Source of the DNA: Candidatus Zhuqueibacterota bacterium
Lineage (GTDB): Bacteria > Zhuqueibacterota > QNDG01 > JABMRT01
Assembly: GCA_013202295.1 (NCBI GenBank)
Contig: JABMRT010000160.1
Location: forward strand, 1 to 39,702
Length of the DNA: 39,702 nt
Direction: 5' to 3'
The position numbers were made by a program, and so were the translations under genes. Below, one piece after another: positions 1 through 39,702 of the stretch. Each line of letters begins with the position of its first letter. Position 1 is the stretch's first letter. Below the pieces are notes generated by a model. It was given only the letters and a program-made list of their open reading frames with translations. It did no database searches and had not been told where the DNA came from.

Positions 1-39
1 AAATTTAGGGCTCGAAGACCGTGTTGTGGATTGATAATA

Positions 40-177
40 TGTCTAATATTAGAAACAAAAATAGAGCGCCCCCTAAAATAAAGTTTCCAATATTAGAAAC
101 AAGAAAAATGTCTAATATTAGAAACATGTTGACTTTTTATTTCTATTAATAGACAGTTATTTCTATTATTGGAAACA
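40..177. promoter_or_regulatory. Cluster of five 18-bp palindromes (operator-like)
   Basis: Five copies of a palindromic 18-mer lie at 40-57, 84-101, 109-126, 140-157 and 160-177. The clearest copy is TGTCTAATATTAGAAACA and the general form is TKTCYA-N4-TRGAAA. Copies 1 and 3 are identical and copy 4 is best read on the other strand. Start-to-start spacing is irregular (44, 25, 31 and 20 bp), so this is not a CRISPR. A TTGACT box (129-134) lies inside the cluster. The cluster precedes the first cassette of an integron-like array, so it may bind a dimeric regulator controlling cassette expression or a divergent gene to the left. That role is inference. Confidence 0.6.
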
Positions 178-210
178 TTATTAGATGATTAAGTTGACGT
201 ATAGTAATAT

Positions 211-223
211 GTTAGCACATAAC
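211..223 (+). other. Possible attI-like junction at the left end of the array
   Basis: GTTAGCA (211-217) matches the R' core of the attC site at 5077-5201. It overlaps ACATAAC (217-223), which equals the R'' core of the attC at 4166-4291. The site lies just before the first cassette gene, where an integron attachment site is expected, and GTTGACG at 193-199 could be a second core box. No inverted arms like those of the attC sites were found here. It is either attI or a scar of a lost cassette. Confidence 0.35.
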
Positions 224-246
224 AAAATTTATAAGGAGGTAATTTT

Positions 247-951
247 ATGAAAATGTATATTAAAATATTTATCTGTCTAGCGACACTAATATTTATCAAT
301 ATTCCAATCTCTGCACAAGATGTAAATAGGGATACCCTTACATCTTTGAGCAAAGGTTCAAAAGCTTTATTATTTGAAATCGATCAAAATCTATACATAG
401 ATTCATATATTGGTGCAATTATCTCAGTGAAAAAACATTTTACTGATCATTCATCATTTCGATTTGGTCTTAGTACTACTATTTCATATTCATCAGAAGA
501 AAATAAATATATTTATGAAGATTCATGGACAAATGATGCGAGCAAAAATGAGGGAAACAGTCAAATATTTACTTTAAGTTTAGAATATTTATATTATCCG
601 ATAACAAATAAGAAACTATCACTATTCTTTGGTGGTGGGCCATCAATATCTTATAATCATACTTTTACAAAGCAATATGATTTAGAAAATTGGAATTCAA
701 ATGATTGGGATGAACAATATAAATCGAGTAGGAATGGTTGCTCTTTAGGTCTTATTGGTTCAATTGGAATTGAACTTTTTGTAGTTAACTATATCAGTTT
801 AATTGCTGAGTATGGATTTACTGCGACATATAGCTACACGGAGGATAAAAGTAAAAATATGTCTAATAATGCCTACAGCTATGAAAAAGAATCTAAATCA
901 TTTAGGTTAAATTCACAATCTAAGAAAGTTGGTCTTTCCTTCTATTTTTAA
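247..951 (+). CDS. Putative outer-membrane beta-barrel protein (cassette 1, first gene)
   Basis: The 234-residue product starts with a clear signal peptide (residues 1 to about 23, ending ISAQ). It then alternates polar and aromatic residues in short stretches typical of transmembrane beta strands, and it ends in the hydrophobic/aromatic pattern KKVGLSFYF with a terminal Phe, as recognised by the Bam machinery. An AAGGAGGT ribosome site at 233-240 fixes the start. The next gene is a diverged paralogue: both share an SIGxExFxVxxISxIAEYG segment near the C-terminus and the same ending. The ligand or pore function is unknown. The family resembles small OmpW/opacity-type barrels, but this is a fold-level guess. 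Two barrel genes in one cassette is unusual. Confidence 0.7.
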   Translation: MKMYIKIFICLATLIFINIPISAQDVNRDTLTSLSKGSKALLFEIDQNLYIDSYIGAIISVKKHFTDHSSFRFGLSTTISYSSEENKYIYEDSWTNDASKNEGNSQIFTLSLEYLYYPITNKKLSLFFGGGPSISYNHTFTKQYDLENWNSNDWDEQYKSSRNGCSLGLIGSIGIELFVVNYISLIAEYGFTATYSYTEDKSKNMSNNAYSYEKESKSFRLNSQSKKVGLSFYF

Positions 952-978
952 ATATTTAATTTAATATGAGGTTTTAAA

Positions 979-1719
979 TTGGTATATATGTATAGAAATG
1001 TCATTTGCATAACTATTGTAATTTTATCTCTTTTATCTGATGTAACTTCGGGTAAAGACAACCAAAGTCAGAATAATGCACTATCAAAATCTCCATATGC
1101 TCTGCAAGTTCAGTGGAGTAGAAGTCTTTACTATTGGTACCTTTATCCTTCCAACGGGCTTTCAATACATGTAAAAAAACATCTTTCACATTCTTCAGCA
1201 ATTCGTGTTGGGTGTACTATCAATCCATCAACATCTAATTCAATTACTAATCGAACACCTGACGATAATGATGATTACCCGCTAAAAAACAATGATTATT
1301 ATAATGGTTATGAATTACATTTTAATTATATCCATTATTTATCAAAAAGAAATCGATTTAATCTTTATTTGTCCACAGGTCCAAATTTTCATAATTCCGA
1401 AGATAAATCTAATTGGACCATTCATTGGGATGGTTTTTATAGCTCGGGTACTGATATAGTAACCGAAAAGGAAAGATTGAAATCCATAGGTTTTAATGCG
1501 TCCATCGGTTTGGAAATTTTTATAGTAAAGGAAATAAGTATAATAGCTGAATATGGATATGCTGCTTCATATAATTGGCTTGATAGAGATTCGTTTATAA
1601 ATTCTTATACATCTGCTTATGAAGGCAACACACATGATGAATACTGGTTATATTTAAATAGCAAATACTTTGAAATTGGCCCAACAATAAAAAAATTAGG
1701 TTTTTCAATATATTTTTAA
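979..1719 (+). CDS. Putative outer-membrane beta-barrel protein (cassette 1, second gene)
   Basis: The 246-residue product is a paralogue of the preceding gene. It has an N-terminal hydrophobic signal segment (about residues 5-24), a strand-rich body with many Tyr, Asn and Ser residues, the shared SIGLEIFIVKEISIIAEYG segment and a C-terminal IKKLGFSIYF barrel signature. The TTG start at 979 is chosen because GAGG (968-971) sits seven bases upstream; an ATG at 988 is possible but badly spaced. The gap to the upstream gene is 27 bp, so the two are probably cotranscribed. The stop codon lies just before the attC site at 1725. The function is unknown. The pair probably arose by tandem duplication within one cassette. 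Confidence 0.68.
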   Translation: MVYMYRNVICITIVILSLLSDVTSGKDNQSQNNALSKSPYALQVQWSRSLYYWYLYPSNGLSIHVKKHLSHSSAIRVGCTINPSTSNSITNRTPDDNDDYPLKNNDYYNGYELHFNYIHYLSKRNRFNLYLSTGPNFHNSEDKSNWTIHWDGFYSSGTDIVTEKERLKSIGFNASIGLEIFIVKEISIIAEYGYAASYNWLDRDSFINSYTSAYEGNTHDEYWLYLNSKYFEIGPTIKKLGFSIYF

Positions 1720-1724
1720 GTAGG

Positions 1725-1849
1725 TGCTAACACGCATCTGCAGTGGATTTTTAACGCGTTCCATTAATTTTCAATTTGGAGTGGTTGGTCTAAAATCGTA
1801 ATATAAGACAGTAGCTCTTGGCGCAAAACCACTGAGACCGTCGTTAGCT
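1725..1849 (+). other. attC site 1
   Basis: R'' is TGCTAAC (1725-1731) and R' is GTTAGCT (1843-1849). The inner arm after R'' (about 1732-1750, CGCATCTGCAGTGG...) pairs with the arm before R' (CCACTGAGACCG...), leaving one unpaired base in the CAGTGG block. These are the extrahelical features expected of a folded attC. The sequence is very close to attC site 3 (4166-4291), sharing GCATCTGCAG and TTTTTAACGCGTTCCATTAA in the left half and CTCTTGGCGCAAAACC in the right half. Confidence 0.85.
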
Positions 1850-1907
1850 GGTATAAATCTAGTTCTATTTTCATTTAAATCGCATTATCTATAAGGACTT
1901 CTGATTT

Positions 1908-2528
1908 ATGAAAACTACAAACTTAATAATTGATTTTCTTATCATTGGTTTTGTTGGTATTATTACTCTCTTAATTCCACAAATACTGATAAATAATTCT
2001 CTTATCAAAGATTTATTTACATATAAAATCCCCAATCTTACTTTTTTCATAGCAGCATTGACAATTTTTACTTATTTATGCGGTATCGTCTACAATCAAA
2101 TCTGTGACTTTATTTTAAAAATTACTGAAAATTTTTTTAGGTTAAATGTTATAGACGAAAAAGAAAAAGAATTATTTGAAAATAATTACCACTTAAAAAT
2201 TCAAAATATAGTTCTTAACTCACAGACTTCCTTTAATTATTTATCCTATCGAAGGACAATGATACGTATTATCCGTTCAATATTTATCTCAACTCCAATA
2301 ATTGTAATTTTACATATTACTTATAGTTGTATCCTTCTTTTATTAGGTAAAATATTATTCTTTTCATTTCCAAATTTATTAATTATCATTGCAATGATTG
2401 GTTTAACATTCTATTTTAGACATATGTATGTCAGAATATATTTAGGTTATTATGACGCCGTCATCAATTTTAGCAAACTGATTGATGATCAAACTCAGAG
2501 GATTAATTTGAAACTTGAGGACTTATAG
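1908..2528 (+). CDS. Four-TM membrane protein of unknown function (cassette 2)
   Basis: I do not recognise this 206-residue protein. It has four strongly hydrophobic segments at about residues 6-28, 40-62, 120-145 and 147-168. A charged, soluble stretch of roughly 55 residues lies between the second and third segments, and a short charged tail follows the fourth. This layout fits an inner-membrane protein with both ends probably in the cytoplasm. AAGGA (1892-1896) lies about 11 bases before the ATG. The stop codon shares its last base with the GTG start of the next gene, so translation of the two is probably coupled. The partner is a P-loop kinase-like protein, which suggests a two-component unit carried on one cassette. 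Confidence 0.62.
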   Translation: MKTTNLIIDFLIIGFVGIITLLIPQILINNSLIKDLFTYKIPNLTFFIAALTIFTYLCGIVYNQICDFILKITENFFRLNVIDEKEKELFENNYHLKIQNIVLNSQTSFNYLSYRRTMIRIIRSIFISTPIIVILHITYSCILLLLGKILFFSFPNLLIIIAMIGLTFYFRHMYVRIYLGYYDAVINFSKLIDDQTQRINLKLEDL

Positions 2529-3139
2529 TGAATATGATTATGAACACAAAGATTATTGAGTTTTTTGGTTTACCTCGAACTGGAAAAACATCTTCTATTC
2601 GAGCTATAAAAAAATATATATCTAATCAGGGATTTTCAGTTGATTCAGTTGTTGAGCGTGCTTCAATTTGTCCGATTAAGGATAAACTTAGTCCTGTATT
2701 TAATTATTGGACTACATTTGCACTAATGAAAGAATATTTTGAGTCTGCAGATAAAAATATTCAATTTTTATTAGCAGATAGAGGTTTTTTAGATGCTTTA
2801 GTTTGGATCCATTATAATTCAATTAAACACAATAATGAAATAATGGATAATTATTTCTTCGAAATATTGAACACAAAGTTCTTTGAAAATGTTGTTTTTA
2901 AAAGCTATTTTTTTTCTGCTGAAATTGAAACTGTCCTGGATAGAGAATTTGAATCTCACATTATAAAAAAAGAAGGTACAATACTTAACAATAAAATTCT
3001 TACCGGCTATTTGAAGTCTTTTAGTGAGCTTTATCCAAGCTTAAAGCAAAAATTTGATATCAAAATCATTGATACTACAAATCATACACTAAGGCAAACT
3101 CTAGAATTTATTGCTTCAGATTTAGAAATTGGTTACTAA
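2528..3139 (+). CDS. P-loop nucleotide-kinase-like ATP-binding protein (cassette 2)
   Basis: The 203-residue product opens with a beta strand followed by the Walker A motif GLPRTGKTS (about residues 13-21). A downstream LLADRGFLDAL segment resembles the DRG/DRxxxD substrate-binding or Walker B strand of deoxynucleoside- and thymidylate-kinase-like enzymes. The length fits a small P-loop kinase. The true substrate cannot be read from the sequence. GAGGA at 2516-2520 lies close upstream of the GTG at 2528; ATG codons at 2534 and 2540 are alternatives. It overlaps the stop of the upstream 4-TM protein by one base, indicating coupled expression. A role as an ATP-dependent switch for the membrane partner, for example in stress or phage response, is speculation. 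Confidence 0.65.
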   Translation: MNMIMNTKIIEFFGLPRTGKTSSIRAIKKYISNQGFSVDSVVERASICPIKDKLSPVFNYWTTFALMKEYFESADKNIQFLLADRGFLDALVWIHYNSIKHNNEIMDNYFFEILNTKFFENVVFKSYFFSAEIETVLDREFESHIIKKEGTILNNKILTGYLKSFSELYPSLKQKFDIKIIDTTNHTLRQTLEFIASDLEIGY

Positions 3140-3296
3140 ATAGAATTATATTCCATCACAAAACGTTGAAATTGCAGCAGATGATAGTAAAAATGAGCTA
3201 GTAATTCGTTTTAAAAAACGGGAACTAAACATAAAATAAAAAAATCAACTTATTGCCCTAGGTAACTATCCAATTAAGGTAATAGGGAATTAAAAC
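3140..3296. other. Non-coding tail of cassette 2
   Basis: This AT-rich stretch between the kinase-like gene and attC site 2 holds no credible gene. A weak hairpin can be drawn from CCCTAGGTAACTAT to ATAGGG-like sequence around 3256-3286, which might act as a transcript end. I see nothing else in it. Confidence 0.35.
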
Positions 3297-3420
3297 AGCT
3301 AACAAAATGCTGCAGGCGGAATCAAAACAGCTGCTTCTTTTGAGACTTGAAGGGTTTCTGGAATCACTTGCTTCGGCAAAATCTTTCCATGTTTTGATCC
3401 GCTGAGCATAGTCGTTATGT
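3297..3420 (+). other. attC site 2
   Basis: R'' is AGCTAAC (3297-3303) and R' is GTTATGT (3414-3420). The left arm AAAATGCTGCAGGCGGAATC AAAACA pairs with the right arm TGTTTTGATCCGCTGAGCATAG, with unpaired bases in the GGAATC/GATC and GCAGGC/GCTG blocks. The terminal loop contains TGGAATCACTTG, a block also seen in attC sites 4 and 6, so these three form one subfamily. Confidence 0.85.
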
Positions 3421-3445
3421 GTTAGAAAAAGATGAAGAATTTACA

Positions 3446-4069
3446 ATGACTAATTCAATTCAAATCTATCAGAAATACTATATTGACAGAGAATATGAAC
3501 AGATTGATTTATTTAGGTTGTTAAATCAGGAATATGGGATATTGCGAACAATCTATCCCGGATGCTATGTTCATATTTCTCCATCTTTCATATTTCAAGA
3601 TGTAGTATATATTGACTCGGACAAAACTGCGAAAAAGTTTTTTTCAAGTAATGATATTATTTCATATATAGAAAAAAGAAAAGAATATTCAGGTAAAACA
3701 AACATATCTTTTTATGGAATAGACTATAAAAAGCCAATAGAAAAATATTTGGGATCATTTGATTTATTGATATCTCAATATGCTGGTTTTATATCTGAAT
3801 ATTGCAAAGACTATTTAAAGGTTGGCGGATTACTTTTAGTTAACAATAGCCACGCAGACGCGGGTTTAGCCTCACTTGACAACGATTACAAATTAATTGC
3901 TACTATTCACAAAGTAAAAGGGAAATATCGCATTAATTACAATTCATTGGGTGATTATTTTTCTCCTAAGAAAGATATTGAGTTAACAAAAGAATACTTA
4001 CACAATATTGGCAAAGGTGTAGGGTATACTAAAACAGCTCCTTTATATCTTTTCTCAAAAGTACAATAA
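3446..4069 (+). CDS. Methyltransferase-like (Rossmann) protein (cassette 3)
   Basis: The product is 207 residues from the ATG at 3446. A GTG at 3419 in the same frame would add nine residues but lies inside the attC R' core, so it is less likely. The N-terminal YPGCYVHISPSFIFQDVVYIDSD segment, followed by FF and an alpha/beta alternation, resembles the beta1-to-beta2 region of class I SAM-dependent methyltransferase-like proteins, with the acidic IDSD at the end of strand 2. A later FDLLISQYAGFIS stretch and KVGGLLLVNNSHADAG match strands 4 and 5. I do not see a textbook GxGxG loop, so catalysis is uncertain. No substrate can be inferred. It is the only gene in its cassette. Confidence 0.5.
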   Translation: MTNSIQIYQKYYIDREYEQIDLFRLLNQEYGILRTIYPGCYVHISPSFIFQDVVYIDSDKTAKKFFSSNDIISYIEKRKEYSGKTNISFYGIDYKKPIEKYLGSFDLLISQYAGFISEYCKDYLKVGGLLLVNNSHADAGLASLDNDYKLIATIHKVKGKYRINYNSLGDYFSPKKDIELTKEYLHNIGKGVGYTKTAPLYLFSKVQ

Positions 4070-4165
4070 TGAATTCTATAATTTTATTATAATTTTCAAA
4101 ATACAAAGTGAATAGCCAAGGATATTAGTAACAGAAAAATCTAAGAACATGGGTTACACTTTTAC

Positions 4166-4291
4166 ACATAACATGCATCTGCAGGGGATTTTTAACGCGT
4201 TCCATTAATTTCTATTTTAAAGAGGTTTGGTCTAAAATCGTGTTGTCGGACAAGAACTCTTGGCGCAAAACCCCTGAGACCAACGTTATGC
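4166..4291 (+). other. attC site 3
   Basis: R'' is ACATAAC (4166-4172) and R' is GTTATGC (4285-4291). The arms GCATCTGCAGGGGATTTTT and AAAACCCCTGAGACC pair with one unpaired base. It is nearly the same as attC site 1 although the two sites end unrelated cassettes. The change GTGG to GGGG in the left arm is matched by CCAC to CCCC in the right arm, a compensatory pair showing that the folded structure is maintained. Confidence 0.87.
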
Positions 4292-4302
4292 GGTAATAAA
4301 AA

Positions 4303-5082
4303 ATGAATCCAATAAAAGAATATTTCAAATATATTGCAGATAAACTAGAAGCTCTATCTAGAATATCAGGCACATTAACTCATAAGCCAGACATTGGTAA
4401 TAATCGCGAAGTATATTTAATGGATTTTTTAAATGATCATTTGCCTGATTCGCTCCATGCAGTTCAAGGAGGGACAATAATTGATCCAGATAATGTGACA
4501 TCAAAACAAATTGATATAATAATAAAATCGGATATGTTTCCTAAATTTAGTTCAAATAATAAAACGTATATTATTGCAGATAGTATCGCTGCTGCTATAT
4601 CTGTAAAATCTAAATTAAATAAAAGAATGCTTACGGATGCTTTAATTAATTTAGATTCTATACCATCTTATAATTCAAAGGCATTATCATTGAATAATAG
4701 TTCAATTATAAGACCTGAATTGTGGTCTCAATTTACTCATTACTTTCCTATAAAAATTGTATTTGCATATGATGGAATTTCGATTGATAAAATAAAGGAA
4801 TATGCCAATGACATATTAGCCAAACAGATTAAGCATGTTGACAATCCCATTTCATATATCATCGTTAACAAAAAATATATCTTGCAATATTGTAAAGCCG
4901 AATCGACTTCTATCAAGGGTGATCATATTCCAGCAAATACATTATGGGCATCTACAATTTCTCCTGATCAAGCAGGTTATCCATTAGCTATGATGATTGC
5001 AGAAATAACAAAATATATTGCATGGCTTCATTATATGAAATTTATTTATGCACCATATCTCAATAATGCTTTTTTCGCATAA
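4303..5082 (+). CDS. DUF6602-type nuclease-fold protein with altered active site (cassette 4)
   Basis: The 259-residue product resembles DUF6602 proteins, which have a PD-(D/E)xK-like restriction nuclease fold. The diagnostic order is present: GNNREVYLMDFL (about residues 32-43), VQGGTIID, the metal-binding-type KQIDIII strand, and then the strand that normally reads AxIEVKS. Here that strand is AAISVKSKL, so the usual Glu of the ExK pair is Ser. This may mean weakened or lost cleavage, or a shifted acidic residue. It is the only gene in its cassette, and its stop codon overlaps the attC R'' core. No strong Shine-Dalgarno sequence precedes the ATG at 4303. A role in defence is plausible from the fold but not shown. 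Confidence 0.65.
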   Translation: MNPIKEYFKYIADKLEALSRISGTLTHKPDIGNNREVYLMDFLNDHLPDSLHAVQGGTIIDPDNVTSKQIDIIIKSDMFPKFSSNNKTYIIADSIAAAISVKSKLNKRMLTDALINLDSIPSYNSKALSLNNSSIIRPELWSQFTHYFPIKIVFAYDGISIDKIKEYANDILAKQIKHVDNPISYIIVNKKYILQYCKAESTSIKGDHIPANTLWASTISPDQAGYPLAMMIAEITKYIAWLHYMKFIYAPYLNNAFFA

Positions 5083-5201
5083 CAATAGTTTGAAGCGGGA
5101 ATTTAAACGTCAACTTTTTTAGGTGTTTTTAATGTTTTGTGGAATCACTTTTTCAAGGAAAGTTATCGGTTCGTTTAAATCCCCTTAAACTGGCGTTAGC
5201 A
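5077..5201 (+). other. attC site 4
   Basis: R'' is GCATAAC (5077-5083), which contains the TAA stop of the DUF6602 gene, and R' is GTTAGCA (5195-5201). The arms AGTTTGAAGCGGGAATTTAA and TTAAATCCCCTTAAACT pair with unpaired bases in the GGGAAT/ATCCCC block. The loop carries TGGAATCACTT as in site 2. Confidence 0.87.
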
Positions 5202-5214
5202 TGCTAAATAAAAT

Positions 5215-6219
5215 ATGAGGTTATTTTTGAATAGTAGATTCTATGAAGGCGAGAAATTAAGTAAAGTATATTATAAAATTCATTCAAATCAACTTCCAGA
5301 TTCATTACGTGAAGATGGTATATACAAGAATAAGCCAAGGACTTTCTGTTTACCGAGAGACTATTCAGAGTATAATTTGTTTTCAGGAATTAGAGAAGAA
5401 TCAATTCAATATTTTAAGGATAAATCGATAAAGTGGCACGATAATATCAATTCAAAACCTAGCAACCATTTATTAGATTCTCAGGTCTGTTGTGTTAATT
5501 TTCTATTTCCATTTATCGATAAGCCAGAATCTCTTAAATCCTTGTTGCGACCGATCTATCCAAATATTGAGAAAATTATTCCAATGGAAGATAAAGAAAA
5601 ATATATATCATTCGAATGGATTGGATTAAAGAATTATTTAAAAGAAAAAATAAGAATTAAGAATAGAACACGTGGTGCATATTTCACAAGTTCCGATGCA
5701 GCTTTAATGTTTGAACAGGATGATGGTAAAAAACATATATTGTTAATTGAGTGGAAATATACAGAATCTTATTCAAGTACAAATATTAGATATTCCAAAA
5801 ATAACACTGATCGTATGCAGATTTACTCTCACATATTAAAAAGAAACGATTGCCCTTTGAACAAAGGAGTCTTACCAGACTTGGAAGCTCTTTTTTATGA
5901 ACCATTTTATCAGTTTATGCGACTTCAATTATTAGCCCATGAAATGGAAAGAGAGAATGAGCTTGGTGCTGACATAGTTACTGTTTTACATATAGCCCCA
6001 AAAAATAATTTAGAATTTCAAAGGATAACGTCTCCTAAATTAGAACATATTGATAATAAAGCAACTCTTGTTTGGCAAAAGGTATTGAATTCTATTGGGA
6101 AATTCAGAAGTATATCAACAGAATCAATGTTTCACGACTGTATTAATAATCCAGATCCTGACTTAGTAGAATGGGCATCATACATAAATGAGAAATACAA
6201 CTTTATAAGGCGAAAGTAA
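5215..6219 (+). CDS. PGN_0703-family putative restriction endonuclease (cassette 5)
   Basis: The 334-residue product matches what I know of the PGN_0703 family of putative restriction endonucleases. It has an N-terminal PSNHLLDSQVCCVNFLFP segment (about residues 82-99). A PD-(D/E)xK core follows, made of TSSDAALMF with Asp161 and LLIEWKYTESY with Glu179 and Lys181. The catalytic D-ExK triad therefore looks intact, unlike the neighbouring DUF6602 protein. Such proteins usually stand alone, without an adjacent methyltransferase, and none is seen here. The ATG at 5215 follows the attC core by 13 bases and has no clear Shine-Dalgarno sequence, so translation may start on a nearly leaderless or read-through message. 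A defence role is likely but untested. Confidence 0.78.
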   Translation: MRLFLNSRFYEGEKLSKVYYKIHSNQLPDSLREDGIYKNKPRTFCLPRDYSEYNLFSGIREESIQYFKDKSIKWHDNINSKPSNHLLDSQVCCVNFLFPFIDKPESLKSLLRPIYPNIEKIIPMEDKEKYISFEWIGLKNYLKEKIRIKNRTRGAYFTSSDAALMFEQDDGKKHILLIEWKYTESYSSTNIRYSKNNTDRMQIYSHILKRNDCPLNKGVLPDLEALFYEPFYQFMRLQLLAHEMERENELGADIVTVLHIAPKNNLEFQRITSPKLEHIDNKATLVWQKVLNSIGKFRSISTESMFHDCINNPDPDLVEWASYINEKYNFIRRK

Positions 6220-6226
6220 TAAGGCA

Positions 6227-6410
6227 TGCTAACCCATGCAAGAACCGGACAAAACCGCTACTTTCGTTCTAATCCTTAATGTTGTGCTTTGGATGGCTAT
6301 CCGCCATCCATCAAAATAAAAGTAGTGCGGACACAAACCGCAAATCATTATGCTAAAGTTTTCTCGCACGACAATGACGGTTGGTTTTGCCGGTTATGCA
6401 AATGTTATAC
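6227..6410 (+). other. attC site 5 (long)
   Basis: R'' is TGCTAAC (6227-6233) and R' is GTTATAC (6404-6410). The arms ATGCAAGAACCGGACAAAACC and GGTTTTGCCGGTTATGCAAAT pair with extrahelical bases in the CCGGAC/GCCGG block. At 184 bp it is the longest site of the array. Its loop contains a second perfect hairpin, GGATGGC-TATCC-GCCATCC, near 6292-6310. A second GTTATGC occurs inside the right arm at 6393-6399. Confidence 0.8.
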
Positions 6411-6450
6411 AATATATATTTGTATGATTTTATAAATTGTGGAGGTTTAA

Positions 6451-7080
6451 ATGAATATTAATGAATTAAAAAAACAACTTGAAATTCTTTGCACACCAAA
6501 ATGGAAATTTTGGATTAGTGAGTCAAAAAGACGAGTAGCTCGTGAAAATATTATAGCACAAGGCCCGAAAATAGTAATAATGTTAATGGAATTATCTGCT
6601 GGAACCCAGTCCTCAACAATGATATCAGAAGTTACTTCGATTGTAAAATCTTTTGGTAATTCAGCAATTTCATTTTTAGCAAAGGCAGGTGAAAAAGCAT
6701 GTGACCTTGACACCATTTCAGCTATTTTATATACATTACTTAAATTCTCTGAGCTTACAAAAGAAATAATTCCCTGTCTTATTTTGTGGATGAGTGGTTT
6801 ATCAAAACCCAATTTTCCTACAGCAGGTAGTGAAGAAATAGATAAAATGATAAGACCAATACTCAATAAATTACCTGCAGAAACTATTCGATGGTTCATT
6901 GTCAATCCTGAAAGAAACAGAAAAGAGACAATTGAATTGATGGCAGTCAATGCACTTGCTAGAGTAGGTTCAAAAGCCAAACATATTCTTCCTGTTCTAA
7001 AATTACTTTATGTACGTAGACGACAGAGCCATATGGGGTATAATCTTAATGAGTCTATTCAAAAAATTGAAGCTAGTTGA
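6451..7080 (+). CDS. Helical-repeat protein of unknown function (cassette 6, first gene)
   Basis: The 209-residue product has no motif I can name. It is almost entirely predicted helix, with amphipathic segments of 15 to 20 residues separated by short turns. Phrases such as ELMAVNALARVGSKAKHILPVLKLLY (about residues 168-193) have the spacing of HEAT or armadillo-like repeats, so a protein-binding solenoid is likely. No signal peptide is present and it should be cytoplasmic. GGAGG (6441-6445) precedes the ATG with good spacing. It is the first of three genes in one unusually long cassette, followed by a HEAT-repeat/CFI-box protein and a beta-propeller protein. Confidence 0.6.
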   Translation: MNINELKKQLEILCTPKWKFWISESKRRVARENIIAQGPKIVIMLMELSAGTQSSTMISEVTSIVKSFGNSAISFLAKAGEKACDLDTISAILYTLLKFSELTKEIIPCLILWMSGLSKPNFPTAGSEEIDKMIRPILNKLPAETIRWFIVNPERNRKETIELMAVNALARVGSKAKHILPVLKLLYVRRRQSHMGYNLNESIQKIEAS

Positions 7081-7189
7081 AATATTTATTGAACTGTATA
7101 TTTAGACTTAGTTGTAAAACGGTGTTGATTTTATATTATCATATCCATAAGGAGAGATTAAATCAGTTTAAAAAATGAAGGGGATGATC

Positions 7190-7903
7190 ATGGAACAGAA
7201 CGTAAAGCAATTGATTGAAAAATTGACTAAGCCCAATAAATACGCGAAGAAGCATGATATCATGATGATGGAAACTTCAGCATTTGCAGCTGAATTTATT
7301 AAGAGGTGTAACAAAGTCCGCCAAGATGCTGCCGCCGCTCTCGTCGCGATTGGTCCTCCAGCTGTAGACGCTCTTATGGCTCAACTGAAGAACGATGAAC
7401 AAGTAGTCCGCGTCATTAGCGCAACATCGCTTGGTGTGATAGGCGATGCAAATGCAGTTGATGCTCTCATTAAAGCCCTGAATGACAATGATAATATGGT
7501 ACGTAGTTCGGCTGCAGGGGCGCTTGGAGGAATCGGTGATAAACGTTCTGTTGAGCCCTTGACACCCTTACTCGAAGATAATGAGTACGATGTACGCAAG
7601 GCAGCCGCTGATGCCATTGGTAAGATAACAGGCTCTCGTCCCAAAGTGAAGGGTGCATGTTTCATCGCCACTGCATGCTATGGTTCTTATAATTGTATTG
7701 AAGTAAGAAGACTATGTTTATTTAGAGATGAAGTATTACGGGTATCATACTTTGGGCGATTATTTGTCAATATTTATTATAGAATTTCACCACCATTCAG
7801 TAATTTTCTAAAAAGACACCAAATTTTGAGAAATTTAGTGAAAACAATTATTATTGACCCTATTGGGAGATTGATTTATCATATTGGGTTAAGAGGTGAT
7901 TGA
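7190..7903 (+). CDS. HEAT-repeat protein with C-terminal CFI-box domain (cassette 6, second gene)
   Basis: The start at 7190 is preferred because AAGGGG (7178-7183) is correctly spaced; ATG codons at 7175 and 7184 are in frame. The product has 237 residues. Residues about 35-150 are HEAT/PBS-lyase-like repeats (VRQDAAAALVAIG, VRVISATSLGVIGD, VRSSAAGALGGIGD, VRKAAADAIGKITG). From residue 157 the sequence CFIATACYGS opens the C-terminal CFI-box domain known from many bacterial proteins of mixed N-terminal content, and it ends in a hydrophobic segment. The HEAT part is markedly GC-richer than the CFI-box part, and the switch falls at the domain boundary near 7660-7690, suggesting a recent domain fusion. 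Its stop codon abuts the ATG of the propeller gene, so the two are translationally coupled. Confidence 0.78.
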   Translation: MEQNVKQLIEKLTKPNKYAKKHDIMMMETSAFAAEFIKRCNKVRQDAAAALVAIGPPAVDALMAQLKNDEQVVRVISATSLGVIGDANAVDALIKALNDNDNMVRSSAAGALGGIGDKRSVEPLTPLLEDNEYDVRKAAADAIGKITGSRPKVKGACFIATACYGSYNCIEVRRLCLFRDEVLRVSYFGRLFVNIYYRISPPFSNFLKRHQILRNLVKTIIIDPIGRLIYHIGLRGD

Positions 7904-9229
7904 ATGTCTAATAATAAAACATCCAGCGAATCATCTGAAAAACTTGTTGTTGATATTGATTTTTCTTCATTTGTAGAAGATTCTTTAATAACAAGTCCAA
8001 ATTGTAGACATCTTGTATATATTTCAAAATTAAATAATAAATCTTTTGTCATCTTTGATGGAAAGCAAGAACAGTATTATGAAGATATTTTTAAAGAGTC
8101 ATTAACTTTTAGCCCAGATAACCAACATTTTGCATATATTGCGAAAAATAATAATAAATGTTTTGTAGTAATAGATGGAAATGAGCAAAAGAAATACGAT
8201 GCAATCCTTCCGAATTCACTGGTTTTCAGTCCAGATAGACAGCATTTAGCATATGTTGCTACTGTAAACGATAAATTAACTGTTGTTATGAATGGCAAAG
8301 AAAGTAAAAAATATGATGCAATACTTGAAGGAGGTGGGCCTATATTTAGTCCTGATAGCAAATACCTTTCGTATATATCATTTTTAAATGACAAATGTTT
8401 TATGGTAATTAATGGTCAAGAAGGTAAAAAATATGATAATATCGTGTTGGGACTTCATCTATTCAGCCCAAATAGTCAGAGAGTGAGCTATGGTGCTCAA
8501 ATTAGTAATAAATGGGTTGTTGTAATAGATGAAAAGGAAGAGAATAAATATGATGGCATTATAGACAATTCACCAATATTTAGTCCAGACAGTCAACATA
8601 TAGCTTATGGTGCTATTATTGGAGATAAAATGGTTATCGTTATAGATGGAAAAGAAGGAAAAAAATACAATGGAATACAAGAAAGAGGTGGCCCATTTTT
8701 TAGCCCTGATAGTCAACACGTTGCATATGTCGCTGTGTCTGGTGAGAAATGCTTTTCTGTGATTGATAATAAGGAGGGCACCCGATACGAAGGTATTGGT
8801 GAAGGTTCTCTTATTTTTAGTCCTGATAGTAATAATATTGCATTTGTTGCTGGATATGGTGAAGAAAACTTTTTTGTGCTGAACGGTAAAGAAGATGCAC
8901 GATATGACGGTGTTGGGGAAGGTGTTTTTAGTTCAAATAATCAGCGATTTGCATATATGGCTGTATTTAATGAGGAATGTTTCATTATTTTAGATGGTAA
9001 AAAAAATAATAAATATGAATATATAGGAGAGAATCCGCTTTTTAGTTCAAACAATAAACATCTTGTTTACATAGCAGGTGAAAATGATAAATACTTTATT
9101 GTTGTAGATGATAAAAAAAGAAAACCTTACGATGATATTATTAGTAATATCATTTTTGACTCTGAGAATGCTTTTCATTATTTAGCTATTCAAGGTTCAA
9201 AAGTCTATCTGGTTGAAGAGAATCTTTAA
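7904..9229 (+). CDS. WD40/TolB-like beta-propeller repeat protein (cassette 6, third gene)
   Basis: The 441-residue product contains about ten repeats of some 40 residues. Each has the form FSPDSQHxAYxAxxxxKxxVVIDGKEGKKYDGI: an FSPD turn, a strand, and then a self-contained IDGKE hairpin. This is the PD40/TolB-type propeller-blade grammar. No signal peptide is seen, so it is either cytoplasmic or exported by another route. The ATG follows the stop of the HEAT/CFI-box gene with no gap. The final repeats are slightly diverged (SSNNQ in place of SPDSQ). A scaffolding or ligand-sensing role within the three-gene cassette is an inference. attC site 6 begins about 53 bp after the stop. Confidence 0.75.
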   Translation: MSNNKTSSESSEKLVVDIDFSSFVEDSLITSPNCRHLVYISKLNNKSFVIFDGKQEQYYEDIFKESLTFSPDNQHFAYIAKNNNKCFVVIDGNEQKKYDAILPNSLVFSPDRQHLAYVATVNDKLTVVMNGKESKKYDAILEGGGPIFSPDSKYLSYISFLNDKCFMVINGQEGKKYDNIVLGLHLFSPNSQRVSYGAQISNKWVVVIDEKEENKYDGIIDNSPIFSPDSQHIAYGAIIGDKMVIVIDGKEGKKYNGIQERGGPFFSPDSQHVAYVAVSGEKCFSVIDNKEGTRYEGIGEGSLIFSPDSNNIAFVAGYGEENFFVLNGKEDARYDGVGEGVFSSNNQRFAYMAVFNEECFIILDGKKNNKYEYIGENPLFSSNNKHLVYIAGENDKYFIVVDDKKRKPYDDIISNIIFDSENAFHYLAIQGSKVYLVEENL

Positions 9230-9282
9230 AATATTTGTGATATTTCATATTTTATTTCTATATGCTGATAATAATAAAATGT

Positions 9283-9408
9283 GTATAACCAAATTTTTCA
9301 CACGGATCGAACCGCGCTCAATTTTATCTAATCTTGCTGGTTTAATGGAATCGCTTGTTTTATTTGAAGTAAACGTTGGCGGTTCGACCGGTGAAAATCA
9401 CGTTATTT
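9283..9408 (+). other. attC site 6
   Basis: R'' is GTATAAC (9283-9289) and R' is GTTATTT (9402-9408). The arms TTTTTCACACGGATCGAACCGC and GCGGTTCGACCGGTGAAAAT pair with unpaired bases in the CACACGGAT/ACCGGTG block. The loop contains TGGAATCGCTTG, linking the site to sites 2 and 4. Confidence 0.87.
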
Positions 9409-9427
9409 TTTATAGGAGAACATTCCG

Positions 9428-10075
9428 ATGATAAATTTAACAATTCTGAATTTTAAAATATGTCCGAGCACATTATATTATTTATTCAGCACAATTCCAC
9501 AAGTTATTATTACACTTATTGCCATTATTGCAGTATTTATTATATATAGAATAAATAGATTGCAAGATTATTTAGTCGGTGATGGTATTGCAGTATTTAA
9601 TAGGCATGAGAAGGAAGAAAAATTATTCAAAGAAAGATTAATAAATGACAATAAGAGAGAATACAAAATGACAGAAATACAATACGGTAGGCTAAGGGAC
9701 GGTATTGAACGAAAAAATATATACGAAAAAAAAGAAATACTTAAGGAATTCTCTGATGAAGAAAAACAACAAGGTTTAGATGAAATTAGACATACAGGAT
9801 TCCATTATTTATATACAAAAAGATTTTGTCCCACTGAGTCACAAATCAATCAGTTAAAGAGTCATACAAAATGTGCTTCAATCTTCGTTATTCTGACTGT
9901 AAGTTTTTCACTATTTAGCCTAGCATTTATTGATATAATTAAACTATTTCCATATTTATCAATTTTATCCATTTTAATAAACTTATTCTTCTCAATTTTT
10001 TCTTTAATTTATTTAATATTCATCTTACAAAAGGGATTAAAGGACGATGCAACTCATGAATTAGATAGAATGTGA
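9428..10075 (+). CDS. Membrane protein with N- and C-terminal TM segments (cassette 7)
   Basis: I do not recognise this 215-residue protein. One strong membrane segment lies at about residues 17-42 (FSTIPQVIITLIAIIAVFIIY) and a pair at about 146-166 and 173-198 near the C-terminus. Between them is a highly charged, Lys/Glu-rich region of about 100 residues, probably helical or coiled-coil and cytoplasmic. TAGGAGAA (9413-9420) lies about seven bases before the ATG. It is the only gene of the last cassette. Membrane proteins with a charged middle are common among cassette and defence-associated genes, but no function can be assigned. Confidence 0.62.
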   Translation: MINLTILNFKICPSTLYYLFSTIPQVIITLIAIIAVFIIYRINRLQDYLVGDGIAVFNRHEKEEKLFKERLINDNKREYKMTEIQYGRLRDGIERKNIYEKKEILKEFSDEEKQQGLDEIRHTGFHYLYTKRFCPTESQINQLKSHTKCASIFVILTVSFSLFSLAFIDIIKLFPYLSILSILINLFFSIFSLIYLIFILQKGLKDDATHELDRM

Positions 10076-10117
10076 TTATAAAAATGATGATTTACAAAAC
10101 TAACTAATATACTTTAA

Positions 10118-10220
10118 AAATAACAACAGCATCGAGCGGATGGAAAACGCGTGGTAGTTAAGTCAGGAATCTGTACTAGCTGAAACCTGGGCAGTCCACC
10201 GCTCATGCTCGACGTTATTA
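10118..10220 (+). other. attC site 7, right end of the array
   Basis: R'' is AAATAAC (10118-10124) and R' is GTTATTA (10214-10220). The arms CAGCATCGAGCGGATGG and CCACCGCTCATGCTCG pair with unpaired bases. It is the shortest site of the array and belongs to neither of the two attC subfamilies seen among the others. The terminator hairpin starts two bases after R', so this is the fixed distal end of the array. Confidence 0.82.
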
Positions 10221-10221
10221 G

Positions 10222-10256
10222 AAAAGCCCCGAACTTAGGTTCGGGGCTTTTATTTT
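10222..10256. terminator. Strong, probably bidirectional terminator
   Basis: AAAAGCCCCGAAC, a TTAG loop and GTTCGGGGCTTTT form a perfect 13-bp stem at 10222-10251, followed on the plus strand by TATTTTTAT. It lies between the rightward cassette array and the leftward htpG gene and can end both transcripts. Confidence 0.9.
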
Positions 10257-10292
10257 TATATGTAAGGGCGGACGGCCGTCAGCCCCTGCAGA

Positions 10293-12257
10293 TCATTTCT
10301 TTTTCGGTGCTGCCTTTTTAGCCGGAGCCGCTTTCTTCTGCGGCGCTTTATTCACGGGTTTCGTTTTTAAAGTCAATTCCAGCGTTTCGGACAGCAGGGC
10401 CTGAATGCTCGCAGCCATGACTTGCGGGTGTTCGACAGTGCCGTCAAGAATCTGTATGCTGCTGTATAGCCCTTCGACCAGTTTTGATAGGAGGGGTGAC
10501 TTGGTGTCTTTCTGGTAGATGGTCAGCATGTTCGCGATGATCGGGTGCTTCTGATTGATCTCCATGATCTTGGCACTGGGCGGCGCGGCGTCCTTGTTCA
10601 TCATCTGCATGATCTTTTCCATCTGACCCGACATGGCATTTGAAGAGCCCACCAAAACTGCGGGGCTATCCACCAACCGTTCAGAAAGCTTCACGGTTTC
10701 CACGCGATCACCGAGGATGTCCTTGATCCGGCGTGCGAGTTTGTCTACATCCTTTTTATCCGGAGCCTTCTCGTCCTTTTCATCTGCATTATCTTCAGAC
10801 TTGACATCTTCCAATTTGGTGATGTCAGCCTGATCGGCAGATTTGATCATCTTCTCCTTGAACATCATCAGTCCTGGAAGCACGAATTCATCGATTGGGT
10901 CCGTGGTATAAAGCACCTCAATGCCTTTGGCTTTGAAAATTTCAATGGCAGGGTTGCTCTCAATGGCTTCGCGTGACGGGCCGGAAAAGAATAGGATTTC
11001 CTCCTGCTTCTCGTGCATGCGTTCCACATAAGTGCTCAGTCCTATGAGTTCTTTTTCATCCGCGCATTTAGATGAATTGAAGAGGAAGAGTTCTGCGACC
11101 TGATCCTTATGCTGATAATCGTTGTATCCTTCTTTGACAATTCGGCCGTGTTGTTTCCAGAATTCCAGATAATCTTCCGGTTTTTTCTCAGCCACTTCCT
11201 GTAAATGTGACAGGAATCTTTTAATCACCGTATTTCTGATTTTTATAACATAGGGATTTTCCTGCAGCGTTTCCCTGGATATATTCAGGGGCAGATCGTC
11301 ACTTTCAATCACACCGCGTGCAAAACGAAGATAGGGAGGAAGCAGATCCTTGGCGTGCGCATCCACGAGTACGCGCTTGACAAAGAGATGCACGCCGTCG
11401 TCTTCACGACCGAAGCCCATGAGTTCCAGATTTGTCTTGGGCACAAAGAGGAGAGAGTGAAACTGCAAAGGGACATCTGCTGAAAAATGAAGCCAGGTCA
11501 CCGGATCATCACCCTGATGGGCGATAAATTTGAAGAATTCCTTATACTGATCTTCTTTAACATTGGATTTAGGTTCGCGCCAGATCGCAGCGATTTTATT
11601 GACCTGTTCCTTGCCCATAAAAACGGGGAATGGCACAAAACTCGAATACTTCTCAATCGCAGTTTTTACCGAATATTCTTCGGAGAATTCCTTGGCATCT
11701 TCTCGCAGGCTCACCTTGATCGTGGTGCCGCGCTTTACATTCTCAGCAGGATTGATCTGAAATGCTCCCTTGCCATCGCTGATCCACTGCCAGCCGGGCT
11801 CATCCGGATCACCGGATTTGGTCGTGATTTCCACTTCCTCGCCAGCCATGAACACTGAATAAAATCCCACACCGAAACGACCGATGAGATTGACATCCTT
11901 CTGGTTTTCTTCAGCGAGCATTTTCACGAATTCAGTCGTGCCGGACCGCGCGATGGTTCCAATATTCTTCACCAATTCATCGTGGGTCATGCCGATACCC
12001 GTATCTCTGATCGTGAATGTGTTGTTGTCTTTATCCAACTCAATGTGGATTTCAAGGGCCTGATCCGCGTCCGCAACCGCTTCTCCTTTGACATCCTTGA
12101 AGCGTACCTTGTCCAGCGCATCAGATGAATTTGAGATCAGCTCGCGAATAAACACATCTCTGTGTGTATAAAGCGAATGAGTCAGGATGTCAAGCAGCTG
12201 GCTGACTTCAGCCTTGAACTTGAATTTCTCTGGTTTCTGCGTTTGTTTATCAGTCAT
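10293..12257 (-). CDS. htpG: Chaperone HtpG (Hsp90 family)
   Basis: The 654-residue product is a full-length bacterial Hsp90, an ATP-dependent cytoplasmic chaperone. The GHKL ATP site is intact: ELISNSSDAL (39-48), DTGIGM (85-90) and GRFGVGFYSVF (126-136). The middle-domain catalytic segment NISRETLQ follows, then the C-terminal dimerisation domain. The last 20 or so residues are a lysine/alanine/proline tail (KAAPAKKAAPKKK) that most HtpG proteins lack. It may be a charged linker or have a nucleic-acid or membrane affinity. A GGAGG lies about 11 bases upstream of the ATG. It is convergent with the cassette array and is the first ordinary chromosomal gene to its right. Confidence 0.97.
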   Translation of the reverse strand: MTDKQTQKPEKFKFKAEVSQLLDILTHSLYTHRDVFIRELISNSSDALDKVRFKDVKGEAVADADQALEIHIELDKDNNTFTIRDTGIGMTHDELVKNIGTIARSGTTEFVKMLAEENQKDVNLIGRFGVGFYSVFMAGEEVEITTKSGDPDEPGWQWISDGKGAFQINPAENVKRGTTIKVSLREDAKEFSEEYSVKTAIEKYSSFVPFPVFMGKEQVNKIAAIWREPKSNVKEDQYKEFFKFIAHQGDDPVTWLHFSADVPLQFHSLLFVPKTNLELMGFGREDDGVHLFVKRVLVDAHAKDLLPPYLRFARGVIESDDLPLNISRETLQENPYVIKIRNTVIKRFLSHLQEVAEKKPEDYLEFWKQHGRIVKEGYNDYQHKDQVAELFLFNSSKCADEKELIGLSTYVERMHEKQEEILFFSGPSREAIESNPAIEIFKAKGIEVLYTTDPIDEFVLPGLMMFKEKMIKSADQADITKLEDVKSEDNADEKDEKAPDKKDVDKLARRIKDILGDRVETVKLSERLVDSPAVLVGSSNAMSGQMEKIMQMMNKDAAPPSAKIMEINQKHPIIANMLTIYQKDTKSPLLSKLVEGLYSSIQILDGTVEHPQVMAASIQALLSETLELTLKTKPVNKAPQKKAAPAKKAAPKKK

Positions 12258-12349
12258 GGATTCATTATCCTCCGGTTCATAGGGTCCGTGTTTCTCTATC
12301 AGTTATAATTCAGAAATAATATGACCTAACGTACTAATTTGTTCCTGAG

Positions 12350-12829
12350 TTATTCAATAAAATCTTTAATTACGGCAATGCATTTTTTATCCGCATCCAT
12401 TTTCGGAAAGAGTTCCTCCATCTCAGTGCGGGCATGTTTATCCAGATTGTCGGTATAGGTTTTCAGGAAATCGATTAATTGCTGCGGGATGTCGGGATTG
12501 TCCTCAGGCTGGCAATTCACAATCTGGATCAGCGTTTCCGTGTCTCGTTCGAATGCGCCATGTTCACGCGTGAGATACAGGATCTGATCGGCCATGGCCA
12601 CTGAGGGCAATGAGAGGAGTGCGGCAGGGAAAAGCACCAGTTCCTCGAGCTGAAAATGATCCAACAAGTCATTCTTGATGTTATGAACGATTTTTTTCAG
12701 CAAATCGAAATTGCCCGCATCCGTTCCGTCGTGAATCAGGTCTTTCAACTGATTGATGTACTGTTGATAAATAATGTGTTCTTTGGAGATTTGCAGAAAC
12801 GCGTCAGTGAATTTTTTTCTTTTAAACAT
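12350..12829 (-). CDS. Hemerythrin HHE-domain protein
   Basis: The product is 159 residues from the ATG at 12829, chosen because GAGGGG lies four to five bases upstream; a GTG at 12841 is in frame. The sequence has the helical hemerythrin pattern with His and Glu metal ligands: KEHIIY, a second helix with LDHFQLEELVLFP, REHGAFERD, and KHARTEMEELFPKM. These would form a di-iron site that binds oxygen or nitric oxide or takes part in iron-sulphur repair. Single-domain HHE proteins are cytoplasmic. It is read in the same direction as htpG but separated from it by about 90 bp, so it may have its own promoter. Confidence 0.85.
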   Translation of the reverse strand: MFKRKKFTDAFLQISKEHIIYQQYINQLKDLIHDGTDAGNFDLLKKIVHNIKNDLLDHFQLEELVLFPAALLSLPSVAMADQILYLTREHGAFERDTETLIQIVNCQPEDNPDIPQQLIDFLKTYTDNLDKHARTEMEELFPKMDADKKCIAVIKDFIE

Positions 12830-12962
12830 AAGACCCCTCACTTTTTCATTGCTGGATAAGAATTTCCAAAGATATTCATGACTCTAAGACTCAGATTAGG
12901 ATTGCTTAAAAATACAAGAAAAAATGGGAAAAATCAAAGGATTTCATATGATAATGTGTTTA

Positions 12963-13451
12963 TTAGATCATTAATTGATACATGTACACATCGATCCATT
13001 GATTAAATTTATGCCCGACTTCACGCAAGATGCCAATCTCTTCAAATCCAAATGCTTTGTGTAAATGAAAACTTACATCATTGTCACCTGAGATTCTGGA
13101 GATCAGTGTGTGCAATCCGGTTTTTTTGCCCTGTTCTATAATTTCCTTCATGAGTTCTCGGCCCAGACCAGCGCCACGTTTGTCTTGTTGTACATAAACT
13201 GAAAGCTCAGCTGTGCCATCATAAGCGCTGCGATCTGACCAGGGACTTAGCGATGCCCACGCGATCACCTTCTCGTCCTCCACAGTGACCAGAACGGGAT
13301 GTTTTTCATCATGTTTAAGTAGCCAGTTTTTTGTCCATTCAAGGGATTTGGGTTCGGTGTCGAATGTGGCGACTGTATTCCGTATCGCGTCATTGTAAAT
13401 CGCGTTGATGTCCAGGATATCTTCGACTTCTGCAGGGCGAACGGTGATCAT
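12963..13451 (-). CDS. GNAT N-acetyltransferase, phosphinothricin-acetyltransferase-like
   Basis: The 162-residue product is a GNAT-fold enzyme of the Pat/MnaT group, which transfers acetyl groups from acetyl-CoA to phosphinothricin-like or methionine-derivative amines. The N-terminal IRPA-type strand (ITVRPAEVEDILDINAIYNDAI), AELSVYV, the acetyl-CoA pyrophosphate loop RGAGLG (92-97) and the C-terminal HKAFGFEEIGILREVGHKF are all typical. It is cytoplasmic. The ATG at 13451 has no strong Shine-Dalgarno sequence. A palindromic intergenic repeat (13491-13571) lies directly upstream and separates it from the FAD oxidoreductase gene. The real substrate cannot be read from sequence. Confidence 0.88.
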   Translation of the reverse strand: MITVRPAEVEDILDINAIYNDAIRNTVATFDTEPKSLEWTKNWLLKHDEKHPVLVTVEDEKVIAWASLSPWSDRSAYDGTAELSVYVQQDKRGAGLGRELMKEIIEQGKKTGLHTLISRISGDNDVSFHLHKAFGFEEIGILREVGHKFNQWIDVYMYQLMI

Positions 13452-13490
13452 GATTTAACCATATATAAAAATAATAAAGATAAAATTGCA

Positions 13491-13571
13491 TGTCATTTCG
13501 ATCCCGCATTGGCGGGAGAGAAATCTCATAGTAGTAATGTGCTGAGATCTCTCCCTCTGGTCGAGATGACA
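13491..13571. repeat. Dispersed palindromic intergenic element, copy 1
   Basis: An 81-bp imperfect inverted repeat runs from TGTCATTTCGA at the left to TCGAGATGACA at the right. The left half holds an internal hairpin CCCGC-ATTG-GCGGG and the two halves also pair through GAGAAATCTCA and TGAGATCTCTC. A related element lies at 18765-18831. Such elements behave like non-autonomous MITE/REP-type repeats. It may end or stabilise transcripts of the flanking leftward genes. Confidence 0.7.
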
Positions 13572-13580
13572 AGAAACTTT

Positions 13581-15173
13581 TTATTGAGATAATTCAATTA
13601 TCGCTTCGGCGATTTTGATGCCATCCACTGCGGAAGAGACAATACCGCCCGCGTGTCCCGCGCCTTCGCCCACCGGATAAATTCCCCGGATGTTGGATTG
13701 AAACTCCTCATCACGTGGAATACGATACGGGGCTGAACTGCGCGTCTCCACACCAGTCAACAGCGTATCCGGATGGGCGAATCCTTTCAGCTTTCTGTTC
13801 AGATAATAGATACCTGCTTTCAGACTCTCCGTCACGAACTCAGGGAGACATTCCTGAAGCGGGGCGAATGTCGTGCCGGGCAGATACGAGGGATCCACTT
13901 TCCCGAATTTGGTGGATGTCTTGCCATGCATAAAATCGTCGAAGCGCTGCACGGGTGCGTGATAGTTCGATCCGCCGAGTTCGAAAGCAAGTGCTTCCCA
14001 TTTACGCTGAAAAGCGATTCCGGCCAAAGGATGATCTGATTCAAAATCCGACGGAAACACGGAGACCAGCACACCGCTGTTAGAATTGATCCCGTTCTGG
14101 GCGTGTTCGCTCATTCCGTTTGTGACCAAATGTCCCGCTTCTGAAGCTGCTGGCACGACTGTACCTCCCGGACACATGCAGAAGGTGTAAACGCCGCGAT
14201 TGTTTTCAAGATGAATCGAAAGCTTGTATTTTCCCGCTCCCAGATTCGGATGTCCTGCCTGTTCTCCGAACTGGGCAAAATCAATCCATTTCCGTTTATG
14301 CTCAATCCGGACGCCGATGGAGAAGGCTTTCTGCTTCATATGCAGACCCTGCTGATGTAGCATCTCGACAGTATCCCGTGCAGAGTGTCCGATCGCGAGG
14401 ACGAGTGTGTCCGTTTCGATATTCTCCGATTCATTGATCTGAATGGATTGAAGCGTACTTCCATCCGAAGCAAAATCCGTCAATTTGGAGGAAAATCGAA
14501 ACTCGCCGCCCGCGTTTGTAATACGCTGCCGGATTGCGGGAATGATCTTGCGCAGATTGTCCGTGCCGATGTGGGGTTTGGCATCGTATGCGATTTCCAC
14601 AGGCGCGCCGGCTTGAACAAGCGTATCGAATACCAGCCTGGTTCTTGGATCCTTTATAAGAGTATATAATTTTCCATCCGAAAACGTACCGGCGCCACCC
14701 TCGCCAAACTGGATGTTCGATTCCGAATCCAGCTCTCCCGATTGCATGAACCGGTTCACATCTTTGGTTCGATCCGCTACGGATTTACCGCGCTCCAGAA
14801 TGACGGGATTGAATCCTGCCTCAGCAAGTACCAGTCCCGCGAACAGACCGCAGGGCCCGGAACCCACAATAACAGGTTGGTGTTTTGGTTTTCCGACTAT
14901 TTTAGATATATTAAATACAAACGGTTCTACGTGTTTTACCTTCAAATTCGGAGGAAAAGTATAAGATTTCAGAAAAACCTGCTCATGTTTGAAAGAAACG
15001 TCCACCGTAAACACAATTTCGATGCGTTTCTTTTTTCGGGCGTCAATCGCGCGTTTAACTATTTGCCACTGGTCCAGCCTGGATGAGGGGATGTTTAATT
15101 TTTGGCAGATCAGATCCGGGAGTTCGCTCAGGTTAAAATTTAAAGAGGTGCGAATGTTTTCGATGCGAATCAT
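13581..15173 (-). CDS. FAD-dependent dehydrogenase (COG2509-like flavoprotein)
   Basis: The 530-residue product belongs to the COG2509 group of uncharacterised FAD-utilising dehydrogenases. An N-terminal domain of about 90 residues precedes the Rossmann loop GSGPCG (104-109) with the downstream acidic ILERG. The ribose-binding and FAD-closing motifs follow: FGEGGAGTFSDGKLYT (about 157-172), LAIGHSARD, and a C-terminal GIYPVGEGAGHAGGIVSSAVDG. Length and order agree with the family. It is probably a cytoplasmic oxidoreductase; the substrate is unknown. The start at 15173 is supported by homology of MIRIENIRTSL to family N-termini. Its upstream region is shared with the divergently read arylsulfotransferase-like gene. 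Confidence 0.92.
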   Translation of the reverse strand: MIRIENIRTSLNFNLSELPDLICQKLNIPSSRLDQWQIVKRAIDARKKKRIEIVFTVDVSFKHEQVFLKSYTFPPNLKVKHVEPFVFNISKIVGKPKHQPVIVGSGPCGLFAGLVLAEAGFNPVILERGKSVADRTKDVNRFMQSGELDSESNIQFGEGGAGTFSDGKLYTLIKDPRTRLVFDTLVQAGAPVEIAYDAKPHIGTDNLRKIIPAIRQRITNAGGEFRFSSKLTDFASDGSTLQSIQINESENIETDTLVLAIGHSARDTVEMLHQQGLHMKQKAFSIGVRIEHKRKWIDFAQFGEQAGHPNLGAGKYKLSIHLENNRGVYTFCMCPGGTVVPAASEAGHLVTNGMSEHAQNGINSNSGVLVSVFPSDFESDHPLAGIAFQRKWEALAFELGGSNYHAPVQRFDDFMHGKTSTKFGKVDPSYLPGTTFAPLQECLPEFVTESLKAGIYYLNRKLKGFAHPDTLLTGVETRSSAPYRIPRDEEFQSNIRGIYPVGEGAGHAGGIVSSAVDGIKIAEAIIELSQ

Positions 15174-15313
15174 ATGAATCCACTAAGGTGTTAAGGTCTA
15201 ATAAAAGTGCATACAAAGGTAGAAAATTTGGCATCCAATATCAAACACAATAAAATCCACAACGTTGCGTTTACACAATAAAGGCATTCATTCTATTCAG
15301 AGGGGATTACGTT

Positions 15314-16993
15314 ATGCTACGCCGATTTCACCAGTTTCTCATATTAAGCCTTTTAATATCCACAAGCCTTTTTGCAGAGCGCACTGTTGGATTGATATTT
15401 AATGAACCGGACGCATTTCAAGGGTATACTCTATTCGCGCCAAATTCATCGACGACTGTCTACCTGATTGACAATGAAGGATATAAGGTTCACTCATGGG
15501 TGGGCCAGTATATGCCCGGCCTTGTTGTGTATCTGCTTGAAAACGGCCATCTTCTCAAGTCATGTGCGGTACATAATTTTTATTTTTCTGCTGGCGGAAC
15601 CGGCGGATTGATTCGTGAAATTGATTGGGATGGAACCGTGATCTGGCAATATCAGTATTCCAGTTCCACCGTGTGTCAGCATCACGATATTGAATCCCTC
15701 CCCAATGGCAATGTGCTTATTCTGGCATGGGAATACAAGTCATACGCAAATGCAATTGGTGCGGGTCGAAATCCTTCTACTGTTCAGAATAACAAGTTGT
15801 GGATGGAGCATGTGATTGAAATCGAGCCTACTGGTGGCGATATCGTCTGGAAATGGCATGTGTGGGATCACTTGATTCAGGATTACAGTGCAGCGAAAGA
15901 CAATTATGGTGTTGTGGAAGATCATCCTGAGCTGATGGATTTGAATTATGTGAGCACCATGAATAACACTGAGGATTGGCTGCACGCAAATTCTGTGGAT
16001 TACAATCCCGATTTGGATCAAATTATGATCAGCCTGAGAAGTATTGGTGAGATCTGGGTCATTGATCATAGTACCACAACAGCAGAAGCAGCCGGGCATA
16101 CCGGAGGCAATAGTGGTATGGGAGGGGATATTTTATATCGATGGGGCAATCCACATACGTATCGCGCAGGAGATGAGTCTGATCAATATCTTTTCAATCA
16201 GCATGATGCCAACTGGATTCCTGCGGGTGAGCCAGGAGAAGGCAACATTCTGATATTCAATAATGGCTCGGGACGTCCTCAAGGTCGCAATACAACCGTG
16301 GTGGAAATTGTTCCCCCAGTTGATGAAAATAATCAATATACATTGTATGGTGATAATTATGGTCCGGAAGCACCCATTTGGATTTATGGTGAAGAGGAAT
16401 TAGAGAGATTCTATAGCCCGAATATTTCCGGAGCGCAGAGACTCCCAAATGGCAATACATTGATTTGTGACGGCTCACACGGAACATTTATGGAAGTTAC
16501 AGATGAAAATGAACTGGTTTGGGAATATATTAATCCAGTCACGATGCAAGGGATTATGACTCAGGGAGATGATTTTTTCAGCAGTCCCGATGGATCTTCC
16601 CATAACAACCAGGTATTTCGGGCGTATCGTTATGCGCCTGATTATCCGGGATTAGATGAGAAGGATCTAACTCCGAAAGGCACCATTGAACTCTATCCTG
16701 CAGCCGTTGATGGAAATGTGTCGCTCTCCTCAGAATTTGTGTTGAATCAGAATTATCCGAATCCATTTAATCCCAGTACAGTAATTTCATTTTCCCTGCC
16801 CACAGCCGGATTGGTTTCTGTGAAGATTTACTCATTATTAGGAGAGCTTGTCCACACACTGGTTAGGGAGACGTTATCCTCAGGTGATCATCATTATGAA
16901 TGGGATGCATCCAACCTACCCAGCGGGATTTATATATACAGACTTCAGACTGAGACTCAGATGATCACACGGAAGATGATGTTGCTGGAATAG
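15314..16993 (+). CDS. Secreted arylsulfotransferase-like protein with T9SS sorting domain
   Basis: The 559-residue product has a signal peptide (about residues 1-20, ending LFA). A propeller-like domain resembles bacterial arylsulfate sulfotransferase (ASST/Arylsulfotran_2). Typical phrases are GLIREIDWDGTVIWQY, QHHDIESLPNGNVLIL, HANSVDYNPDLDQIMIS, EIWVIDH and FNQHDANWIPAG, and they contain the histidines expected near the active site. Residues about 478-559 are a type A Por secretion domain (NYPNPFNPSTVISFSLP ... LPSGIYIYRLQTE). The protein should therefore cross the outer membrane by type IX secretion. GAGGGG (15300-15305) gives a good start. This tail is of a different subtype from the cluster at 28.8-39.7 kb. 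Sulfotransfer activity itself is inferred. Confidence 0.86.
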   Translation: MLRRFHQFLILSLLISTSLFAERTVGLIFNEPDAFQGYTLFAPNSSTTVYLIDNEGYKVHSWVGQYMPGLVVYLLENGHLLKSCAVHNFYFSAGGTGGLIREIDWDGTVIWQYQYSSSTVCQHHDIESLPNGNVLILAWEYKSYANAIGAGRNPSTVQNNKLWMEHVIEIEPTGGDIVWKWHVWDHLIQDYSAAKDNYGVVEDHPELMDLNYVSTMNNTEDWLHANSVDYNPDLDQIMISLRSIGEIWVIDHSTTTAEAAGHTGGNSGMGGDILYRWGNPHTYRAGDESDQYLFNQHDANWIPAGEPGEGNILIFNNGSGRPQGRNTTVVEIVPPVDENNQYTLYGDNYGPEAPIWIYGEEELERFYSPNISGAQRLPNGNTLICDGSHGTFMEVTDENELVWEYINPVTMQGIMTQGDDFFSSPDGSSHNNQVFRAYRYAPDYPGLDEKDLTPKGTIELYPAAVDGNVSLSSEFVLNQNYPNPFNPSTVISFSLPTAGLVSVKIYSLLGELVHTLVRETLSSGDHHYEWDASNLPSGIYIYRLQTETQMITRKMMLLE

Positions 16994-17007
16994 ATTGGGA
17001 TTATAAA

Positions 17008-17475
17008 TTATTTAAGATTTTCTCGCAGAAATCGATTCAACTGGTTTGCGAATGTTTCACGGTCCTTTAAAGCAAACGCGGCCGGGCCTCCGGTTGTGAC
17101 TCCGGATCCGCGCAATTCATCCATGAAATTGCGGATTGAGAGTTGCTCGCCGATATTCTCTTTTGTGTAGAAACGTCCTCGCGGAGAGAGTACGAAGGCA
17201 TGTTTTTCAATAGCCGCAGCAGCGAAGGGGATATCCTCGGTAATCACCAGATCCCCGGAGTTGATATGTTCCAGTATCCTTTCATCCGCAACATCCAATC
17301 CGGATGGGACGAGAAGAAAATCGATAAACTGTGAATTCGGAATTCTCAGTGGTTTGTTGGCAACCAGAGTGATCGGGATACATTCGCGCTTTGACGCACG
17401 AAACAGAATCTCCTTAACGACTTTGGGGCAGGCATCGGCATCAACCCAGATGTGCAACACACTTTGATTTGTCAT
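17008..17475 (-). CDS. YaiI/YqxD-family protein (DUF188, UPF0178)
   Basis: The 155-residue product is a full-length DUF188 protein. The signature is present throughout: IWVDADACPKVVKEIL near the N-terminus, VITEDIPFAAAAIEKHAFVLSPRGRFYT in the middle (a PIN-like acidic strand), and FMDELRGSGVTTGGPAAFALKDRETFANQLNRFL at the C-terminus. The conserved acidic residues suggest a PIN-like metal-dependent nuclease fold, but the family function is unknown. Its ATG overlaps the TGA of the upstream flavoprotein gene by four bases, so the two are translationally coupled. It is convergent with the arylsulfotransferase-like gene, with a 14-bp gap. Confidence 0.93.
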   Translation of the reverse strand: MTNQSVLHIWVDADACPKVVKEILFRASKRECIPITLVANKPLRIPNSQFIDFLLVPSGLDVADERILEHINSGDLVITEDIPFAAAAIEKHAFVLSPRGRFYTKENIGEQLSIRNFMDELRGSGVTTGGPAAFALKDRETFANQLNRFLRENLK

Positions 17476-18692
17476 GAAATATCCGCTGCGGATTTACCTG
17501 CTACCCAGCCAGACGACCAGGCCCATTGCAGATTGTATCCACCGCAGTCGCCGTCTACATCCATAATCTCGCCTGCGAAATAAAGTCCGGGTACCAGTTT
17601 GGATTCCAATGTACTTGGATAGACTTCATCCGTGACAATACCGCCAGCTGTTACTTGAGCCGAACTCCATGATCTTGTGCCTGTAACAGGAATTTTCCAA
17701 CAGATCAAGGCATCCATCAAGGATTTAACAGGACTTTCGTTTAATTGAGAACAGATTGTATCGCAGGGGATTCGTGCTTCTTTCAGAAGAACAGGAATCA
17801 GACGCTTGTGAACCAGCGAGATTAAACTTTCCTGAACGGGCTGATTTTTGAAATGATCCATGCGATCCATGAGTTGTTTGTGGATATCATCCGATTGTAG
17901 ATCAGGCAGAAGATTAATATGTAGAACAGGAATTTGCTCTTTCTCCAATGATTCATTAACCAACCTTGCCATTTGCAGCGCGGGGATTCCGGACAGACCG
18001 TCTTCCATAAAATGAATTTCTCCGATTTCAGACCGAAGCTCATTTCCATCAGACTTCAAGCTGATTGATGCCTGAATCTTCAAACCCTTGAGACTTTTTG
18101 AAAAAGGTTCGTCCCATATCAATTGAACGATTGCCGGGCTTGGCGTGCGAATTGAGTGTCCCAATTGTTCCGCCAATGTAAAGCCCGAGCCGTTTGATCC
18201 CATATTGGGAGAAGCCCGCCCGCCTGCAGCCAGGATGACACGATCTGCCTGCAATGTGTCCCCGCCTCCCAGTTTGATCAGGAAATCATGTTTTGTCCGC
18301 TCAATCCGTTGCACTGTTGCATCACAGTTTTCCGTTATTCCACGTTGAGCCATGGCATTGCGGAGAATATCCAAGACACTGGATGCCTGCATAGATCTCG
18401 GAAAAACACGGCCGAAATCTGATTCGGCGATCCAGGAGAGACCCATGTTTTCAAACAGTTCGAGTGTGTCGTTTCGATCGAATTGTGAAAAAATCAATTG
18501 AATGAAATCGGGATTGCCATGATAATGATTCATCTCTGAATTTAGATTGGATAGATTGCAGTGGCCATTGCCGGTCGCGAGCAGTTTCTTTCCGACACGG
18601 GGGAGGCGTTCCAATATTTGAATATTGGCGCCCTGTTCCGCTGCGGTAATGGCGGCCATCATGCCTGAGGCACCGCCGCCAATGATGAGAAT
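17472..18692 (-). CDS. HI0933/YhiN-family FAD flavoprotein with a non-standard start
   Basis: The first ATG (18660-18662) gives 396 residues beginning MMAAITAAEQG. It would cut the gene just after the FAD-binding loop, because the codons immediately upstream in frame (18663-18692) read ILIIGGGASG, the missing first strand and dinucleotide loop. The frame remains open back to a TAA at 18738-18740 and contains no ATG, GTG or TTG. The true start is therefore an ATT or ATC codon, or a base has changed; 18692 (ATT) is used here as the minimal extension. The remainder is typical of the family: a GNGHCNLSN motif, an AAGGRASP loop and a C-terminal GLYFAGEIMDVDGDCGGYNLQWAWSSG. The stop overlaps the DUF188 start (ATGA). 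Confidence 0.85.
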   Translation of the reverse strand: MLIIGGGASGMMAAITAAEQGANIQILERLPRVGKKLLATGNGHCNLSNLNSEMNHYHGNPDFIQLIFSQFDRNDTLELFENMGLSWIAESDFGRVFPRSMQASSVLDILRNAMAQRGITENCDATVQRIERTKHDFLIKLGGGDTLQADRVILAAGGRASPNMGSNGSGFTLAEQLGHSIRTPSPAIVQLIWDEPFSKSLKGLKIQASISLKSDGNELRSEIGEIHFMEDGLSGIPALQMARLVNESLEKEQIPVLHINLLPDLQSDDIHKQLMDRMDHFKNQPVQESLISLVHKRLIPVLLKEARIPCDTICSQLNESPVKSLMDALICWKIPVTGTRSWSSAQVTAGGIVTDEVYPSTLESKLVPGLYFAGEIMDVDGDCGGYNLQWAWSSGWVAGKSAADIS

Positions 18693-18764
18693 ATTTAATT
18701 TGTTTGCGTTGATATGGGCTTTCCAATCTTGATTTAATTATATCATCCTAAATATGATAAAGAT

Positions 18765-18831
18765 GGATGAAGGATCTCATTAAGTAAAAGACAATAGATC
18801 CTTCTCCCGAAAAGCGGGATCAGGATGACAG
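18765..18831. repeat. Dispersed palindromic intergenic element, copy 2
   Basis: On the minus strand it begins TGTCATCCTGATCCCGC, forms the internal hairpin CCCGC-TTTT-CGGGAG and then AAGGATCT. After a spacer this pairs with AGATCCTTCATCC. The opening is alignable with the element at 13491-13571 (TGTCATTTCGATCCCGC...GGGAGAGAAATCT), so both belong to one dispersed family. It lies between two leftward genes. Confidence 0.65.
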
Positions 18832-18845
18832 ACACTATTTATAGG

Positions 18846-19979
18846 TTATTCGAATGGGAATTTGTACTGATTCAGATTCCACTTATCGCGCAGTTCGACG
18901 AGTTGTTTCTGGACGACTCCATCCACGGGAGCGCCAACATCCATGCGTTCGAGCCAGGTTAAATGTTCCTTCTCGCCGGCAGTATAAATTCTATCTTCAT
19001 CAGGCATTTTTTTAGCAATCCGTAAAGCGCGGAGAATCTCGCCCGTACTCTTTTTAAAATCCTTGGGCTCTGTGAACGCCTCAATACTGATCGCTATAAA
19101 GAAATGGCCGAGTGAGAAAGGTTTTCGATTGCCATCCGAATCCATGCCGGTGAGTGCTTTTAGAAATGCGCCTTGCTGTAGTGCTGCGGAGAGGATCTCC
19201 ACAACTGTTGCGTATCCATACCCTTTATATCCTGCCATTTCTTCAGTGGGACCTCCGAGAGGTGCCAGCGAAGCTTTGCCCGCGACAAAATCTTTGAGCA
19301 CCTGATCTGTGTCTGTTCTGAAACGACCATCCTCGCCAAGAACCCAACCTTGCGGAAGCGGTTTGCCGAGTCGGGCATAGGCTTCGATTTTGCCTCGCTG
19401 CACGAGTGAGGTCGCGCAATCCAGCACAAACGGAAAGTCTTCATCCGAGGGCATGCCGAAACAAAGTGGATTGGTGCCAAGCATGGGTTCAACACCAAGT
19501 GTTGGCGCGACCGAGGGGCGAGCATTGGTTCCAATAATGCCGATCATATCCTGTTCGGTCGCCATCAAGGCGTAATATCCCGCGATGCCGAAATGATTTG
19601 AATTGCGTACGACTGTCATTCCCATCCCGGTTTGCTTCGCCTTGTGAATCGCGATTTCCATGGCCTGTTTGGAAATAATATGTCCCATGCCGTTTTGTCC
19701 ATCGATCACTGCTGTGGCTGGTGACTCCTTCACGATTTTGATCTTTGTCACCGGATTGACCACACCCCGATTGATCCGATCAAGATAAATGGGCTTGAAA
19801 CGGCCCACGCCATGTGTATCCATGCCACGCTTGTCAGCCATGATCAGATGATTTGCACACACTGCTGCATCCGCTTCCGGCACGTTGTGCAGGATGAAAA
19901 CATCCTTCATGAAGTTTTCAAGAAGATCAAAGGGTACATTACAGATTGATTGGCCCATAAATAGGATGTCCTTTATCAT
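18846..19979 (-). CDS. Malate/L-lactate dehydrogenase family (Ldh2) NAD(P)-dependent oxidoreductase
   Basis: The 377-residue product is a member of the Ldh2 family (malate, L-lactate, L-sulfolactate or ureidoglycolate dehydrogenases). The sequence has DKRGMDTHGVGRF near residue 48-60, NSNHFGIAGYYA in the NADH-binding loop, LGTNPLCFGMPS, LDCATSLVQRGKIEAYA and GGPTEEMAGYKGYGYATVVEILSAAL. All are standard for the fold. Length is normal. Either the ATG at 19979 or the one at 19958 could be used; AAGGA lies ten bases before the second. The exact 2-hydroxy acid substrate cannot be told from sequence. It is a single cytoplasmic gene, not evidently in an operon. Confidence 0.92.
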   Translation of the reverse strand: MIKDILFMGQSICNVPFDLLENFMKDVFILHNVPEADAAVCANHLIMADKRGMDTHGVGRFKPIYLDRINRGVVNPVTKIKIVKESPATAVIDGQNGMGHIISKQAMEIAIHKAKQTGMGMTVVRNSNHFGIAGYYALMATEQDMIGIIGTNARPSVAPTLGVEPMLGTNPLCFGMPSDEDFPFVLDCATSLVQRGKIEAYARLGKPLPQGWVLGEDGRFRTDTDQVLKDFVAGKASLAPLGGPTEEMAGYKGYGYATVVEILSAALQQGAFLKALTGMDSDGNRKPFSLGHFFIAISIEAFTEPKDFKKSTGEILRALRIAKKMPDEDRIYTAGEKEHLTWLERMDVGAPVDGVVQKQLVELRDKWNLNQYKFPFE

Positions 19980-20254
19980 GAGTGTTTAAAGAGTGCAATC
20001 CAACATGTCAGGTTTTATGCGCCAATAAAATAGTAAGCTTCAGGCAGGAATGCAAGTTGGAAATAAGATAGGAGGGTGGGGACATGAACCTTACTTCATC
20101 GTTCTAAAATATAAATCGCGATAATGGTTCATGCCCCCAGGCAAAAAAGAGTAGAATGGTGGAGAATTAAAAACCAGACACAAAAAATGTGAGCAAGTCC
20201 AATTCTTCAATGTTAGGACGGATATGAGTCTACAATGTTTACTAAAAAAAAGAC
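19980..20254. other. Intergenic stretch with a 12-bp inverted repeat
   Basis: No gene is seen between the Ldh2 gene and the blaI promoter. The stretch contains the inverted arms GGGGACATGAACC (20078-20090) and GGTTCATGCCCC (20126-20137), separated by 35 bp. They may form a transcript end or be another dispersed palindromic element. Confidence 0.5.
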
Positions 20255-20307
20255 TTGACAAATTTGAAAAAGCGATTATATTGTAACTAGATTACTACAT
20301 ATTAGTA
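20255..20307 (+). promoter_or_regulatory. blaI promoter with downstream operator dyad
   Basis: TTGACA (20255-20260) and TATATT (20277-20282) with a 16-bp spacer form a near-consensus housekeeping promoter. Just after the -10 box the dyad TACTACATATTAGTA (20293-20307) has arms TACTA and TAGTA, and CTAG repeats flank it. BlaI/MecI-type repressors bind dyads at such positions and regulate their own operon, so this is the probable operator. AAAAGG (20327-20332) then leads to the blaI ATG at 20340. Confidence 0.72.
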
Positions 20308-20339
20308 GAGCTAGCTTGCGATTAACAAAAGGTTTATTT

Positions 20340-20738
20340 ATGTCTAAGAAAACTGGATTGCCGGATCTTTCAAAAGCAGAGTATGATATTCTCCGAGTCT
20401 TGTGGAAACAGGGGCGCCAGACCATTCGGGAACTGCATGACCGTTTATATGAAACCTCCGGGTGGGCCTATACAACCACCAAGACCATGATGGATCGGAT
20501 GGTGCAGAAGGGACTTCTCTCCCGCGAGCAATTTCACGGGATATTTCTGTATCAGGCTATCATTTCCCGTCCGGCTGGACTGGCGAAAATGGTGAAGTTC
20601 TTTGCGGACCGGGTGGTTGAGCTTGACAGTAGTGAGGTTGTTGCCATGTTTGCTCAGAGCAAGGCAATTACTGCTGAAGAGATCAAAGAACTCGAAGCAC
20701 TACTTCTTGAAGAATCCAGGGAGCGAGAAAATGGCTGA
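20340..20738 (+). CDS. blaI: BlaI/MecI/CopY-family transcriptional repressor
   Basis: The 132-residue product is a typical BlaI-type regulator. An N-terminal winged helix (LSKAEYDILRVLWKQGRQTIRELHDRL...YTTTKTMMDRMVQKGLLSRE, about residues 10-66) binds DNA, and a C-terminal helical dimerisation region (about 75-132) carries the site cleaved on induction in known systems. The ATG at 20340 is selected by AAAAGG seven bases upstream. It overlaps the downstream M56 gene by eight bases, the usual blaI-blaR1 arrangement. It probably represses both genes through the dyad at 20293-20307. No beta-lactamase is nearby, so the regulated process may be envelope repair instead. Confidence 0.93.
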   Translation: MSKKTGLPDLSKAEYDILRVLWKQGRQTIRELHDRLYETSGWAYTTTKTMMDRMVQKGLLSREQFHGIFLYQAIISRPAGLAKMVKFFADRVVELDSSEVVAMFAQSKAITAEEIKELEALLLEESRERENG

Positions 20739-22302
20739 GTCTATTTTATTAATCCTTCAGAAAACGAGTCACTCCATCGTCCCGTTTCTTTTACGCGAAT
20801 CAGTTTATGCCACTGTGGTGTTTGTTGTTATCTTCCTGCTTCAATGGATGCTTCGCAAACGCTCACACTTTTTACATACTGGATTGTGGCTGCTTGTGTT
20901 CATCCGTCTTGTTTTACCTACGGATTTATCGCAACCATTCAGCGGTAGATCGCTCATCACCCAATGGATTGACTCACGCATGATCCAATCTCTGGATGGG
21001 TGGATGGGGGAAGAGCATGGCGATATTTCATCTTCCAACGCCATGGATAAAAGCCATTCAATCCCTGCGACAGGATGGGCAGAATTTGACGATCAAACCA
21101 TCCTTTTTATACTATGGATGGGTGGAATGGTAATCCTTTCTGTGTTGTATTTACGACGATTGAATCATTTCCGTCGATTGATTCGTTCAGGGGTTGTGGT
21201 TCAGCAGACTCATGCGAGAGACATCCTGATTCATTGGCGGCAACGATTTGGAATCCAGCGTTCTGTGCAATTGCTGACTGCTCCAACCTCCATGTCACCA
21301 TTTACATCAGGAATCCTGAAACCGGTCATTCTGATTCCCGAACCTTTGCTGGATTTTCATCATAGATCCGATCTTGAATCTGTGATTGCACACGAGCTCG
21401 CGCATATCAAACGACTCGACGATTTGTGGATCAAACTGCAGAATATTATCCAAATTATGTACTTTTTCCATCCGATTGTCTGGATGGCTGGCAGTCGATT
21501 GCATGTCGGACGTGAGTGTGCCTGTGACAGTTTGGTGCTTTCACAGGGATGCATTCAACGTGAACCATATGCGCGTGGACTGCTCAATATGATTAAATTG
21601 AATACTCTCGGGCCCGATTGTGTTACTCTAATTCCGTCGTTTTCGAGCGAACGGAATAAACTGTTCACACGACTGAAGCATATGAAAGGAGAACACAATA
21701 TGCGAGGGATACACAAAATAGGGATGATTGGCCTGTTGATCGGACTGGCTGTTTTCATCCTGCCAATGGCTGCTTCAACCTGGCAGCCGCTGAAACCCGG
21801 ACCCCAACTCAGTGCAATGGTTACTGTTCTTGCTGCAGCGGCCGCACAAAAATCTGCTCAGGCAGCTACAGAAACAATGGTGTCCCAATCAGAAACCTCC
21901 ACTTCTGATTTCAAACTCATCATGCCTGTCGAAGGAGGGAAGATTGTAAGCGGGTATGGAATGCGGAAAGACCCCCTGGACGGCAGGATGAAACAGCATA
22001 GGGGAGTGGACATTCCTGAAAAAGAAGGTACATCTGTCATGGCTGCTGCTGATGGTGTGGTTCAGGTAGCTGAGTTTCGCGAGGGATACGGCAATTTTAT
22101 CGAAATCAGCCATAAGGGTGAATTAACCACCCGTTATGGCCAGCTTTATACCATTCTTGTGAAATCCAGAATGACAGTAAAACAAGGACAGCAGATTGGC
22201 ACTGTAGGTCAAACCGGTCGCTCTACGGGGCCGCATTTGCATTTCGAAGTGCGAGTCGAGGATGAGGCGATTGATCCCGAGCCGCATTTAGAAACAAAAT
22301 AA
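20731..22302 (+). CDS. BlaR1-like M56 peptidase fused to a C-terminal M23 (LytM) domain
   Basis: The product is 523 residues from the ATG at 20731. The N-terminal part has several membrane segments (about residues 10-35, 40-60 and 115-135). The cytoplasmic M56 zinc-protease site HELAH (His221, Glu222, His225) follows, with a later GRECACDSLVL. A further membrane segment (about 330-350) leads to an extracytoplasmic M23 domain (residues about 395-523) in place of the penicillin-binding sensor of BlaR1. The M23 ligands HRGVD (His423, Asp427) and HLHFE (His502, His504) are present. The usual catalytic His in the YxHL motif is Gln471 (TRYGQL), so it may bind peptidoglycan more than cut it. The role is probably sensing wall state and inactivating BlaI. 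Confidence 0.9.
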   Translation: MAESILLILQKTSHSIVPFLLRESVYATVVFVVIFLLQWMLRKRSHFLHTGLWLLVFIRLVLPTDLSQPFSGRSLITQWIDSRMIQSLDGWMGEEHGDISSSNAMDKSHSIPATGWAEFDDQTILFILWMGGMVILSVLYLRRLNHFRRLIRSGVVVQQTHARDILIHWRQRFGIQRSVQLLTAPTSMSPFTSGILKPVILIPEPLLDFHHRSDLESVIAHELAHIKRLDDLWIKLQNIIQIMYFFHPIVWMAGSRLHVGRECACDSLVLSQGCIQREPYARGLLNMIKLNTLGPDCVTLIPSFSSERNKLFTRLKHMKGEHNMRGIHKIGMIGLLIGLAVFILPMAASTWQPLKPGPQLSAMVTVLAAAAAQKSAQAATETMVSQSETSTSDFKLIMPVEGGKIVSGYGMRKDPLDGRMKQHRGVDIPEKEGTSVMAAADGVVQVAEFREGYGNFIEISHKGELTTRYGQLYTILVKSRMTVKQGQQIGTVGQTGRSTGPHLHFEVRVEDEAIDPEPHLETK

Positions 22303-22323
22303 TCCTTCCCAACGGCCCCAAAA

Positions 22324-22356
22324 ATGCCCTTCCTCCATAGAGGGGGAAGGGTGCAT
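22324..22356. terminator. Hairpin between convergent genes
   Basis: ATGCCCTTCCTCC and GGGGGAAGGGTGCAT form an imperfect stem around an ATAGA loop. It lies between the convergent M56/M23 gene and the aspartate kinase gene. There is no long T-tract, so termination is likely but not certain. Confidence 0.45.
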
Positions 22357-22376
22357 ATCCACAAATTATATTTCTA

Positions 22377-23771
22377 TCAAAAATTTGAATTATTTACACA
22401 GAGTTCCATGTTCAGTGCTTTGATTGCATCCTTGAAATGATCGCGGGTGATCACAAACTGCATATTGACCTGTCGCATGGATTGTGACACGCATTCCACA
22501 TTGATCTGATTCTCGGCAAGCACCCTGGCGGCATGGGCCAGCACGCCCGGTTTGGCAATATTTGAACCAATGATACTAATCACAGCCACAGGTTTGGTTT
22601 GAACTTCCTGATATTTGGATTTGAGATCCGTTAATAGGGCTTCAGAAAGCAGCCTATCCCAGATGACGAGTGAGATAGAGTTGGCATTTGTGGTTTTCAG
22701 AATATAACTGATCCGGTGTTTGTGAAAGACTTCCATCATGTGCAAATCGAAACCCACTTCACCCACCATGGATGAATCATGAATTTCAATGACACTGACA
22801 TCTTCCGCGCCTGCGATGATCTCCACGCGGGATTCCGGCCCCATGTAATTCTTTGAAATCAGCGTGCCGGGATGATCTGGTTCAAAGGTGTTCTTGATTC
22901 GCAAATTGATACCGAGTTGTTCCAGGGGTTTCGATGCTTTGGGATGAATGGCTTCCATGCCGATATCCGCGAGCTGATCTGCGACATCATAATTCGTATG
23001 CCCGACCGGAACAGCATTTTCCACGCCCACGATATTCGGATCAGCGGAGGAAAGATGGTATTCTTTCTGAATGATGGCTTCATCTGCTTTGACTTCCACA
23101 GCCACCTTGGAAAAAGTGACCTCGGAATATCCCCGATCAAATTCACGCATGATGCCTTCGGTGCCCTTCGTGTATCCGGTTGCCACAATCATTTGTTTTG
23201 AGAGGTCCACATCCTTAAACGCTTTGTGAATGCGCTCATCGATGGTCAGAAACTCTGAATCATGAAATCCACTTAAATCAATTAGCTTGGCTGGTATATC
23301 ATTGTTATTCAGGATATTGACTGAATTGAAGGAAGAATGGGCTTCTCCGATTGAGGCCAGAATTTCTCTCGTTGCAAGCAGGATGTTGCTTTTGGCGACA
23401 TATCCGGATGCCAGCACTTCAGACATGCTCGCGAGCACATTTTTGGTTTGGGTAATCCGGTCCTTGATAAAGGCATCAGCTTCTTTGAGATCCAGACCAA
23501 TTTTTAAAAAAGAATCATTGATTTGAAAGAGGTTGTCCAGCAAACCATCCAGGCTCTTTTCATAATCCACCTGATCCGTAAATCTTGCGTAAATGCCGGG
23601 TGCGCCGGTTTTCTTATTTTCCAATAACAAGTCAGTGACACCGCCATAAGCGGAAACAACCAGAATTCGGTTGGTGATACGCACTTTCTTTCCATCAGTT
23701 AAAATGATGTTCTGGAGCACATTGCCAAACTTCGACATGGATGTGCCGCCAATTTTTTCAACAGTAAGCAT
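22377..23771 (-). CDS. Aspartate kinase, Ask_Ect-like
   Basis: The product is 464 residues from the ATG at 23771. The open frame runs 83 codons further upstream, but that segment is Cys/Phe-rich, unlike the family and AT-rich, so it is a leader. The N-terminus VEKIGGTSMSKFGNVL and the LVVSAYGGVTDLLLENKKTGAPG segment are characteristic of the aspartokinases found with ectoine genes (Ask_Ect). FDRGYSEVTFSKVAVEV and IHPKASKPLEQLGINLRIKNTF complete the catalytic domain. Two ACT-like domains follow (about residues 310-460). It converts aspartate to aspartyl phosphate at the head of the lysine/threonine/methionine/ectoine branches. No ectABC genes are in the window, so the ectoine link is only by similarity. 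Confidence 0.92.
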   Translation of the reverse strand: MLTVEKIGGTSMSKFGNVLQNIILTDGKKVRITNRILVVSAYGGVTDLLLENKKTGAPGIYARFTDQVDYEKSLDGLLDNLFQINDSFLKIGLDLKEADAFIKDRITQTKNVLASMSEVLASGYVAKSNILLATREILASIGEAHSSFNSVNILNNNDIPAKLIDLSGFHDSEFLTIDERIHKAFKDVDLSKQMIVATGYTKGTEGIMREFDRGYSEVTFSKVAVEVKADEAIIQKEYHLSSADPNIVGVENAVPVGHTNYDVADQLADIGMEAIHPKASKPLEQLGINLRIKNTFEPDHPGTLISKNYMGPESRVEIIAGAEDVSVIEIHDSSMVGEVGFDLHMMEVFHKHRISYILKTTNANSISLVIWDRLLSEALLTDLKSKYQEVQTKPVAVISIIGSNIAKPGVLAHAARVLAENQINVECVSQSMRQVNMQFVITRDHFKDAIKALNMELCVNNSNF

Positions 23772-24235
23772 GAGAGTATTTTTACCTTTGATTAAATGTC
23801 CGAAGAATTTTTGTTCCACTTGTATTACCAATATAATAAAAAAATTCAATCGATAAAATAGGCAAGTGGATTTAATGGAATTAATTAATCGATATTTTAT
23901 CACTTGACTTTTCTTATAGAATTGTATAAATAAGCAAGCATTCATACAACAGGAACTTATCAATTCGACTTGTAAAAAGCATATACAAGATAGGATATTT
24001 TTACTCGTACACCGTTTCAATTAAATCCGGACTCTTAATGAGAAGTTCCAACGATTTCGTGGATACAAAAATGAACCGTTCTTTTGAAATTGCCGTATAC
24101 AGTTCTATTGGTAATGTAAGAGAGAAGCAAATATAATTTCCCTTATGTTCGATGGATTATTATAATTCCGATAAACGCATCACCGGAGGAAGAGCGCAAA
24201 GATTTCCTGATATTCAGTTTATATGGAGATGATTT
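23772..24235. promoter_or_regulatory. Divergent ask/fabB intergenic region
   Basis: This 464-bp AT-rich region separates two divergently read genes and should hold promoters for both. On the left side the frame stays open without coding character. TATTATAATTC near 24159-24169 could be a -10 element for the rightward fabB-like gene, but I cannot place a convincing -35. GGAG (24226-24229) is its ribosome site. Confidence 0.4.
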
Positions 24236-25465
24236 ATGAGACGTGTTGTGATTACGGGGTTGGGTGCAGCCAGTACGATGGGTTTAACTTTAAAAGAAAT
24301 CGAGGCCACACTTCGATCCGGAAAGAGCTGCATTACATTTTGCCCTGATTACGAGACTCATGGATTTAAAAGCCGGGTCGCCGGCTGGATACACGACTGG
24401 GATGCTACGCAATTCCTTGACCGAAAGGCAATAAAAATGATGGGGCGGGCTTCCGAATTTGCATGCTACGCTGCCATGGAAGCCATGAAAGACAGCCGAT
24501 TGAAGGAAACGGATGTGCAAAATGATCGTTGCGGTTGTATTGTTGGCTGCGGCGCTGGCAGCCCGCACGATATGTTTGAAGCCGCCTATGCAATGGAAGC
24601 ACATAACAAACCCAGGAGAATCGGTTTGCGCGTTCCCAAAACAATGGCTTCTTCTCGTTCCGCTAACATTACAATGTTGATTAAAAATAGAGGCATGAGT
24701 CTTGCTATTTCCGATGCTTGTGCAACCGGACTGGTGAATATCGGTTATGCCTTTCAAACGGTGAAATGGGGCACACAGGATGTTGTATTCGCTGGAGGAG
24801 GCGAATCCTGTGACTGGGCTTGCACTGTTTTTTTCGATGCGATGGGAGTTTTGGCCGATAAACATAATGACAATCCATCTGCAGCATCGCGGCCGTTTGA
24901 TAAAGACCGGGCTGGATTCGTAATGGGAGAGGGCGGAGGAATAGTCATTGTTGAGGAACTCCAGCATGCTTTGAGTCGAGGCGCACCCATTTATGGAGAA
25001 ATCCTCGGTTATACGACAAATTGTGATGGTGGATTTTCGATGGTGGCTCCTTCACAGGAAGGTCAGACCCAATGTATGAAACTGGCGTTGCAGGATGCCG
25101 GTCTTGATCCCGGAGATATTGATTATATCAATACCCACGGGACAGGGACAGTGACTGGAGATCCTTCGGAAATTAGTGCCATTAAACAGTTATTTCAGGA
25201 TTACAATCCAATGGTTACCTCCACAAAGAGTCAGATCGGTCATACCACTGGCGCGGCAGGCGCCATTGAGCTTATCGCATCTCTTCTGATGATGAAGCAT
25301 TCATTCATCGCTCCTTCCATCAATATCGACAATCCAGATCCTGAATGTGATTATCCCGGTATTGTCACCACTGGCAAAGAGGTCGAGTTTAATACATTCC
25401 TGACCAATAATTTTGCGTTTGGCGGGAGTAATGCAACGATGATTGTGAAAAAATATAAGGGATGA
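24236..25465 (+). CDS. fabB: 3-oxoacyl-ACP synthase, FabB-type (KAS I-like)
   Basis: The 409-residue product is a condensing enzyme of fatty-acid elongation, joining malonyl-ACP to acyl-ACP. The catalytic triad is clear: Cys162 in SDACATG, His301 in NTHGTGT and His336 in GHTTGAAG, almost at the E. coli FabB positions. Its wording (VITGLGAASTMG, KTMASSRSANIT, FAGGGESCDWACTVFFDAMGVL, GEGGGIVIVEELQHALSRGA) is closer to FabB than to FabF. FabB with FabA normally serves unsaturated fatty-acid synthesis, but no fabA is visible here. GGAG stands seven to eight bases before the ATG. It is a single gene, divergent from the aspartate kinase and convergent with the DUF4249 gene. Confidence 0.88.
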   Translation: MRRVVITGLGAASTMGLTLKEIEATLRSGKSCITFCPDYETHGFKSRVAGWIHDWDATQFLDRKAIKMMGRASEFACYAAMEAMKDSRLKETDVQNDRCGCIVGCGAGSPHDMFEAAYAMEAHNKPRRIGLRVPKTMASSRSANITMLIKNRGMSLAISDACATGLVNIGYAFQTVKWGTQDVVFAGGGESCDWACTVFFDAMGVLADKHNDNPSAASRPFDKDRAGFVMGEGGGIVIVEELQHALSRGAPIYGEILGYTTNCDGGFSMVAPSQEGQTQCMKLALQDAGLDPGDIDYINTHGTGTVTGDPSEISAIKQLFQDYNPMVTSTKSQIGHTTGAAGAIELIASLLMMKHSFIAPSINIDNPDPECDYPGIVTTGKEVEFNTFLTNNFAFGGSNATMIVKKYKG

Positions 25466-25480
25466 TATAAACAGAAATCC

Positions 25481-25508
25481 CCGGCATCCCGCCCATGCGG
25501 GATGCCGG
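25481..25508. terminator. Perfect hairpin between convergent genes
   Basis: CCGGCATCCCGC, a CCAT loop and GCGGGATGCCGG make a perfect 12-bp stem, followed by AGACTTTTC. It separates the rightward fabB-like gene from the leftward DUF4249 lipoprotein gene and probably ends both. The CCCGC core resembles the dispersed intergenic repeats. Confidence 0.75.
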
Positions 25509-25543
25509 AGACTTTTCATGAATCCAAACGAAAGTTATTCAAT

Positions 25544-26425
25544 TCACGGCTTTAGAATATTCAGCTCATAATTCTCACCGCAAACTGAACCAAAACATCC
25601 AATGCCATTCTCGACACCGCCGCTGAGCACAGGATGTTCATCCATCAGGAAGTTGTGATAATTGTCATCAATGGCCATGACTTGCATGGTATTGGAACCG
25701 TAAAACACAATCATTGAGGCATACCAGAAAATTGTGTGGCGGTTCTCAAAATCCGGTGCTTTGAGCAGATTGTAAGGGACTAGCGCCATGATATGGCGGG
25801 GTTCCCCGTTGGCTCCTCCATCATACTCACTCTGTTCATCAGGATATTTATGATTGTCATGAAACGGGTAGATATATTCAGCATTTTCCCAGGATTCGTT
25901 GCAATACATATCCACCATAATGAGTTGAACATCAACAGGACAATCGATATAAATTGGTTTCTCATATCCGAGATCCACATGGGTTTCATCATTCACATTC
26001 TCCTCGTCGAGTTCGGATTCCAAAGTCATGCTGTGAGGGACAGTGGTTGTGGCTGTGGCTGTTTCTTCCTCTGTTGTAACTGACAACTCATAGCTGGTAT
26101 TAGGTTGGATGATCACATCCGCATTATAGTAATAGGCCGGATTGTCCTCATCCGATGACAATGTGTAGGATGTACCTGCGGCTATGTCTGTCAGTGTTAT
26201 TTCCGCATTCCGGATGGCTGCCTTGTTTAGGTTATAATACGCATCTGGAGGTTGGGTATGAGTGATCAGGATGGCGTGATCCGCGGACAGTGGTTCACCT
26301 CCCCAGAGAAATCCGAAAATACTGATATCCGGATCGAATTCAGGTTTTGCAGGCGATTCATCGCATCCGGTCATGATGAGCAGGGATACCATGATTCCGA
26401 TTAAAAAGATTATATAACTCTTCAT
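25544..26425 (-). CDS. DUF4249 lipoprotein
   Basis: The product is 293 residues from the ATG at 26425, chosen because AGGAG sits correctly just upstream; an ATG at 26440 overlapping the TonB gene stop would add five residues. The signal ends in the lipobox LIMTGC with Cys21 as lipidation site. The remainder matches DUF4249 (FWGGEPLSADHAILITHTQPP, RNAEITLTDIAAGTSYTLSSDE, NTSYELSVTTEE), a family found beside TonB receptors in Bacteroidota and relatives. It is presumably an outer-membrane-anchored partner of the receptor encoded directly upstream, helping to capture an unknown ligand. The two genes form an operon with near-overlapping ends. Confidence 0.86.
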   Translation of the reverse strand: MKSYIIFLIGIMVSLLIMTGCDESPAKPEFDPDISIFGFLWGGEPLSADHAILITHTQPPDAYYNLNKAAIRNAEITLTDIAAGTSYTLSSDEDNPAYYYNADVIIQPNTSYELSVTTEEETATATTTVPHSMTLESELDEENVNDETHVDLGYEKPIYIDCPVDVQLIMVDMYCNESWENAEYIYPFHDNHKYPDEQSEYDGGANGEPRHIMALVPYNLLKAPDFENRHTIFWYASMIVFYGSNTMQVMAIDDNYHNFLMDEHPVLSGGVENGIGCFGSVCGENYELNILKP

Positions 26426-26439
26426 TAAATTCTCCTTCA

Positions 26440-28656
26440 TTAAAACTTTACAGAAAATCCAGCAGTGGGCAGAAATGGAATCATGGTAATTTTTTCGATT
26501 TCAGGCGGATTTTCGGAGGTTTCATACGCATAGAACCAGACATTATCCCGATTATAGACGTTCACTGCCTGGATAAAAATTTCAGTGGGCAAATTGAACA
26601 TGTGTGTGGTATAGAACAGTCCGATATCCAGCCGATGGTAGTCAGGCAATCGGTAGAGGTTTTTGCCACCTTCAAGACCTGCGCGTTGAATTCGACCTGC
26701 CGGATCGATGAATGCGTATTGATCTGTGACCTCGGTATAGGGTTGTCCGGTGCCATATTTAAAAGCGAGGTTGAGTCTCCATTTTCGATGCATGCGGAAA
26801 TCCTGAATGGCTGTAATTGTATGACGCCGGTCATAGGTAGGGAAGTATTCATAATCAAAGTTGTAGCCGATCACCTGTTTCTTTGTCCAGCTCATGGAGT
26901 AGCCGAACCAGCCTTCAAAACGGCCAATCCTGTTTCTAATGTAGAGATCTCCGCCATACGCTTCACCGACACCGCTGAGAAAATTCTGAGCGGCAGTCTG
27001 GTTATCCAATGTTTCATCCTGACCCCGGAACTCACGGTATTGCGCGATATTGCCGTAATCTTTGTAATAAATTTCGGCGTTTATAGAAAAGGTAGACTTG
27101 TTGTCATAGTTCACGCCCACAATAAAATGATCGGCTTCTCCGGGATTAAAGGTGTCATCCACAGGAAACCACATATCTGCAAAGCTGAATCCCTCCATTT
27201 GAACGAGATTCAGGAATTGATGATATCGTCCATAGCTCACGGTCATGTCCCATTGATCCGTTAGAATGCGCTTCAGAGATACACGGGGATCAATCCTTGT
27301 ATAGCTGCCGTCGCTGTAATGATCAAGTCGCAATCCGGTTTGCAGGATGGTCAGAGGTGTAACCTTAAAGTTATCCTGAGCGAAGCCACTGAAATAATAT
27401 CCATCAAAATCATTGATATAATCTGTGTCCACAATATGATAATTGAGATCAAAATCTAGCGCTTTAAATTCAAAACCGATATCTGTGGAATGGCTGAGGT
27501 TGGGGGTATAGGTGAGAGTTCCCTTTAGAGCCAAGTCTTTTATCTCGTTCATGATACCAAACCGAACCTTGTCAAACTCAACTTGGGTGTCGCTGCTGAA
27601 CCGGCTGCCCGCAAACACGAAATGTGAAAAGAGATTGCTGGAGAACAGATGCGTCCACTGAGCAGAAAAGGTTTGATTGCCCCAATCCAAACCTACATTG
27701 GTGCCGCCGCTTGAAAGATCCAATTTGTCATTGCCAAGATAGACACTCACACTGGCCTGATTTTTCTTGTCGATGTCATAATTGATCTTGGCATGGGCAT
27801 CATAAAAGTAATAGGGCAAATCGAAGTCAACGATTTTCGCGGCCAGATCAAGATAGGTGCGCCGTCCTGACAGCATCCATGAACCATGTTTCCAGGGGCC
27901 CTCCAGCGTTGCGGTTGAGCTGATCAGGCTGAGCCGGGCCACGCCTTCAAATTCATCCCGGTTGCCTTCTTTGTTGATGACATTAAGAACTGAGGATAGC
28001 CGTCCCCCGTATTGCGACTGGAATCCGCCTTTAAGCATTTCCACGGATTTGATCGCGTCCGTGTTAAATGTGGAAAAGAAGCCGAACATGTGATTCGGAT
28101 TGTACACATCGATGCCATCCAGCAGGATCAAATTCTGATCCGGGCTGCCGCCGCGAACGTAGAGTCCGGCCGAAAAATCCGACAAAGTCGCCACACCGGG
28201 CAGCATTTGCAATCCTCGAAACAGATCTGCTTCGGCAATGGAGGGAATGGTTCGTAATTGCGGCATTTGAATGAGCATCTGACTGGGCTTGATATCCAGT
28301 TCGCGCTTGTCACGTTCTGCCACGATTTCGGCCCCTTCAGTCAGAATTGCTTCAGTTTCCATCAGAATATCAAGCTCAATATCCTCGTTTTGGCCCACAG
28401 TAAAAGGTTCAATCACTGTGGTGAATCCAATAAAGCTGATTGCCAGATCGTATTTTCCAGGCGGCAAATTGGGCAGTACATAGTACCCTTTCAGATTGGT
28501 TGCCACACCGATCTGGGTGTCCCTGATCCAGACATTTGCCATGATAATGGGCTCTTTGGAATCTTTCTCTCGAACAAAGCCGTGAATGGTCCCGGCACTC
28601 AATTGAATGGAAAGGGCGAGAAAGAGAAAGAAAAAGACAGCTCGTGTTAAACGCAT
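26440..28656 (-). CDS. TonB-dependent outer-membrane receptor with carboxypeptidase-like N-domain
   Basis: The product is 738 residues from the ATG at 28656, preferred over a GTG at 28665 because GGAGAG is eight bases upstream. After the signal peptide (about 1-20) comes a CarboxypepD_reg-like Ig domain (GTIHGFVREKDSKEPIIMANVWIRDTQ..., about 22-105). The plug follows (SIAEADLFRGLQMLPGVATLSDFSAGLYVRGGSPDQNLILLDGIDVYNPNH, about 135-185), then a 22-strand barrel ending FLPTAGFSVKF. It is a SusC-like energy-coupled importer type. The ligand is unknown; the partner is the DUF4249 lipoprotein. It has no TonB box that I can confidently mark. The tandem surface-protein cluster follows on the same strand upstream. 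Confidence 0.93.
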   Translation of the reverse strand: MRLTRAVFFFLFLALSIQLSAGTIHGFVREKDSKEPIIMANVWIRDTQIGVATNLKGYYVLPNLPPGKYDLAISFIGFTTVIEPFTVGQNEDIELDILMETEAILTEGAEIVAERDKRELDIKPSQMLIQMPQLRTIPSIAEADLFRGLQMLPGVATLSDFSAGLYVRGGSPDQNLILLDGIDVYNPNHMFGFFSTFNTDAIKSVEMLKGGFQSQYGGRLSSVLNVINKEGNRDEFEGVARLSLISSTATLEGPWKHGSWMLSGRRTYLDLAAKIVDFDLPYYFYDAHAKINYDIDKKNQASVSVYLGNDKLDLSSGGTNVGLDWGNQTFSAQWTHLFSSNLFSHFVFAGSRFSSDTQVEFDKVRFGIMNEIKDLALKGTLTYTPNLSHSTDIGFEFKALDFDLNYHIVDTDYINDFDGYYFSGFAQDNFKVTPLTILQTGLRLDHYSDGSYTRIDPRVSLKRILTDQWDMTVSYGRYHQFLNLVQMEGFSFADMWFPVDDTFNPGEADHFIVGVNYDNKSTFSINAEIYYKDYGNIAQYREFRGQDETLDNQTAAQNFLSGVGEAYGGDLYIRNRIGRFEGWFGYSMSWTKKQVIGYNFDYEYFPTYDRRHTITAIQDFRMHRKWRLNLAFKYGTGQPYTEVTDQYAFIDPAGRIQRAGLEGGKNLYRLPDYHRLDIGLFYTTHMFNLPTEIFIQAVNVYNRDNVWFYAYETSENPPEIEKITMIPFLPTAGFSVKF

Positions 28657-28753
28657 GGGTGACACTCTCCGAATTAGGTTTTCATAAGGTGAATCTTACA
28701 ACTATACGCCAGGCTGTGGGAATGGTTTCGTTAGGATTGTGTTAAAATGAGAA

Positions 28754-28786
28754 ACACCTGCCAGGTTTTCAAAACCTGGCAGGTGT
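28754..28786. repeat. Perfect 33-bp hairpin (CCTGCCAGG type)
   Basis: ACACCTGCCAGGTTTT, one C, and AAAACCTGGCAGGTGT form a perfect 16-bp stem between the FISUMP gene and the TonB receptor gene. A diverged copy lies at 30915-30941, so this may be a dispersed element as well as a terminator. Confidence 0.75.
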
Positions 28787-28807
28787 GATTCCGACATACG
28801 AAATCGC

Positions 28808-29764
28808 CTAATCTTTAACACAACGGACAGAGAACCCGTATTGCTTATAGGAGCTGTTCCAGTAGATGTCCGAGTTAAGGTAGCGCAGGGTCAGGTACAA
28901 CGCGTAGTTTGAACTGTACTCGTACGCCGACCAGAAGCGGGCGCGGCTGCCCAGAGAGTAGAAGTAACCTTCAGCGTAGCTACGGTAACCGCCTGGAAGC
29001 GCGGAGAAACCTGTTTCATTAGTCGCGCCTGTGTTGGGATCATCCCAAAGTCCGGTGCTTGCTTCGATTGTACCGGTTGACTTCAGCTTACCGCCAGCGA
29101 CACTGTCACCTCCAAGGTAGGTGCTCAATGTGCTCAACTCCGCGTCCGTGGGCACATGCCAGCCTGTGGGCGCGAGGTTACGGGAATCAGAAACCGCTGC
29201 CCAGTTGTACAGGTAACCATACGTGTCAGCGTTGCTCTCATCCCGACCATAAACACAATAGGCACCTATATTGATAATGGCCCAATCAGCGTCATTAATA
29301 TTCGTGGCAATGGTTTCACCGGTTCGATACTTCGTTACTTTCAGATTCTCCGCCATCCACCACTGGGTACCGATTTTTACGGTCTGATACACATTGCCGT
29401 CTACATCAGTCACGGTTCCGGTTTCGAGTGCGGTTACGCGCACCTTGTATGTGCTGCCGCTGGTGTTGGGATTGTCTGTGTAAAAGTCCCATTCCACGTG
29501 TTTGCCCGTGCCTGGAGAAATGCCGCTTCCCACATCGCCCGTGAGACTGGCGCAGTTTAAAGTCCACGTGGCGCCGTTGTCACTCGACGCCTCGACCACG
29601 ATCTGCTTGTTTTCACCGTCCCCGTCCGAAAGATCATAATAAATATCCACTTTCAGGCTGCCGTCTGTGCGCTGAACGAAACTGACGTTTTCAACCACCG
29701 GCGCCTGGGCAAAGATCAGTGTGGTGCTGAGAAGTAAAATGAGAAAGAGAAGTCTGGTTTTCAT
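28808..29764 (-). CDS. Secreted FISUMP-domain protein
   Basis: The 318-residue product has a signal peptide (about 1-19, ending IFAQ), a beta-sandwich-like region (VENVSFVQRTDGSLKVDIYYDLSDGDG..., about 22-105), and a C-terminal FISUMP domain (Fibrobacter succinogenes major paralogous domain, about 118-318). The FISUMP signature is clear: VKIGTQWWMAENLKVTKYRTG, YGYLYNWAAVSD, LAPTGWHVPTDAELSTLSTYLGG, ETGFSALPGGYRSYAEGYF and YGFSVRCVKD. The fold is C-type-lectin-like and probably binds a surface ligand. It has no Por sorting tail, unlike most of its upstream neighbours, so how it stays on or leaves the cell is unclear. AGGAG lies seven bases before the ATG. Confidence 0.9.
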   Translation of the reverse strand: MKTRLLFLILLLSTTLIFAQAPVVENVSFVQRTDGSLKVDIYYDLSDGDGENKQIVVEASSDNGATWTLNCASLTGDVGSGISPGTGKHVEWDFYTDNPNTSGSTYKVRVTALETGTVTDVDGNVYQTVKIGTQWWMAENLKVTKYRTGETIATNINDADWAIINIGAYCVYGRDESNADTYGYLYNWAAVSDSRNLAPTGWHVPTDAELSTLSTYLGGDSVAGGKLKSTGTIEASTGLWDDPNTGATNETGFSALPGGYRSYAEGYFYSLGSRARFWSAYEYSSNYALYLTLRYLNSDIYWNSSYKQYGFSVRCVKD

Positions 29765-29790
29765 AAGAGGCTCCTGTTAAAAAGAAATTT

Positions 29791-30807
29791 TTACCGCATC
29801 ATTAACACCTTCTGCGTTTTTACTCCATCCGCGGTCTGCAGGGCAATCACATAGGTGCCGGTGGCCATCTGATTGCCCGCATCGTCCCGGCCGTGCCAGT
29901 AGAAGTTGTAACTGCCGTAGCCCTGAAAATCATCCATCAGGGTTTTAACCTTACGGCCCAAAAGATCATAAACTGTAATCTTAACCTGACCCGATTCGGA
30001 TAAATGATACCCAATCTTTGTCTGCGGATTAAACGGATTGGGGAACGGCTGATCGAGGGCCGTCACATCAGGCGTTTCCGGCAATGTGAGCAGGATCACA
30101 TCATACACATGCGCCACACCTTTGATGTTCACATCACTAAGACGGTAGGCGTAGACCGCTCCGGCCTGGACGGTCACATCTGTAAACGCATAGTCCGTGC
30201 GCACAGAAGTGTTGCCCTGGCCAATGAGAGCGTCATGGGTCTGATAGGATGCAATGGTTTGCCACCTCACATCCCTGGGCGGGTTGGAACCCGCCCCTAC
30301 GGTTCGTTCTAAAATAAAGCCCAGATTGTCTGTTTCACTCTGCGTGATCCACTTGACAAGCACACCCTGGAGAACCGGTTCCGCAGAAAAGGCATTAAGT
30401 TCCACGGACAGAGCTGCATCGGTATAAAAATCCCAGACCGTTGAGAAATCTCCGGTACCAGCCATGTTCGTTGCGGAGATCTTCCAATAATAAGTCGTTG
30501 CCCCGGATAAACCTGTAATAGTATGGGATGTGACAGTCAAGGCGCTTTCATCAAGAAACAGGCTGCTGAAGTTGTCTGCGGTTGACACCTGAAGATTGAA
30601 TGAGGCCGCGTGATCAAGCGGGTCCCACTCAACCTCGACCGGCTCAGTGAAGATTGTGCTGCCATCCGTAGGATTCGAGAGCGTGGGCGCTCCTGGCGGC
30701 ATGGATGTGATCGATCCTGAAATTGATAGACCAGAGCCACTGTCGGCAAAACAAGTCTGTTCAATAAAAAATGTGAAAACAATCAGGAGGAGGATCAATT
30801 TCCGCAT
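29791..30807 (-). CDS. Secreted fibronectin-III protein with shared T9SS tail
   Basis: The 338-residue product has a signal peptide (about 1-21) and an FN3-like domain (PPGAPTLSNPTDGSTI ... HTITGLSGATTYYWKISATNMAGTG, about 35-128). The shared module follows: LSVELNAFSAEPVLQG, a variable insert, the YRLSDV fibronectin-like domain and the Por sorting signal FPNPFNPQTKIGYHLSESGQ ... TYVIALQTADG. Its tail is the most diverged of the cluster. The palindrome GGGCGGGTTGGAACCCGCCC lies in frame at 30277-30296 and encodes part of GAGSNPP. AAGGAA is eight bases before the ATG. It is expected to be exported by type IX secretion and to act at the surface; the ligand is unknown. Confidence 0.88.
   Translation of the reverse strand: MRKLILLLIVFTFFIEQTCFADSGSGLSISGSITSMPPGAPTLSNPTDGSTIFTEPVEVEWDPLDHAASFNLQVSTADNFSSLFLDESALTVTSHTITGLSGATTYYWKISATNMAGTGDFSTVWDFYTDAALSVELNAFSAEPVLQGVLVKWITQSETDNLGFILERTVGAGSNPPRDVRWQTIASYQTHDALIGQGNTSVRTDYAFTDVTVQAGAVYAYRLSDVNIKGVAHVYDVILLTLPETPDVTALDQPFPNPFNPQTKIGYHLSESGQVKITVYDLLGRKVKTLMDDFQGYGSYNFYWHGRDDAGNQMATGTYVIALQTADGVKTQKVLMMR
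30277..30296. repeat. In-frame translated palindrome 1 (20 bp)
   Basis: GGGCGGGTTGGAACCCGCCC is a perfect 9-bp inverted repeat with a 2-base loop, and CTAC follows on the plus strand. It is translated as GAGSNPP between the conserved ILER and WQTIAS of the tail. Six other tails carry a palindrome at the same codon position. Confidence 0.8.
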
Positions 30808-30914
30808 AATTTTATTCCTTGATCTTTGAAGGATTCCTATGACTGGATGTCAAAATTACGAGGATTCAATCCTTCTGTGAGAATGGGACGATCAATTTTT
30901 CAAAGGACGATAAA

Positions 30915-30941
30915 CCTGTTCGGTTTTAAAAACCTGACAGG
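30915..30941. repeat. Diverged CCTGxCAGG hairpin
   Basis: CCTGTTCGGTTTT and AAAACCTGACAGG form an imperfect stem with two mismatches, in the 149-bp gap between two tail-bearing genes. It is related to the perfect hairpin at 28754-28786. Confidence 0.5.
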
Positions 30942-30956
30942 ATTGAATTCATGTTC

Positions 30957-32257
30957 TTACCGCATCAACAGCACCTTCTGTGATTTGACTACATCTCCCG
31001 CGATCAGCCGCAGAATATATGTACCGGATGCGGCTTGCCGCCCCGCATCATCTTTGCCGAGCCAGTGGATTGAGTAGCTACCAGCGGATTGCTGTACGTT
31101 TTGAAGCATACGGGATACGAGACGACCATTGACATCATAGACATTGAGGGTTACGGATGATTGCTGTGCCAGTTTATACACAATCTTGGTCTGCGGATTG
31201 AAGGGATTGGGGAAGGGGGGCTCCAGTTGAGTTTCTTCCGGATTTTGTATTTCCATTGTAATTTCAAGTGCATCCAGGATGGTCACATTGCCTTGCGTAT
31301 CTACATCCGATAAACGGTATTGGTAGGTCATGCCGGATTTGGCGGTGACATCTACATATTCGTATTCGGTTTGGGATGAGGTGTTGCCCTGGCCCTGTAA
31401 ATCCTGATGGGTTTGAAAAGAGGCGATGGTTTGCCAATCAGTTTCATCCCCACCCCGGGCGGATCGAAAATCCGCCCCCATAAAGCGTTCGAGGATATAT
31501 CCAACATTATCGACCTCCGATTCTGTGATCCATTTGAGGAGGATGCCGTCCGGAACGGCTCGCGCGGAAAATGTGCTGAGTTCAACGGGCAGGGAAGTGT
31601 CATTGATGGTTGGCAAGGAGCCTCACCAAGAACACCTAATAATTGCATTGTTATACCGGCGGGAAAGTTACTTGGGCTATATGCTCCATAATATGCAGAT
31701 ATGTTATTATTGTCCCCTAATACAGTTCCGATTATCCACATTTTATCTCCACCTGATTCCGCACGGTATAAATAAATGAGCCCCATCTGATAGTAATTTA
31801 CGCCATCTGAAAGCGTTGGGTGTATTCCCATATTGACATAGAGACCTTCCACAGCTTCCGTACCGGCATCACCGACAATCATATTTGTTTCAGGATTGAT
31901 TATATGAATATCAGGCATTGGAAATTCACCCAATGCGCCATAATGATCCATTGTTATGCCAGCTGGAGAGCTGCTTGTATTATATGCAGCATAATATGCA
32001 TCTCCAGGAGCACTATCCCCCAATGCTTGGCCGATTATCCACATTTTTTCTCCACCAGATTCCACACGATATAAATAAATGGGTCCCATCTGATAGTAAT
32101 CCACACCATCTGACAGAGTAGCGTGCGCTCCCATATTGGTATACACACCATTCGTTGTAGCTGTGCCTGCACCGCTGACGAGCATATTTGCTGAATATGC
32201 ATAGGACAAAATACTGAAATATGCAATGATCAGGATAAAACGTTTGAACAATTTCAT
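30957..32257 (-). pseudogene. Secreted NGVY-repeat protein with shared T9SS tail, frameshifted
   Basis: Two frames together make one gene. From the ATG at 32257 the first frame gives a signal peptide and two repeats of about 90 residues (NMLVSGAGTATTNGVYTNMG and NMIVGDAGTEAVEGLYVNMG, each with YYQMGxIYLYRxESGGxKMWII). It then runs into sequence that reads as the wrong frame of the tail. The second frame (from about 31616) carries the normal tail from PTINDTSLPVELSTFSAR to the LLMR end. One extra base near 31615-31616 (AA instead of AAA on the plus strand) would give GEAPLPTINDTSLPVEL, matching the end of the first repeat (GEFPMPDI). It is either a real inactivating deletion, a phase-variable site or a sequencing error. 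The intact protein would have about 433 residues. Confidence 0.8.
31457..31477. repeat. In-frame translated palindrome 2 (21 bp)
   Basis: GGGCGGAT, a five-base loop CGAAA, and ATCCGCCC, at the homologous tail position. One extra base relative to the 20-bp copies changes the reading of the downstream part, so the insert reads GADFRSARGGDE instead of GADHDPP before the tail returns to WQTIAS. Confidence 0.8.
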
Positions 32258-32299
32258 GATATTACTCTTTGTTAAATTAATATAGATACACACACTTCA

Positions 32300-33286
32300 T
32301 CACCGCATCAACAGCACCTTCTGCGACTGCACAACCTCTCCCGTGATCAGGCGCAGGATGTACGTGCCGGATGCTGCCTGCCGACCCGCATCATCTTGAC
32401 CAAGCCAGTGAAAGCTATAACTGCCTGCACGTTGTTCTTCATTCAAAAGGGCCATTACCTTGCGGCCCAGTATATCGTAGACAGTAATTGTCACCAATCC
32501 GGATTCTGCCAGCTGATAACTGATTTTTGTCTGCGGATTGAAGGGATTGGGGAAGGGGGGAGCCAACACAGTTTCTTTCGGCGCATCGGGAAGCGCAATC
32601 TGAATCGCATCAGTCACATGAGCCGTACCCGTTCTGCTCACATCACTAAGGCGATAGCTGTACGTCCAGCCAAGCTTGGTATTTCCGTCAATAAAGGAGT
32701 AATCTGTGCTCGATGAGGTGTTGCCCTGACTTTGCAGATCTGGATTGGTCTGGTATGAGGCGATGGTTTGCCATCCCATCCCCACCTCACTGGGCGGATC
32801 GTGATCCGCCCCTACATTTCTTTCTAGAATAAATCCGAGATTGTTGGTTTCCGATTCCGTGGACCATTTGAGCAGAACACCATTCTGAGCAACTTCAGCA
32901 GAGAATCGGGAGAGTTCAACTGGCAGTGCGGCATCATAGACAGATGAGGGTGCAGGTGGCGCACCAATCGCATCATTTTCAATACTCCATAATCCATCTG
33001 GGGGGTAATCACCAGGAACTCCCGCGGTATTGTTCTTCACATAATAATAAATGGATGTTCCTCCACTCGGTGAGATCACCCAGCCCACGCTATTCCAGTA
33101 TCTGATTGCACCTCCTAGCCCCGGTTTGTCATAAATGGGTCTGCCGTTATAGGTGCCGTTTTCGTAATAGACACCATTACAACTGACTCTTCCTGCGCCG
33201 GTTACTGTGATTGTTTGAGATGATGCAACTTGATAGAATGCAATTAATAAAATGGGTATAATCCAGAGCAATTGTCTTGTTCGCAA
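32300..33286 (-). CDS. Secreted NGVY-repeat protein with shared T9SS tail
   Basis: The 328-residue product starts at a TTG (33286) supported by a strong AAAGGAG seven bases upstream. After the signal peptide (about 1-23) comes one repeat of the same kind as in the downstream neighbour (TVTGAGRVSCNGVYYENGTYNGRPIYDK ... GWVISPSGGTSIYYYVKNN ... GLWSIENDAIGAPPAP). This module recalls the GAG...NGVY...NGRPxY...W.I...YY repeats of many secreted proteins. The shared tail begins at LPVELSRFSAE and ends FPNPFNPQTKISYQLAESG ... ILRLITGEVVQSQKVLLMR. The palindrome at 32792-32811 encodes GADHDPP. It is separated by 42 bp from each flanking gene in the tandem. Confidence 0.87.
   Translation of the reverse strand: MRTRQLLWIIPILLIAFYQVASSQTITVTGAGRVSCNGVYYENGTYNGRPIYDKPGLGGAIRYWNSVGWVISPSGGTSIYYYVKNNTAGVPGDYPPDGLWSIENDAIGAPPAPSSVYDAALPVELSRFSAEVAQNGVLLKWSTESETNNLGFILERNVGADHDPPSEVGMGWQTIASYQTNPDLQSQGNTSSSTDYSFIDGNTKLGWTYSYRLSDVSRTGTAHVTDAIQIALPDAPKETVLAPPFPNPFNPQTKISYQLAESGLVTITVYDILGRKVMALLNEEQRAGSYSFHWLGQDDAGRQAASGTYILRLITGEVVQSQKVLLMR
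32792..32811. repeat. In-frame translated palindrome 3 (20 bp)
   Basis: GGGCGGATCGTGATCCGCCC is a perfect 9-bp inverted repeat with a 2-base loop, followed by CTAC. It encodes GADHDPP and is the same sequence as the copy at 34986-35005. Confidence 0.85.
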
Positions 33287-33328
33287 AAAATTCTCCTTTG
33301 CTGAGTTCAGTAATTCTTGAAGTACCGA

Positions 33329-34417
33329 TTATCGCATCAATATCACTTTCTGAGATGTCACAACATCTCCCGCAATGAGACGCAGGATGTACGCGCCTGA
33401 CGCGGCCTGCTGACCCTGATCATCCTTACCCAGCCAGTGGATTGAGTAACTGCCAGACGATTGTTGTAAGTCCCGAAGCAGTGTGGAGACCAAGCGTCCA
33501 TTGACGTCATAGACATTGAGTGTGACGGAGGATTGCTCCGCCAGCTTATACGAAATCTTTGTCTGCGGATTGAAGGGATTGGGGAAGGGAGGCTCGAGTT
33601 GAGTTTCGTCCGGATTTTGTATTCTCATTGTAATTTCGAGGATGTCTAAAACTGTGATGTTGCCATCGATGTCCGCATCGGAAAGACGATATTGATAAAT
33701 CATACCGGATTGGGCGGTGACATCCGTGAATGTGTAATCAGTGCGTTGTGACGTATTGCCCTGGTCCGTGAGGGCGGGATGGGTTTGGTATGAGGCAATT
33801 TCATCCCATTGCAGGGACAAGGCATGCCTTGTCCCTGCTGCACGCTCAAGAATGAATCCGAGGTTGTCGGTTTCGGATTCGGTTGTCCATTTGATGAGTG
33901 CGCCAACCGATGTGGATTCTGCTGAGAATGATGAGAGTTCGACGGGGAGGGTGGCATCAACCGTTAAATCTGCGCTTGCCGGATCGGCAACGTTTCCCCC
34001 GCCTTCAATAGTAAATGAAAGCATAGAAGTGGTATTTGTATATGTACCGGGAGTAGCACCGGCTGGTATCAAAACCTGGATGCTGAATGTTTCTTGACCA
34101 CTAGTGGGCAGGTTGCCACCGGTTAATGTAAGGGTGGAAGTGCCGGTTAATTGTGATCCCGGTCCACAAGGATTAGAAGGCAATGGACCTGATACCAGCA
34201 AACCTGTGCAGCATGCATCCAAATCATCAGTAAATGAAATGTTTTCCATTAGATGATTGCTATCGAAATTTCTAATCACAAATTCCAGAGTAACTGTTTG
34301 GCCGGGCTGACCAGAGTTACCAAATGATTTTTCAAACTGCTCGACACTCGTAAAACTGTTTGCCGTACAAATTGTCAAGACGAATAAAATCAACCATTTC
34401 ATGTAACTCTTTTTCAT
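33329..34417 (-). CDS. Secreted DUF11/CARDB-like protein with shared T9SS tail
   Basis: The 362-residue product has a signal peptide (about 1-21), then a DUF11- or CARDB-like beta-sandwich (FEKSFGNSGQPGQTVTLEFVIRNFDSNHLMENISFTDDL ... FSIQVLIPAGATPGTYTNTTSMLSFTIEGG, about 28-148) of the kind that builds extended surface stalks. The shared tail starts at LPVELSSFSAES and ends with the Por signal. At the tail insert position its palindrome differs from all others: a 28-bp perfect GCAGGGACAAGG/CCTTGTCCCTGC type at 33811-33838, read as AAGTRHALSLQ. AAAGGTGG precedes the ATG. Type IX export is predicted; no ligand is evident. Confidence 0.87.
   Translation of the reverse strand: MKKSYMKWLILFVLTICTANSFTSVEQFEKSFGNSGQPGQTVTLEFVIRNFDSNHLMENISFTDDLDACCTGLLVSGPLPSNPCGPGSQLTGTSTLTLTGGNLPTSGQETFSIQVLIPAGATPGTYTNTTSMLSFTIEGGGNVADPASADLTVDATLPVELSSFSAESTSVGALIKWTTESETDNLGFILERAAGTRHALSLQWDEIASYQTHPALTDQGNTSQRTDYTFTDVTAQSGMIYQYRLSDADIDGNITVLDILEITMRIQNPDETQLEPPFPNPFNPQTKISYKLAEQSSVTLNVYDVNGRLVSTLLRDLQQSSGSYSIHWLGKDDQGQQAASGAYILRLIAGDVVTSQKVILMR
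33811..33838. repeat. In-frame translated palindrome 4 (28 bp, different type)
   Basis: A perfect 14+14 palindrome starting GCAGGGACAAGGCA and ending TGCCTTGTCCCTGC. It occupies the tail site where the other genes have the GGGCGGAT type, so two unrelated palindrome sequences have used the same spot. It encodes AGTRHALSL. Confidence 0.85.
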
Positions 34418-34487
34418 ATTACACCACCTTTTTAATATTTTAATAAAATTTTTGGGAGATTCTTTATGCCCTTGAAAGACTCTAATC

Positions 34488-35336
34488 TTACCGCATCAAC
34501 AACACTTTCTGTGACTGAACGAAATCTCCAGCGTTTAGACGCAGGATGTATGTCCCGGATGCAGCTTGTCGTCCCAAATCATCTTTGCCAAGCCAGTGAA
34601 TGGAGTAAGAGCCGGGAGATTGCTGGATATTTTGAAGCAGGCGGGATACCAAGCGTCCATTGACGTCATAGACATTGAGTGTGACGGAGGATTGCTCCGC
34701 CAGCTTATACGAAATCTTTGTCTGCGGATTAAAGGGATTGGGGAAGGGGGGCTCAAGTTGAGTTTCGTCCGGATTTTGTATCTTCATTGTAATTTCGAGG
34801 ATGTCTAAAACTGCGATGTTTCCATCCGTATCCACATCCGATAAGCGATATTGATAGGTGGTGCCGGATTGGGCGGTGACATCCGTGAATGCGTATTCAG
34901 TGCGGGACGAGGTGTTGCCCTGGCTCTGAAGATTCTGACTTGTTTGGAATGAGGCGATGGTTTGCCACTCTGCCTGCCCGGCCCCGGGCGGATCGTGATC
35001 CGCCCCTACGGATCGTTCTAAAATATATCCGAGGTTATTGGTTTCAGATTCGGTGGACCATTTGAGGAGGATGCCGTTCGATATAATTTCTGCTGAGAAG
35101 GAGGAAAGCTCCACGGGAAGTGAAAGTTCCGATGCCGACGTTCCCAATGCAGAGCCATCGTAGGAACCACCGTGGTATTTGTAAGGTGTTGATAAAAACC
35201 AATCCAGAGCTGACGTGCCAAGAGCATAACCGTCATAGGAGCCGCCATGGTATTTATTGGCATCCTGAGAAAAAACCGCAACACAAGCCAATAACAAGGC
35301 AAATAGCAAAAAAATTGAAATCGGTATTGTCTTCAT
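34488..35336 (-). CDS. Short secreted GGSYDG-repeat protein with shared T9SS tail
   Basis: The product is 282 residues from the ATG at 35336, chosen because AAAGG lies eight bases upstream and a normal signal peptide (MKTIPISIFLLFALLLACVAVFSQ) starts there; an ATG at 35354 would add six residues. The head is tiny: two copies of YHGGSYDGxALGTSA within about 45 residues. After it comes the shared tail (LPVELSSFSAEIISNGILLKW ... LLMR). The GGSxDG motif recurs in other secreted proteins of this bacterial group. The tail's DNA around 35050-35100 is identical over a long run with that of the gene at 36808-38979. The palindrome at 34986-35005 encodes GADHDPP. Confidence 0.87.
   Translation of the reverse strand: MKTIPISIFLLFALLLACVAVFSQDANKYHGGSYDGYALGTSALDWFLSTPYKYHGGSYDGSALGTSASELSLPVELSSFSAEIISNGILLKWSTESETNNLGYILERSVGADHDPPGAGQAEWQTIASFQTSQNLQSQGNTSSRTEYAFTDVTAQSGTTYQYRLSDVDTDGNIAVLDILEITMKIQNPDETQLEPPFPNPFNPQTKISYKLAEQSSVTLNVYDVNGRLVSRLLQNIQQSPGSYSIHWLGKDDLGRQAASGTYILRLNAGDFVQSQKVLLMR
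34986..35005. repeat. In-frame translated palindrome 5 (20 bp)
   Basis: GGGCGGATCGTGATCCGCCC, identical to the copy at 32792-32811 and followed by CTACGGATCG. It encodes GADHDPP. Confidence 0.85.
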
Positions 35337-35363
35337 TTTAATGACCTTTATCATTTCCTGGTT

Positions 35364-36794
35364 CTAAGGCGCTGAGCGAACACAGCGAAAACCGTTCTCG
35401 TCATACCGAGCTATGACCGTGAAGCCTGCATCAAGGCGGTCAGACACACGTACGTAGGAGGCATTAAAGTTCCAATGGCCGCCGCGGAAGTCGGAGCCTG
35501 AAGCATTCGATCCCGGCCAATCGGCATTGTCGGCGTTTCCATTTGTACTTAAAGCGCCATTTCCTTGTGTGCCTGTAAATACTCTGCCAGTAGAATTAGC
35601 AATAGTCACAGTGCGCTCATATAAATTGCCGCTCATCTCCATAATGCCGTAATATGTTGCGCCTGCCTCTGCTCTGGAGGTGCTGCCCGCGGCAAAAATG
35701 CCACAACGTAGTGGGCCGTTAATACTGCCATCGGTGGTCGAATAAGATGCGTTACCCGTAGGTTCAGAGGCTGCATTGGTCACCGTTGCATTGGGGGTAC
35801 CGTCATTGCTCAACGTATAGGCAGAACCGGCAATATTTGTGTTACCCCAGGCATACTCATTGGCCACGGGCGCCAGGGTGCCCCGGCAGGCCTTCTCATA
35901 CTCCATCTCGGTCATGGGCCGAAGGCCCGACCAGTCCGCATAGGCCGCGCCGTCCGCCCAACTGAGATAGTTGCACGCCCGGTCAGGCACAGTTGCTGTA
36001 TAGTTACCAAACGAACCGGATATAGTGTGTCGGTAATCGCTTTTATTCGGGTATCGAGTATTGTCCTGACTGTCCGTAAGGAGAGATAAAAAGTCCGCAT
36101 ATTGCCCCTGGCTGATCTCGTATTTCATGCAGTAATAGGCGCTGTAACCATTGGGCCAGCTGGCATTTGCAGGGGCGGTTTGCCCTGTCGGATAGCCCCC
36201 TTCCGCGCTCCCTGAAAATCCGCCTGTGCCGCTCGGGGCCGTGGTCGCGTCGCCTGTATTGATGGTGGTGAGGGTAAAACAAGAGGTTTCACTGCCTCCG
36301 CTGCCTGCGGCAAAGGCACCGGTGGGCACATACACCATCTCGACGGCAAAGACCTTCAGCGTGAAGGCGGCGTCATCGGCCAGGCCATCCGTGCCGTATT
36401 CCCAGCGGAGCTGCACATCATTGAGGCTGGTGCTGCCGCTACCGTTGGCATTGCGGTAAATAAACACGCCCATGCCCGCACTGCCGGTCTCACCCACAGA
36501 ACAGGTGTAACCCGAAGGGATTGTGTGATTGCCCCCGGTGGTGTTCAGCGTGGCGTGCTGCCAGTCGTTGCCTGTTTCCTTGTATTTCACAAACACCCAA
36601 GCCGCATCCCAGTTGACGATGTCGCGGAAGGAGTTGCTCCATGAGAGATTAAACTGAACCATGGCGTAATCGCCGGTTGAATTTACACTGGTAATTATGG
36701 GTGTGCCCACTTGAATGTTGTTGGCAAAAGCGGGCAATGCAATCACCAGACTTAGAAGAACTGAGATTGTAATAATAAGTTTGAGACATTTCAT
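35364..36794 (-). CDS. Secreted SUMF1/FGE-sulfatase-domain protein, possible hypervariable C-terminus
   Basis: The 476-residue product has a signal peptide (about 1-24, ending AFA) and a beta-rich N-domain (about 27-150, IQVGTPIITSVNSTGDYAMVQFNLSW...). A SUMF1/formylglycine-generating-enzyme-like domain of C-type-lectin fold follows (MVYVPTGAFAAGSGG, YYCMKYEISQGQYADFLSLL, LSWADGAAYADWSGLRPMTEMEYEKACRG, YGIMEMSGNLYERTV). It has no Por tail. The final segment DFRGGHWNFNASYVRVSDRLDAGFTVIARYDENGFRCVR sits at the ligand-binding face. Ten of its twelve unusual residues use NNC or NNT codons, as expected if derived from AAC/AAT template codons. That resembles a diversity-generating-retroelement variable region. 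AAAGGAG precedes the ATG. Enzymatic sulfatase maturation is unlikely. Confidence 0.85.
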   Translation of the reverse strand: MKCLKLIITISVLLSLVIALPAFANNIQVGTPIITSVNSTGDYAMVQFNLSWSNSFRDIVNWDAAWVFVKYKETGNDWQHATLNTTGGNHTIPSGYTCSVGETGSAGMGVFIYRNANGSGSTSLNDVQLRWEYGTDGLADDAAFTLKVFAVEMVYVPTGAFAAGSGGSETSCFTLTTINTGDATTAPSGTGGFSGSAEGGYPTGQTAPANASWPNGYSAYYCMKYEISQGQYADFLSLLTDSQDNTRYPNKSDYRHTISGSFGNYTATVPDRACNYLSWADGAAYADWSGLRPMTEMEYEKACRGTLAPVANEYAWGNTNIAGSAYTLSNDGTPNATVTNAASEPTGNASYSTTDGSINGPLRCGIFAAGSTSRAEAGATYYGIMEMSGNLYERTVTIANSTGRVFTGTQGNGALSTNGNADNADWPGSNASGSDFRGGHWNFNASYVRVSDRLDAGFTVIARYDENGFRCVRSAP

Positions 36795-36807
36795 CGTTGT
36801 TTCTCCT

Positions 36808-38979
36808 TTAACGCATCAACAACACTTTCTGAGATTTTATGACATCTCCCGCGATGAGGCGCAGGATATACGTTCCTGATGATGCCTGCTGACCCGCATC
36901 GTCTTTGCCGAGCCAGTGTATGGAGTAACTGCCTGGGGATTGCTGAACGTTCCGAAGCAAGCGGGATACGAGACGACCATTGACATCATAGACATTGAGG
37001 GTGACGGATGTTTGTTCCGCCAGTTTATACGAAATCTTGGTCTGCGGATTGAAGGGGTTGGGGAAGGCCTGTTCGAGCCTGGTTTCATCCGGGATTTGAT
37101 TGTCTATCGTGATTTCGAGAATATCCAGCACAGTGATGTTTCCATCCGTATCCACATCTGACAGACAGTATTTATAGGTCGTGCCGGATTCGGCGGTGGC
37201 ATCCACATATTTGTATTCCGTTTGGGAAGAGGTGTTGTCCTGTCCCGCAAGGGCGGGATGGGTTTGGTAAGAGGCGATGGTTTGCCACCCCGCCGCATCC
37301 CCGCCGGGCGGATCATGATCCGCCCCTACGGATCGTTCTAATATATATCCGAGGTTGTTGGTTTCAGACTCGGTGGTCCATTTGAGGAGGATGCCGTTCG
37401 ATATAATTTCTGCTGAGAATTGAGAAAGTTCGACAGACAGGGAAGCGTCTACTGTGATGACCACATCATTGCCGTCATCACCGATGTATGTGATAGCCGC
37501 CGGGATACCCGAACCAAGGAAATCCATGCTGACAATGGCGCCTTCTGCCAGTTCATTGAACGTGCCAACAACTGCGTCGGTGTCATCGTTGTCGATGATC
37601 GTGTATGTGTCGTTATTGGAGGGCATGAATCCGCCGTAGGAGGAGGTGTTCAGCGTAACATCGTCCGTAAGAGTTACCCCACCGGTTACCTTGAGCTGAT
37701 CGTGATAGCCGCTGCCAGTTCCGGGGGTGGTTCCTCCGAACTCTGCATTGAAACCGCACGGTCCTTCACCGAAGGTGAAATTGCCGTCTATCTCCAGGAT
37801 GCCCGGTGACTGTCCCGGCGCCGCATTTCCGAAGATGGCGACAAAGGGCGCGGTTACATCCGTGCCCGCCCCGTCATGAACTACGTCACCCGTCATGAAG
37901 GAGACCGGATCTGTGAATGCGGCTGTCAGTACATCCACCGTACCGGAGAGGTCATTGCCGATACCAATATCCATGAATCCGCTTACGAAATAGGCAATTT
38001 CAGTGCCTGACAGATTCAGGGTGCCACTGCCCCCGCCTACACCAATGGTCGTGGAAGCGGTATGCGGTATAAACTGAAGCATGCCTGCTGCTGCGAGGTT
38101 GCCGCCCACGGAGACATTATCACATAGTATTCCAATATGACCGAAACCGGAAGAGGTGACTGCCGCGGTGTTGGCAAAAGATTCGGCGTTCACGCTGAAC
38201 GACCCTGCTCCAAAACTCACAGCGCCATTGACATTCACTTCATCCAATCCCGCATCGCCGTTGAACTCAATGTCTACATCATAGGCTGAGCTGTAACCGG
38301 AGACATTGATGACATCATCGCCGGTTCCGCCGTTGATTGTTAGTGAGCTGGTGGGATTGTTGAATGTGACATTCTCACTTAGAGTGGATCCGATATTCGA
38401 CTGTTCCGATCCCAGATTGGAAAGGGTGATGGTCTCGGCTCCTCCGGTAAAGGTGAATTCACGGTCTGTTGCATTCAGATTGTCGGTTACTGGCTCAAGT
38501 CCGGTATATTCAATGATGAAATCGGTCATAGCATCCCCATTGAAATCGAACTCCACGTTGCCATCATGTTCGTTGTAGAAATGATGGATTACTTTGGTAC
38601 ACCGACCGCTATTGAACTCCAGCACATCAAAGCCGCCCTCTCCGCCGTCTACCTGAACGATTCCACGAGTAGTCTCGGTAAAATCCACCTGGAAACAATC
38701 ATCTTCATGGGCTGTACCGGACACGGTCAGGTTGATCCGATTCATGGTTTGCTCGTTCAGAAATTCAGAGCCGTCTCTATTCACGATCAAATGCTCGTCA
38801 TTAATTTTAATGGTGGAGATTCCTCCTCCGGAAGGCAATTGAATTCTTTTCTCATCCACGGATCTGGTCTGATTTAAAGAGTCAGAGAATAACTGGCCTG
38901 TTAGAAGGCAGATGATGCTTATGATTGATAGCAGTGATAATCGTTGCAATCGCTTATTCGTGAGATGTTGAGCTGGCAT
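36808..38979 (-). CDS. Large secreted beta-helix-like adhesin with shared T9SS tail
   Basis: The 723-residue product has a signal region (about 8-33) and a long strand-repeat head (residues about 45-535) rich in Gly, Asn, Asp and Thr. Phrases such as SLTINGGTGDDVINVSG, GSGTLNLSGTEI, NFTFGEGPCGFNAEFGGTTPGTGSGYHDQLKVTGGVTLTDDVTLN and TYTIIDNDDTDAVVGTFNELAEGA are typical of right-handed beta-helix and passenger-like surface proteins. The shared tail follows (LSVELSQFSAEIISNGILLKW ... FPNPFNPQTKISYKLAEQ ... LLMR). AGGAGG precedes the ATG. The palindrome at 37306-37325 encodes GADHDPP. It is the largest of the tandem and probably an adhesin or matrix protein exported by type IX secretion. Confidence 0.88.
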   Translation of the reverse strand: MPAQHLTNKRLQRLSLLSIISIICLLTGQLFSDSLNQTRSVDEKRIQLPSGGGISTIKINDEHLIVNRDGSEFLNEQTMNRINLTVSGTAHEDDCFQVDFTETTRGIVQVDGGEGGFDVLEFNSGRCTKVIHHFYNEHDGNVEFDFNGDAMTDFIIEYTGLEPVTDNLNATDREFTFTGGAETITLSNLGSEQSNIGSTLSENVTFNNPTSSLTINGGTGDDVINVSGYSSAYDVDIEFNGDAGLDEVNVNGAVSFGAGSFSVNAESFANTAAVTSSGFGHIGILCDNVSVGGNLAAAGMLQFIPHTASTTIGVGGGSGTLNLSGTEIAYFVSGFMDIGIGNDLSGTVDVLTAAFTDPVSFMTGDVVHDGAGTDVTAPFVAIFGNAAPGQSPGILEIDGNFTFGEGPCGFNAEFGGTTPGTGSGYHDQLKVTGGVTLTDDVTLNTSSYGGFMPSNNDTYTIIDNDDTDAVVGTFNELAEGAIVSMDFLGSGIPAAITYIGDDGNDVVITVDASLSVELSQFSAEIISNGILLKWTTESETNNLGYILERSVGADHDPPGGDAAGWQTIASYQTHPALAGQDNTSSQTEYKYVDATAESGTTYKYCLSDVDTDGNITVLDILEITIDNQIPDETRLEQAFPNPFNPQTKISYKLAEQTSVTLNVYDVNGRLVSRLLRNVQQSPGSYSIHWLGKDDAGQQASSGTYILRLIAGDVIKSQKVLLMR
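37306..37325. repeat. In-frame translated palindrome 6 (20 bp)
   Basis: GGGCGGATCATGATCCGCCC is a perfect inverted repeat, one loop base different from copies 3 and 5, and followed by CTACGGATCG. It encodes GADHDPP. Confidence 0.85.
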
Positions 38980-39186
38980 GGCTGACCTCCTGATACTGAA
39001 TTGTGAAGATTGTTTATTACCTAAAACATGATATAAATAGGATCCGTTTGGGGAAAATTATTTGCATGAACAATCTGTCTTTTCATGATTTGAGAAGATC
39101 ATTTTAATATAACTCCCCTCCAGACCAGTTCCAAAAAACTTCTTGCCGGGAGCAGACCTCGGCTATGTCGAAGTAGAGGTGTGTTT
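38980..39186. other. Intergenic gap before the partial tail gene
   Basis: This 207-bp gap between the adhesin gene and the partial upstream gene is the longest spacer in the tandem and could hold a promoter for the leftward cluster. I see no clear hairpin, RNA gene or open frame. Confidence 0.4.
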
Positions 39187-39702
39187 TTACCGCATTAACA
39201 AGACTTTCTGCGATTTGATTATATCTCCTGCAATTAAACGGAGAATGTATGTGCCGGTTGCGGCTTGTCTTCCCATATCATCTTTGCCAAGCCAATGGAT
39301 GGAGTAACTGCCTGCTGATTGTTGTACATTCCGAAGTAGTGTAGATACCAATCGTCCATTAATGTCATAGACGTTGAGGGTCACGGATGATTGCTCAGCC
39401 AGTTTATACGCAATCTTGGTCTGCGGATTGAAGGGATTGGGGAAGGGGGGTTCCAGTTGAGTTTCTTCCGGTTTTTGTATCTCCATTGTAATTTCTATGA
39501 TGTCCAACACTGTGATGCTACCATCCGTATCTACGTCCGATAAACGATATTGATAGGTCGTGCCGGATTGAGCGGTGACATCCACATATTCGTATTCGGT
39601 TTGGGACGAGGTGTTGCCCTGTCCCGCGAGATCGGGATGTGTTTGATATGAGGCGATGGTTTGCCACTCCGCCTGCCCGGCCCCGGGCGGATGGCCATCC
39701 GC
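39187..39702 (-). CDS. Partial secreted protein: shared T9SS tail, head beyond the window
   Basis: Only the C-terminal 171 codons are in the window; the frame stays open to position 39702. It reads ADGHPPGAGQAEWQTIASYQTHPDLAGQGNTSSQTEYEYVDVTAQ... and ends FPNPFNPQTKIAYKLAEQSSVTLNVYD ... LLMR, the standard shared tail. The GTG at 39585 is an internal valine, not a start. The palindrome at 39685 is cut by the window end. The N-terminal head and signal peptide lie to the right of the window. Confidence 0.9.
   Translation of the reverse strand, partial: ADGHPPGAGQAEWQTIASYQTHPDLAGQGNTSSQTEYEYVDVTAQSGTTYQYRLSDVDTDGSITVLDIIEITMEIQKPEETQLEPPFPNPFNPQTKIAYKLAEQSSVTLNVYDINGRLVSTLLRNVQQSAGSYSIHWLGKDDMGRQAATGTYILRLIAGDIIKSQKVLLMR
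39685..39702. repeat. In-frame translated palindrome 7 (cut by window end)
   Basis: GGGCGGATGGCCATCCGC, presumably completed by CC beyond the window. The loop differs from the other copies (ATGGCCAT in place of ATCGTGAT), so the stem is kept while the centre changes. It encodes ADGHPP. Confidence 0.75.

Follow-up and report, generated by a model that had tools for sequence, protein, structure and literature searches.

A probable pair of orphan DGR-type variable proteins in a Candidatus Zhuqueibacterota draft genome

Described DGR targets and architecture of the gene

TvpA of Treponema denticola and TaqVP of Thermus aquaticus (PMC4891356, PMC6328139) combine an FGE-subtype C-type-lectin domain with a variable region (VR) at the extreme C terminus and AAY-type variable codons. 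DGRs are known to target FGE-sulfatase as well as Fib_succ_major domains (PMC4159848), and in T. denticola, DGR target genes persist in isolates without the reverse transcriptase (RT) and the template repeat (TR; PMC4891356). The gene analyzed here, from a Candidatus Zhuqueibacterota organism, shares the domain type, the C-terminal position of its putative VR and, tentatively, the codon type with TvpA and TaqVP (Table 1). W441, an aromatic residue that stays invariant next to the first variable site, has a counterpart in TaqVP, where the nonvariable W349 lies next to the variable D348. Unlike TvpA and TaqVP, the product carries an additional beta domain at its N terminus, and its genome yielded neither a DGR RT nor a TR. 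A putative target gene is present while a core DGR is absent from the genome as assembled, as in the RT/TR-less T. denticola isolates; however, those isolates were compared within one species, whereas the present case concerns a single draft genome.

The window, that is, the whole contig G000:C142 (39,702 bases), belongs to a 5.15-Mb draft genome in 303 contigs (95.65% complete), and the genus is represented by one genome. The gene product is laid out as a likely signal peptide (judged from the sequence alone, without a predictor), the N-terminal beta domain, the FGE-subtype C-type-lectin domain and the putative C-terminal VR. The VR is built on the scaffold RGGxW..xxVRVSDRxxA.xTxxxRxxxxGFRCVR and contains 15 hypervariable codons (440, 442, 443, 444, 447, 454, 455, 458, 460–462 and 464–467), all within the last 45 residues. 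The AlphaFold model is modest (mean pLDDT 66), with 10-residue blocks at 62–95 over most of the N-terminal domain and at 49–80 in the VR, where its confidence is low, and we therefore drew no surface argument from it. Outside the N-terminal domain, the top Foldseek match was FGE 6muj (E = 9e-6).

Table 1. Coordinates of the features discussed, in the window unless another contig is given
Feature	Coordinates	Strand	Remarks
DGR-type variable protein gene (candidate)	35364..36794	-	ORF, 476 aa, C-terminal end RGGHWNFNASYVRVSDRLDAGFTVIARYDENGFRCVRSAP; homologues full-length, ≤58% identical
PF03781 FGE-sulfatase (C-type-lectin-like) domain	35376..36212	-	residues 195–473, E = 1e-14
Variable region (putative)	35364..35501	-	residues about 432 to stop; limits inferred from homologous repeats
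N-terminal beta-rich domain	36330..36722	-	predicted to resemble CLIPPER domain of fibrillar adhesin; Foldseek 9ifr, E = 2.3e-4, prob 1.00
Second DGR-type gene (candidate), FISUMP (PF09603/TIGR02145)	28808..29764	-	Tyr-rich tail aligns to verified template peptide of G059
Secreted-protein gene array with FlgD_ig/Por_Secre_tail C-terminal sorting domains	29791..39585	-	flanks variable gene
Drt8-type defence RT, sole RT found in genome	L001 1111–2700 (G000:C245)		PADLOC 2.5e-116

Within the flanking array, a sorting-domain repeat of about 300 nt occurs in five copies that are 78–83% identical to a reference copy. These type-IX-like sorting domains of the neighbors would fit an island of genes for surface proteins; the variable-gene product itself lacks one. 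We infer that this product is an extracytoplasmic, adhesin-like surface protein that binds ligand. Also in the array, a gene for a small sorting-domain protein (34488–35354, minus strand) starts 10 bases after the variable gene, and the N-terminal part of its product holds two copies of KYHGGSYDGxALGTSA. The protein encoded at 31352–32293 (minus strand), which has no Pfam match, contains an internal duplication with a period of 303 nt (about 76% identical DNA).

Homologous tails, their template repeats and their codons

Two homologues, L020 from a Bacteroidetes MAG (CAINEZ010000472) and L031 from an Omnitrophota MAG (JAQTTQ010000066), adjoin DGR-type RTs with LPIGNLTSQ and YMDD motifs. They share the full-length architecture, the scaffold and the variable sites of the Zhuqueibacterota protein, to which they are about half identical; unlike the gene studied here, they have an RT and a TR within about 1–2 kb. 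In 60-nt windows, TR and VR differ at 16 (L020) and nine (L031) adenine sites and nowhere else. In a longer alignment, the adenine-only match of L020 spans from just before the RGG motif to past the stop codon, while that of L031 reaches the 3' edge of the repeat, other mismatches beginning beyond it; beyond both repeats the alignment is lost, as would be expected. The tail studied here is homologous over the same residues to these verified adenine-only TR/VR pairs. With respect to the two template peptides, RGGNWNNNATNLQVSDRNNAANTNNNRNNNYGGRGVRVAP and RGGNWNNDTTNARTSDRNNAANTNPDRNNNNGGRCVNTFP, respectively, it matches 20 of 30 and 17 of 31 non-Asn positions and carries a residue other than Asn at 12 of 14 and 11 of 13 Asn positions.

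The first-pass annotation had pointed to twelve positions at which a template would encode Asn, ten of them with codons ending in a pyrimidine. In our alignment, the twelve are exactly the template-Asn sites of L020 that bear a non-Asn residue in the product (H, F, Y, L, D, F, V, I, A, Y, D and E). All ten codons are present (CAT 440, TTT 443, TAC 447, CTT 454, GAT 455, TTC 458, GTC 460, GCT 462, TAT 464 and GAC 465); the two exceptions, ATA 461 and GAG 466, do not fit an AAY template. The counts were correct and the twelve positions correspond to Asn in the template of a homologue, but taken by itself the pattern does not exceed chance. Given a gene-wide fraction of pyrimidine-ending (NNY) codons of 65%, P(≥10/12) is 0.16 and P(≥13/15), for all variable codons, is 0.066, and seven of the ten codons encode H, F, Y or D, residues that have NNY codons only. 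At the template-Asn sites of L020 and L031, whose templates are homologous to the gene rather than its own, NNY codons number 12 of 14 (P = 0.08) and 12 of 13 (P = 0.03). As the codon bias of the gene itself is weak, we drew significance from the homologues.

Scanning the genomes of bacteria and archaea turned up relatives at 79 loci that cover most of the product. The tail scaffold RGGxW…VSDRxxA…R…G(F/G)RxVR, with its 15 hypervariable sites, is common to about 90 full-length homologues. In an alignment of 93 sequences, G433, R437, G438, G439, S451, R453, G468, R470 and R473 are near-invariant, while the positions between the invariant tail residues are among the most variable of the whole protein; the ten codon sites discussed above lie at or above the 90th percentile of entropy. 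The nearest 35 homologues are only 7–13% identical at the 15 sites, no matter whether the remainder of the domain reaches 40% or 80% identity, and the product shares 0–3 of the 15 with its twelve nearest relatives, to which it is 53–63% identical elsewhere in the domain. Pairs more than 80% identical elsewhere (few, and mostly Kordia-type) retain 73–100% identity at the variable sites, whereas pairs of 65–80% identity in the remaining set share 16–24%; the high-identity bins are sparse (eight pairs at 75–80% in the nearest set and none above), so that the contrast between the nearest set and the remaining one is not at matched identity.

Among freely codable variable residues, 198 of 259 (76%) have NNY codons, compared to a fraction of 0.56 (56%) expected from the remainder of the domain (P = 8e-12, an approximate value since the sequences share ancestry and the 15 sites were chosen after the alignment was seen). 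Kordia-type and Cyclobacteriaceae-type members show no NNY excess, and the tails of Kordia and Winogradskyella members are identical or nearly so. A sister gene (L013, in genome G009) has a diverged scaffold, and a template repeat sought for it in G009 was not found. Viral contigs contained neither a relative of the protein nor a match to the scaffold. As to the other FGE-domain genes of the Zhuqueibacterota genome, the VSDR scaffold was absent from the tails of L004 and L006, which were read, and a motif search gave no tail for L005 and L007. Viewed against these homologues, the tail is probably a DGR variable region.

A second candidate target and the search for a cassette

A gene of the FISUMP type, noticed upon reading the neighborhood, lies 5.6 kb from the variable gene. 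The DGR of genome G059 (L133), to whose template peptide its tail aligns, has a TR/VR pair with 13 adenine-site and no other differences in 60 nt. At the template-Asn positions of G059, the FISUMP gene has NNY codons in 22 of 23 cases (P = 2e-4) and in ten of ten where the residue is freely codable (P = 0.008), P values that are uncorrected for selection through reading the neighborhood. VR layout and Asn-to-NNY codons are as in known FISUMP targets of DGRs (PMC4159848; L133/G059); unlike for L133/G059, neither a DGR RT nor a TR was found for this gene, the adenine-rule pattern (≤3 mismatches) detecting no template in the draft genome, only the tail itself.

The first-pass annotation had noted neither an RT nor a template repeat in the window. 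This observation holds, and the absence extends to the whole draft genome, which it had suggested searching for a DGR RT and for a repeat differing from the tail only at adenines. The only RT (PF00078) in the draft is of the Drt8 type; it lacks the LPIGNLTSQ motif and was rejected as a candidate DGR RT. A profile of six DGR RTs likewise detected only this gene in the genome, and weakly (E = 6e-8). For the variable gene, a strict adenine-rule pattern (≤3 mismatches), BLASTN and a search for a template-like peptide revealed no template in the draft, only the match of the tail to itself. Tandem repeats and ordinary paralogues reported by a TR/VR scanner (e.g. L073, L034, L025) were set aside, since none lies at the kind of gene tail expected. 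One of 12 genomes of the class, G005, which is of the same family, has an intact DGR RT (E = 1.9e-168). This RT (L124 347–1456, G005:C177) is accompanied by an Asn-rich template-like repeat near 1441, RGGSWNNNPENVRAANRNRNTPDNRNNN, of a different type.

We regard the absence of a DGR from the draft as weak evidence, because four homologues (L017, L022, L024 and L051) have NNY codons at 15 of 15 sites, yet no strong DGR RT was found in their genomes, and because fragmented metagenome assemblies hide DGRs that act on remote targets, according to the authors of the largest survey (PMC8144416). With an assembly in draft state, the missing RT and TR therefore do not refute a DGR reading. However, two target types would presumably require a template each, and neither was found, which makes loss of the DGR a serious option. 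The initial proposal of a DGR variable region was thus upheld for the nature of the tail, given the RTs and adenine-only TR/VR pairs of homologues at the same residues and the saturated, divergence-independent variation; it was not supported for the action of a DGR in this organism. Present-day action of a DGR on the variable gene is conceivable, and we lean slightly against it.

Alternative readings and proposed diversification

The variable gene could instead be a fixed relative, i.e. a C-type-lectin adhesin of common descent with DGR targets that is passed on like any ordinary gene, its tail varying only through slow divergence as in Kordia. The conserved Kordia and Winogradskyella tails agree with this idea, as do the P value of 0.066 for the gene's own variable codons and the lack of a detected DGR RT or template repeat both in the draft genome and in the genome of the nearest relative. 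Slow divergence would, however, have to account for an intact VSDR-type scaffold alongside 0–3 of 15 identities at the variable sites, for NNY codons at 13 of the 15 sites as opposed to 9–11 of 15 in Kordia-type members, and for a second DGR-type gene nearby with its own codon signal. We therefore hold a fixed relative to be unlikely. That the pyrimidine endings merely reflect general codon usage of the gene and the amino acids chosen would fit the gene-wide NNY fraction, the seven obligatory NNY codons and the P value of 0.16; but the position-specific evidence from the homologues is independent of codon usage in this gene, and the TR/VR pairs of the homologues outweigh such an artefact, leaving it hardly credible at all.

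The PF03781 match and the best Foldseek hit would be explained by an ordinary enzyme of the formylglycine-generating or EgtB-like type, its conserved GFRCVR end being similar to VRs in appearance only. However, NCBIfam matches are weak and far below enzyme cut-offs, and many of the sites that vary most in the family lie at the end of the domain. Moreover, in an alignment made by eye on RGG/GGS anchors, the positions of the catalytic Cys pair of human FGE, which follows the GGS motif, are occupied by F443 and V448. FGE activity of the product is therefore unlikely, and we judge an ordinary enzyme to be very improbable as an account of the tail.

We consider it likely, from sequence comparison, that the tail is a DGR variable region and that the variable gene and the FISUMP gene encode orphan DGR-type variable proteins of known target kind; the variable gene itself has presumably been diversified by a DGR. 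In such a process, a DGR RT would copy a template repeat while mutating adenines, and the mutated cDNA would replace the end of the target gene. Through mutation of adenines in the template, Asn codons AAC/AAT would turn into NNC/NNT. The structural scaffold (RGG.W, VSDR, R, GxR.VR) would stay fixed, and an adhesin-like surface protein would thereby acquire a randomized face for ligand binding. The cassette missing from the draft may be unbinned, may reside on another element or may have been lost, leaving an orphan target. Diversification of both the FGE-type and the FISUMP-type protein in trans by a non-chromosomal DGR, e.g. on a phage, a plasmid or another unbinned element, appears rather improbable.

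On the reading as orphan DGR-type targets, a broad family of secreted proteins diversified by retroelements, which spans Bacteroidota, Ignavibacteriae, Omnitrophota, Verrucomicrobia and others, would gain a lineage. DGR targets would, furthermore, be shown to be recognizable without an adjacent RT, via divergence-independent variation at fixed sites. The orphan target pair poses the question of whether DGR targets persist and continue to be diversified once a resident DGR is gone, or where there is none.
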